From assembly GCA_019096065.1 (NCBI GenBank), contig JAGUCH010000007.1, forward strand, positions 2,874,501 to 2,938,500: 64,000 nucleotides of DNA. The letters are read 5' to 3'. Both the position numbers and the translations under genes were made by a program. Shown here piece after piece: positions 1-64,000 of the stretch (position 1 is its first letter; each line of letters begins with the position of its first letter). Source of the DNA: Paracyclopina nana. Lineage: Eukaryota; Arthropoda; Copepoda; Cyclopoida; Cyclopettidae. A model generated the notes under the pieces. It was not told where the DNA came from, did not search any database, and saw only the letters and a program-made list of their open reading frames with translations.

Positions 1-2209
1 TGATTCTCGCACATAGTTGATTGAGGCTAGTTAGCCAGTGTTGGTGGTGAAGTGCGAATTATACATTAAGACACAGCTCTGGCGGTGGACAGCTTCTGGC
101 TACGTGAAGAGCATTGTTAATGCGACATGTAAATTGCCGCATTGCAATTCTCAAGCTCTCTTTCTCTCACTAAAATTATACCCCCAAGAATTACACGCAA
201 CGGAAGCTTGTCCTCAGCGTGCCAACTGCTGCCTTTTCGTCAGAATCAACTAGACTACCAACAGAAAAGGATTAATTTTATGGCCCGGCCACCATTAGTA
301 GCAATGTATCGTCTTTTTATGCTGAAATGAGCGCAAACGAGCGTGCAAACTGTCTTATTAGCCCCCTGGAGTGATTTTATGACAAACCACTTTTTCTGTC
401 TCCCATTATTAATGTACATGGCCCGGCTCATGTGAAAGAGCAATGCTCAGATTTCCATTTGCAACCTTTCCCGCCGAGGTATTTAAAGTTTGCAGAGGAA
501 AGCTGCTGCTTTACAGGATTTATTGTGCCATCTAAGCATCTTAACAAGAGCTTATTACGTCAAGCTGCTCCTCCTCAGCCATTATTCCCATGCAACTTTC
601 AGTCTTGTTTTAATGTATTCAAAAAAAGAATTCACGAGACAAACCCCAAGAGGCCAGCGGGTGGCAAATCCAGCTTGTTTTTCTGTGGTGGAGTATAATA
701 TGGCTTCAATTAGTGAAAATCCTTGAAAAGAGCATTCCCTTTCTCTTGACAACATTGCTGTCATGCAAGGAGGGCCCCTTGTCAACTCATCACGACAGTT
801 TCACGTGCTAAATGTCATTTGCTGGTAACATGGCCGAATGCTATCGGCCAGGTCCCAATGCCTAGCTTTTTGTCCCCAAATCTTCATATGCCAATCAGCT
901 GATTGTTGCCACAATAACATTCACGACCCGTGCGCCGAGAAATGTAAACCAAAAATTAAACTGTTTAACAAGGCGGGTCTTTCAGGGTTTTTTCAAGTTC
1001 CTGACTTTTCAATAGAAAGCTGCGAGGATCCCTGAAAGCTTTCACACACCTGACAATCAATTGATAAAGGCAATAAAAAAAATTTTTTTGGCCGGATGTA
1101 AGTTTAAAATCCACCACCTTTTCAAGAAGAGAAGCTTCAAACCATCTGAAGAGCATGAAATTAGATGATTTCTAAATTGGCTTTCTAGTCTAAAAAAAGG
1201 AGAGAGAGAGAGAGGAGGGAGCAGAATGCAAAATAGTAGAAGTGTATTATACCACAAGTTTGACACTGGCTTGCTGTCCGCCCACTTTGTGTTCCACGTC
1301 CCTTAAGGTAATTAAAGGTGGTATTTACCAAGTTGAGAGCACGCGGCTACAACGAGTTTACCAAAATACAACAGCTGTAGAAAAGCTGTTAAAGCCAAGA
1401 AGATGGAAATAACTGGCTCCGTTTTTCACAGAGATAGAAGCTCCACTACTACTACTAGTACCAGAAGTCGGATTTGATTTATGAGCCTCGTGAATAAGTC
1501 ATGAAGGTGTAGAAGAAGAAGATAGTATGGTACAATTTCTTCTCTTCTGGCATATAAATACTACATGTTTATCGAGAAGCAGTCCAGGGCAAATGTATTG
1601 GCCTTTGGGTGATCGTAGCCGGCCATCCCAGAGGTCGTTTGTTCCACTCTACGATGCATAGAGGGTCGAATACCCGATTAAATATTTACCACGCCACCCA
1701 AAATGGTCCACGATATCTTTTGGCCTACTTGTTGCGGAAGATGAAAGCTCCATTTTAAATTGCACCCAGTGTGTGACACGAAAGGACGTCAGGGCAATCA
1801 AAAAAGTAGTCAGAAATGAGTTGTCATGGAATCCACATGCAACATTACTCAAACTTTTTAAGGAGAAGAAAAAATGCCATCATCACCGCCGTTGACAACG
1901 TGTCAACACCTCGAATGCAAATTCGAAGAAGTAGTTTTGCAATTTGGCCAACGCCGCCGCCTACAACAGCCAAAAGTGTCTAATGATCATATTTGCTCGT
2001 CACACCGAAAGACTTCTTATGTATACCAGGCGTTGGTGCTGAAGAGAAGGGAAACTTTTGCAAATTACAGCCACAAATAAATAGCAGAGGAAAATGACCT
2101 AAATAACTGCAACTACAGCTTGCCGCTAATGAGATTTAACTGCTGGCTGCTTTATCATAATTGCTTTCGGCAGCGAATTCCTGGCATACTTGCTGCATAT
2201 GATTTTTAC
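1..2209. other. Probable intron of CAMTA, no exon recognised
   Basis: No convincing coding exon was seen. The CG-1 DNA-binding domain that begins in the exon at 2210-2301 should continue to the left on the minus strand, but I found no match to its expected continuation here. The gene therefore most likely runs off the left edge. Short open frames in this stretch lack good splice borders and have no protein-like composition. A purine run (GA)n lies near 1200. Confidence 0.5.
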
Positions 2210-5200
2210 CTCATTTGTGTTCCATCTGTGGCGCTGGCTGGGGAAGTGGTCTGATTTGGGCAACGACTCCAAACTCTCAGGTAACTTGAGTGGTTCGCCG
2301 TCTGAAAAGAGAAAGCCGCTGATAAGAAAGCACATATTTTTTCACTCATTTTTCGCGCCCCAGTTGGCTTTTAAGCATGTTCAGTCACCGCAGGAGGAGA
2401 ATTTGTGTGAAAGCGAGACGAACTCATTACGGTTTTCTTCTTTTCATGCTATATTTAGTTGCAGCCATCGCAGCGGGAGCGACACGAGCCATTCAGGGTT
2501 TCTGATAAGCGCCGAACCTGCTCCACGCAATTATCAAATCACAAATTGGATTGTTTACTACAACAAACGGTGTGCATGAAATCGAAAGTGAGTGTAATTT
2601 GGTGAGTGCCAGCCCATCAATTTGTGGTTATTAATCAAGGCAAGCACGGCTCTGTTGTTAAATATTGAAAAGTTATTGTTGGCCTATTTTTTTCTTGGAG
2701 AGCAGTTGAAGGCGAAAAAAGAGCCGATAAGTGAATTGGAAGCGAAGGATCATTTGCTGCTAGCTGAGGATTTCCTCCATAGATATCTATGAACATTGAG
2801 ACAAGCTCCCGGCCCCCTTAGATATCAGTGACTATTACTGTCAGTCCTCTATAAAGAAAGGGGGCTTACCAAAGTGTCTCACTTTTCTCACACACGAGAG
2901 CCAGAGGACAACCTGCCACCAACTATATAGAAAACTATGGACTGCTACCAGTAAGATCCGGTGAGAAAAGTTACGAATGCAATCTCAGAGATAAAGTCAA
3001 AGCAGAACAAGTGTCACTTTTCACAATGTTTATCAGACCAGCAGCCTCCTTCCTATAAGTGTGGACTCAGCAAAAAGACTGCTGAGCTGACGTCAGCAGC
3101 CTCCCTCCAAGCCCACCATATTGATCCGAGTCTTGCCTCCACTTTTGCTTAAAGCAACAAATAAGCCTTCACAATGCAATGATGAGCCATATATTCGTGA
3201 CATCAGGTGATGCTTGGTAATGAGCATGCCAGCTATTGTGATGAGAGAATGCCTGGTTCAGCTCTTGCTTTCATTGCAAAACTTTTCCAGACAGAAACCA
3301 TGCATTATTAGCGGATGAGCAAAAAGTCGGTCTTGATAGCGTTTTCGTACATTTTGGCAAGTAATTGGCCTGACCCTTTTCCTTTGTGCTGTAGTGATGG
3401 ATCGAGTTAGATCTCACGTATTCGCAGCCTTAATTATGAGGAAAGGAGGAGCGGCAAAAAAAGGGCAGCCTTAGCGAGTACTTCTCATTTCTGAAGCCCA
3501 TGGGAGCAAAAACTTGTCATTATCTCTCTCTACTTTGTACACGGCTAACAATCAGGATGATGGCCATGAGAAAACAAGTAGATCATCAAGGAAAAGTGAA
3601 AAGAATTTGGCCATCATGGCTGGGTAACATGCCATTCCGCCGGCAGATGAGCGGGCCAACACATAATTTCTTTGCATCTGGATCTCGTCTCCTTAGCAGA
3701 AAGAAAAAGAACTCTTTTTTTCTGCCATCATAATAAAGACAATAAACATGACAGTGGAAATTCCATGAGTTATTCAAACATGCATTGACCATAAAAAAGT
3801 TGTTGGTTCCAAGGGGAGGAAAAGCTAATTTCTTGGCTGCTGCTGCTGCTGCTGTTACTCCTCCAACCTCAGAAAAGTTGGGCCACAGTAAAAAAGTAAA
3901 ATGTTTCCTGTCACATCACAAAGCGAAACTTTTCCAGAAGCAGTGCGTCGTAGTGGTTTTTAAATAAAAAAGCTGGATATTTGGCGAGGCTTCTGGAGAG
4001 GTTGCATGACAATTAGGGCTCATCCTCAGCTCTTGATTTTGTGCATAATATAGGAAAAGTGGGAGAATGACGACTGTTTTTGTTCTGAGGAATGTCTTGT
4101 TCAACCTAAGCATTGTCGTCGTCATTGCATGCGTTCTCAAGACTATAATTGCTGTGGGAGCAAGGATAGCTACAACAATAGTCTAATTACATGCCAGTCC
4201 AAGGTAGCGCAGACGTACGGACGACGTATATTGGAAAAGCATTCCACTCTGTCTTTTGGCTTTCCAATTATCTGACAGTGGGCTCCGGGATGGAGGAAAA
4301 AGGAATCTCCTCTCAAGAGTCACCACAGCCCATAGAGGGCCAGGTCATCCAAATTCAATCTCGGCCCTGATGACTTATTCACAAGCATAATTGACACTCG
4401 GGCGATATTGCCGTCTCAAAACAACAAATCATGATTGCTTTTCATGCCCATAATTACTTTAGAGCTGAATTATGAATTTGTGGCCGAGTTCGTCGTCCAC
4501 AGAGAAACAATAGATGAGCTGGGCCAGCTGGATCGAGATGTGAAAAGAGCCCCAACAACTCTCGGGCAAGGCAGATACAGGAAATGGGGGAAAGGTGAGG
4601 AGCGAAGGGTCAGCAGCACTTGTCATTGTTGACCTCAGAAGGCAAACCAATATGCATTCGCTAGCTGGGATTTGCATTTGGAACGAGTGGCGAGGGCAAA
4701 CCAAGTAACTGATTCATTAGTGCCAAAAGTACGGAGCATGTAACGGTTCATTTAACATTTGCATTTGCAGCCACAGGACGAAAAGGCCACTAATTTCAAA
4801 GTGCAAAGAAGAGCTGGGAGTAGAAGAAGTGTTGAAAACGTGGAGGCAAACTTTTTAACCACGAACGAAGAAGAAGAAGAAGAAGGTGTGAAAAGAAGCT
4901 GGTGCTAACTTTTGGCTAATAAGAGAGGCGAGAAGTCAGGCATGACTTTGTATTGGATTGCACACGGCTAGTGGTCGTGGAAAAAAGAAGTAGGAAGGAG
5001 AAAGTAGTGAAAGAAGGTGGTGGTTATTCCTTGAAAAAACAACGACGACGAAGAGGAAGAAGCCAGGATAGTAAGTAGAGGCATTAATCTTCATTTCCTC
5101 AGACAAGAACACAGACTTGGCATAGTTTCAAAAAGAGCTGAAAATCGCAACAAGTTCCTCGAGCCACGGCCGCCATCCACAAAATACATAATTAGAGATT

Positions 5201-8200
5201 TCTCTTTTTCTAAAGCCGGAATGGCTGGAAAGGCCATTTTCTCCTTCCCCGGAGGAGCGGGAAAGATTTTCTGCTCGATTATGGCGGAAAATCCCCTAAT
5301 TGTTGCATTTCACTCGCGAGCAGCTCCCCTTTCACTTATGCCCTAGGATTAGCATGCATATTCGTTTATATTACACCATATCCTAAGTGGATTCCTTTTT
5401 CCCTTCGGAAAAGAAGAAGAAGAAGGCTTATTCTACTGTTTCCCCTTTTATAAACGCGCGCTGCTTCTGCTTCTTCTTCTTCTCTGTGACTCTATATATG
5501 GCAATATGCAATTGCTCTCAACGTAAGCACTAAGTTGCCCGGCACAGGCACGATGAACCCGTAATTGTCGTCTTTCTTTGGCACATTGCATGGTGGCTGA
5601 TTTGGGCAGATGCCCGGGATATGTGGCACAATCGTAAAACGTGAATGAGTGAATTTTGTGGCTTCATAAAGAAAGCCCTTATGGTTGTTGCGGGCAACAT
5701 GGCTCGCTGGCATTGTGGCCTCATGTAGTAGTTACAAGATGAAAGCATTGTAAAGACACACAGACAAGAGGAGAGAGGGACAATTACTCTGGCGGTTGAT
5801 CCGCAAAAGATGGAGCACCTCTCATGTTCAGACAGATGGGGTTACGAAAAGAAAGCATTTGATCTCTGTTGGCAAAAGCCAATTAATTGCTTTCTAACTC
5901 GATTTGCCGACCTAAAAAGCCACAAATGGAGCCATGAAATTTTCATGAGCACCCTATGGTTGTGCAGCAAGTAGAAAAACTTTGAGGGTAGCTGCGAGCA
6001 GTTATGTCAAAGTTTGACAAATGCTTGATTGATTCGATGTGAGTAGTGAATGGTCAGCGCTGATGGCAATTAAGTGCTTTTCCCTTCTTGAAAGACAAAA
6101 AAGCTGCTGCCATTCTCTTCCACTGTATGGATCATACCACACTGCTTTCTCCTTTTGTTTCCTGCTGTTACTTAATGGCTCCTCGATATCTAAAAAAGTC
6201 CCTTGGGAATCATTTCGAACAACTTTTATGAGTGCCTTGTTACAAAACTATTTATTGTCCTCGAATGGCCTTTGCCGTTGCTACACCGTGAAAGATGCTT
6301 TCAACAATTTGCTCATGGGAGCATCCGAGTGGATAAAGTGCCATCTGTACCAGGGCTACTATGCATGAACGTTAATTTAATTTACGTGCACATAGGACAT
6401 GTATACTATATGCCCCATAGCCGAGCTTTTAGCGAGGAATGAAAAAAAGAATCGATACCCAATTGGGGAGATGTCATGCCACATGGTAATTTGATTGTTG
6501 CCTTTTAATGAAAGCCTTCACAGTCGTCAAAAACAGCTAGGTACGTATAACAGCCAAAACACCCTGAAACGGAGCCTTTAAAATTGTGTCAACGTGTTGT
6601 TATTGTTACTCTGCTCGTGCAACTTGTATGAGAAGACGACTGTCATTTGCCGTATTAGAAAGCACTTATGTATTCCTCGCGTATGTGACAAAATAATAAT
6701 AATAATTTCACTTCCTCCGCGAGAGAGGACAATGCACGTTGTTGTCATCTGAAATTGCATTCATTACATTAACGCATTAGATTGTTGTTGTTGCTCATGC
6801 ACGAGGACAAAGGCGACAAGAGATTTACTAGGAGAAATTCACTAAATCTTGAGGGGAAAAGAAGAGCTACTAGGGTTTGAAATCGACGCTGCCAACAACA
6901 AGAAATCTGATATGCCAACCACGTCTGATGGACACGCGCGCTGCCATGCTGCCAGAGGCAATTTATTAAAGTGGGTAAATAGCTTTTCACCTTAACAAGA
7001 ATCCGGATTCGTGAAATTATCCAATCGGAAACGGGACGACGTGAGTGGCATGCGAAATTTGCATTGTTTGACTGTGCACAACTCAATAACTTTTGCCGAA
7101 GCTGATTGAAGCCTCGCAGCTCAAGTGTGATGAGTCCCAGGTGCTTTCGCTCCTCCTGCCTCAATTCCCTTTAATGGCTTTCGTGCCAATATGTCATATT
7201 CAAATTTGTGGGAAGCTTCACGATGCTTTTTTCTCGTGCATACTCTTGATAAGTGCCTGGAGCTCCCAGGGGAGGAGTGAGTGATACATTGGCTTTTCAA
7301 GAGAGGTGAACCCTTTGAGCGATAATGAGAAATGCTCCTCCGTCTTTGCATGGAAGATGATCCCTTTCATTTTATTATTATTATATCTATGTATGCACAA
7401 AGATCGTCAAGAGCAGATGTGGGTCGTCCACAAGGTGCTCTTACTCTCTCTCAAAAAAAGAAGGAAAGTAATGATAGAATCTCTACAGGGCTTTCACGTG
7501 CTTATTGGCCTTTCCTACCATCATTACACCACAGCCACCCCTTATGGCCCCAGCTCGAATTTCTAGTGGCGAGCATGCTACCAAATATATATTTACACTA
7601 ATTTGCAGTGTCATGCGCCGGCCGCCGGTGATCTAAGAAGGAAATTGCCAGACGAAGAAGAATACAAGTTTATGGCCGGACCGAAAAGAATGAGAAGAAT
7701 AGGAGCTCGCACACTGTGCTCTTCTCTTTTCCACCACCAAAAGGAATCGCACATAAAAATGCACCACGCAACAATGCAGCTTTTGATTGCTTTTTAACAG
7801 ACCTCTCCCCATTGTGGCACGACGGTGGTGAAGTGGTCAAAAAGAGGGGATCAGCTAATGACAGACAAAAGAAAGCTGCACGAGTAGAAGCAGCGCGTTG
7901 TTACGACCCAATAAAAAGCCCGACATTTTCCCAATTTTTGTAGGCTGTGGCCAATTAAAAGCCATAATTAGCCCGGCTCCCTCTCTTGAGATTGAAATGG
8001 GAAGGGAGGAAAGGATGCTGCTGCTGGCTGAATTTGCAATGATTGTTTACGCAGTTGATGGCGCATGAATTGAAGAAGAGCTACACGAATGATGCAGACT
8101 CGGGGATCTAAACTGGATAGAAATGCACAGGAGCCACTGTAATCAACTCCAATTCCAACGAGAATACTACACAATTCCGCCGTAATATCAATTTAGACAT

Positions 8201-8735
8201 CTTTGATGGCCGCCGCCGCCACCTCGCGAAACTCCCTCAAGACACTACAGCTAATTTGGCCCCCGATACAACAACAGCCCGAAATTAACGCTAATTGACG
8301 AGTTAGCTGCATTGGAGTTGCTCTCCGCACGAGCCTTCAGCATGTAGCAAGACAATCATACCTATCATGATCTAGTAGGATCAAAAAAGCTATGATGTGA
8401 CTACATCGACCAGCTTCTCGGACGAATTGAGATAATAAGCCTTGAAACTCAAGAGCGTTGTAGCTTTGCCTAATGCGTATTGAATGGTGCATTAATGGGC
8501 TGTTGCGAAAACGCGAAAATGTGACTTGTTGACGTTTTTCAGCATTTATAAACCACTTCCTTTTGCTCCCCAGTTTTGGCCCACAATCACGACGGACGCC
8601 AAGTCATGACTACATTCGCGAAATGGTAACTTACTGGGCCCGATGATCACGGTGGTGGGCTTATTGTCCACGGAGATTGTTCGATAGTACGTCGTCAGGC
8701 CGAGCCTTTGTCCGCTCATGGTGAACATTATATAG
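2210..8735 (-). CDS. Camta: CAMTA transcription factor, 5' exons (partial)
   Basis: Two minus-strand exons, 8735-8635 and 2301-2210, join in frame: the first leaves one base and the second supplies two. The second has a strong acceptor (pyrimidine tract then CAG) and a GAG|GTAAAA donor. It encodes a stretch ending in LPKSDHFPSQRHRWNTNE, the start of the CG-1 DNA-binding domain of calmodulin-binding transcription activators. The first exon has a TTACAG acceptor and a consensus GTAAGT donor. It holds an in-frame ATG at 8728 (MFTMSGQRLG...), a possible start, so the acceptor phase need not match an upstream coding exon. CAMTA proteins are nuclear factors with CG-1, IPT/TIG, ankyrin and IQ regions; only the beginning is in the window. 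The intron between the two exons is about 6.3 kb, far longer than others here. Identification rests on the HRWNTNE region; the upstream exon rests on splice phase and composition. Confidence 0.8.
2302..8634. other. Long intron of CAMTA
   Basis: About 6.3 kb between the two recognised CAMTA exons on the minus strand. It is rich in short GAA/CTT and GCT/CAG tracts (for example near 3840, 4868 and 5410). No ORF has both good splice borders and protein-like composition. Its length suggests it may hold regulatory elements, but I see no specific site I can name. Confidence 0.5.
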
Positions 8736-11700
8736 CTGTAACAACTTTTATTAGCTCTAGCTGCTCCGCCGACGTAGAGTGTTATCATCACCTTTTTTTC
8801 TAGCTGACGAGGAAGTTCTTCAAAGGAGTTGTTTTCCCTCTCTCTATAGTGTATTTGTATTGCTGGAGAGAAAAAATGCCAATTTCGAGGGGCGGCTGAA
8901 GGCTGCAATTCTCCTGATGCAAAAGAAGGCGACAATCTGATGATGCAAAAGAGGGGGTTAATCAAGAGTTCAAGTTGTTGTTGCACTTTTGCATGGGGCG
9001 GAGACACTCAGCCTCATCTTGGCTGCTTTCACTTTTCAAAGAAGGAACTTGGGCAAGAAGGAGCTAGGCGAGCACACTTGAAAACATGGTCTTCCCAATA
9101 TGAGTACTTGGAGCGGAGTCAGCGCTAGCTAGTTAACCATGTTCCTCCTCGGCGAAAACCTCGTGGTCGACTCTTGCTGCTCCACGACGAGGACGACGAC
9201 GACGTCGAGGAGAATCGAGGCCGCGGCCGCTTTTGACAGCCTCGAGAGCATGGCCATATCGCCAGAGCCGCAAATCGCCACCACAACCAAAAGCGTTCAG
9301 GTAATAATTCTGATGATGATGAACAGCAGCAGATCAGAAATTCATGGGATTTGGCGCGGAGGTTCATGAATAGTAAGCAAGATTGCTTATCTAAAGTGGA
9401 GGCATTACCTGCACTTGTGTCCGAAAGGAAGAAAAAGTTGTCACCCGCTGACATCTCAGGGGACGCTCAGAAATGTATGGAGAGGGAGTCGACGGGTATC
9501 GCTTGGGATACGCCTCAACATATGTACTGCTCTCACAATTTCCGACCAAGAAACCAAGCATCCGATACACACACACCAATAATGCCAACAGTCACTACTA
9601 AATAAACAACGATGACTGGGGACGCAAATGAATGCATAGCACTTGCCATTAGCTACGCATGCATGTAGTACACAAGGCACTTTCAAAAGCCCCCAATTCA
9701 GCGACCAAAGGCATATTTTCACGAATTCAGCATGGAAAAAGATACAGTAAATCAACTCGGACGAGCTCATCAATATTCCGCAAATCTATCGAAAAAGAAG
9801 ATTGTAGACAAACCAATAATGCCATCAGGGCATGACTAATGCACACACACGACCAACTGAGGAGGAAAAATGGTACATTTTGAGGCACACAATTAAGATA
9901 AAGCGGCGTCCGCCGTTCTCCTGGAACAACTAGCCTTGCCATGCTGCGCCGTGGTTATGTGGTAATTAAGGAATTGTAATTGCCCCATAACTTTGTTTGG
10001 CTCCAGCAGCCGGTTCAAATGTCAAATTTCCTGTGCATCACAATGACCATCTTTATTGCACCCCCCCTTTAATGCTACTTCTACGCACCAAGCATAAGCT
10101 ACAAAAACAGAATTTTATTTAATGATTGCATTTCTCCCCCTCCAGCTTTTTTTGGTCCTCATTATGCTTTGCAATGTCTCCTCTTCCCAACAATGCACAC
10201 ATTTAACAAGGTCATAAAAGTCAAGTCTCCAAGTCCATTGCTCAGAGTAGCTCTTATAATAGAGACACTTTCAAACAAAAAGGCCCCCTTTTTCGGCGGC
10301 CAAGGCTGAAAAAGAGGCCTTAGTTCTTTTGTGGGGGCCCGGCCTCGTCGGGCGGGAGGAGAAAAAGAAAAGAGCTTACCGGAACCTAGTTTGAATTTGA
10401 ATAAATTAGCAACTCTTCAAGAGATTTCATAGAGAGCCATAAAGCATCCACCACCAACAAAACTTTGGTTCTTGTTGATTGAAAAAGTTTGTGGAGTTCC
10501 ACAGCCTCATGAAGCCTATAATAGTCCTCCCTCTATCTGTGTGAAATCTTGTGAAGGAGTGTATCTGGTTAAAAATGCAATAAAAAGATGGCTGTTGTGT
10601 ACAACAGCGCAAAGGCATAGTAAAGAAGCTAGAGAGTGAAATATCGTTCATCATTTTCAGCTTGCCCCTAGAAAAGTAGCATGCATATATAGCAGAAGTA
10701 GTGCTATTATATAAACCTTCCTTTGCATACGTTCTTCAAATCCAATGGGAAAACTCGAAAATAAAAAGGGAAGCATCTCTCACCAAGATAGCACACTTAT
10801 AGGCGTTTTAAGATGACATAAGGTGCAGCATAAAAACTGAAGATGGACTTTGAAAATAGCCAAGGCAAAAGAGCACAAGAGGCTTCTACTTCTCTCAACA
10901 GAAATCATAAATTTGCCGTATTTTACTTTAGGTACAGAGGCACAAAGGCTTGGCAAAAAAGGCGTTTGAGAGGCAAATATTTGTCTGAAAAAACTACAAC
11001 TGATCCCCCTAAAGATGAAGAAGAAAGCCAAGAGGAAGGCAACAAAATATCATCTGTTGTTATTGCAAGTCTTTTGCTTGGCCAAAAGCAGTAGTAGGAG
11101 AATGAGTATGGCCGCCCAGCTCTCGCTGGATGCAAGAGTTTTTGGCCCAACTTCTTGTGAAAAAAAAACCGAGAAGAAGAGGGAAAGAGGTACTATAGTG
11201 CACACTAGTGGGCTTTTCCAATAATGTGAACGACTCGACAAAACACACACAAGGCTATGTACAAAAATATAAGATTGCCACTTCACAAGACAACATCGTA
11301 GCAGCCATAAGAATTATTATTAGACGAAAGTTGCCTTTTTGGCAGGCCATTAAGGCAGCATGACACACGGCCGTCATATACTACAACCTTTATTATTGGG
11401 GCGGCTGCAAGCTGCTGTGAACAGGTGAAAAATACTACTGATGCCCCTTTTTATATACATAACGAGAGGAATGGATATGAATTAAAAGTTTGGATGTGAA
11501 AGCTTGTGGAAAGGAGGAGCACCTTCTGCAACAGATGATGATGCACACTGGGCGGACACTCCAATGATGCACCGAAAGTGACACCAAAATACGAGCTCGA
11601 GCCGGCCTCGATTGCGAGATGAGAAAATTCTTAGACGAAAGTTGACCCAACTTTTTGGAGGGCCGGTCGTCGTCCACTGTGTGTGCACAGGAATGCCAAC

Positions 11701-14700
11701 ATCATCCCAAATGGTTGGTTATAAAAGATTCTAGTGGTTTTATGTGGTGGTGTATTGAAAGCCCCTATTGATGGACAATAAAAGGTGGGAGCTAGGAGAG
11801 ACGGCGACAATATGGCGTTCAAATAATCGTCAACAGGATGATAAAAATTTGCTACGACTCCCATGGGCCCACTTGCTGATAAAAGGTCAAAAAATGGCTG
11901 TGTTGAGAGATAAAACCGCTGTGCCGCGGAGATCATCTGCACTTTTCTATCACAATTAGATGGCTCAGCTCACTATTGAATTCGAAATTAAAAGTAAAGT
12001 GAAAGCCACTTTCGCGCGAAGCATCACAGATGAACATGGCACTGTGGCAGTAATGCTGGCATACCCCCCTGCAAATGAACCATGTCTCACTTTAAACGAT
12101 CATAAAAGTGGACCCAGTTTTGGGCCAAAAAAACCGAGGTGGGTGCACTTTTGTGTAGTAGGAGGCAGTGAAGAAAGCAGGCTGCCTTTGATCAAGAAAT
12201 CAACTGGGTTCTGTTGAGTGGACACACAAACATTTGCGAGACATCGAGCCAGCTACAGAAGAGAGAGAGAGTAAAAGGAGAAAAACGTAATTGGCAAAAA
12301 ACCGTCAACAATTGCCCCTTTCCCCAAACAACAAAGAAGTCACAGAGAAATGGACCTACCTAAATTTCAGATGGGAGAAACACTCACTGTTATGGTCGAC
12401 ACTAAAGACCGGCCAACCAGCTTTCATCTGTGTCCAGCCCCAAAAAGTGGACTTTTTTCTCCATCGATGCTTCGTCCTGTACACACATTTCTAATGGAGA
12501 ATCAGCTCAGTTCATCTACTGAAAATTCCCCACGTACTAATGCTGTGTTCACCTACCAAGGAAATTTTTTCCTTCCGTTAAATTGCGTTTTTCTTAAGCC
12601 TCCTATTTCAGAACTGATCATTTTTACTCACTTTTCATAGCTTCAATTAGACCACTTTTCCTACCTCTTTTGGTCCTATGGGCTGGAAGTATTTTGATTA
12701 ATCAGAAGTACGAAAACTTAAGCATTACGTGCTTAAAAGGCTGTCGTAAGATTTTAAGGAAACGAGGCATAGATGAACACCCTATAAAGGCTTCAAAAAA
12801 TAACGCAATGTCGCATGCATAATAGAGTGAGCGTTCTCATTTCTCTGGGATGCAGATGTCAGTCTCCTCACCGTTTGGAAGAGGTGAACGCGCGGGGAAA
12901 AAAACCTTTTAGCCCAAGATTTATGCTTGATTTGGAAATTACAGCTGTGGATGCATTTTTTGCGCTTCCGCTAAAGGGGGACTGGTGGAGTGGAGTCACT
13001 CATGTCAAGGCGATGACTGAGCGGATCGAACAAAAGAAAAGGACATGCAAGATTGAACGATCCTACGGCTAAAAAGCAAACAAACGCACCAGCCTCCAAA
13101 ATATGGGGGTAGCTCGGGGTCAAGAAGGTGGAAAGGCCATAATAAAGTCTGCTGCTGTAAGGGGAAGTCTCGCGGAAGTGCTTGAGACTTCCGATCGTTG
13201 GCACTAAAAGCGAGCAGGGTGACAATGAAAGCTCCTCTCTTGGAAAGCATTTTCGCTCAAAGCAACTGCCGAGTCCGGATCAATTTTGGGTCGCTTTTTT
13301 CTGTGACAACTCAGTGATTGAATGCATGTACGTGAGACGAGTTAGCAGCGTCGAAAAACTTTCTCGACGGCTTGTCAGTCACGATCAAAGCTTTCAGCGA
13401 GCTACCGAAAAGAAGCCAGCTCAACACTATGAAAAGAAAATCCAGACCGTACGTATTTTCAACGTCTAATTCCAATTTCCACAGTGGACGCCAAGCAATG
13501 TTGTCCTGGTCAGCTGAGGGGGCCATTCGCATGCGGGACACATGAGCAATAAGAAATTTGAGAAAGACGGCACTCAAAAAATGTCCCTTTACGTTTTGAC
13601 ATTTGGTCGTGCAAAACTGAGAAACTGTTGGTGGAATATGACTCGCACCACACGCACGTATAAAAGAATGGGGGCCAGAGTGAAATGAAGCTGTACGAAT
13701 ATGAGACATCTACGACGACGAGTACCATAGACGCGATGTAGAGCAAGCGGGGATAGACGTCCACATATCAGAAAGAGGTGGCACAACGACCAGGAAAAGA
13801 CGCCAGGTGCAGGGCAATATTTTTCACGCGCGCAATCATCTTGGCTACAACACACGACGACGACGACCACCTTATTTTGCCCAGGAGAGGAAAAAAGAAT
13901 TATGCTCATGATGACCGACGTGGCACAATTTGCCTGCAAATGTTCGCTTCCACCGACGAAGCCGGCCATTGTCGTGCGCGCCGCTACAGAACAAGTCGTA
14001 ATATCAGATGGAGCCGTTATGTATTCATACGGGGAAGCGCACGTAAATCTCCAAGTATCCAATTAGCAGCAGCGCTACTGCTGCAAATGATATGTCTTTG
14101 TCGGACAAATCTCATCATAGTAGTTCGCAGCAGTGCCAATTTGCCAATCTCTCCGGGAAGAAACGAGCATTCTCCTATTTTTTTTTCGATTCGCCAGAGG
14201 GGCAACAACAACATGACAAATGATGGCAAGTCCGCAAATGGGTGTCGTCGTTCTCGTGTCTACAAGGAGCCCCCGAGGTCAAAACAAAGGGATAATAGGA
14301 GGACAATTTGTCTACAAGCCAAAAAAGGGCAGCAAACCTGGCTCTGAGCACATTGTGGCATCGCATTCATGATCATCATATTGATCACGAAAGCGCATTG
14401 CTACGGATTCCCGACTCCTCGCGCATAAATTGGCCAAAAATAGGACCGTGGAATTTGCCTGTTTAATTTGCTAGACATTGGCGAACAGGGAATAAATCAT
14501 AGTGTTCCCCCCATGCTCATGCCTAACTGGTGGCTAGCCAAATAAATAGTTTAATTAAGGGTGCCAAGTAAATCAAAGTAATCTCGATCCTCATATGGAA
14601 ATTACTTTGCAGAGGCGCAGCAGTGCACAGTTGAATCAACAATTCCGAGATATGAATAAGTGAGAGAGGATGGAGCAAAGGGCATACAAACGACTTGGCA

Positions 14701-14885
14701 GCAGCTAAAAGTCTCGCCAAATTTTCCCCTTCATAGCTTTCGTGGACGAGGGAATAAATTCTGTAAAAATGTCGTTTCTCACTGACTTTTGCAAAAGCCT
14801 CCTCATGCATACTGAGCAAGAGAATGTAATGGCATCTGATAAGTTCAACCAGAGCATTTGTATACGTTTATGTGGAACTTCCTAC
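8736..14885. other. Non-coding stretch upstream of the CAMTA exon
   Basis: Probably intron or 5' flank of CAMTA. A GC-rich patch at 9139-9300 is open in several frames on both strands and ends in a plus-strand CAG|GTAATA donor. It could be a first exon on the plus strand, but no partner exon was found. Another moderately GC-rich patch covers about 13.0-14.35 kb with long open but unconvincing frames. Nothing else could be supported. Confidence 0.4.
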
Positions 14886-15066
14886 CTTCTTCGTATTTCA
14901 CCACGGGACTTCGCTTGTGGCTGGGAATGGGAATTGGCCTCGCCATATCCACGTCACCTGATGCTATCAGCCTTCGAAGGCCTTCAGCGGCCTCGTCAGT
15001 CTCTGACAAGAGGTCATCCTCCTCCATTGTGTCCAGATCAATTGAGGCCATTTTCCACCACACAAT
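14886..15066 (-). CDS. Probable first coding exon, acidic protein, function unknown
   Basis: A minus-strand exon with a textbook acceptor (TTTTTTCTCTACTTCCAG, ending at 15067) and a GAAG|GTAGGA donor at 14886/14885. An ATG at 15051, 15 bases after the acceptor, opens 55 codons starting MASIDLDTMEEDDLLSETDE. The peptide is strongly acidic at first and proline/basic at its end, as in many nuclear proteins. It ends with one extra base. Joined directly to the CAMTA exon at 8735 it would meet a stop, so either another exon lies between or it belongs to a different transcript. The position, strand and promoter-like sequence just upstream suit an alternative 5' end of CAMTA. I do not recognise the protein. 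Confidence 0.5.
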
Positions 15067-15237
15067 CTGGAAGTAGAGAAAAAATCCATTAATTCAGCCT
15101 CCTCAACGTTGTCGAGAGGCCGAACCTGACTCGACGCTAATATTACGGCTCGGACAAATGATGCACTGAAAGCGTGGCAAAAAGAAAAATCAAAACTGAG
15201 CTAGCTTCATTGTTGGACGAGGGTGCGAATTTTGTAC

Positions 15238-15290
15238 ACAACGCGCGTACCGGTCAAAGTGCGCGCATGCGCAAAGCCAACCGCTGACTT
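15238..15290. promoter_or_regulatory. Promoter-like site with NRF1 motif
   Basis: Holds GCGCATGCGC at 15263-15272, the palindromic core of NRF1/alpha-Pal sites common in TATA-less animal promoters, within a short CpG-rich patch. It lies about 170-200 bp upstream of the minus-strand exon at 15066-14886, so it probably marks that transcript's start region. A similar motif occurs at 34367-34380. Confidence 0.5.
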
Positions 15291-18200
15291 TAAGCACAAC
15301 AAACTGGATTTTCCTGCGTGAGTCGCTTTTTTCTCTCTCGCTACATTTTTTGAAATGGAAAAGTGACAAATAATCGTGGAATCACACTAGGGAAAAGCAA
15401 GTGGAACTCGGTACGTAGGCTTTTTTATTCGCCACCGTGCGAGTAACGTTCGTGGTGGTATATTTTGATATTAATCTTTTCCATTATGGCCAAGTTTGCA
15501 TGCTCATTGTAGCCTTTGATAACAAGATAGGAATTTGTGGAGGAGAAAAAAAGGAAAAGTTACTTTCGCCTGCTGTGGCATGGCTTTTTTTTAATGAAAG
15601 CTCGCAGAAATCATGGGTTGTCGGTAAGAAAGTTATTGCTATCCATCAAATATTCAGCAGAATTGGCTCCCCCTCAAAAAATCGATTCAAGATTCTCCAC
15701 AATTTGCCCACTCCATAACTCACCACCAATTACTGTATAGTTGATACAGTAAATGCTAAAATTCCCGCTTAACTTTATCTGATTCTGATTAATGCATCTC
15801 GGCAATATAATGAACTGGCCACTCGCTCTAGCTGTGCTGTAAGTAAAAAGTTGCATTGAAAAGTTTCCGCGCGAGCAGATTATGAAAGGCGAGCCTGTCA
15901 TTATGCTATATGAGCTCTGTGAACATGCAATAATACCATTGAGTTTTTGGCCTTTTTATATGCTGCTGCTGCACATATACACTTACTACAGATTAATCAC
16001 CATCATTAGTCAACGAGCAAAATGATATGGAGCAAAAAATGAATCGAATTAATGGACAGACCAAGCTCATTTGCAGAATTCAGACAAGGAAAGGTCTCCT
16101 TCGTGAAGGTCCTCGCTTCGAGAACTTGCTGAACACCGTAGTTTTGCCTAGGCATGAAAAGTAAGCAAAAAGGCCTTGATAGCACAAAAAATAGATCCAC
16201 CACTGTCTAGCTTGGGCTCTTTTGTCTTGACTGACATCACCAGCAGCCATTCGGCCAAATACAATTCAAATATAGAGCCAAATAAGCGAGTTGTTGTATT
16301 GTTACACCTTGCAAAAGTGAAATATTGCAATATCCAGTTCAATTCTGCGAAATGTGCGACTCGGAGCTCCATCGAGTGGCGGCCTCCAAATGTGCAAAAA
16401 AGCAAGGCCTTTCTTCTTTTTTCTGGCTGTGGAACAGGGAAAAAATGCTATGGCTGCTAGTAATATTACATTAGTGCGACACTTATTTTTGCGATGATAC
16501 CTGAAAAAGTTTTTCAAGAATGTACCATGGTACCACTGCTATACAGAAAGAGGAGGAGGAAGCAGCAGCAAGGCTTCTCTTCCGTGACGAAATGTGAAAG
16601 CTTTTTCAACGTGAACTTGGACCTACTCTTAGCCATTCTACAACCAAGATGATTTGCATTTTGCTTGAAATTTTCATGGAAACTTTTTGCTGTGCCTCAA
16701 TGACAACAACCTCTCAAAGTCTACAGTGAAGGCCAACAAAAATGCCATCTTTCAACTCCCGAAAAAAATTAATCAAATTATTGACCCATAATACTGTAGT
16801 GAAAGTCAGGCAACTACTATTCACTTTCGAATTTGATTGCTTCTAACCACAATTGTGTACTACATAAAAGCTCCTCTTTAAACAATAAGAGTGTAGCTAA
16901 TCGATAGGCAAGTGCTCAAGTTGGCCTTCACTGTAGTCGTATTTTAAGCTAACTTTTCCCCCCTGCTTGCTTGCTTGCTAAACTGTCTTCGGTATCTTAC
17001 TTTTTTCCTCCTCTTCCTCCTGAGATTTTGCTCCAAATAATAACAGCGGCAGCAATTGTTTAAGTTTGGCAAAAGTTTGCTGCTAGCAAGAAAAAAGAGA
17101 AACAGACCTCTCCTCTGTTAGTGTAATCAAAAATCTAGAGGAGTTTTTACTATGCCTCCACTTTTTTATTTTGTGCAGCGGCAGTAATGAAAATGTTTGC
17201 TAACTTTCCTCCCCTTTCACTATTTTACTTCTACATCTATTATTGGGTCAATAATGTGATTTGGAACATTGCCTTCTGTAAATGGCCTCTTTGGTGTGTA
17301 ACCACTGACATTTTAGAAAGAATTTTATGTGGCTTTCTATCAATTGTGCCTTCACGTACTTGTAAATGGGGGAAAAGCATTGCTTGGTTTGATTTATGCT
17401 CATGGATAGTTTGTGTGATGACAAATGAGTTATAATACATTTGTGCAAAGGCAATCAATAACTCATTTACGAGCTGGCAATTTAAGGTCATGTTTAATTT
17501 GCTGATTAGATTATTCACGTGCCAACTTAATTAGCAAATTAATAAAATGCTCTGTATGCAAAGGCACTCTACGATATTGACCAAACATTAAGCCTCGAAA
17601 TTGATCATTTGAATTCATGGATAATTGCCACGCCTTGAGCATATTGATTTGGCAGTTGTACGCCTGTAATCCCTTGAATTGTATGACCTTGTTCGAAAAA
17701 ATTAAAGTGTCATGTGGCTAGGAAACGTTAGCTTACCCATTTTCTTCTTCTCACAAGGCCTCACAAACAGTCAAGTCTCGCCGATGTAATTGGCAAATGC
17801 AGCAAAATTGTCTACCTGGCAAAAAAATGCACGTGTTTTGCTAGTTTTCTAGGCGTTCTATCAGCTGTCAGTTGGTGGCCAACTCAATTGGCAAAGCTGG
17901 AATTCACTCAAAAACTTGGTAATTGGTACTGTGAAAATAGCACATGTGAACAAATCAGCACTTGTACCAATCAGTTTTAGTCGAGGAGAGCATGACCGAC
18001 CCACTTTTCGATGCACTCTGTCTCAGCTGAAAAACACGTGGTTTTCACACGGTTTGTTTACGCAACAAACGCAATTCAGTATTACGCTCTGCAAGCTAAG
18101 CTAATATTTTCCGTCAAATCGCAGGCGGGCTCACAATTGCAATCTTCAAGTGACTCTTAGGCCTTAGAATCTGCGATTCACTTCCGTGTTCTTTCGATTG

Positions 18201-18380
18201 TCACTTTTGCGGCAGAATCGAGCGAAGGCTGTAGATTTTTGGCTGAAGTGGGCGGCGAAGCAGCTGATTTCCTTTTATAGAGGGCGCTCCGCATTGTGCA
18301 CCTATTTCACGCGGTGCGCCATCTTGCGGATTTTACTCTCATTTTCGCCTTGTGAAAGCCGCCCGGCTTCTACAGTCGTG
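15291..18380. other. Intergenic, nothing recognised
   Basis: Stretch between the minus-strand promoter near 15.25 kb and the plus-strand P5CDH gene. No ORF with good splice context and no repeat structure noted. The last few hundred bases should hold the P5CDH promoter, but no TATA box was evident. Confidence 0.45.
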
Positions 18381-18441
18381 CCAGTTGTTCTGCGAGGCTG
18401 CAACTGTTGTCCGCACTGTGGGGAGCAGCTGCGAGCAAAGT

Positions 18442-18688
18442 GTAAGTACAAAAGTCTAATCCTAGGCCCAAAAAGTAAATTCGCTCTTTTTAATGCTTAA
18501 ATTTTGCCACTGAAAGTTTAGAGCTCGTAGAGGCTATTACTAGGGTTAATTTTGAGTTTTATCATTGAGCTGCCACAGTGTGATTGAAACGAGTCTTGTG
18601 ACATCTTGGCTACGCGTGCGGGCGGACTCGACTTGCCACCACCTCCACTCAAAGATTCATTTTCGTTCACTTTTCGTTTGATTTGCAG
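18442..18688 (+). other. 5'UTR intron of P5CDH
   Basis: A donor T|GTAAGT at 18442 (exon ending 18441) and an acceptor TTTGCAG ending at 18688 frame a 247-nt intron that places the start codon at 18695, just six bases into the next exon. The upstream non-coding exon start is not determined. Confidence 0.55.
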
Positions 18689-18694
18689 GCAATA

Positions 18695-21265
<2,571 letters not shown>

Positions 21266-24200
21266 ACGAAGAAGAAAATGATGACCTGATCGATTTTCAG
21301 CCTTTGAAGTCGTGACATCGGATGGGGGTGCATCATCCCCTACTCTGGCTTTCCATTCGTGTACAAAAGAGAGAGAGAGATCTTCAATATGGCTACGTCA
21401 TTAGCATACGTAGTATATCCTGCAGTTATAATACTACGTTGTTCAAAACTACTTTGCTCTCTAACTTTTTGCATGAGAACTCATCAGCTCCGTAGTATAT
21501 TGACCCATTTTCAGCTCTGGGCCAATTTCTTCTTGAGCATCATCATCAAGGTATATGGCCTCGGGCCACAATGGCTGGCAAAAAATGCGATTTGACTGAA
21601 TCCTCCTCGACTGACGTCATTTTTCGGTCTCAGATTAATTAGCGATTTTCTTCTGTCGATTGTGTTTGCTCTCTTGCCTGATATTGTCACCTAGTTTGTC
21701 CACAAAGCGATTGATTTGGTCAACGACGACGACATGGTGATGCTATTGAGGAAGTCCCATTCATCTCGTTAATGGCACTGCTTCGTATACATCTGACCTT
21801 TATCCACTATACTCTTCTCCTAGCCGGAAAAAGAAAGCATTACGTACCACAGAAAAAGCCACTCTTTTGTAATCCAGCTTAAAAAATACGATGTACGGGC
21901 AAAGTTAAAATTAGCTTCAAGGTCGGATGAAATGTGAGCTATGTAGTATAGCCGGTAATTAGTTTCGATGCATTACACAAATGCCAATAATACGAATCTA
22001 GCCCAACAACTGAGACCTGTGTTATAGCTCTTCTGTATTGGGGAAGTGCAGCTACAGAATTAGTTACGGGGGTCAAAGAGTCGGGACCATGCATCATCCT
22101 GTCATCTTGTTAGAGAGCGCGGCAGCAAATCAAAGGCTTTTTAAAAAGCATGCTTCCAAAAGGCTCTTGATTTCTCTCAGTGGACTCGGTACAATCTATG
22201 AATAGCACAAAATAGTGGAAGTACATCTGTTTGCGAAATTATGGCAGCCTGGTCCTCGCTCGACGTGTGTAGAGTAGCATATACGGCATAGGGTCCCAAA
22301 GTGGCTCTTCATCATGTGTGTGCAAGCCCAGGGCTGAACCCTGAATTTCAGCTGGAAATTAACAATTTTCTCCTACTTCTTCCTCTTCTTCTTCGAGATC
22401 ATCATTGGGCCGAGAAGACCATTTGTTTTCATCTGTAGAATTACCGTTACGTGCACTTTGTGTGCACCTAGGGATTACACTGGGAAGGAGAATATTATTT
22501 CCACCATTCTGCCGCCACTAGAGGTCACTACTGCTGCTGAAGTCATGCTGGGCTTGATCATGACGAGCTACTCATGGAAAAGCTCACCACATCCGCTGCT
22601 CTCCTGTCCATCTACTTCAATGGATCTATAGCCTTTCATATACATACCACCAGTATACATGCAGCATAGCGACCACCAAAGCAAAGCAAAAGTAGACAGG
22701 CTCGTTTCACCATGAAGATTCCCATTATTATTCCAGCCATGAGTTTTATTTAGATGAATTCCTCGTAAATGGAAGGTTATCCTGCATGCATACGGAGAAA
22801 GACTGCAGTGGCTCGCAAATGTCTTATTTTTTGGCTGATCTCGGCCTATTTTTTGCCTGTCACCCCTTTTAGATCGTGCTAGTACTATGTGTCGCGTACA
22901 TATCGGCCATTGATTTTATCCATCCAACCATTTTCAGGGCGCCGCACTTTGGCGGATTGCGTGATGCTGACACAGTACAATTGTATACTGCTGCAATGCC
23001 TACACTTACAGCAGCTGCGAGAGCATCAAAGAAGACACACGACAAACATTCAGACAAGCAGACATGCAAATGCAATCCTATTTCTTATCCTACTGCGTAT
23101 CTGTAATGTTAAAAATGATGAAACTGGAAGTCCAGAAACATGTACGCATTTTATTGGGCTACAGTACTTTTACTACTGTGTCATTTCCCCTCTACTGGCT
23201 CCCTATAAGCAGCTGCTAAGAATGTCATTTGATGTCAAGTGCTGCTGCTCGTGGTGATCTCCCCGGCAAAATTGCAGTGGCAACTATCTATTATTGCCAG
23301 AGAAGGATATTCGGGTTGTCAACAATGACATTATTCAGTAGTCATGACATTTGGAAGCAGCTCAATAGCTTGCCATGATGTACTACAGTCTATAAAGCAT
23401 TTTGCAAAACCTTTCCAAAAGGATAAACTCAGGCATTATGCGCCAAATATAGGCAGCTTAAAAGATATTGGTGGATTGCATCAAAATTAGCCTTCATTCC
23501 ATATCAGGTTTTGTTAGATGGATGACTTGAGGGTATGTTGTAATGTATTCCATCTTAACAGAGGGGGAGGAAAATCAGCTGGACACACATATTTCCTCGT
23601 GCATTCTGGCTGTATTTTCTCCTTCACTGGATTCGCAAAGTACTACCTGATTTGTTAATCTACTTATGCTAATGGGTGGTTGTTGAAGACAAATTGCACA
23701 CACCACTCTATGCCATGTTGCTTTGGCCTTGTTTTTCTTACCCTTGCTGGCCTAATTAATGCCCAAAATGGCTGCACTACTGTATTAGCAAGCTGTAATA
23801 TCATGGCTCTCGTTCTTTCCATGCAAAGGAGAACATTTGAAATGGCGAAGGTGGACAAGCTTTTTTTCATTTGCTAGCGCGCATAAAGTCGCTAGCTAGC
23901 TCTTTTTTGTGGGTAGTAATGGATTGACTACTATCTTGCAGCAGCTAGCTAGCATATAGCATGAATATGTATGCCAACCTCCTTCAGGAGAAAGTGAAAC
24001 AGCTTTTTGCTAACCATCACTTTTGGCCACTCTCTTTTTATGCAAAACCTTTCATGATGAGTAGGATGGCAAAAAGCCTACATTCATACCATATATAGTG
24101 GCAGAGCACAAAGAAGCCAGCTCTGGAATGCTATCGTGAAGAACAAGCATTGGAACTCATGTGCCACAGCTTCAAATTTCCAAAGTGGAGTACATTTATA

Positions 24201-25763
24201 GCTGAGAGTGAAGAGCTTTTTATTTCACCTTGAATTGGTGTTGAGAGCCCCTCAATCATGCAAGTTCAACTATACATCACTTTTGTGAATGTCAGCTAGG
24301 AATTTTTCACTTCTTTCTAGCTTCAAGATGATTTTTGAGCCCAGTCAGCCCCCAGCATTTTGGCAACTTTGCCACCATGGTGGTGCCCTTATTTGAAATG
24401 CTGATTCAATTTAGCAAAGTCAAGAAAAAAAAGTTGCCACTAACCCTACAACAAAATGAAAATGACTCAAAAGGGAGAAGAGCACTCATCCATGCTCACA
24501 AATTGCCACTTTTCTAGCTATTTCAGGACATTTCTATTCAAAAGCAGCTAGTATATACTGAAACGAATCCAAGTACTTTTGATTTCTTTCAACGTCGAGG
24601 AAAACGTCATAAGAATCCTAATCGTCAAATCACGCGAAACGTGTTAGATGACAGCCGTCAAGTAGCAACCTGATAAGCATTAGGAATCAATCAATTTAAT
24701 TCGGTTGCTGAATCTTCTCTCTTCTACTTGGGCGATAAAAAAGCAGAATCAAGCTAAACTTGAGCTGAGTTCTTGTCAGTATTAAAAACAATGGAACAAA
24801 AATGGGCAGATGTCGTGCTACCGTAGGCCGGCCGGCCACCTTTAGGCTGTTATTGGGAACTGAGTTTTGAGAACGATCTACTCATCAAAATCCAATGCTT
24901 TCGCCGGCCCCAATTGTTGGAAAAATAATTAAGTAGCCAAAGAAGCTCAACAGCAGAAAATACTACGTATGGTATGTATTTGCGGACGATAAAGCTTAGA
25001 AGGTTATTCCACCATATGAGAATCAATTAGGCTTCTTTTTCCTCTTGTATCAATTTAGCCATGCTGTAAAACTTTTGAATGCCATCTGCAGCAGCAGCAG
25101 CAAAAACTATTGTGGAATTAACTTGAAAAGCCTCCATGGAAAGTTGAGCATTACAAAACTGGAATTGGCAATGGAGCCCAAGCCAGCAGAATTTTTCGCT
25201 GCCGTATTTAAGCAGATTTTCCACTTGAAAAGTTTCAAGCCAAAGACCAAGATTAAGATTTTCTTCAGCTGGTGATGACCTTGGTCTTAAAACAGATTAT
25301 GGTCGCAGTAATGTAATGGGAGTGCAACAAAAATGCCAGTGAAATCTGCGCCTTGCCGGGCTGTAATCCAGGCCGGGTGGCACAGGGCAGAATTGAAAGT
25401 GACATTTGCATGCAAGAAGCGTACGCATGAAAGGTTTGGTATTGCCATTTACCAGCTCGAGAGAACTTTGCACCACGTGGGGCAAACATGGCTGTGCCTA
25501 TGTACAAAATAATGTGACAAATGACCCTTTTCTCAATCGTGGAAGGAGGATGTGACGACAAAGTGTGGCAAAAGGCCCGAGCTCTCAATCAAATATGGTG
25601 GTGCCTCAAGCACAACGTTGTATACACTGGTAGTTTTTCATCAGAACAATTTTCGTGATGAAAGTCTTAGCGGAGCTTAGGAAAAGTAAACATCAAAGAA
25701 TTCATAGCATATATTGTATAAGGTTCTACGTAGGCGAGGACCCCACAAAACAAAAAGCCTGTA
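21266..25763. other. Intergenic, no gene supported
   Basis: About 4.5 kb downstream of P5CDH. The P5CDH 3'UTR should occupy the start, but no clear AATAAA was found within 300 bases. At 22876-23106 a plus-strand frame starts with a hydrophobic, secretion-like stretch after a CTTTTTAG acceptor, but no matching first exon or homology was recognised. Otherwise nothing. Confidence 0.45.
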
Positions 25764-25764
25764 G

Positions 25765-27878
25765 TAATTCCCTAGTAATGCCAGTCTGAAAATCAATCGC
25801 GTCCAAATTGATTAATTTTGGCATACATCAATTCGTCTATGTTCATAGATTACTCCCATGTTATTTTTTTCGCTCTATCATAATTAGTCTTTAAGATATT
25901 CAATTTTAAAAGATTCAAAATGGTGACAAATTGACGTACTCAATGGCGTTAAAAAATTTTCATTAATCTTTAATTTTCGAATAAATATGAAAATTACAGC
26001 ATGTAATCAAGTCATTTCATATTTAATTTTTTTCGAAAACCTAAAAAACAATATCCCTATTTTATTTATATTTATTTCCTATTTCTTTCATTTAATAGAA
26101 ATAAAGTTTACACTTATTTTTATTACAACTGTCAAGCTTCCATTGTACCGAAAATTGTTATATTGAAATGTATACTAATAAAAAATAGTTTAGAATTATA
26201 GGTGTGAATTTTATTACTACTTGATTGTTTCTTTACGGTTCATTTTTAACCTATTAAATCCCTACTTTCTTGATTTTGTATGTAGCTATTTAATCCTGAC
26301 TTTGCTTTTTAACTCACTACAATAAAAATTCACTTTATATAACAATTCTCCTGATTTAGTAGGTAACTAATTTATTACAATTTTGCTACTTTCGCCAATT
26401 GCAAATTGATCCCATTTATATTGGCTCAAAATTGCTTAAAGACTGCAGCCTAATAATCAATTGTCATGAATTTGAATAAAATGAAATTTGTATTTTAATT
26501 GCCTATTAAATTTCCACTTTTTGGATTTAGTAACTCAGTGCTATGTCTAGATTTTGATTTTTGGGCCATTGCTAAAAAAACCTTTTCTTAATCCGCCCTA
26601 AATGCTGTTGCTACTCTACACCGAGTCTCATCCGCAAACCTTTCTATACGCTATCAACCATTGTACTAATTCCAGTTTAAATGTAGATTTCTTGGAGTTA
26701 ATTTGTCAGAACTTAAAGTATATTTTGATTTTCGGGCCATTGCTGAAAAAACATGTTCCTAATCCACCCTAAATGCAGTTGCAACTCTACACCAAGTCTC
26801 ATCCTCAAACCTTTCTATAAGCTATCAACCATTGTACTAATTCCAGTTTAAATGTAGATTTCAGGGAGTATTCATTGTGCGTTTATTCCATGTTTTTAAG
26901 AAATTTCAAATCTAACTTAGAAAACTATTCAGAGATGGCTCTGCTTGCAATTCAATAATTTGTAAAATTGTTCTTATCTACAACTTTTAGTGGTTTTGAG
27001 ATTTCAAAAATCTTCATTAATAGATGTTGTTTAGAACAACATGAAAAGTGAGTTAGTAAGTATCATGAACCTCAGTTTTTTTACAAAAACTGAGATTTTA
27101 GAATATTTCAATATTTTATGCTATGTAACACAATATTTTTTAAAGTCAGATTTTTTTATGTCTAAAAGACTTACAAATGAAATGAGTCATTAGAGTGGAG
27201 TGAGCCTACAAATTTCAGGCTTACCATTTGTACAAATTGTAAATTAAAAATAGAGCAAAGAAGTAAAATGTAATAAATACAAAATTACATAATTAATAAA
27301 AAATCAAGATTAATAGTAAGGAATATAGAAAAAAGTGATTGAAATAATTCACATTTTAATTAATCCAAACAAATGTAATCAATAATTGACATTTCCGATG
27401 AGAAAATATAAGAATATAAGTATGTATTATAACAGTCATAACACAAGTTTTAATAGAATTATTTAGGAACAAAATATTGTTGAAATCCAGTTTGATTATA
27501 GATTTATTGGCAAAAATAGACATTTCATAGTTAAAAAAAAACAAGTTTGGGAGCAAAAACAAAAACAAAAACAAAAAAAAAAATTTAATTTGTGTCTTTT
27601 TCCCCATGAATGGGAAAAAATAGGAATAAAGACTATATAGGTCGAAATTTTAACAATGTATAAGTCTTTTAATAATTAATATATTAAATTTTTTATTTTA
27701 TATTGGTAATCCTTAGAGGGTGTTCATTATTACAAAATCAAAAAATAAGTCGTAGCAGTAAATTTTAGTCATCCCTATTTACAATTTCTTATGTTTAGCG
27801 ATATAGTTACGGATCAAGCTGTAGTAACTGGCATTACGACACATTTTAATTCACAATTTAGTCCAACTTAATTCCCTA
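25765..27878. repeat. AT-rich island, possible old mobile element
   Basis: A 2.1-kb block much richer in A/T than its flanks. The 10-base word TAATTCCCTA occurs at 25765-25774 and again at 27869-27878, just where composition returns to normal, as a target-site duplication would. Just inside the left edge is GTAATGCCAGT (25775-25785) and near the right edge its reverse complement (27827-27837). It holds no long ORF and two copies of a 171-bp repeat. Transposon origin is inference; no known family was recognised. Confidence 0.35.
26546..26866. repeat. 171-bp tandem repeat, two copies
   Basis: Copies at about 26546-26695 and 26717-26866, offset 171 bases. They share long near-identical runs such as ACCATTGTACTAATTCCAGT and TTTAAATGTAGATTTC with scattered substitutions, so the duplication is not recent. 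It may be a satellite monomer pair or internal repeats of the surrounding AT-rich element. Confidence 0.75.
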
Positions 27879-28503
27879 CTATTTTTTGATTTGTTTTGTG
27901 GGGGATGCTTTTGATGAACATTTCTTGCATTTAACATATGACACTGAAATGTTGAAAGTAGATGAACACCGTATCATGAGAGCAGGAACAATAAGAGGAT
28001 TTGCCGCATTCTCGGACTGCACAATATCAGGGCAATTTATCGCATTTCTCCCTTCTTCTCCTAGCTAGCTCCTTCCACACTTAAAGGCCACTTTCCACCC
28101 CTATGATCATAGTCATTTCACTTGCTCCGAAGGATCGATACTTAGCCATGAATTTTAGCTCATTAGCTCGATATCAAGTTGCATGAATCATTATTCAGCA
28201 GCAAATTATCATCAAGGAATTGCCAAATATCCAGCCTTGATATGGCTAAAGTGGCAATAAAGCTGAGTGTACCCACCGAGTAGTTGAAAAACGGTTTCGC
28301 AAGAATGTGAGGTTTATTGTAAGTGAACAGCATTATACGAATTACACATAATAGTATAGTATCCCTTCATGCTTTCATGTGTCTCTGCTGTTGTTGTAGT
28401 GTCTCCCCGAGGCCACTCGTGTGAGGCCAGAGCTTTTGAGGCTGACATCGGAAACACGCACTCATCATGTAGTACAGTAAGTATATGATAACTGTTTATT
28501 GCT
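27879..28503. other. Intergenic and 3'UTR of the CUB/sushi gene
   Basis: The minus-strand receptor gene ends at 28504. Minus-strand AATAAA signals lie right after its stop (28496-28501) and again at 28312-28317. The rest of the stretch shows no supported gene. Confidence 0.5.
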
Positions 28504-31500
28504 TTAGCACAGAAAGAGCTCCTCTCGCTGGTGATGGTGGTGAAGGCCAACGTGCATGACAATGCCTCCATTGTGGTGATTGTTGTGATCCGGCGGCCGC
28601 ATGCAATTGCCACGCGGCGGCGCGTCCGCCTCCAGGCCGGCGCATGACCGGCGCACTGACCCGGGCGTCAGCGCGTTCCTCTCGTCGTGCTCGCGGTGGT
28701 ACGAGCCTTCGTGGCCCTCGAGGGAGATGTGGCGGCGCAGCAAGAGCAGAACGATGATGGCGAACAGGGAGACGACCACCACGATGCTCACCACCACGGC
28801 GGGGATCACGATGTCGGAGAACCACGCCGAGGACAAGGGCGGCACGATGGTGATGCGTTGCGACGACCCCGACTCAGACGAGGTCGAGGCCACGCCGCCC
28901 TCCTTCAACGAGAGTAGCGTTTGGATTGTGGAGTTGCCGTAGCGCCTGCAATGCAATACATCGATACACTTTCTGCTGCTGCTGCGGATTAGAAGCATAT
29001 GGGGCTACGCTGTAGCGCAAAAGTACCTCAAATACTGAAGGGATACGCAGTTGACGAGCGAGCCCTCCCATTGGCCTCTTTCGGGGTCACACTGCAACGT
29101 GCGAGTCCTGTCGAGGCTGTCCTGGAAGACGTGGCCCATGTTGCAAGCATAAGTGGCATGGCTGTGGTTGCGAATGTGTAAGTAACCGTAACTCGGCTCC
29201 ATTTGGGTGGCACAACCAATTGGCCAGAATTCAGCCAGAATTCCCCGGCGGGAAAAAATCCCCCGGCTCTCCGTCTCCAATCGGACCTAGAACAAGCATC
29301 GTACAACTAGCACAAAAGTTGCATTCAGCCTCCCATGTGACCTCAATCTTTTACATTTTTGCCTCATAAAGAGTGGAAAACCTCATTAACTCAAGGTTCA
29401 AAGAAGGCCAAAAACTGGGAGAGGAAACTCTAGATGCACTGTCAAGGTTAGCAGAGCAAAAAATAAATTGATAATTTGCGCGCAAATGCTTTTTTGCTAG
29501 CGGCGTCCAGATGGCGCTAGTAGTCGGCTGTTGCACGTCGTGAGTTCATTGAATAGGCCGACGTTTTAATGAAAACCAATCTGTTCTCACCTCTAATTTG
29601 TTAGCTTGTGAGAGTAGAACGATGTCTTGTTTCGATTCACCGCACATGCTGAGTAAATTACGGCCTCGCTCAGTCACGCGTATGGAATCTGTACACTGAG
29701 GTTGACTTTGGGACACCTCTTCCCTGAGGCTGATGTCGAGGAATCTTAACTGAATTCGCTGGCCAGAGTCCGCCTTAAGAGTCCACTTACACCGACGACC
29801 TCCCACATAGTATTTCGGATACACAGGAGACATCAGAAATTGGGATGAGCTGCAAAAAAATATTTATCACATTCCTGCAGGCCTTCGGCCACTAAAAGTA
29901 AAAGTTGCATTGCAAACTTTGCTCCTCAAGGCCTCATGGACTTACCTTAAAAATCCAATTTCCTTTGAGACAGTGACTTCACTGTTGCATTGCCTATGCA
30001 TGATGTCATCTGGCACGCATCTGTAGAAAACGTCAACAATTCCTGATCCCCAATGGAGGGACTCTTCATGGTCCAATTGCAGGTTGAAGGTGCAGGGCTT
30101 CTTTTGGGCCATGCCAGAACACCTTTGGTTTAAAGCCTGTCGCAAGTCTCTGCATAAAAGAGACTTTTCATGAACCGGAATCAGGGTTTCCAGATCCAGA
30201 TCAAAAATTGGAAGTTTTCTGCATTTTGCCCCAAGAAAATGGGGATAAAAGAACAGGACAAAAACAAACCGTTGATGTACCATTTTCTATTTTGAATATC
30301 TGAGTATGCAGGGCAAGGTCGACAAGGTGGTCTTGTCAATACCTCAATAGCATAAATAATAGCCTTTGCAAAGAACTAGCCCAATATTAGCCTAAGTAGA
30401 AGAAGAAGAAGCTTGAAGGGAAAGTTGTTATTTAAGATGACCAGCAAGCCTAGCTATCTGAGGACTGGAGTAATTGGGTGTAGACCCACTTGACACTTTC
30501 TTGTTATTACGATCCCCTTTACCTGACATTTGTAAGAGATGAGAAGCCACTGACACCAGCAAAAATGCTACTCTGGAGCCCGAGGCCTAGCTGAGAGGCC
30601 GCCAAGCCTCCCATAGCCAGAGGTCCCAAAGGGCCTCGAGAGCAATTAAGCCAATTCTCGTCAGGAACCGAGTAGAAGGTGGCATTTTCGATGACCACTG
30701 TCGTGTTGCCATCTTGTAGGCATTCCACTCGAATCTCGTCGGATACACAACCCACTGACCGATACAGCTGACGCAGGTCGTCGTAAGTGTATTTTCGACG
30801 AACGTAATGCGGATACGACGAAGATGAAAAAGAGATTACACTATTATCACCAGAGCTAGCCGAGTTGCTGCTGGTGGCTTCGTCTTCATCCTGCAAGAAA
30901 TGCAATTATGATACACACGCGGTAGTTATTTAATCAATACAGCTTACATTCCGTAAGATACTAGTGCACTACACTATTGTAAACTATCTAAGGTCAAGTC
31001 GTGAAGCGGGAGCATTCATATTAAGGATTTTGATCAATGCTTCAAGGTCTGTTTGATAGCTTTAAAAAGTATTCAGCTAAAAAGCTGTAAGATGTATCCA
31101 AGGAAAAATACGAATGTACTACATATTTGAGAGCGGCGCACTGTAATATCCCGTTCATCTGCCCGCAAATTCCTTACGATAATGCACGCCGAACGCCTTA
31201 TGGAAAGGAGAAAAATTGTCTTATGACAAACACAAAAGTAAACTTCTGCTGATGCTAATACTTTGGAAAAAAACGGGTCAATTTTAAGACTATTGAAAAG
31301 TAAACACTCAAAATTACATTTAAATTTCATTGCCATTCACACTGGTTACTTCTGAATCCATATTCATCACACAAATTCATATGAACCAACTCAAAAATTG
31401 CAGAGTTATTACGTATAAGATACAGCAGAAATAATCAAAGTTTTTTCTGAATTTTGCCCTAAATTTGTTAACTCGATTCCTGGTTCAACTAGTTGAGAAG

Positions 31501-31925
31501 CCCTTCTTAAGTGGTTTGATAGCTAAACTCCTTTGCCTTATGACAATTTTTTACTTTCCGAAAAGCAACTTTGCACATGAACGGGATATAATTGCATTTC
31601 AAGCTCATCCATTTATGAATGATAATGCCCAGCGTGCTACAAACTTATGGTATACTATACAAGCATATAATAGAAATGGCTTTCTAGAAATCATTTTTCT
31701 TCCGTCTCCCCTGACATTTAATGGAGAAGAAGAGCATACGTAGTATAATACCATTTTTTACCACACATCACTTCGTAGCATATTATTAGCCTCGGCAATT
31801 ACCTCGAAACCTTGTGAAGACAAAATATCATCTGGAGCGTCACCGGGTACATTTTGTGCTTGAACGAGGAACAGCACACAGGAAAATACGACAGCAGCAC
31901 AATTCAATGTTTGTCCACTCTTCAT
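28504..31925 (-). CDS. Type I membrane protein with lectin-like, CUB and sushi regions
   Basis: Six coding exons on the minus strand, 31925-31803, 30890-30523, 30218-29946, 29849-29591, 29286-29027, 28945-28504, join in phase to give 574 residues. Order: signal peptide (first 30 residues, hydrophobic AAVVFSCVLFLVQAQ); Ser-rich linker; a cysteine-containing region (about 70-250) whose CRDLRQAL..RCSG..PC pattern resembles the galactose-binding (SUEL) lectin fold; one CUB domain (about 260-375, with YPKYY, CKWTLKA, FLDISL, SIRV); one sushi/CCP domain (about 380-435, YACNMGHVF, GQWEGSLVNC); Ser/Thr-rich stalk; one membrane helix (DIVIPAVVVSIVVVV...) followed by RR; and a His/Asn-rich cytoplasmic tail of about 85 residues. 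Cell-surface adhesion or receptor role is inferred from domains only. I cannot name an orthologue with confidence. Start chosen by the signal peptide; the in-frame ATG five codons upstream is less suitable. Confidence 0.88.
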
Positions 31926-34366
31926 TATTGTGCAATACAATAGTCAATATTTTGATGCTATTTTCTTGGCCTCATTTTTCTCCTCGGGGAAAAAACTTGT
32001 TCGTCTTCAATGGGTTGTTGACATTTTTGGTTCTGAAACAGACAAAAGGGGGAACAATCAGAATTGATGAAGTGCACAATAATTGTTTAATCTGATTTGG
32101 AACATCATCATTGAGAAGAACGGAGGAATGGAAGTACTCGCGCACAATTGCGAGAGTGAGCTACTTTTACTTTTAAGGCAGTGGAAGAAACTTTTTTCAG
32201 CTACTTCTCTTTCTTCATAAAAAACTGCACACGAGCTAGCAAATTTGCCCAACTTTTTTTAGTGCCCAGGAAGAATTCATAGAAATTCTTGATCTAGCCT
32301 CTAGATGTTGGACAAATAAAAAAACTGCCACTACCTTTTTCAAATGTAGATTGAGCTACATTCGATCTGACGTGAATTACAAAAGGCTCAATCTTTCCGG
32401 CCAATATAAGCTAATTTGACATGAAAGGAACGAAGCCTTGCGTACTATTTTGTATGTACTACTATTTTCCCCCGCAAGAAATGATGAGCTCTCACAACTC
32501 TATTTCACACTTCACATATTGCAAAATTGATTCTCGATGCTTTGACGGAGGGAAAAAAAGCATGCACACAAACACACACCAGCACAAAAGCCTTTTTGCC
32601 CCGAAGGCCAGACATGAAGGCCTTGCACTACTACTATGGTAAATCTAGGCCAGCCTTGCAGCTCGCAGCGCTTTTCCAACTTGTTGTTGATATAAGAAAG
32701 CTTCTTTTGAAAAAACAAGTGCGTAACACAAAGTCTGTGTACAAACACCTATTTTTGAGCGAATTAGTGGCTTTTTCTTCGCCATCAGACTCCATTTTCA
32801 TATCATATTGGAAGCAATCTAATTACTATAACGATGTGTTTGTCAATACGCCAAAGTGCTTCACTACACTACAGGGGAAAAAATGTAAATTGAGCCAGTT
32901 TGATTTGGACAAATGTGCTGCTCTCTACTTTGGCCATTTCTCCGAATCTCCTCTGACGGTGGTTTTTTTGGTTGTACCAAGAAAATAATATACTATATCG
33001 TGATATACGCGCAAAAAAGAGTGATTTCCTTAGCCAATTTCTTAGCACAATGTAGCTCGTTGAGGAAGCTTCCTGAAAACCCAACCAGATCTTCGAACCA
33101 CTTTTTTTAAAGTTCCTCCTTTTCTAGAGCAACTTTTGGTGGAGGATTTTCTCACATAGATCACACTGCTGCTATAGCCCTTAAATGAAACCTTCTTTTG
33201 AGCCTCACTTTCGGTTGGATAGACAAATCGACCCCCCAAGTTATTCCATAAGGAATTCCACTTTTTAAAGGGCTCTTTTTTCCTCGTTTTCTACGTTGTA
33301 GCATAATGGGGGCAAATGTTCGGCTTTTTCAGCATCACCCTTTATACTTTCTGCCTAACCGAAATACCCTTGAGAGTGTGTTTTTTCATGTGGGAAATTG
33401 ACAGATTCATTAAAAAGAGCTTCAAAGTTTGATGAGAATTCAATTCCTCAGAGACTTGAGGAGAAATCACGAGAAACTTTTACGAGTATCAATATTATAT
33501 GCCACTACTTCCACGTAGTCTAGTGGTATACTACTTTCTTGGTTGCCTTGATTGCTACTATCTATACATATGTGGGAAGCACATGGAGAACTTCGTCTTT
33601 AAAAATAAATAATTGTGGCTGTTGGGTAAACAATTCTCAAGGATTAAGTCGTAAAGAAACGTTGAAAAGTTTTTGAAATCCATCAAAAATCATGCCTCCC
33701 ATTGTGCAGCAATCAAGCAAAACTTTCTCTTCACCCCTTCATCAATCCAAGCAACCTAAGCAAGTTTCTGTATGAACAGATAACAGAAGTGAACGACGTA
33801 AAATTGATAGAAAAAAGCCAAGTAAAATTGGGGATCAGTTGGCTCATTTGACATATCATTGAGGAAGCCATATAATTATGGCCACAATTGGTTTTCCATG
33901 TTTTTCCCCTTTCCTCGAGAAAGTGTATTTTGCCATATCCATTTCCTTGGCCTGAAACCAGCCGTTATTTCGCCATGCTTTCACTAGCTACACCAACTGA
34001 CCACCTGACAAGGGGAAAAGGTATTTTTGGCCAAGGAGTCATGTACAGCGAGTAGACAAATGGGTGCCAATTGCCAATGTTTGCGAACAAGGTCAATTGC
34101 TTTCGGGAAAGTAATATAATGTTGGTCCAAATAAGTATGTAAATGATGGCTCTAACTTGATATACTAGTGAGGCATCAAGCGAGGCGCATTCATCATGGG
34201 AGCGCAAGATGTGCTTGGCAGCAACTACAATCGCACTGACCAACATTAGTTTCACTTACAAGTGGCCAATTTGGAGCCAAGCACCGACTTAATTGCTTAA
34301 ATAACTAAAAACAAGAAAATATACCTGTAAATTCGAAAACTGAGGTCAAAAACCAAAACAAAGTTA
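31926..34366. other. Intergenic, nothing supported
   Basis: Upstream of the CUB/sushi gene, so its 5'UTR and promoter lie in the first few hundred bases. A 153-codon open frame at 32527-32988 (plus) and a 96-codon frame at 33965-34255 (minus) have no splice support and unremarkable composition. No TATA box or repeat of note. Confidence 0.45.
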
Positions 34367-34517
34367 CTGCGCATGCGCAGACGGCTTGACCGGTGCGCCG
34401 TTAGACACGTTTCTGAGCGCGCGCGCGCGCGAGGTGGTGAATCAGCTGATTATGCGTACGTGTTTAACGTCAACAAAGGACTTTTACAAACAAGCTAGTG
34501 CGTCTCTTATAGGTGAG
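34367..34517. promoter_or_regulatory. CpG-rich promoter-like patch with NRF1 motif
   Basis: Contains the perfect palindrome CTGCGCATGCGCAG (34367-34380), an NRF1-type site, then a run of eight GC dinucleotides near 34420. It is followed by a possible 5'UTR exon with donor ATAG|GTGAGC at about 34512 on the plus strand. It is very GC-rich compared with the surrounding sequence. No partner exon was firmly found in either direction, so the transcript it serves is unknown; the orphan exon at 35048-35160 points toward it on the minus strand. Confidence 0.45.
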
Positions 34518-35047
34518 CATTCCCGACATAAGGAGTTATTTTACCACCACGATCACGTAAGTTAATCGATCACTGTGAAACACAACGAGATTAGCTCGAT
34601 ATATAGGATATCCTAGCTTGTGATTAGGTCTTAGTTATTATGGCGAACAGTAGTCGCGTTCTTTTCTTATGGTAAAGCCTTGAAAGCTTGCCAGATCGAT
34701 GAATGACACACACATTTGCTCGTTCTGGAAAGATATTTCCTGAAAGTTGACAAAAGATGCTTCTTTGGGGATCTCTATATAGTCATTAATCTCGCATTTA
34801 ATCCTTACTCTGTCAAACTAAAAAAGAGTCTCCACCCCGCAATTATACAGAGCATTTTCAAGGGGAATTGCGAGCAGTTTCTGTTGTGCGGCTCACTAAC
34901 ATTATTGATGGAAAATCTTGGGAGTGCCAATTTTTATTGTGATTAGTCTGTCCAGTGGTTGGCCAAAAATAACCATTGCTATGTTGCCAACCTCATTTGT
35001 AAGATGACAGGCGATCTCAGCAAATGGATTCGCGCGGGGAAAAATAC

Positions 35048-35160
35048 CATGCATTTTCTATAGTTAAGATTGATTATTTGGACCTCGGTGCCATCATCAT
35101 CTAAGAATAGTAGTTTAGCCTCGTAATTGCCTGGGTCACCGTAGAATTGGGAGGTAACCT
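35048..35160 (-). CDS. Orphan internal exon, protein not recognised
   Basis: A minus-strand exon bounded by a TATTTTTTAG acceptor and an ATG|GTATTT donor, open across 113 bases (two bases then 37 codons). It encodes VTSQFYGDPGNYEAKLLFLD..., a soluble, beta-strand-like stretch with good codon use. It might instead read on to a stop at 34979. It does not fit the neighbouring beta-mannosidase, which is complete without it. No upstream or downstream partner exon could be identified, so it may be part of a small gene between 34.5 and 36.4 kb or a relic. Confidence 0.4.
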
Positions 35161-36498
35161 CTAAAAAATACAGCACTTATTGTTTCAAGTGCTTTTTTTA
35201 TAGCCCTGGATTACTCATTTTTTCCCGTTGTTGTTCCCCCATGGTTGTCTCAGAGATAAATGGCGTGATGCCATGTAGGAAAAGAAATTATAGATGCTCT
35301 CTGTAAATCCAGGACAGCTTAGCTGGTACATCATCAAAATATGTAGTGGCAAGGAAAAAGTTCGAAAGGCAGCAGCTCCTCCCAAGAGTGAAATTAAGCC
35401 CATAAAGAGAACATGAAATTCGCAAAGTCCCCTCGAAAGTTAATTAACACTATAATTTTCTGGGATGGTTCCCAGCTATTCTTCCACTTATAAACCTGCT
35501 GTTGGATTTATAGGGGTGGATCGGTCGAGGGCTCGAGCCGCTCTTTCTGAGGCACGCATTTCACCTCGCTCGATTCTCAATGCTATTTTTTGCGCGTGTC
35601 TGGGGCGCATCCAGACAAGTAGGTACGTGGCTGGCATGCTCTACTTTTTCCTTATGTGCCATCCCAAGGGGTTTCGATCTTCAAATGAAATACTTGGCTT
35701 ACCACTCTACTCTTTCTCGCAAACGACCTTAATGGTCTTTTTCGGGGCCTTCAAAGGCCACCATTCAAAGTCCTCTATGCCAATTTGACGCATTCAACGT
35801 CGTCAATGGGAAGTCACTTTCAGATGCTGCCAAAAACATTTGTTGATCTTGGAAAGATGTACCAGCTGCTTTTTCTCGAATATGCCGTTTCCACTTAAAA
35901 ATGATGTAGTACAACTCTTTGAAAATGTCCTATTTTGTGCCTTTTGTGCTTGCCATCAAGATAGTGTGTGCAGGGCATTTAGAAGTAAAGAACTTTCCAT
36001 TGGAAGAGAATGGAAAGTATCTCTACTGAAATGTACTACTACCACATCCTTTAGTCTACACGATAAAATACTCTGCTCTGCTTCCACGGTTTATTTTTTG
36101 AAAAATGAAAGAAACTCGTAGTAAGTAGTCAATGCTGTAAAAGCTTACCAGGATTATCTTCGGTGTTGATCAAAGTTGCGCTTCTTTGGCTGTAATTTAT
36201 TCATGAAACCACCAAATAGTATCAAGCCACTTATGAGACTCGGAAGAAGAGTGGGTCACTTTAGCAGTGGCCTCCATCTTAGCTTTCACACATCTTGCGT
36301 AAAACTGAGGCCAAAGTGAAAGCTGCCTGCTCGGACTTTGATGGCGCTCTCGCGGATGATATCAAACCCACGAGCCCAGCTTGCTGGTGGAGAGCTCCAC
36401 CTAAGTCCATTTCCGCTGCAACAATCCCTTTTGGAAACAATTTTAAATTATAAATGAAACTTCGATTGAGCAAGGTTTGCGAAAGCAGGCTTTGTATT
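35161..36498. other. Stretch downstream of beta-mannosidase
   Basis: Includes the beta-mannosidase 3'UTR; a minus-strand AATAAA lies at 36196-36201. A segment at about 36281-36417 is open in three frames at once, two minus and one plus, so no coding call is made. An open plus frame at 35465-35788 is likewise unsupported. Confidence 0.4.
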
Positions 36499-39400
36499 TC
36501 AAACTAGTGAGTTCATGTAAGATCTCACGGTGAGTGCTTTAGCCAATTGATCCTCTGAGGTCACGTCCTTTGAGTAGAACAAGATTTTGGCCTCTTCAGT
36601 GTCCATGAGAAACCCATTCCTGTCGAAGTGGCCCGGAATCCCTAGGTTAAGCACGGCTTAGTTAAATATAAGTTTTTGCAAGCGCAGAAGGGGGATTAAA
36701 AGGGGCTGCTGCACACTGGGCCAATCAAATTGCACGGCTCTGCAAATTAGCTGCACCATAGTCTTATGCACGCTCAGCATATGCTATTTCAATTGAATTT
36801 TCAGAGGAGGTTTTTCGCGGTGACTTTGCCCCGCAGTGCAGTGCATTGTGGTTTTCAGCCCAAGCTTTGGTTTACATGCTTTATTAAAAGCCTTGGCGTG
36901 TTCTGGTGGGCCTCAATAAAAAGATAAAAACAGATAAAAAATGGACGTGGGTCTTTTTTCTATTTTGTTTTTGGGCCGTGATAAATAGGTGACGAGCGTA
37001 TGCTCGGGTGATTTTATGCAAATCTTTCGTCATCAAGTTTTGCGTGTTCTTTCGCAGCTCAACAACTTTGCTGTGTGGTTTCCCTTTAATTCAGTGGGAA
37101 AATAGTTTGATGCACTTGTCTGTCCCCGTTTTCCCTTGTCACGCAGGGTTAATTAGCCAGAAAAATGTAGTTTTTCAAAGCAAGGTAGATTAGTGCTCGA
37201 GACCAGCCTGGGCTGAATTACCACGTGAGCTATGCGCGAATTTGCGCCGCTTCGGCCCAGTGTGCTTTTGAATTTATATGCAATACCAATGGCTTCGAGC
37301 CAGACGTAGAGAGCAACAGCATCCGTTTGAATGGTGATCTCAAAAGCACTTGGAGTTTGATCTGGGGCAACTCGTGTCGTCGTGGCAGAACTTGGGGCAA
37401 CATTTGTCACGCCGATGCGTGGAGTTTTGAGGCCAATTGCAAATTTCGGGTAGGTGTGCAACTTGTTCCTTGACAAAAGAGCCCCGTTCTGATCGCGAAG
37501 CCTAAATGCAAGAAATGTTGCAATTCCCGGCGGGGAATTCGGCTCATCATAAAGCTGGAATTACTCAAAGGTGAGAAAGCAGTAGTTGAAGCGCGTGGTG
37601 AGCGTCTCGTTGCTTCCAAAGCACTTGCCATGATGCAGTAATGGCGACATTTGGTAGTGTTTTTCGGTGACTGATTGCGGCTCTAGTGTGATTGTCATCG
37701 GCTTTTCCACATGGAATTCACCGCCCAGCTGATCCCATCTCTGCACTTTTACCGTCAACTCCACTTCCAATGGCAGTAAATTTTCCGATACAATCGATAC
37801 TTGCAAAGAGTTGTACGGATACGGCAGCGTCGGCGACACCAGAACTTGCGTAAACATTTCTTTCACGAAGTAATGAGACATTTTCCAGTTGCCTGTAATT
37901 AATGGAGCTTACACTTCTCGGTGTGAATAGACTAGAAAACTGGGCTCCAAATCGAGAATTATAAATTAAATAGGATTGCAGCGTTTAGGGATGCTATAAC
38001 GGTATAAATTGCTATACCTCCGTAGTCGAGTGTGGACCAGGATGCCCCTGGCCAAATATCATTGAGTTGCCAATACAAAGCACCCATCGTTCGTCCTAAG
38101 CCGGTCTCTGGGTCCATCTTGGTCATGGCTCGCCGATAAAGTTCCGTTTCAGTCCTGAGCTCCTCCGCCTGCGTAATTTGGGAGAGATAGATGAACTCCT
38201 GGAAGCCTTCGGGCATCGCTCCGAACGCGTGCAAACTGGGCGAGTTGAGATGCGCGACGATTTGAAAGGGCAACTCCAGGTTTCCCAGGGGATGACGTTG
38301 TCGACTCTCGCTGAACTTGGAGCTCAGAGACCAATCCTGCCTTTCTGAGAACTGCCTCAGAACCTGGAAGCTAATGGATATGTCGATTCGGCTTCTGCTA
38401 CATAATACAATGATTGTACGTTGCAAACCTTGGGAAGCTTTGCCATCCGTATTCAGAGACAAATCTGGGCCCCTGAGGATAGCTGTCAGGATTCCAGCCA
38501 TCTTGGTAGTAATTATAGACATGAACATCACCAAAGAGACTCGACGTGGGATTACCATTGACACCTCCGCCATTTTCGGTCTCTACAACGCCATTGGAAG
38601 GGCTAGACAGGAGAAAAGGCCTGGTGGGATCCTCGGATTTCGCCACGACCTCAATGGTCTCCTTGTACAGCCTCAAATAGTCGGATTTGTATCTGGCAAA
38701 GTCTGCGTCGGTGCCATACCAGTTTTGGACGAGGGCGGCCTCATTCTCGTTGTTGGCCGCCCAAATCGCGATGCTCGGGTGGCTTTGCAGTCTCCGAATC
38801 TAAAGTTCATCATATTTTACTAGAATGTATCCAGAATACTATATGATACGTACCTGGTGCTTAGCCTCTTCAGCCACTGATGCGCGAAATACATCATTAG
38901 CCTGGTACATGCTGCAGGCAAACATAAAATCCTGCCAAATCAGGATGCCGAATTGATCTGCGGCTGCATAAAAGGCCTCTTGTTCATAAATTCCGCCTGA
39001 AAGCATTTCAAAGGCCATTTACTAATAAAGTGGATGGATATAGGAGCCATGTCAGGCTGAACAAGCAAACGTTCTTTCGAAATTAGTATACCTCCCCAAA
39101 CTCGTATCATATTCATATGAGCTTCTTTGGCTGAGCTGAGTAGGTCGTAAATGTAGCTGGGAGTGACCTTTTCTACAAGACAAGGAAAAAATTACACACA
39201 ACTGGCAATGTGAGAGTGGGCTGGAAACAGAGAGAAACCTGGTAAAACGTGAGCTGGGATCCAGTTGGAGCCTTTTGCAAAAACATCAACTCCATTGACA
39301 CGAAAATTGAAAGTTCTTCCTTGGATTAAGGGCTCTTCTACCAGCTCAATTGTCCTGCGTTTTAAAAGAGCCAGCTCTTAGGGGATATTTATTTGGAGAT

Positions 39401-42400
39401 TTGGCCAATAGGCTCTATTTATAGCGAAGCATATGAATGTCCTTGACACTACCTGAAAGCAACTTGTGTTAATCTGGCATCCGAATTAGGGAGCTCCAAA
39501 TTGAGTGAATACATAGTTTGCTTTCCATACTCATTTGGCCACCACAGCTCCACTTGGGCCTCTGGCACCCTGTATCTTCCCACATAGGATCCATAGCCTA
39601 AAACAGCTGCGTAAATCATTTTGACACTGAAATAAGGGGCTCAGTGGACTTGGAGAGGAAAAGTTCATTGCAGCCTTTTTTTACATTGGCTAATTGCAGC
39701 TATACCTTGCTCAAAAGGCTCAATTTTGACTGTTTTGGTATCATTTATGATGGTGGAGCCTGGGCTAGAGAGCATCACTGAGAGAGGTAGTTCGTATGCA
39801 TGTCCATTTTGTGGCATGTCAAAAATGGCCTCGAATGTAACCTCCCAGAGGCTGGAGGAGGCCAGAAAAGTAGGCATCCATTTGACATATTGCAATTTGG
39901 GAGAGTCTAAAGCCAAAACAGATATTTTCCTCCAGATCCCCACTGAGGGAAATGATGGACCCCAATCCCAACTGAAAAATAAGGAAGCCAATGAAAAAGT
40001 GCAATGTAATCAATACCAGTGTGTTTTTACACTAGGAATCAAGGGGAGCTGCTGATGTGCTGTTTACTGCTGCTGCCAAATTATTACAGGCAACTGCTGT
40101 GGGCATTTTGTGAAGACAATTTATAATACCATGCGATTTTCACCCATCAAATTTGCTTTTTTCCTGTTTGCATTTCTCCCAGGGAAAATGGCTGCTGATA
40201 GAGCAAACATTTACCAAGATGAGAAAGATGGCCAGTTTTGCAACAAAATTGAGGTAAAAATTAAAACCCAACTACCTAAAGAATGTATTAAAATTAAATA
40301 ACGTTTCTTTTAAATAATTTTAATTTTAATTAGTGATTAATCAAAATTAAAATTGTCATAGCAATTATCTTTTTTACTGCAACCAAAATATTCGACAGCT
40401 CATTAAGGCGCGGTTCACCTGGTAAAATGACGCGTCATTATGGCGCGATATTACAAAATATCGGAGCGAAATAAAAGGAAATATCGAGACTTTATTATTT
40501 TAGGCAAAGGGTTTCGATCCCAAAAGAGCAAATTCAAAGAAAAAATTCGTAAAATGAATTTGCAAATACCCGATATTTCCAAATATCCTCATAATATCGC
40601 GCCATAATGACGCGTCATTATACCAGGTGAACCAGGCCTAAAATTGTGTAAAGTAAACCATACACTTTTCTAATGGAAAATAAATGAAAATAGCATTTGT
40701 TTATCTTAATGATGCTAAAAGGTTGCGTGCATTCAACCAAAACATTGCGTTAATCAGCATCGGAAAAAGTTCCGATTTTGTTTACATAATAAGTAAATTA
40801 CAAAAATGAGGTTACGCAAGCCAGTATTTGACAGATTATTTCGAAATTCAACTCTAATGAAAGTAGCTGTAAACATGGAATCGAGAATGGTAAGCATTTA
40901 ACTATAATAAATTACTTTGTTTTATATGCTCATAATTTTTTGTAAACTTTCAGGAATGTGTACAGCTGAGCAAGATCAGCCAGTACCAGGATGGACTATG
41001 AATGTGATTGTGAGAAATCCAGAAAAAGTGGTGCCCTGCAGCAATTCATGAATTTGCCCACATTTTCCTCATCAGTGAAGAATCCAAACTTGGAATTTCT
41101 CATAAAATCCAGCCAAGAAGGTGGATTTCAGTTTCCCAGCAACTTATTTGATGCTGAAGAAGATTTGGGGAGAAATCACCTGGAAAGGCATGACATGCGT
41201 AGCGATGCCTTTTTCTACGACCAGCCCCGATTTGTCACTCATATTGATGGCAATGCCATTGCAAGTTTGACAAGCTATTACCAAACTCATTTGGAGCCCC
41301 ATTCAAGCATTGTTGATCTTTGCTCGAGCTGGATCTCACATTTGCCTACCGAGGGGAGCAGATACGCTAAAGTTGTTGGCATTGGCATGAATGAGGAGGA
41401 ATTGAAAGCTAACAAGCAACTTTCCCAGTACTTTGTGCAAGACCTGAACAAAAACCCTCATTTGAAGATGCTTCCCTCTGCCAGCTTTGATGCTGTGCTA
41501 ATGACAGTCTCGGTGGATTACTTAATTAGGGTACACTATTTGCTGATCTATTCATTATTTTCAAAATGTGAAAGTTTGACATCCTGCGTCATCTTCAAGC
41601 TTTTCCCCTCAATTATCTTTTCAGCCCTTCGAAGTTTTTGCTGAGGTTGTGCGCATTTTGAAGCCAGGTGGAAGCTTCATTGTGAGCTTTTCTAATCGAA
41701 TGTTTCCCACCAAAGTTATCAAGGCTTGGCTCCATTCCGGAGATCCGGTTCATCTGTACATCGTGGCATTCTACTTTCAAGCTGTTGGAGATCAGTGGGA
41801 AAGGGTGACACTTTCCGACATCACTTACAGCAAAGATAAAACCTCGAGAACTGATCCCATGTATGTCGTTCATGGCATCAAGAAAAAGTGACACCACATT
41901 AAAAAAATCCCTCTGCTTTCTACCTAGCAACTTGCTCCCTTATAGCGTTAATTAAATAATGAAAGTACTGAATTTAAGCTTTTGGTTGACGTACCCGAAA
42001 GATGACTGCATTTTCCTGATGTGATTTGCATGGCAATCTCCTTGAGGAAGTGGGCACGATGGAGGAACTATATAATCTTGGGATTGCTGCTCGTACATGT
42101 CCTCAGCATACTTAATGGGGGATTGGAAAATGATCCGGAGCACATTCGCCTCAGTTGTGGAGAGCATGCTGCTTTCAATATCATAACGGTATCTGCGAAA
42201 CATGTTGTCTGATTTGCCCAGCTCGTGGCCATTCAGCGTGATTGTGGCCACTGTGTCGAGGCCCTCGCAGTTCAGGAAAAGGCCTAAAAATGTCATTTTT
42301 TCCATTTGGCTTTGGTTTTTACAAGTGTACCTTTTTTGCTCAAAAACTGGTCATCTACAGCAAAAGTGGTCTCGTAAATCCAGTCCGTTTGAGCCACCCA

Positions 42401-42679
42401 CTTGTAATTTTGCTCGTTAAATCTGTAATAGAGGTCGGAGTCCAGAATGCCAGCCTGAAGCAGGTCGGAAAAAATGCCTCCAGGCACTTTGGCTGGGATC
42501 TTTTGGGCATGAAGAGAGAGAGCATCGTGATTTCCTTGGAAAGTTGCAAGCTTTATACTTACATTTAGATCCCCAGTTGAGCTCATGGCTCTCCATGATG
42601 AAGCATGAAGGTCAATTTCAAAGATGCTGCCATGGCCCAACTTTGCCCAGATGAGCAAGACTAATGTTAATGGCAGCAT
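36499..42679 (-). CDS. Lysosomal beta-mannosidase (GH2)
   Basis: Removes terminal beta-mannose from N-glycan remnants in lysosomes. Thirteen coding exons (42679-42563, 42499-42331, 42283-41995, 39971-39706, 39597-39453, 39354-39239, 39172-39092, 38996-38854, 38799-38429, 38370-38018, 37892-37565, 37501-37287, 36641-36499) join in phase to 911 residues, against 879 in human. A signal peptide ([17 protein letters not shown]) opens the protein. The N-terminal GH2 domain holds YYRFNEQNY and [12 protein letters not shown]; then come [26 protein letters not shown] and KGSNWIPA. The catalytic barrel has [20 protein letters not shown], the acid/base Glu in WAANNENE, the nucleophile Glu in VSEYGW and [12 protein letters not shown]. 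It ends with the usual beta-sandwich (YVWLEA, NGFLM). Exon 10 could be shortened at a second CAG, but only the CATTAG acceptor at 38371 keeps frame. Intron 3 (39972-41994) hosts another gene. Confidence 0.96.
40407..40638. mobile_element. Harbinger-like MITE, 232 bp
   Basis: Inverted ends of 47 bases match at 44 positions; the left begins GGCGCGGTTCACCTGG and the right, reverse-complemented, GGCCTGGTTCACCTGG. Both sides are flanked by TAA (40404-40406 and 40639-40641), the 3-bp target duplication typical of PIF/Harbinger. The arms contain the inner palindrome AATGACGCGTCATT. No coding capacity. It sits in intron 3 of beta-mannosidase and about 170 bp upstream of the nested methyltransferase's first upstream ATG. 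Family assignment rests on the target site and end sequence only. Confidence 0.8.
40891..40953 (+). other. Possible 5'UTR intron of the nested methyltransferase
   Basis: ATG at 40806 opens 28 codons up to a donor G|GTAAGC at 40891; an acceptor CTTTCAG ends at 40953. The spliced continuation of that frame reaches a stop before joining the main ORF, so the 40806 ATG would act as an upstream ORF and the exon as 5'UTR. Exon boundaries look good; expression is not shown. Confidence 0.45.
40991..41891 (+). CDS. SAM-dependent methyltransferase-like protein, nested gene
   Basis: Two coding exons, 40991-41530 and 41625-41891, join in phase 0 to give 268 residues. A class I methyltransferase fold is visible: the SAM-binding glycine loop is replaced by [15 protein letters not shown] (about residues 108-122), followed by [11 protein letters not shown], the [12 protein letters not shown] strand, then [20 protein letters not shown] and a C-terminal YVVHGIKKK. 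The pair [10 protein letters not shown] / GLGMN-like is characteristic of an uncharacterised methyltransferase family found in plants, cyanobacteria and scattered animals; substrate unknown. The gene lies entirely within intron 3 of beta-mannosidase on the opposite strand and ends about 100 bases before that gene's exon 3. ATTAAA follows the stop within ten bases. An in-frame stop precedes the chosen ATG. Confidence 0.85.
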
Positions 42680-43910
42680 TTTCACAACAGCAAACTTTTG
42701 CTGCAGCTATAGTATACACAGCCCTGCTAGTTGTCCACTTTGGACTCTCATTATCTTTGCTCTACAGTTGACACACATAAAGAAGTTGAAGAAGAGGCAG
42801 AAAAAGTTTGCCTTAAGTGGAGAAGGACTTCTTACTTATAATAATGAGGAGATGATGTCATGCGCGCATGGAGTAATAGAAATCTAGTACATGAAGTGGT
42901 CCATAATTATTTGGCCTTGAATTGAAACTAAGAAATAAAATTGACTGAATACATAAAGTGAATGGAGTAGCTCATGAAAAAACATGGATTTCCAAAACCT
43001 TTGACACTCATTGATTTGAAAAATTATGTGTCCACTTAATGTTACCATTCGGGCTTATTGATGATGGCACAAGGTGATACTGTCATTGCCTTGAATATGA
43101 AGCAATTTTTCCTGGATAAGTCCTACCAGAACCAGAAAATGTGCCACACAAGTAACAAGTTCATACCAGCCCCATCTCGTACGGCTATTCTTGACGGAAC
43201 AAAGAGACATAAAATCACGAAATCTGTTCGTCATAACTGCGGCGGCGCTGCTATCACTAAAAGAGGGAACAAAAGTAGAAAGTAATGCAGATGCTGGAGC
43301 TAATGATTTCTAATATTATTCCCTAAGAATCTTTCGTTTTGAAATGCAATTTTTGCCTGGATATGATTATCAATTTATAATAAAATCAACTTTAACTTAA
43401 ATGACATTGAATTTTCTAGCGCAAGCTTTAAAAAAATGAAGGGCTACTATCAGCAACTTTGATACTTTTCTCATCTACTCCTTTAAATCCAATGTGGCTA
43501 ATTTTTGCTGAAACTGTTTTGTTTTGAAGTGAGTGTTGCCAGATTTTTTTTACTTCTCAAAAGGCCTTTATTTTGGCGTTTTCTGTGAAACTCTGGCAAA
43601 AATGAAAATGTTATTATTGAAAAAATTCACAGGGTTCAATTTTTTTCGTCAGACGGGGTACCACAGTATAGTACGACAGCTCATAGAAGTGAAGCTCAGC
43701 TAGTATGTCACCTTATATTATAGATCATCTTGGTTCATACAATGAATAATCAGCGCTGCTTGTATAGATACTAAAAAGCCGAATTTATTATTGCCTTGAA
43801 CTAGTGTTTTTCAATAACAAAAACAATAATAACAAAAAGTCCATGTTAAATTGAACCATATTATGTAGAATGAAAAACTAATGCATACGTAAGTCTTGTA
43901 GGTTTCTTGA
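42680..43910. other. Intergenic between beta-mannosidase and the protease
   Basis: Holds the beta-mannosidase promoter side, though no TATA box or NRF1 motif was seen. At the other end is the 3'UTR of the minus-strand protease, with a likely minus-strand AATAAA around 43783-43788. A 75-codon plus frame at 43058-43285 is not supported. Confidence 0.45.
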
Positions 43911-46590
43911 TCATGGCACGCTGTTTATCCTGATGGTCTCATCAATCCAGCTTAGGTAGTCTCCAACTTTTGTGTACACCTCTGGTAGCCCCCGAAAGCA
44001 GCTTTTGGCGCCATTGCTGAGCAGACCAATGATCGTCCAGCCGCCATTGTTGACATCGAACGTGACCAATGGGGAGCCAGAGTCACCAGGACAGGCTGAG
44101 CCTGCAATGCCATTGTAATCATCCAGGCTCACCGCGCACATTTTACCCCATCCTTGCTGACTTGAGCACCCGCGTGTCTTGGCGCCATCCACAACCTGAA
44201 ACAATGAAAGTATTACGCTAGTGTTTGTCATATGCATTATTTAACGTATCAAAGAACAAGCAAGCATACCCAAATTATATAATGTGAGTAGTTTTTCTAC
44301 TACTCACGAATTAGGCTATGTATAAATAAGCCTGTCGCTAAACAAATCCAGCCTAATGAATGAAGACGAAATGTCTAATACTATCTTATGTTGTATGTTT
44401 ATCTGTTGCTTTTTCAACATGTGCTTTAGCTTCTCTCCTCTACAAACTTTGACTTTGAATGAATGCCTTTGTCAGCAGCCTCTCAATTCAACATGGCTGC
44501 TGTCATTAGAAGTTGGAAGTCATCCGAATTCTACAACACCCGGATAAATGCTTTTCACTTCTCTCAGATTATGAGCACTTTGGTCAAATTGATTGGATTT
44601 CTGGTTTGCATTGAAAACCGATCATCCAAAGAAAAATGCATGAGCCTAGTTCACCTTCAATGGCAGTAATTAAATCATAGTACATGTTACTTACTGCCAA
44701 TTCCGCTCCTTTGAGGGTGGCACTAGGGCCCTGATCAGGGGCCTGAATGCCCCAGCCCGACACATAGGCCTGGTATCCCATGTAGGAGAAGTCGCTTTTT
44801 GGCAGCCTCACCGGCTGGATTTTGTCTGAGAATCTCACTCTGCGGCTCAGCTTCACCAGGGCTATGTCGTTGGTGAAGGTCACATCCTGGCCTTGCTGTT
44901 GAGGCGGCCGTTGGTGTCGAAGGCCTCCTTGGCGCCTTTGGATGACTTGTCTTCGCCTCTGATGTTTTGACGAGGGCCCAAAGAGGAATTCCCAAAAGGA
45001 CAAAGGCCCACCACCGACCTCTTCGAATGGTCCAATTGGCGTTTGGTGGAGGCCGCGTCTTTCAGGGGTTTGTTCACAGCCTCCACGGCCTCTGAATTGG
45101 CCGTTGGATCGTTTCTTGAAACTGCACTGAGGCTGGCCATAATCATCACGACCGATGGCTCGTTCAGCTATGATCGGAAGGCCGTCCTCGCCATAAAGGC
45201 CGTGGCTGCCCAAGTAGACCTGGAAACATGTGTGAAGTTGGTTTTGCAATGCGTAAAAATGGCCAGAATGGAGCTTACCTTCATGAAAATGGCCGGAATG
45301 CCCTGTCCAACCTCGAAGACTTTGCTGCCAGGCAAATCTGGAGGATGCCATGTTATGCAGTGTCGAGCTGTCAACACCCATTGATCGCTGATCAAGGCTC
45401 CACCGCAAACACGTTTTTTGAACTGGCCAGATTGTGTGTTTGATGGGAAAGTGGTCTAAAAGAGAACAACGAAAAATATGGTATATATTTTTTTTTTCGC
45501 TCAGCTGGGAAATTAATTATCTGTAATATGACGTAAACAGGCTACAATTGCATTCATGGATATGCTAGCGTTTTCAGAAAAGTGGAAATATGCTGAAAAT
45601 GTGCATAAATATTGCTCTCAAGACTTTTTCAGGTTCCCAATCTGCTCAAAAGCTCAAACATCCTGAAAATTGTGGAAATGCTTGTCATATTTGTCAATGC
45701 CTGTGATATTTGTAAATGTCTGTAATATTTGTAAATATCTGAATTGTCAAAGGACAAGAACTTTTTTGTCAATTATAACTTTGATCACGATTTTCCTATA
45801 GATGCCCTACTTTGTAAATTATTTGTCATTACAAAAACTGATGCAGTTTTTTAAGTGGCCCTTCAAAACATAAATGAGGTTTTCTTGAGGATCCCTCAAG
45901 TTAATAGCATTTCTAAAGCTCAAAATATACGGCTTTTTGTCACTAGGTGAAATATGCATTTTGTACAGTTCAACCAAAAAGTTTGCCAAGAGTCATGAAT
46001 GATTTGGCGCAAAGTTTTTACGTGGTATACTAAATAAACGCTGACATGCAGCAAGTGCCTAATAAATATATGTGTCAGGGCTACGGGGAAAAAAGGCACA
46101 ATTTCACGGTTGCAATGATGGATGAGGCATAAAAAGAAATCAAAACCGTAACGAGTCCATTAAAAAGGGGGAAAATTTGGAAATCTGGGGAAATTTCCAG
46201 GTGTAATTATATCCAAGTGACAAGCGAGGCCACATAGCTACAGCACAAATATGCCATAAAAATCAGGATTCTGTCACACCAAACATTGAAGGGGAAAAAG
46301 CAATCTTGGCTGAGAGCATCATTATTTTTCAATTGGATTGAAAGTAAACCAACTAAACAGAGTGTTTGACCTCAGATCCAAAATCCAATTATGTTTGCTG
46401 TGCAGACTCTTCATACCTTGAGTTTAACCATCCAGGGAAATTCGTGGGGCTGTAAATGCCAACCGCGATAAATTCTGTCTATTTCGCCTTGATGCGGTGC
46501 TTGAAAGGCCATAACGGCAGTGGTGAGATAAAAGGCCACAAAGCTGAAGAAGGACCTTGGAATGGCCTTCCGCAAAATGGTCATGGTCAT
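43911..46590 (-). CDS. Secreted trypsin-fold serine protease with internal insertion
   Basis: Four coding exons, 46590-46417, 45455-45279, 45219-44695, 44195-43911, all in phase 0, give 386 residues. A signal peptide (FFSFVAFYLTTAVMA) precedes a short pro-segment ending EIDR; cleavage would free a new N-terminus IYRG in place of the usual IVGG. The triad is intact: His in LTARHC, Asp in TNDIALVKL, Ser in CPGDSGSP. The residue six before the active Ser is Ser rather than Asp, which predicts chymotrypsin-like rather than trypsin-like specificity. Between the His and Asp regions, after VYLGSHGLYGEDG, about 80 extra residues appear, rich in Gln and Arg. That segment (about 45170-44890) is also open in a second frame with better-looking codon use, so it may mark a frame problem or an acquired insert. 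No CLIP domain. Role is unknown; digestion or immunity are possible. Confidence 0.88.
45678..45734. repeat. 19-bp tandem repeat, three copies
   Basis: Three adjacent 19-base units (45678-45696, 45697-45715, 45716-45734) with consensus ATGyyTGTnATATTTGTmA. They lie in the first intron of the protease gene. A local minisatellite with no evident function. Confidence 0.75.
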
Positions 46591-46746
46591 CTGCTGCGCG
46601 TTTCCGAGTTTGTCTTCATTTCACATATTCGCCTTTCCTCCTGACACCCAAGTTTGCACTAAGTCAACGCTGACGCATATTCCATGCTGCGTACGGAACA
46701 AAAAAGCGTGCTCGCGTTATGCGTACGGCTGAGCTGATGAGCTGCG

Positions 46747-46766
46747 TATATATACGTTCGAACGTA
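46747..46766 (-). promoter_or_regulatory. Probable core promoter of the protease gene
   Basis: TATATATA at 46747-46754 sits about 160 bases upstream of the protease start on the minus strand. It is overlapped by a perfect palindrome ACGTTCGAACGT (46754-46765). The TATA-like word is symmetric, so it fits transcription in either direction; the protease is the only nearby gene on that strand. No start site can be seen directly. Confidence 0.4.
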
Positions 46767-48419
46767 CGCGGGGTTCAAAACCAAGGCGAAACTAAGTAAG
46801 CTAGTTGATAAGATGTAAAGATACAAACATACAAAAAGACGCGCTTACATCTTTAGAAGTTGCAACCTGGTAGTAGAGGAGAATGGGCTCTCTCTGTAAG
46901 CAGCTTCTAATTGTGCCTTGATATAGCACTCTTAACTAGTTTACGGCTTTGGCCACGCGTGAATCCAAGGGAGACCAGGACAAAATATCTTGATGTACTT
47001 CCAATGACATTTTTGGCAGTTTCCCTACTCTTCATTTCTGAATAATTGCGTTTAACTCGAATGGCTCTTGTCCTCCATTATTCAAAATCTGAATGGCATG
47101 TGATGGAGCAAAATAGCCAAGTACCATAGACTGTAAAAAATTTACTTGGCTCATTGATTTTTTCTTCCTGCTAACCAACCTAAAATTAGCTTTGACATTG
47201 ATTTTATTCAAGGCAATAATAGGATTTGTTTACATCGCTGAACTGACTTCAAAGTTGTCAGACGGCATTTGCTGATTTATGGCCAAAACACTCCAAAAAG
47301 TGCCTCATAAGTCACTCAACTTTTAACTGCAGGATTTTTTGCGGTAATTTGGCCTTCAAATTTCTTCATGCTCATTGCTGTACTGTTATGAAATCAACGA
47401 GGTAATTGTTGCGAGGAAATCATTTTACAGCCTTGCGGTTGCTGTAAACACTTTGCACAAGGGTAACGATGAAGTGTTTTCCTTCTATTCAGAAAATGAA
47501 TCTGAAATGAAGGATGATGATGTTCAATGACATCAGCAACTTCACTGATGTTTTTTAACAAGCAAATCCTTGGTGGTGCTTTTCCTAGACGCCTTAAAAT
47601 TAGAATTACAATTGCTGTTGTTTTTGCTCTCCCTTTTTTGAGGCATTTTGTTCAAGCACTTCACATTAATGAGGAGCAAATTAAATAGTCATGTGCTTTT
47701 GGCGAGTGCTGGCGCCCAGGTCTGGATAGAATATTCACACAGAGAATTTTGACCAAGCACACTAGCAAGCATATCAAGTTGGGAGAATAAGCAGGAAGCT
47801 GAGAAAAACGAGCCCATGGCTGATTAACCGAATGCAATTGCACATTTTTGAAGGTTCATATAATGGGCAATTTTTTCCTCTTTTCAAAAGGAAAAAATCC
47901 AGTTTTGGCTGCTGCTGCAGCCCTGTTTTCATGCCATATGGACTCAAGGTGATCTACACAGAGAATGAATAAGTATATGCTATGTTCCTAAGGTTAGTTT
48001 CACGACATTTGATGACAATAATTGTGCTTATTGTGCAACTGCTTAAAATTTGACACCCTCGTCGAATGATTGCGCAAAATTTCCCTGTTGCAATGGCCGG
48101 CCAACACGACATTTATGGCTTAATTATCATACGCGGATGGCATTATTATATGGAACATATAGTTTGCATGAACATGGATGCATCTTCAGGCAACTCAAAA
48201 AGTTGGAGTACATTTTGAAGGCCAACTAAGCCATCTTTAATCGAGAGTTGAGCAGCGCCACTCCTTATTTTTCCCCCAACTTCTTGATGACATAAAACAC
48301 AGGAAATAAAATGTGTGTTTGCTAGTAAAATAATAAAGCCTCATATTTTGCATGGCCACATTCGTGGCGCCAAAAATAAATACAAATTGCACATTTTTGC
48401 ACTGCCTTATGCGAACGCT
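46767..48419. other. Intergenic, nothing supported
   Basis: Between the protease promoter and the broken gene. It has no long or spliced coding frame and no clear repeat. Confidence 0.45.
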
Positions 48420-49116
48420 CTAAACTTTTCTCTTCAAATGCACTGAGAAACGCATCCTTGCACGTGGGGGCAAAATCAATGCAAAAGTGTGATTCTGCTC
48501 AACCAGGCTGAGGCGATGTTGGGACATGTTTTCTTCAATTTTCATGCTATATAAATTGGTTTCGACTAACACGATTTTCCCACCGTGTTCATCAAGGGAG
48601 GAAGATCGTGGTATAACGCCAAGGTCGGAAATCATCGCTTTCAGCCAACAATTTGACTAGTGTTGCCTCTTGTGACCCCGGAAAAATGTCGAACAACTCA
48701 ACATTCAAGGAGATTTTCCAACTCCCATAATTCTCATCTTTGATTGACGCAGCATCATACCTATAATTTATAAAGTAATAATATAAAAATGTACCCAAGT
48801 AAGGCTGGTGCAGTAGAAAAGGCTAAGTTAACCGAGCATTATTTCCTTTTTTATATTTTAAAAAGATATTAAAATTATGCCAGGACACGTGCAAATTTCA
48901 TTAGCACCAATTATCATTACGCTGGAGTGGGCGTTTCAGTTGAATGCAGTGAATAATTGTGGTGTGGCAATTACAATCAACTTTTGCACCATGGCTCAAC
49001 AATATGCAGGCACACTGAGTACTTGTGAATAAAGAGGACCAATCTTCCTTTATGGTAGCAGATGTGGCATGCAAGTCCAATAAGCTGGCATAAGAGAGGA
49101 TTGTCATCAATGTCAT
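48420..49116 (-). pseudogene. Small secreted-protein gene with a frameshift
   Basis: Exon 1, 49116-48908, starts with a signal-like MTLMTILSYASLL and carries four closely spaced cysteines (CAC, CNC) plus one more; it ends at donor AATTG|GTGCTA. Exon 2 begins after TTATAG at 48760, and the phases match (two bases plus one). Exon 2 reads on in frame to about residue 113 (LLAESDDF), but that frame soon stops at 48592. The neighbouring frame, open from about 48647 to a stop at 48420, continues with equally protein-like sequence (ISDLGVIPRSSSLDEHGG...). A single-base indel near 48640-48650 would explain this. It is either a recent pseudogene or a sequencing error. The family is not recognised. The retrotransposon begins about 630 bp upstream of its start. 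Confidence 0.5.
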
Positions 49117-49745
49117 CAGTTGGAAATCTCAGGGAAAAGGAAGCCCTGTTTCCCTAACAAGAACTAATTATCCTTGGACTAATCCATTTTTAAATGCCAA
49201 AAATGTCCAGAAAGTCTCTAATTGACGTGGCAAAACATTTAACTTTCGAGCATCATCTTCAAACTAAAAAATTGGCCTGCAAGTTTTTCTGTAAAAAGCT
49301 AAGACAAACAAGGTTGCGCAAGACATGTCAAATGAGGCTTAAAAATAATATCTTTGTTTTGAAGTTGACGCCACCAGAAAGCATTCGTTTGAAGCAATCT
49401 AGGAATTTTGTTGTTCTAAAGGACGCCAATAAAATGTTCCGCACTGTAGGTAAGATTTTACTTTGGAAAGTGAACTTTAAAAGGAGGTAATTGAGGATAA
49501 GCTAGGGGAGCCAATACCAATGAAAGTTTCGTCACAAATAGACTATTAGCAGTTACGACATTTTTCAACGCGAATTTCCGTTTTTCTCATCAGCCAAAAT
49601 TGAAGAACCTTTAGCACATACCAATGGCGCACGTACACGATAGCTATATTTTTGTTCGGTAATTCTTTTGGTTTTGGTGAGCCGTAAAAAAGCCTCCTGC
49701 AATTCTGAATCACAATGAGTGAGCAAAAGAGTTCTAGCATGCAGG
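49117..49745. other. Intergenic flank of the retrotransposon
   Basis: Upstream of the broken gene and left of the LTR element. A 98-codon plus-strand frame (49194-49490) rich in Lys and a 64-codon minus frame (49546-49740) were seen, but neither has homology or splice support. Confidence 0.4.
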
Positions 49746-49750
49746 ATGTC

Positions 49751-49916
49751 TGTACAAAATACTATCTGGTAACCCTGCACAAATTTCATGTATCAGCCGC
49801 TGAGAATGTCAGCGGCCAGTTCCCAATAAACCACTGAAGATTTCACACGTATCCATTTATATTTCATGCATCTTTATATTTTCCTCGTGTATTTGATCTT
49901 ACAAATATCCGAAACA
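49751..49916 (+). repeat. 5' LTR of the BEL/Pao element
   Basis: 166 bp, starts TGTACAAAAT and ends CCGAAACA. No base difference from the 3' LTR was seen by eye. Contains AATAAA near its middle (CCCAATAAACC), a probable polyadenylation signal, and a short inverted repeat CCGCTGA..TCAGCGG. Confidence 0.95.
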
Positions 49917-49917
49917 A

Positions 49918-49931
49918 TGGCGCCCAACGTG
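49918..49931 (+). other. Primer-binding site, tRNA-Lys type
   Basis: TGGCGCCCAACGTG, one base after the 5' LTR, is complementary to the 3' end of animal tRNA-Lys(CUU), which primes minus-strand DNA synthesis. Confidence 0.85.
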
Positions 49932-50036
49932 ATCTAAACTCGCCAGGCCCTGAGATAATTTGCCTCACCATTTTCATCACGCCATTCCGCAGCCGGCAGC
50001 TGATTGTCTCCGTTTCCGGCTATCAACAAACTCGGC

Positions 50037-52184
50037 ATGGCGTCGAACGAGGAGTTAACCGAGGTTCCCACTCCAACGGAGGACGATCTCAACGACCTCC
50101 ACGCTAAGTATCAGTCCTCTATTGCCAAATTTAATACCGCATGCAGGACCATCGCCAAGGAGCTGACCTCGGCCGACGTCACCGTGGAGTCTTTGGCTTC
50201 ACACCTGGAAATCATTAACACCCTTTACGATGAAAAAACCGCAATTACGAATGCATATCTTGAGGCGGCTGCGACCAGTCCAGGTCAAGCAGCCCGTGTC
50301 AAGCACTGCACCACTACAAGTAAGGATCACGCGGCAAAATATGCAAGCCTGAAATCTCAGGCATCGGAGGTGGCACAAATGTTGGAGTTCGAGGCCGACA
50401 GGACATTGACTGACAAGGTACTTATGGAAGCTAGGTACGAACCCGTTGTTTTTCAGGCGGTCAGGCAAGCAACCCTTGCCGACAAGGCCAAACAACTGGA
50501 GCTGGACTATATCGCCGTTCGTGAGTCGATGAACGAGCATTGCGGAGAAGGGGCGGATTTTGACCCGACAACCTGCTACCAGTCGTTGATCTCCCTTGAA
50601 AAGGATCGTGACAAGAAAGGACACGTTTGGATTGCTGCGGCCGTGCACGCCAGCTCGGCATATTATCAGCGTGCTCTGGAAGTCTGCGCGAAGGATAGGC
50701 AAGTATACGCACCCTGGATTAGTCTCTACAATGATAAGCTGAAAACTGTTACGCTGTCCGTTGACAATCTCTCCGCGACCTCTGTCCCCATAGCTCCAGT
50801 ACCGTCCAATGTTCTGCGATTCTCCACTCCTCCACCAAATTTGCGACGCTCTGAGGCTTCAACATATCAAAATTTGCATAGCACGATGCTTCCAGGGGAA
50901 TTTCGCGGCCCCAGACCTTTGGACGCAAGCATCACTGCAATTATGGCTGAAACGTCCACGATGGAAGCAGTGGCGGGCTCACACAAGATGTCAGGATCCA
51001 TTCTTGAAAGGATGGCGGGTGAACCAGAATCCACGTTCGTCGACTCTTCGCTGGCCAAATCTCGTAAGGACCCTCCAAAATTACCCCGGGTTTCAGGCAA
51101 GGACGTCATTGATTTCAAAAACTTCCTTAAAATGTTCGAGTGCAAAATTCACCGTAACCCAAAGTATTCGTGGGGGGAAAAATATTTCGAATTGCTGGAC
51201 GCAGTGGACAGTCCAGCCAAGGATTGCGTCAAACTATTTTCGGCCGATAAAGACGGATATTTGCGGGCATTGCACACGTTAGAGTCGCGATTTGCAAAGT
51301 TCGAGACGCATAAGGGCGCGCTATGGGCTAGAATTACTTCGTCTGAAATTAGCGTGGCCAAGCTTAGCACCGTTCACGCTGCTCAAGTCGCGGGAATGGA
51401 ATTACTTGCCAATACTGAAAGATCCGCGTATTCTGAGGTCGGATCAATGCTAACGTCGCTATTTATCAGTCGTATGAACGCGGAAACTAAGAAAAGCTGG
51501 CAACTATTCTCCCTGGCAAAAAATGTTTCAGATAGTCCGACTATCGAAAATTTCCAGGATTGGTGCAACTACTTGGAACGAGAGGAAGCTATCGCCAACA
51601 TGGCCAAGCGTCAAGAGGGTGGCAAGCCCGTGATGAAGCCGAGAATGGTGGCGGCCATGACAACCGATGCAACAAATGACTCGTCAGACCTGGAAGTGTC
51701 GCCTGACACGGATGAACAAGATATGGGGGAAATATTGTTTGCAGCAGTCACCATGGAGTCCAAGGACGAATTCTACACAGGCTGTCCCCTGTGCAACACT
51801 CCAACGAAGCCGGCCCAACATCAATTTGCAGAGTGCAGGATTCTCAAAGCATTGAGAGTCAATGAGCGTTTTTCTTTGCTGCGTCGTACTGGCACTTGTC
51901 GAAACTGTCTTGACGGTCACCACTTCGCCAGGAACTGTACTCGCCCAGTAACTATATGCCAAATCTGTAATAAAGAGCACCACCCGCTGTTGCACCATTA
52001 CGAGCAGTCTCATGTGTTTGCGGTCAAAAATAATTCGTTGACTCTTTTTCGAGTAGTTCCATTGGACGTCGCAACCAATCCGCAATTCCGGGGAGCAAAG
52101 AGGATTAATTGTAGCCTTGATGAACATGCAAGCGAGTCATACGCGTCGGAAAAGCTCGTCAATTCGCTGGGAGCAAAAATGTGA
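50037..52184 (+). CDS. gag: BEL/Pao Gag polyprotein
   Basis: 715 residues from the ATG at 50037 (an earlier in-frame TTG is not a likely start). The N-terminal half is alpha-helical and coiled-coil-like. The middle has the DUF1759-type Pao capsid region (KLPRVSGKD..DFKNFLKMF, about 360-500). The C-terminus carries zinc-knuckle motifs: a CPLC..H..C element, then CRNCLDGHHFARNC (C-x2-C-x4-H-x4-C) and CQICNKEHHPLLHH (C-x2-C-x4-H-x4-H). The frame continues toward the aspartic-protease region but ends at TGA 52182-52184, where Pao elements normally read through into Pol. Beyond the TGA the same frame stays protease-like to about 52560. Confidence 0.9.
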   Translation: MASNEELTEVPTPTEDDLNDLHAKYQSSIAKFNTACRTIAKELTSADVTVESLASHLEIINTLYDEKTAITNAYLEAAATSPGQAARVKHCTTTSKDHAAKYASLKSQASEVAQMLEFEADRTLTDKVLMEARYEPVVFQAVRQATLADKAKQLELDYIAVRESMNEHCGEGADFDPTTCYQSLISLEKDRDKKGHVWIAAAVHASSAYYQRALEVCAKDRQVYAPWISLYNDKLKTVTLSVDNLSATSVPIAPVPSNVLRFSTPPPNLRRSEASTYQNLHSTMLPGEFRGPRPLDASITAIMAETSTMEAVAGSHKMSGSILERMAGEPESTFVDSSLAKSRKDPPKLPRVSGKDVIDFKNFLKMFECKIHRNPKYSWGEKYFELLDAVDSPAKDCVKLFSADKDGYLRALHTLESRFAKFETHKGALWARITSSEISVAKLSTVHAAQVAGMELLANTERSAYSEVGSMLTSLFISRMNAETKKSWQLFSLAKNVSDSPTIENFQDWCNYLEREEAIANMAKRQEGGKPVMKPRMVAAMTTDATNDSSDLEVSPDTDEQDMGEILFAAVTMESKDEFYTGCPLCNTPTKPAQHQFAECRILKALRVNERFSLLRRTGTCRNCLDGHHFARNCTRPVTICQICNKEHHPLLHHYEQSHVFAVKNNSLTLFRVVPLDVATNPQFRGAKRINCSLDEHASESYASEKLVNSLGAKM

Positions 52185-52560
52185 CCACAAGCACAGAGTG
52201 TTGGTTATCTGGATCGCGCAGCTGTCATTCACAACTATCGTGCGAAGCTTTATGTGCGGTCAGCCACTACAGGTGTCATCAAGGAAATCACGGTCAACAC
52301 GATTCGGAATTATAATAGCAACATTTCTCCACCGGATGTGCCGAGGCTGCAAGCTAGGTATCCTCATTTAATGTCCATCGACTTTGAAGTCTATGAAGAT
52401 CGGCCGTGTGACATGTTGTTGGGATTGGATAATCTCGATTTAATGGCAGCGATGCGTGCTGATGTGTGTGGCAATCCTGGTGATCCAGTCGCTAGGCAAA
52501 CTCAACTGGGATGGACAGTCGCAGCAGGACAAATCAGGCTCAAGTTCACGGCTCAGCATT
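52185..52560 (+). pseudogene. Pao-type aspartic protease region, cut off from Gag and Pol
   Basis: In the Gag frame after the TGA, the sequence is open and protein-like (SATTGVIKEITVNTIRN, MLLGLDNLDLM, TQLGWTVAAG), the usual link between Gag/protease and RT in Pao elements. It is separated from Gag by one stop codon and from Pol by a change of frame near 52540-52570. I see no canonical slippery heptamer at the change, so mutation is more likely than programmed shifting. Confidence 0.7.
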
Positions 52561-55500
52561 TCTGGTCTCTAAGGAGGTCGAAGTGGAGCAACTTCTTCAA
52601 CAGCTTTGGGAGCTAGAAAACTACCCAGAGTTGGGAAAACAGAAGCGTTTGATCTCTGTGCAGGACCAAAAGGCCGAGAAAATAGTGCGAGAAGGTTTAT
52701 TTCGAGTTGACAAACATTATGGCACGAGCGTGCCATGGAAGGATTGGCCTGATCCACCAGACTTGCCGAGAAATTACTTCCAGGTCAAAAAATGGCAATC
52801 CGGACACGAAGCTGAGCTCAAGAAGAACCCCCTAATCTGGGAGCAGTATTGCGCGAATTTCCAAGAATGGATAAATGAAAAATACATAACCGCGGTTACA
52901 AACGACGTTTTGTCCGGGTTTTTCATTCCTTGTTTTGGAGTCTTTCGTGACGACTCGCTTACAATGAAACTGCCTGTAGTCACTGACTGTGCGCGTAAAT
53001 TCGGCTCACCTCGTCGATCATTAAATGATATGATAATTACGGGTCCTAAATTGCAGAATGACATCCGGGATGTATTGCTCCAGTTCCGCTCGCATAAATA
53101 CGCGTTTACGGCGGATATTGCGCGCATGTATTTGCAATTCCACATAAGCAAGCCTGATCAAAAATACCATCGCGTACTCTTCGAAGGTCAAGCGTATGAA
53201 TTCACAAGGTGGCCGTTTGGCAACGTGGCTGCTCCATTCGCGACGCTTTTTTGTCTGAACACTCACTTCCGCGACACAAATCGCCCGGATCTAATCGAGG
53301 TTGTGCGCCAGTCTTTGTACATGGATGATCTTTTGCCCTCGCGCCCCTCCGAGGTTGTGTTGGAGCAATTGTTCCGCGATTTGTGTCAAGCTTGCGAATC
53401 GGCTGGCTTGCAGTTGCGTAAACTAGTCACAAATTCCATCGCATTCCGATCTCTCGTTTTGTCCGGGTTTTTCATTCCTTGTTTTGGAGTCTTTCGTGAC
53501 GACTCGCTTACAATGAAACTGCCTGTAGTCACTGACTGTGCGCGTAAATTCGGCTCACCTCGTCGATCATTAAATGATATGATAATTACGGGTCCTAAAT
53601 TGCAGAATGACATCCGGGATGTATTGCTCCAGTTCCGCTCGCATAAATACGCGTTTACGGCGGATATTGCGCGCATGTATTTGCAATTCCACATAAGCAA
53701 GCCTGATCAAAAATACCATCGCGTACTCTTCGAAGGTCAAGCGTATGAATTCACAAGGTGGCCGTTTGGCAACGTGGCTGCTCCATTCGCGACGCTTTTT
53801 TGTCTGAACACTCACTTCCGCGACACAAATCGCCCGGATCTAATCGAGGTTGTGCGCCAGTCTTTGTACATGGATGATCTTTTGCCCTCGCGCCCCTCCG
53901 AGGTTGTGTTGGAGCAATTGTTCCGCGATTTGTGTCAAGCTTGCGAATCGGCTGGCTTGCAGTTGCGTAAACTAGTCACAAATTCCATCGCATTCCGATC
54001 TCGCACAGACAAAAACCTTCTGTCCCCAGGGGATAATTCCTTGCCCACCAAAGTTCTGGGCTGCTATTGGTTACCCGACGTGGATCTGTTAACCTTTAAA
54101 GCAGCAAATATATGCGACGATGACAAGGTGTTCACTAAGCGCAACGTGTTCAGAGCAAATGGCCTGTGCTTCGATCCAACAGGATTCTTGGAACCAGTAA
54201 CCCTTAAAGGCCGATTGTTGCTCCAGGACGTTTGCAACATCGATGGGCTTGTGGATTGGGACGAGAAGATTACGGGAGACAGCCTCTATAAAAGGTGGCG
54301 TCAATTCCTTGATGAGTTAACTCAAGTTGACAGGTGTCAATTCCCGCGTCAGATTTTCCAGGGAGATCCATCAGATGCAAGCTTGGAGGTTTTTGTGGAT
54401 GCTTCCACCCGCATGTACTCAACCGTGATTTATGTGCGTGAAGTTTTGCCAACAGGGATTTCTGTGACTTTCGTCACATGCAAGCGAAAATTATGTAAAA
54501 AGGGACAAAAATCAATTCCGGAAAAAGAATTGCTCGCCGCGCACTTGGGGTCAATTTTAGCTACGCATGTTGGCGCGCAGTTGAACATTACAGTCCGTCG
54601 ATTTTGGTCTGACAGCACAACTGTATTGAAATGGTTCTTCAAACCCATGTCAATTGATATCCCTTTCGTGTCGCGCCGTGTACTTGAGGTGCTGGAGCTC
54701 ACTTCTCAAGACCAGTGGAATTATGTGTCGTCTGAGGAAAATCCTGCAGATATCGCGACAAAAGGAGTACCGTTGGAAGCCCTTCTGCACAATGGCCTTT
54801 GGGAACATGGCCCGGAGATCTTGCGTGAGGAAGAACCGTCATCAATGCGGCCGGATATTCAGCTCTTGGACGAAAACAAAGCCGTCGTAGTTCAAGGATA
54901 TAATGCGGTATTTGTTGCTACTCGTGCCGCCAATCTTGTTCGCACAATGGTTGATCGATCACTGGTGGCGGATAATTATGACATGCACGAAAATCAAAAA
55001 GAGGCTGCTAGATACCTTTTGCAGTTAAGGGAGATATTCGACCTCAGTTTGGGTATTCATAAATGGTCCGTGATCTTGCGAACGCTTTATCGCAAAAAGC
55101 GCCCCATTTCGTATCTCGCATGCGCAAAGCGGATGATTTCAAGAATAGTTCAAGCCAACTGCTTTTCTAAGGACTTGGAGCATTTGTTATTGAAAGGCCA
55201 CTGGAAAAAAGGCAGCGAATTGGAAAAGTCGGCAGCATACATCAGTCAAGATTGTCTCATCCACGCGAGAGGCCGGCTAGACAGTAGCAACCTACCGACG
55301 AGGGTGAAGAGGCCAATCATGTTTCAAGACCATCAATTAACCTACAACTTGCTAGAGTTTTGGCACCACGGTGTTGGACACGATGTTGGACAAAATCAAT
55401 TCGCGATGATCATACGTCAAAAATTCTACGTGCCGAGGTTGCGACAAATTTTGCGCAAAATCTTCCGTCGTTGCTCTGCTTGCCAAAAGATACGTGGCAC

Positions 55501-56491
55501 TCCTCTCTACCCAGAAATGGGCGACAGGGTAATCCACGGCATCGACTTGCAACCGTTTAGCCATATTTCGATCGATTATTGCGGACCTTTTTCAATCTCG
55601 CGTCCAAGGGGCCAAGCAAAGGATCACAGATACGTTCTGGTCATTGTTTGCCAACAAACAAAAGCGTGCCACTTCGAAGACGCGTATGATCTGTCAACAG
55701 ATGCATTCGTAAATTCTTTCCGGAGGTTCACAGCTCGTCGAGGTTACCCAAAATATATTCGCTCGGATCAAGGAACGAATTTTGTCGGGGCTGCAAATCT
55801 CATATTCGCAAGAGACAAAGATAGGGTGCGCAAAATTGATTGGGAGGTAGCTAGAAAGCAAACGTGCCCCATTTTCGGTTTTGAGTGGTCATTTTCGCCC
55901 GCATCTGCTCCGGAATTCAATGGACTCGCGGAAATTTTTGTCCGCCAATTTAAAAAGCATTTGTCCGCAAATTTGACCCAAACTTGGCGCGAGGACACCT
56001 TCCGTGCGGCGTTGTCGCAAGCAGAGGAAATAATCAACTCCAGGCCTTTAACCTATGTACCTGAGGATTTGGATCAGTCCGCCAAGGTCGTGTCGCCAAA
56101 CTCGTTTCTGATGTGCCCTCAAACACATGCACCCGTGTTCGACAACAGTGCCCTTTCAACTTTGGACCAATACCGCAAAGTTAGGCACTTCAAGAACCAA
56201 TTGTGGCAAAAATGGATGCAATCCGTGTACCATGAACTGGCATCGAGGCCAAAATGGCGTACCTTGAGGAAAAACATGAAAATTGGCGACGTTGTACTCA
56301 TTCGCGATCGCGGTCCTTTCAGCCACAGGTCAAGCTGGCCATTGGGAATTATTGTGGGCATTCAAGAAGACAAAAACAATATCAACAGGACCCTAAGCAT
56401 TAAAGTCGTTGACAAGAGCAAAGAAAATTCCCACAAAATCATTGTCGAGGCAGTCACCAATGTCGTACCCCTCAATATGAATATAGAATGA
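52511..56491 (+). CDS. pol: BEL/Pao Pol: RT, RNase H, integrase
   Basis: 1326 codons. Order: linker (VEQLLQQLWELE); reverse transcriptase with SLYMDDLL; RNase H (EVFVDASTRM, KELLAAHLG, FWSDSTTVLKWF); integrase HHCC zinc region (HHGVGH..CSACQK) and DDE core with Asp in SIDYCGP, Asp in RSDQGTNF and Glu in EFNGLAE; and a C-terminal Pao domain (GDVVLIRDRG..WPLGII). The RT core is present twice in tandem (52906-53454 and 53455-54003), giving two YMDD boxes (53318-53329 and 53867-53878). Without the repeat the protein would be about 1143 residues. The frame differs from that of Gag. A working enzyme is doubtful. Confidence 0.95.
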   Translation: MDSRSRTNQAQVHGSAFLVSKEVEVEQLLQQLWELENYPELGKQKRLISVQDQKAEKIVREGLFRVDKHYGTSVPWKDWPDPPDLPRNYFQVKKWQSGHEAELKKNPLIWEQYCANFQEWINEKYITAVTNDVLSGFFIPCFGVFRDDSLTMKLPVVTDCARKFGSPRRSLNDMIITGPKLQNDIRDVLLQFRSHKYAFTADIARMYLQFHISKPDQKYHRVLFEGQAYEFTRWPFGNVAAPFATLFCLNTHFRDTNRPDLIEVVRQSLYMDDLLPSRPSEVVLEQLFRDLCQACESAGLQLRKLVTNSIAFRSLVLSGFFIPCFGVFRDDSLTMKLPVVTDCARKFGSPRRSLNDMIITGPKLQNDIRDVLLQFRSHKYAFTADIARMYLQFHISKPDQKYHRVLFEGQAYEFTRWPFGNVAAPFATLFCLNTHFRDTNRPDLIEVVRQSLYMDDLLPSRPSEVVLEQLFRDLCQACESAGLQLRKLVTNSIAFRSRTDKNLLSPGDNSLPTKVLGCYWLPDVDLLTFKAANICDDDKVFTKRNVFRANGLCFDPTGFLEPVTLKGRLLLQDVCNIDGLVDWDEKITGDSLYKRWRQFLDELTQVDRCQFPRQIFQGDPSDASLEVFVDASTRMYSTVIYVREVLPTGISVTFVTCKRKLCKKGQKSIPEKELLAAHLGSILATHVGAQLNITVRRFWSDSTTVLKWFFKPMSIDIPFVSRRVLEVLELTSQDQWNYVSSEENPADIATKGVPLEALLHNGLWEHGPEILREEEPSSMRPDIQLLDENKAVVVQGYNAVFVATRAANLVRTMVDRSLVADNYDMHENQKEAARYLLQLREIFDLSLGIHKWSVILRTLYRKKRPISYLACAKRMISRIVQANCFSKDLEHLLLKGHWKKGSELEKSAAYISQDCLIHARGRLDSSNLPTRVKRPIMFQDHQLTYNLLEFWHHGVGHDVGQNQFAMIIRQKFYVPRLRQILRKIFRRCSACQKIRGTPLYPEMGDRVIHGIDLQPFSHISIDYCGPFSISRPRGQAKDHRYVLVIVCQQTKACHFEDAYDLSTDAFVNSFRRFTARRGYPKYIRSDQGTNFVGAANLIFARDKDRVRKIDWEVARKQTCPIFGFEWSFSPASAPEFNGLAEIFVRQFKKHLSANLTQTWREDTFRAALSQAEEIINSRPLTYVPEDLDQSAKVVSPNSFLMCPQTHAPVFDNSALSTLDQYRKVRHFKNQLWQKWMQSVYHELASRPKWRTLRKNMKIGDVVLIRDRGPFSHRSSWPLGIIVGIQEDKNNINRTLSIKVVDKSKENSHKIIVEAVTNVVPLNMNIE
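52906..54003 (+). repeat. 549-bp tandem duplication within RT
   Basis: Copies 52906-53454 and 53455-54003, offset 549 bases (183 codons, in frame). No difference between copies was noticed on reading; even the reverse-strand open frames are identical. It spans from VLSGFFIPCFGVF to IAFRS, including the palm and YMDD box. Confidence 0.92.
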
Positions 56492-56704
56492 CGTTTAAAT
56501 TTCGCGCCGCGACTCGGTTCTCGTCTTGCATACGAGACGGCGCGATATCGCAAAAAAGATGTACTAAGCGCGGTAATCACATTAGCTTTGCAGAACCGGG
56601 TTCTTTTCTCGTCAAGTTATGCCGTCAGCTTCACATCCGGTTCCTCCGATCGCCGGCGTCCAGTCCGCAAATATTGTTATCGTTGGAAATCCGTCGTCAT
56701 CGCC

Positions 56705-59700
56705 ATGAAAAGGGCATCATCCCCGGCCTCGTCATCGTCTAGTGGCTCCCGGTCATCATCCCCAACGTCGACAACCTCAGTGGACGAAGAAAACCGTCCT
56801 CAGGACCCGGTGGAGCCAAACATTTGCTCCTTCGCGTTTCGACACCCGCCGCTGACCAAGCCTTCAAAATCCGCATCGCCTAAACGGCCACGGCTCACTG
56901 CCAAGCGATCTCGGCCCATCCCCAGCCCGTCTCGCAGTCCAAGCCCAAGAAGCAAGGCCACCATTAGTCAAAAAATCGAGCAAGAACGACGACGACTTCA
57001 ATACAAATTCGGCGTGGAATCGGTATATTTCGATGAAGAGCTGCTCGACCTTCTCGACAGCAACGATCCTGGTAAATTCGTTTCCGTATACTCGTCGCCC
57101 AATGTTTTCCTGGCAGGCTCGGTCCACATTTATTACTATCACGGCCGCGATCCTGAATCTCGTAGCAAGCATTCGCGCAGAAAGAACAAAAAAACCGACG
57201 CTCAAAAATCAAACTTTTCGCGAGTTATGTTGTTCGCCGAAAATTTGTCAGTAGGAACGACAATGCTTTTAGCCCACCCTTGTCTCAATGATGCGTGGCT
57301 CATTTACTGCATGACTCAGAAGAGCGACCCCGAGCTAGGACCCGCGGAAAACACGGCCCAGGCAAAAATTTGGATGCAAAAGCTATCGGACATCACTTAT
57401 CGCGATCTTGGTCATTTGAAGGCGCGTGCGAACAAGTCCTCCAAAGAATACGCGCGGCACACCATGGCAAAAATAAAAACCCCATCAGCCGGTGGGGCTA
57501 GAGTAGCGTCAGGCGTTGATGTCGAGCTTTCTCGCGAACCTTCGAAGCGTGAAAGGCGGACTGGGGTCACACAAAACCTCGTCAATCGCCCTGAAACGCA
57601 GCCGCGAATCTACTTATGCACGGAAGCCTCCACGAGCACCGACACCGGAGATTTTGTAGTCATCCCGTCACACGCCGCGCGGGCTATGCAAACGTATTTC
57701 AAATCACACGGAATCGACGTTCCCGGATTTAGTGAGATCGAAGTTCAGGCTGCGGGTGAAGATTCTGGGGAGGTCCTGTTTGGTCAGTCTTCTAGGTTTG
57801 TCCCCGCGATTGAGCCGGATCGAGTTGTCGTTCTGGAATCCTCAGACGAAGACGCACCAGACAGAATAATCATCGAAGAGGAGGAATATGTAGTCATCGA
57901 TGAAGTGACGCCTCCAGTTGCGGGCACGGTCGCAGAAGTTCCCGCAGAGCAGCCAGTTTTCGAGCCTCCACGGGACGACGCCCCTGATATCTCGACGCCT
58001 ACACGTACTGGATTGAGGAAAAAGGAGTTCGGCCCACAATCGGGTCGGCTAAGCCCTTCGCAATTGACACCGAGAACTTTACTTCGCGAGCAAAGGGCTC
58101 AGCAAAAGGCCGAAAGGTGTGCACGCTCGTTAAGTCCGGCAACAGACTTTACACGCCCACGCACACCTATGCCATTGGTCAACATTCCTGAAGATCAAGC
58201 TATTGAGGACATCTTGTCACTCCACCCCGCCAGCCACGACAAATTCAGCGACGAAGAATCAATCAGGTCAGTTCGGTCATCTTTGCGTCGCGACAGAAAT
58301 GTAGTATTGCGTGGGGGAAAACCAGTTGAACAAAAATGCGTCCTCGCTATCGCCAACGCTCGGTATCTCATCGGCCAGCGACGCGATCCTGATTGCCCTG
58401 TCAATGAATGCGCCCTCGCGGGTAATGGTTTACGCGTCAGTGACATCGAAACGCATAATCAGCGGATGTTTTCTACTATCTCGGTTCAGGCAGCGCGTGT
58501 TCAAACGCCCACGAACGGCCCTCGCGAATTCACCGTAGCGCGCCCTCCGCAAATTGTGCATTACAACCGGCGTAGCTCAGTCAATAAGGCCCAATTTGAT
58601 CATCTCATGGCTAAATCACAGGTCATGAATGAAATTCAGCAATTCGGCATCGCCTTTGTCAAGCTCGTCGAGCATCATTGCGGATTCATGGACCGTCTGC
58701 GTCGCGAAACACCGGCATGGAATCAAGCGTTTTACGGCCTCGTAATTTCCTCGCTAAATAATAAATCGGTCATGATACACGTTGGGTGGGACACGAAAAC
58801 TGTGCGCGAGGTGGATATTCCTCTATTCGTGCGCAATTTGTTCAAGGACCCGTCGATCATTAAAGTCGCTCAAAATGCGCGCGATGTCATGTTCAGGGTA
58901 GGAAGCATTCCAGGGACTGCATATACAATGCGTCATTTTGTTGAAGCTTCCAACCTCGCCTTAATGGCATTCACGCAACCTGGCACCGCGTTTGAAAATA
59001 TGCAGTACGATACTGAGTTCTTGGCGTTGAATCTCCAATTCCCCTACATTTTTTGTCGTGCGGAGCAAATGACAAGAGAAACTGCGCATGACCCTCGATA
59101 CTTGGCGGTGGCTGATCAGTGGAACTTCGCCACAAATTTCACAGCCTGGTCCAATCCAATGCGAGCAGCACTTGTGTGGGATGCGGCGGTACATTTTGAA
59201 CTGTTGCGTCGTATGGCCATCCGAGCAGCAGCGCTCGAAGATATGGGTAATGGCGCAGATATTATCAGGATCATGCACTGCTTGTGTTTGCGGATGATAG
59301 GGCTGGATATTCCTTTCAAAAACCCGGCAAATGTATCACAAGGAACAGTGAGGCCGTTTGGTTCTTGGTTCGAAACGGATGACTATCTAGACGAGCAGCA
59401 GCGTCCCCAAAAACATCGCGCGTGGCCTTTATTTTTCTCCCACAGCACAAGCTGGATGTCAGTAGAAGAACTACACGAGCGGGTTCAAAGTTTCTTGACT
59501 GCTCGCAGATGGCAACGGTGCTTTGACACGCTTCCTACTCAATCGCGTCAAAAATTAACGCTGATGTTCCAAAGCCACCCCTACGAAATCAACGCGCGCG
59601 CATATTTGATGCTACATGCTGGCGAAGGGGCTTATTTCCCTCATTGCTGCGCGCACTGTGGCGACGAAGAGCACCTCACCGAAAATTGCCACATCAAAGG

Positions 59701-60031
59701 ATCCGACCTGCAATGTAAATACAATTTGTGCCTAACAGACGGGCATAGGGATGTCGTCTGTGCACTATTGCGCACAAGGTGCACGTTATGTTTTTTCCTG
59801 GGCCATAACAGGGATCATCACGCCGACCATCCTTTCATCTGTCTCATCGAGGAGTTCCGCGCAGCCTTTGCTAAAGGCCGCGTCACGAGTCGCCTATTGG
59901 CCTCCTCCTCCGTCTCCCAATACCAAGTGGACACAAACGAGAATGGCTATGTCGTGTTCGCGGATGCAAATGAAGAAGAGAGACAGGCTCTGAAGACCAA
60001 CTACGACATTGGACCCTTCGATCCCATTTAA
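56705..60031 (+). CDS. Third ORF of the BEL/Pao element, zinc-knuckle protein
   Basis: 1108 residues from the ATG at 56705; the open frame extends up to 56588 but the earlier start has poor context. Residues 1-90 are Ser/Pro/Arg-rich with SR-like repeats and basic nuclear-signal-like clusters. The centre (about 650-900) is globular, with KDPSIIKVAQNARDVMF and later WSNPMRAALVWDAAVHFELL, a layout reminiscent of DEDD 3'-5' exonucleases but without evident catalytic acids. The C-terminus has CAHCGDEEHLTENC (59648-59689), CKYNLCLTDGHRDVVC and CTLCFFLGHNRDHH: two CCHC-type knuckles then a CCHH one, like the Gag tail. It holds no signal peptide or membrane segment, so it is not an envelope protein despite its position. 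It ends 14 bases before the 3' LTR. Function unknown; a second Gag-like protein is the best guess. Confidence 0.8.
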   Translation: MKRASSPASSSSSGSRSSSPTSTTSVDEENRPQDPVEPNICSFAFRHPPLTKPSKSASPKRPRLTAKRSRPIPSPSRSPSPRSKATISQKIEQERRRLQYKFGVESVYFDEELLDLLDSNDPGKFVSVYSSPNVFLAGSVHIYYYHGRDPESRSKHSRRKNKKTDAQKSNFSRVMLFAENLSVGTTMLLAHPCLNDAWLIYCMTQKSDPELGPAENTAQAKIWMQKLSDITYRDLGHLKARANKSSKEYARHTMAKIKTPSAGGARVASGVDVELSREPSKRERRTGVTQNLVNRPETQPRIYLCTEASTSTDTGDFVVIPSHAARAMQTYFKSHGIDVPGFSEIEVQAAGEDSGEVLFGQSSRFVPAIEPDRVVVLESSDEDAPDRIIIEEEEYVVIDEVTPPVAGTVAEVPAEQPVFEPPRDDAPDISTPTRTGLRKKEFGPQSGRLSPSQLTPRTLLREQRAQQKAERCARSLSPATDFTRPRTPMPLVNIPEDQAIEDILSLHPASHDKFSDEESIRSVRSSLRRDRNVVLRGGKPVEQKCVLAIANARYLIGQRRDPDCPVNECALAGNGLRVSDIETHNQRMFSTISVQAARVQTPTNGPREFTVARPPQIVHYNRRSSVNKAQFDHLMAKSQVMNEIQQFGIAFVKLVEHHCGFMDRLRRETPAWNQAFYGLVISSLNNKSVMIHVGWDTKTVREVDIPLFVRNLFKDPSIIKVAQNARDVMFRVGSIPGTAYTMRHFVEASNLALMAFTQPGTAFENMQYDTEFLALNLQFPYIFCRAEQMTRETAHDPRYLAVADQWNFATNFTAWSNPMRAALVWDAAVHFELLRRMAIRAAALEDMGNGADIIRIMHCLCLRMIGLDIPFKNPANVSQGTVRPFGSWFETDDYLDEQQRPQKHRAWPLFFSHSTSWMSVEELHERVQSFLTARRWQRCFDTLPTQSRQKLTLMFQSHPYEINARAYLMLHAGEGAYFPHCCAHCGDEEHLTENCHIKGSDLQCKYNLCLTDGHRDVVCALLRTRCTLCFFLGHNRDHHADHPFICLIEEFRAAFAKGRVTSRLLASSSVSQYQVDTNENGYVVFADANEEERQALKTNYDIGPFDPI

Positions 60032-60045
60032 AGAGGAAGAGAAAT
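60030..60045 (+). other. Polypurine tract
   Basis: AAAGAGGAAGAGAAAT directly before the 3' LTR, the plus-strand primer site of LTR elements. It overlaps the stop codon of the third ORF. Confidence 0.8.
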
Positions 60046-60211
60046 TGTACAAAATACTATCTGGTAACCCTGCACAAATTTCATGTATCAGCCGCTGAGA
60101 ATGTCAGCGGCCAGTTCCCAATAAACCACTGAAGATTTCACACGTATCCATTTATATTTCATGCATCTTTATATTTTCCTCGTGTATTTGATCTTACAAA
60201 TATCCGAAACA
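60046..60211 (+). repeat. 3' LTR of the BEL/Pao element
   Basis: 166 bp, identical by eye to the 5' LTR, followed directly by the ATGTC target duplication at 60212-60216. Confidence 0.95.
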
Positions 60212-61386
60212 ATGTCCAACCCAAATTGGAGCTGCTTACTGCCACTACAAGTCGAATGAGTCATCGATGCAATAATTTGCCCAACCAGACAAACTGAAAA
60301 ATAGTACCGAATTAGTACTTATTTAATACAGGTATTTATTCCGTTGATTAAGGCATTTCTACCGAGAAAAGTGTAACGCTTTGAGTAAACATATGATTTG
60401 CAAAATACTTATTTTTTAAAATATATGCAATCATTTTAAAATCATAAAAAATGCAAAGACCACATCCCAGTGATGCCATATGAATGATTAAATTTTTCAT
60501 TTATCACAAACTTTAAAAGCTATTTCAATTTGAAATTTCATGTTTTGACTTTTTGATAGTATTAATTTCCTAGAAATGCTATTTTGATAGGATAAAGAAC
60601 CCCTTTTTTTGTCTGTTTTTGTTGTATGTATTATTTTGGTATTAAATGTAATAAATACTTTGTTATTATACATGCAGAGTGAGCAAATAGAGTTCAATTG
60701 CTGTAATTGTTCAGTTGCAACTGTTATTATTTGATCTGTCATTTATTACTTTCTTATAGATATTTGTTAATCAAATTAATTAAATGAATACAATTAGAAC
60801 ATATATAATATGATCGTGATTGCCATGTTTGATGAAATATACAATCTAAATTTTATTTATTTAATATACACTTTGTTTTATCAGTTAAATACTTTTATGT
60901 TTTTATTTGTATTGAGTAAATGTATATATTTATGTATATATTTCCTAGAAATGTCAATTTGAGCTGATAAAGAAGACATTTTTTGTTGTTTTTCATCTGT
61001 TTTACTAAAGCACAAACTAAGAAACTTTGCGTGCCTTAGATTTGATGGCTTAATTCTCTACCTATGAGAACTTTATCCATTCTTCAGACTAGATGATTGG
61101 TTATCATTTAAAGTTAAGTGAATTATAAGCACTTAACCCAAAAGCTTCTTTCCGAACAATACATTTGATTTTTTTATGAAGTTTTACTTGTTTTATGAGA
61201 AATAAGAATGAATGTCATTATGAATAGCACATTTAGGTACTTACAGCTAAAAGCTATAAATACTTTTTTTCAAACTCTATAACTGAATAAAAGTTGTTTA
61301 CAAGAGAATTTTCAAAATATAATGAAATGTAGGCAGCGCCATCTCTGAATAATTTACAAAGTTTATTTCAAGAAAACAGTCGCAGT

Positions 61387-61632
61387 CAAGAATTGACTGC
61401 GAAAAAACAGACTGCTTAATTGGATTTACGAGGTATTTTGGACGGATTAAATACAGACTTTTCACTATGTGACTTTTGAGACGCCACTGCTTCGGAGCAC
61501 AGTCTGTATTGGCAATCATAGCGATCTAGCATACCAACAGTATGGGGTGCACTTTTCAAGAATTGACCGCGATAATACAGACTGCATAATTGGATTTACG
61601 AGGTATTTCGGACCGATTAAATACAGACTGTT
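61387..61632. repeat. Direct repeat, about 76 bp, 170 bp apart
   Basis: Copies at 61387-61462 and 61557-61632 share CAAGAATTGAC, CAGACTGC and AATTGGATTTACGAGGTATT with few changes. The first is preceded by bases that make the short palindrome CGCAGTCAAgaATTGACTGCG. It lies inside the AT-rich block. Confidence 0.7.
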
Positions 61633-62013
61633 CACAACATTGGTATTAAGAAATAATACTAATTTCTATATCAATGTTATATCCCTTTACTACTAATATC
61701 AATTATAAAATTTTATTAGGTATACATGAAGGTCTGTACTGATTAAAATATAACAAGATTATAGGTATAGTTACATACAAAAATACTAATTAAATACACA
61801 ACAAATACTTATTTAAAAAATCATTAATATTATTAAAAAATCATGATTTTCTCATTAAATATAACGTTACAGTCAACAAGGATAAGGAAAAAAGTTAATG
61901 AAACCTTAAACAAAATAGTTTATTTATGCGTCAAAATTGAGTGAAACAAAGATTTTTAAAAAATCATATCTCAAAAAATATTAATAAAAATCATTAATAA
62001 ATATGATATTATA

Positions 62014-62405
62014 CAGACTGTCCGTTCAAAATTGGACGGTATAGGAATCTAAACTTTGTGTCACACATTCAAGAAATACAGGACTTAAAAAATGATATCG
62101 TTGGAAAGATTGAGTCTTTTCCCATCTTTTTTTTGTGAAAATAGAAAAATCAATTTTAATGGGAAAAAACCGAGAAAATTCAATTTTCCCAAGGCAACCC
62201 AAAAAATTGTCGCGAAAAGAACTGATGCATCAATTATTTTTTGCTGTCACGCGGAATTCATACTAATGTTTTTCATTTTGTCAGAAAACAAAAAAGATGT
62301 CCAAAGGTTCAAGCTTTCCAACGATACCCATTACGCCCCGAAATTCACGAATTTATAACACAAACTTTTGATTCCCGCACCGTCCAATTTTAAACGGACA
62401 GACTG
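62014..62405. mobile_element. Tc1/mariner-like MITE, 392 bp
   Basis: Inverted ends of about 27-28 bases, CAG(A/T)CTGTCCGTT(C/T)AAAATTGGACGGT, with two mismatches, are each flanked by TA (62012-62013 and 62406-62407), the target site of Tc1/mariner elements. The 88-codon frame inside (62092-62358) is not transposase-like. It is nested within the larger AT-rich block. Confidence 0.65.
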
Positions 62406-62789
62406 TATAGTCAAATACTACGAGGAATATGATTTTAATAAAATTTTTCGAAAAATCCTAAAAAAAATTTTGAAATGGATAAACGACCGAGAAAATACAG
62501 GCCGTTTGTCTGGTTGGGTGGGTGCATCTGGATACGTAGTATAAGATTTGCATAACTGATACAATTACAGTTTGAATTTTGGTATGACACCCTGCATGTT
62601 TATGTGCTCTGCATGTTTGCATATGCTCAATTACTGGTATTTTTGAAACTCTGACATATCATGGGTAATTGTGGTATTTTGTCAATAGCACAGGCTTCAT
62701 TGATCATGGGCAGAGACCGCTCGCTTTCTCCTCTGCAGCGGCGAAAGAAGGCCGCGAAGGACGGCGGCCTTCGCCGTTCGGTGTGGTAT

Positions 62790-62795
62790 TATAAA
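62790..62795 (+). promoter_or_regulatory. TATA box of the peptide-precursor gene
   Basis: TATAAA at 62790-62795, about 34 bases before a TTCAGAC initiator-like site near 62822-62824. This fits a start about 100 bases upstream of the ATG. Confidence 0.6.
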
Positions 62796-62857
62796 TCGAG
62801 GGCAGCCTCAGCCTCGAGTCTTCAGACAGACAAAGGCCCAAAGTGGCAACACATCAC

Positions 62858-62925
62858 GTAAGCAATGATCCCCCCCAAAAAATGTTGTGTAACCTCTTTA
62901 TTTTTGAAGGCCTTTGCCACCTGAG
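62858..62925 (+). other. Probable 5'UTR intron of the peptide-precursor gene
   Basis: Donor CAC|GTAAGC at 62858 and acceptor CACCTGAG ending at 62925 would place the ATG at 62927 one base into the next exon. A 68-nt length suits the other introns of this gene. Confidence 0.45.
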
Positions 62926-62926
62926 C

Positions 62927-63988
62927 ATGAATTCGACTTCAACTAGCAGCAGACTGTGGGCATTGACATTGGTCAAGATCTGGCTTTTTTCCCTGGTTCT
63001 CGTGGTTTGTGAGGCCACGCCGCTCTACGACAACGCCGAGTATGAGGTATATAAATACTTTGATGCAGCATTTGCATGGGCATTGGATTAATTACGGTGA
63101 TCATAGGATGCTCCGGTAGATGAGGAGGCCAGGTACTTCAGCCTCGAGGACTACCTCGCGAGGCTGATGGCGGCCAGGAACGGCCTCTACGGGCCGTACC
63201 ACGAGGGCAACTACGGCGAGCTGATGGTGCCGGACTTGGCGAACGACAAGCGATCCTCGTCGCGGGCCGAGAACAATTTCCAATTGAGGGTTCGCCGAGG
63301 CCAGGGCTTCTCCAAGCCCATGGCCGAGTCCAACTTTCAGTTGCGCGTGCGGAAAGACCTGTTGGACAGGTTTCGCCAGGTGCCTCAAATTAGGTCGTCC
63401 GCTGCCGAGAGCAACTTCCAGTTGAGGGTTCGCAAGTCACACCCGAGCATGGCTGAGAACAACTTCCAGTTGCGAGTGCGAAAAAGTGACGAGCGCCCAT
63501 CGGCAGAAGAGGAAGAAGACTTTTTCGGGGAAAATCGGTGAGATGACGCAGCCAACTTTTATTGGGGCTGTACACTCATGCATTATTCTCAGGTATCGAC
63601 AGGTGCCTCAAATTAGGTCGTCCGCGGCCGAGAACAATTTCCAGTTGAGGGTTCGAAAGGGGTTCCCGAGCAGTGCTGAGAACAATTTCCAGCTGAGAGT
63701 GCGCAAAGCTGACCCGTACATGCTGAGCGAGGAGGAAGACGGCGACGACAACAGGTTAATAGCTTTTGCTGCCGCGATCAAATCACCAAAGCCTAATTAC
63801 ACTTGTAAACGCGTTGCAGGCTGCAGAGATCGGTGAGGAGGACGCTGCTTGAACAGATCCGGGACAGGCGATTGTCTGGACAGCGGTCAGCTGCTGAGGA
63901 CAATTTCCAGCTGAGAATCAGGCGAGGCAACAGCGCTCACGACAATTTCCAGCTGAGAGTGCGAAGGTCAGCTGAGTTAGCTGCCTAA
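62927..63988 (+). CDS. Secreted multi-copy peptide precursor, NFQLRVR family
   Basis: Four coding exons, 62927-63046, 63107-63537, 63593-63754, 63820-63988, join in phase to give a complete 293-residue protein. The signal peptide (LTLVKIWLFSLVLVVCEA) spans the first 30 residues. Eight copies of the motif A-E/H-x-N-F-Q-L-R-[VI]-R-[KR] follow; their NFQLR cores start at 63275, 63332, 63413, 63461, 63636, 63684, 63902 and 63944. Each ends in a basic pair, RK or RR, within R-x-R-[KR], so prohormone convertase or furin could release peptides. Spacers are acidic or Ser-rich, and the VPQIRSSAAE spacer occurs twice. None of the repeats ends with a usable Gly for amidation apart from RK/RR-G, where Gly follows the basic site. 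No cysteines in the repeats. I do not recognise the family: it is not FMRFamide, sNPF, tachykinin or orcokinin type. Neuropeptide is the likeliest class; a cationic antimicrobial multipeptide is an alternative. Confidence 0.85.
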
Positions 63989-64000
63989 TCTAGAATATTG

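What the first reader, a model, noticed from the sequence alone, without database searches (positions are those of the whole stretch)
62927..63988. Possible new neuropeptide family: eight NFQLRVR(K/R) copies in one secreted precursor
Seen: a TATA box, signal peptide, four in-phase exons and eight near-identical repeats each ending in a basic processing site, with conserved core N-F-Q-L-R-V/I-R across 293 residues. The core is preserved while spacers vary, which is the pattern of selected bioactive copies. Known families with repeated arginine-rich C-termini (sNPF, FMRFamide, natalisin, tachykinin) end in amidated motifs; here no Gly precedes the basic pair, so peptides would be non-amidated. 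Inference: released products end in ...NFQLRV or ...NFQLRVR.
Basis: partly seen in the sequence, partly recalled or inferred. Interest (0 to 1): 0.85.

Follow-up and report, generated by a model that had tools for sequence, protein, structure and literature searches.

The report
Copepod FQLRV multi-copy peptide precursor
This gene of a small crustacean, most likely a copepod, encodes a secreted protein that is probably cut into eight near-identical short signalling peptides ending in FQLRV, part of a family also seen in other copepods for which I found no published description.

Summary
Four GT-AG exons (62927-63988) encode 293 residues: a signal-like start and eight NFQLR(V/I)R(K/R) repeats; no second copy was found in the 92-Mb genome. 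Two protein searches listed 120 proteins, including Lepeophtheirus salmonis LOC121118131 "uncharacterized" and one tagged Tk04049, read from memory as Tigriopus kingsejongensis. The core survives (0.93 identity) while the rest diverges (0.47). Of 622 cores, 588 are followed by two basic residues and 22 end the protein, as FQLRV or FQLRI. This occurs in three protein groups and marks the mature end: FQLRV with a free C-terminus, R(K/R) being the cleavage site. Gly follows 1 of 622, so amidation is not the plan. No Pfam family above cut-off, PDB chain or relevant held paper matches. The genome has a separate Gly-bearing FLRFamide precursor. Best reading: a new copepod multi-copy peptide-hormone or neuropeptide family, probably acting on a GPCR. 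Neuronal expression, mature peptide and receptor are undemonstrated. The two main copepod peptidome papers could not be read.

The parts
62790..62795 (+). TATA box (TATAAA)
   Evidence: sequence
62822..62827 (+). initiator-like TCAGAC, 32 bases after the start of the TATA box; likely transcription start
   Evidence: consensus match only (another, TCAGCC, at 62808)
62927..63046 (+). exon 1 (coding part): start codon, signal peptide, start of propeptide
   Evidence: start codon lies near the start codons of several relatives in the alignment
62927..63016 (+). signal peptide (residues 1-30, cleavage near CEA|TPLYD)
   Evidence: hydropathy and relatives; cleavage site inferred
63107..63537 (+). 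exon 2: propeptide and repeats 1-4
63593..63754 (+). exon 3: repeats 5-6; both flanking introns phase 2
63820..63988 (+). exon 4: LLEQIRD segment, repeats 7-8, stop codon TAA
63269..63298 (+). repeat 1 ENNFQLRVRR
63326..63355 (+). repeat 2 ESNFQLRVRK
63407..63436 (+). repeat 3 ESNFQLRVRK
63455..63484 (+). repeat 4 ENNFQLRVRK
63630..63659 (+). repeat 5 ENNFQLRVRK
63678..63707 (+). repeat 6 ENNFQLRVRK
63896..63925 (+). repeat 7 EDNFQLRIRR
63938..63967 (+). repeat 8 HDNFQLRVRR
63842..63865 (+). TLLEQIRD between basic pairs: second conserved segment (LL, two or three residues, IRDRR in 36 of 121 proteins)
   Evidence: coordinates counted by hand from the sequence
63367..63490 (+). exon 2 segment duplicated to give most of exon 3
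63590..63713 (+). duplicate of 63367-63490 (85% identical), covering the splice acceptor and most of exon 3

Best explanation
The gene is a single-copy precursor of a family of short secreted peptides, probably neuropeptides or peptide hormones, found so far only with copepod names. Shown by sequence: spliced ORF, signal-peptide-like start, eight conserved copies each followed by a basic pair, conservation of the copies across many relatives, and relatives whose protein ends exactly at FQLRV or FQLRI. Inferred steps: the precursor enters the secretory pathway; proprotein convertases cut after R-K or R-R; a carboxypeptidase removes the two basic residues; this leaves peptides such as SHPSMAENNFQLRV, GFPSSAENNFQLRV and GNSAHDNFQLRV with a free C-terminus; and these act through the shared FQLRV end, most likely on a G-protein-coupled receptor.
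For: Gene model and repeats. 62 proteins with E up to 10 from the single sequence, and 129 (120 listed, 13 of them the profile's own members) from a profile. 622 cores in 119 of 121 proteins: FQLRV 570; followed by RK/RR/KR/KK 588; by end of ORF 22; by something else 12, one of them Gly. The 22 that end at the core are 18 of one class (such as P0055, P0046, P0095; class by eye), P0061, and P0011/P0015/P0113. Mean identity to the window residue 0.93 for 40 core columns against 0.47 for 145 other columns and 0.40 for 27 signal-peptide columns, over 21 relatives of the same class. pN/pS 0.048 within the gene. Splicing: P0117 and P0005 share the last 78 residues from RVRKARPG but differ just before, as an exon and its spliced product would. 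A dibasic pair lies 1-9 residues before F in 455 of 605 tabulated cores, so many peptides would be short.
Against: No expression, mass-spectrometry or receptor data. Copepod identity of this genome is inferred from two named relatives, one of them named from memory. The sea-louse protein P0062 scores only E 1.6 against the single sequence; its E 7.4e-26 is by construction, as it was in the profile, and the case for it rests on its four FQLR(V/I) copies. One ORF, P0068, ends at FQLRVR, though it looks like a fragment. A free C-terminus is less usual than an amide for arthropod neuropeptides (recalled); known non-amidated exceptions are orcokinin and proctolin (recalled).
Confidence: 0.78

Rival explanations
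1. A diverged FMRFamide-like or short-neuropeptide-F (sNPF) precursor: the copies arose from ...NFLRF-G-basic or ...RLRF-G-basic and lost the Phe-Gly end.
For: NFQLRV resembles NFLRFamide by eye. The layout around the copies recalls insect sNPF precursors (recalled, not tested by alignment).
Against: This genome has a separate precursor with four FLRFG motifs in one open frame (L023). No protein named sNPF or FMRFamide appears among the 120 listed. Gly follows only 1 of 622 cores. The empty sNPF search had no positive control, as the tool itself warned, so it counts for neither side.
Confidence: 0.1
2. A secreted repeat protein that is not a signalling precursor, for example a host-defence peptide store (multi-copy, like bee apidaecin, recalled) or a structural or gland secretion.
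For: Multi-copy precursors with basic spacers also occur for antimicrobial peptides (recalled). No tissue data exclude it.
Against: Five FQLRV peptide forms computed carry a net charge of 0 or +1, unlike typical cationic antimicrobial peptides. A near-invariant five-residue end with variable N-terminal extensions is the usual receptor-ligand pattern (general knowledge). Proteins that end exactly at FQLRV argue for a defined C-terminus.
Confidence: 0.1
3. A known copepod family already described in papers I could not read.
For: The Calanus (2013) and Tigriopus/Lepeophtheirus (2014) peptidome papers are not held.
Against: A 2015 lobster paper names DXXRLamide and FXGGXamide as families known only from copepods; neither fits FQLRV (PMC4696782, passages). 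Full-text searches for FQLRV, NFQLRV, FQLRVRK, QLRVRK, QLRVR and LRVRK gave no peptide of this kind in the listings. The sea-louse relative is still named 'uncharacterized'.
Confidence: 0.12

Closest known systems
FMRFamide-like peptides of arthropods (FLRFamides)
   Same: Multi-copy secreted precursor, basic cleavage sites, NF...LR near the C-terminus
   Different: FLRFamides carry Gly before the basic pair and end in RFamide; here the copies end in FQLRV with no Gly. This genome has its own FLRFamide gene.
Short neuropeptide F (RLRFamide)
   Same: Arg-rich C-terminal end, multi-copy precursor
   Different: No Phe-Gly end; no match in this genome with a recalled fly precursor (without positive control).
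Orcokinins (recalled)
   Same: Non-amidated multi-copy crustacean neuropeptides, also beginning with NF
   Different: Orcokinin core is NFDEIDR (recalled), not NFQLRV. Not tested by alignment.
DXXRLamide and FXGGXamide, copepod-only families (PMC4696782, passages)
   Same: Reported only from copepods as of that 2015 paper
   Different: Both are amidated by name and have other motifs; their sequences were not compared here.

Membership tests
Multi-copy neuropeptide or peptide-hormone precursor | Signal peptide and secretory entry | tested here: met
   Hydrophobic N-terminal segment, peak Kyte-Doolittle 2.59 at residues 15-27; a simple hydropathy test only, no signal-peptide predictor was run
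Multi-copy neuropeptide or peptide-hormone precursor | Several near-identical copies, each followed by a basic cleavage site | tested here: met
   Eight of eight copies of NFQLR(V/I) are followed by RK or RR; 588 of 622 cores across the family by two basic residues
Multi-copy neuropeptide or peptide-hormone precursor | Copies conserved while spacers vary | tested here: met
   0.93 against 0.47 mean identity
Multi-copy neuropeptide or peptide-hormone precursor | Expression in neurons or endocrine cells, and mature peptide detected | not testable with these tools
   No tissue or mass-spectrometry data
FMRFamide-like peptides | C-terminal RF followed by Gly and basic residues | tested here: not met
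   No RFG end in any of the eight copies; separate FLRFamide gene present
Short neuropeptide F | C-terminal RLRF followed by Gly and basic residues | tested here: not met
   Copies read QLR(V/I)R-basic without Phe-Gly
Orcokinin | NFDEIDR core (recalled) | tested here: not met
   Core is NFQLR(V/I) in all eight copies
DXXRLamide (copepod family) | C-terminal D-x-x-R-L-amide, as its name says | tested here: not met
   No Gly for amidation and a different end; precursors not compared

The most novel reading that the evidence does not exclude
FQLRV peptides are an undescribed signalling system shared across the Copepoda, with a C-terminally free ligand, an unknown receptor, and a second conserved peptide-like block (xLIKTPxGYILGR) on the same precursor in several lineages.
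Probability: 0.6. Interest if true: 0.72.

Novelty: new member of a known kind. Interest (0 to 1): 0.6.

Why it matters
Copepods are among the most numerous animals and include the salmon louse. A peptide family that other animals may lack would give a defined, testable ligand for an orphan receptor, a marker for copepod neurosecretory cells, and a lineage-restricted candidate for understanding copepod behaviour, moulting or reproduction. The likely mature end (FQLRV with a free C-terminus) can be read from relatives that stop there, so the right synthetic peptides can be tested first.

Tried and rejected
Amidated product: rejected, Gly follows 1 of 622 cores. Product ending ...FQLRVR: disfavoured, 22 ORFs end at FQLR(V/I) against one at FQLRVR. 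Paralogues in the same genome: none found by protein or by pattern; one search gave one weak hit on contig 8 with 13 stops, taken as chance, and one isolated match on contig 1 that translates as NFQFRIS. An RLRFG pattern for sNPF gave 84 matches against 70 for its control. I fetched 5 of those places, listed the ORFs around two of them (one lies opposite an ORF that looks to me like a nuclear receptor), and scanned open stretches of all five for RF-amide-like motifs: three stretches held one such motif each, none in a precursor-like setting. The FLRFG pattern gave 12 matches against 8 for its control; only the pair on contig 1 lay in a multi-copy frame among the four of these loci scanned. The first, narrower core pattern gave 71 matches against 76 for its control, so it was uninformative by itself. 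The three Pfam hits to the precursor were all below the curated cut-offs (DUF6978, Csm4_C, AGA-YXIM_GBD). A search restricted to the LIKTPHGYIL block of P0013 returned only P0013 itself among 6 candidates, so it says nothing about wider spread. Structure prediction was not run: short flexible peptides would not be informed by it.

The class assignments were made by eye from the sequences, without a tree. The alignment for conservation used the window and 21 of the 120 listed proteins, chosen as full-length members of the same class; columns with fewer than 5 relatives were dropped, leaving 212 of 293 window residues and 40 of 64 core residues. The exon-against-transcript comparison used 10 pairs picked by eye; 9 show an exon-like boundary, P0030 with P0005 shows only internal substitutions.

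Full report
What is there. The window's last kilobase holds a complete small gene. The spliced frame (exons 62927-63046, 63107-63537, 63593-63754, 63820-63988) gives 293 residues and a TAA stop; introns are 60, 55 and 65 bases, all GT-AG. TATAAA at 62790 and TCAGAC at 62822 mark a likely promoter, and the first A(A/T)TAAA signal downstream lies at 64278 in window numbering, beyond the window. The protein begins with a hydrophobic signal-like segment and carries eight repeats NFQLR(V/I)R(K/R).

More than chance. In 2000 shuffles of the protein no 6-mer occurred more than twice, against seven NFQLRV. In the 92-Mb genome a degenerate DNA pattern for the repeat and its basic end matches nine times (control two), eight of them here. 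The eight copies differ at synonymous positions (pS 0.83) and hardly at replacement positions (pN 0.04). Most of exon 3 is an 85% copy of a 124-base part of exon 2; its splice acceptor CAG|G lies where the parent sequence reads CAGG inside the exon, so the exon seems to have been born by internal duplication.

Relatives. A single-sequence search found 62 proteins with E up to 10, the best at 2.8e-47; a 13-sequence profile found 129, of which 120 are listed, the 13 profile members among them. The two searches together listed 120 distinct proteins. Names are scarce. One is Lepeophtheirus salmonis LOC121118131 'uncharacterized protein' (P0062), which scores only E 1.6 against the single sequence but carries four FQLR(V/I) copies. 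One (P0026) bears the gene tag Tk04049, which I recognise from memory as Tigriopus kingsejongensis. Both are copepods. The host genome (10 contigs, 92 Mb) is therefore most likely a copepod with a compact genome. This is inference.

What is conserved. Among 121 proteins (the 120 and the window's) 119 have at least one core, 622 cores in all: 570 FQLRV, 21 FQLRL, 18 FKLRV, 12 FQLRI, 1 FKLRI. The next two residues are RK 445, RR 128, KR 10, KK 5; 22 cores are the end of the ORF; 12 have something else, one of them Gly-Lys. The two proteins without a core are P0119, an exon-like fragment carrying the LIKTNEGYVLGR block, and P0120, a weak match with LLRVRK and MLRVRK. In an alignment of the window protein with 21 relatives of its class, the window residue is kept on average in 0.93 of relatives at 40 core columns, 0.47 at 145 other columns and 0.40 at 27 signal-peptide columns; columns with fewer than five relatives were dropped.

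Where the peptide ends. Twenty-two ORFs stop right after FQLRV or FQLRI: 18 of one class (for example P0055 ...AKRARNFQLRV, P0046 ...RKRKAGSFQLRV), P0061 (...DKRGQFQLRV), and P0011, P0015 and P0113 (...AENNFQLRI). One, P0068, stops at FQLRVR and looks like a fragment. If the product kept the second Arg, terminal copies should keep it too. So R(K/R) is read as the cleavage site and FQLRV as the free end. The caveat is that I could not see the contig DNA, so a cut contig cannot be excluded for any single entry. The N-terminal side is variable: in P0058 a KR pair stands directly before NFQLRV, in the largest FQLRV-ending class SPNFQLRV lies between basic pairs, and here the products would be 12 to 38 residues long if only basic pairs are cut.

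Splicing. Some relatives are uninterrupted full-length ORFs; others look like single exons with intron-like ends. P0117 and P0005 are identical from RVRKARPG to the end (78 residues) but differ just before it, so an intron seems to fall inside a repeat, between NFQL and RVRK, in that lineage. P0105 and P0008 differ just before QEVQDEEP, near the position of intron 1 here. Of 10 pairs chosen by eye, 9 show such a boundary. This supports transcription and splicing of the family but not of this individual gene.

Other conserved pieces. LL, two or three residues, then IRDRR occurs in 36 of 121 proteins, here as TLLEQIRD between basic pairs. A block like xLIKTPxGYILGR occurs in 19 of 121, upstream of the first repeat where there is one, and P0013 and P0026 carry a second, looser copy near the C-terminus. 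Either could be a second peptide or a folding or sorting element. The window protein has SLEDYLARLMAARNGLYG at the comparable place; whether it is homologous is not settled.

Known families. No Pfam family passes its cut-off and no PDB chain matches. The genome has a separate FLRFamide precursor with four FLRFG motifs in one open frame (L023), so the present gene is not the FMRFamide gene, and the absence of Gly here is not a general feature of this animal's precursors. A 2015 lobster paper (PMC4696782, passages only) names DXXRLamide and FXGGXamide as families known only from copepods. PMC12035899 (passages only) lists Tigriopus FLRFamides. PMC6502818 (passages only) covers salmon-louse myosuppressin. 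Full-text searches for FQLRV, NFQLRV and FQLRVRK gave one paper, on soy peptides; QLRVRK, QLRVR and LRVRK gave four papers, unrelated by their titles; both judged from the listing. Other searches on copepod or crustacean neuropeptides showed nothing on this family in what was listed (30 of 71, 7 of 7, 8 of 8, 2 of 2, 20 of 1780, 10 of 11 and 15 of 3058 papers). Two key papers were not held, so 'undescribed' means undescribed in what I could search.

Judgement. The sequence facts are firm. That this is a regulatory peptide precursor is very likely; that it is neuronal is likely; that it is new to print is probable but unproven. It is a new family of a known kind.

Noticed in passing
window 52496-56491 (+): A Pao-type retrotransposon ORF (Pfam Peptidase_A17, RVT_1, rve) contains two identical 300-base copies, as reported, with starts 549 bases apart inside the reverse-transcriptase region (52906-53205 and 53455-53754), so the RT segment appears twice in one open frame.
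   Followed up: partly
window 56492-60031 (+): A 1179-residue open frame directly behind the Pao ORF, ending about 2.8 kb upstream of the peptide gene's TATA box, with no Pfam match above cut-off.
   Followed up: no
P0013, P0026, P0033, P0035, P0039, P0041, P0043, P0055, P0058 and others: A second conserved block like xLIKTPxGYILGR in 19 of 121 proteins, upstream of the first repeat where there is one; possibly a second peptide on the same precursor.
   Followed up: partly
window 63590-63713: Exon 3 seems to have arisen by duplication of an exon 2 segment, with an exonic CAGG becoming the splice acceptor CAG|G.
   Followed up: partly
L023 (G000 contig 1, about 13712096): FLRFamide precursor of the same genome with four FLRFG motifs in one open frame.
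   Followed up: partly
window 44584-45516 (-): Part of a trypsin-like serine protease gene (Pfam Trypsin, E 5.8e-10).
   Followed up: no
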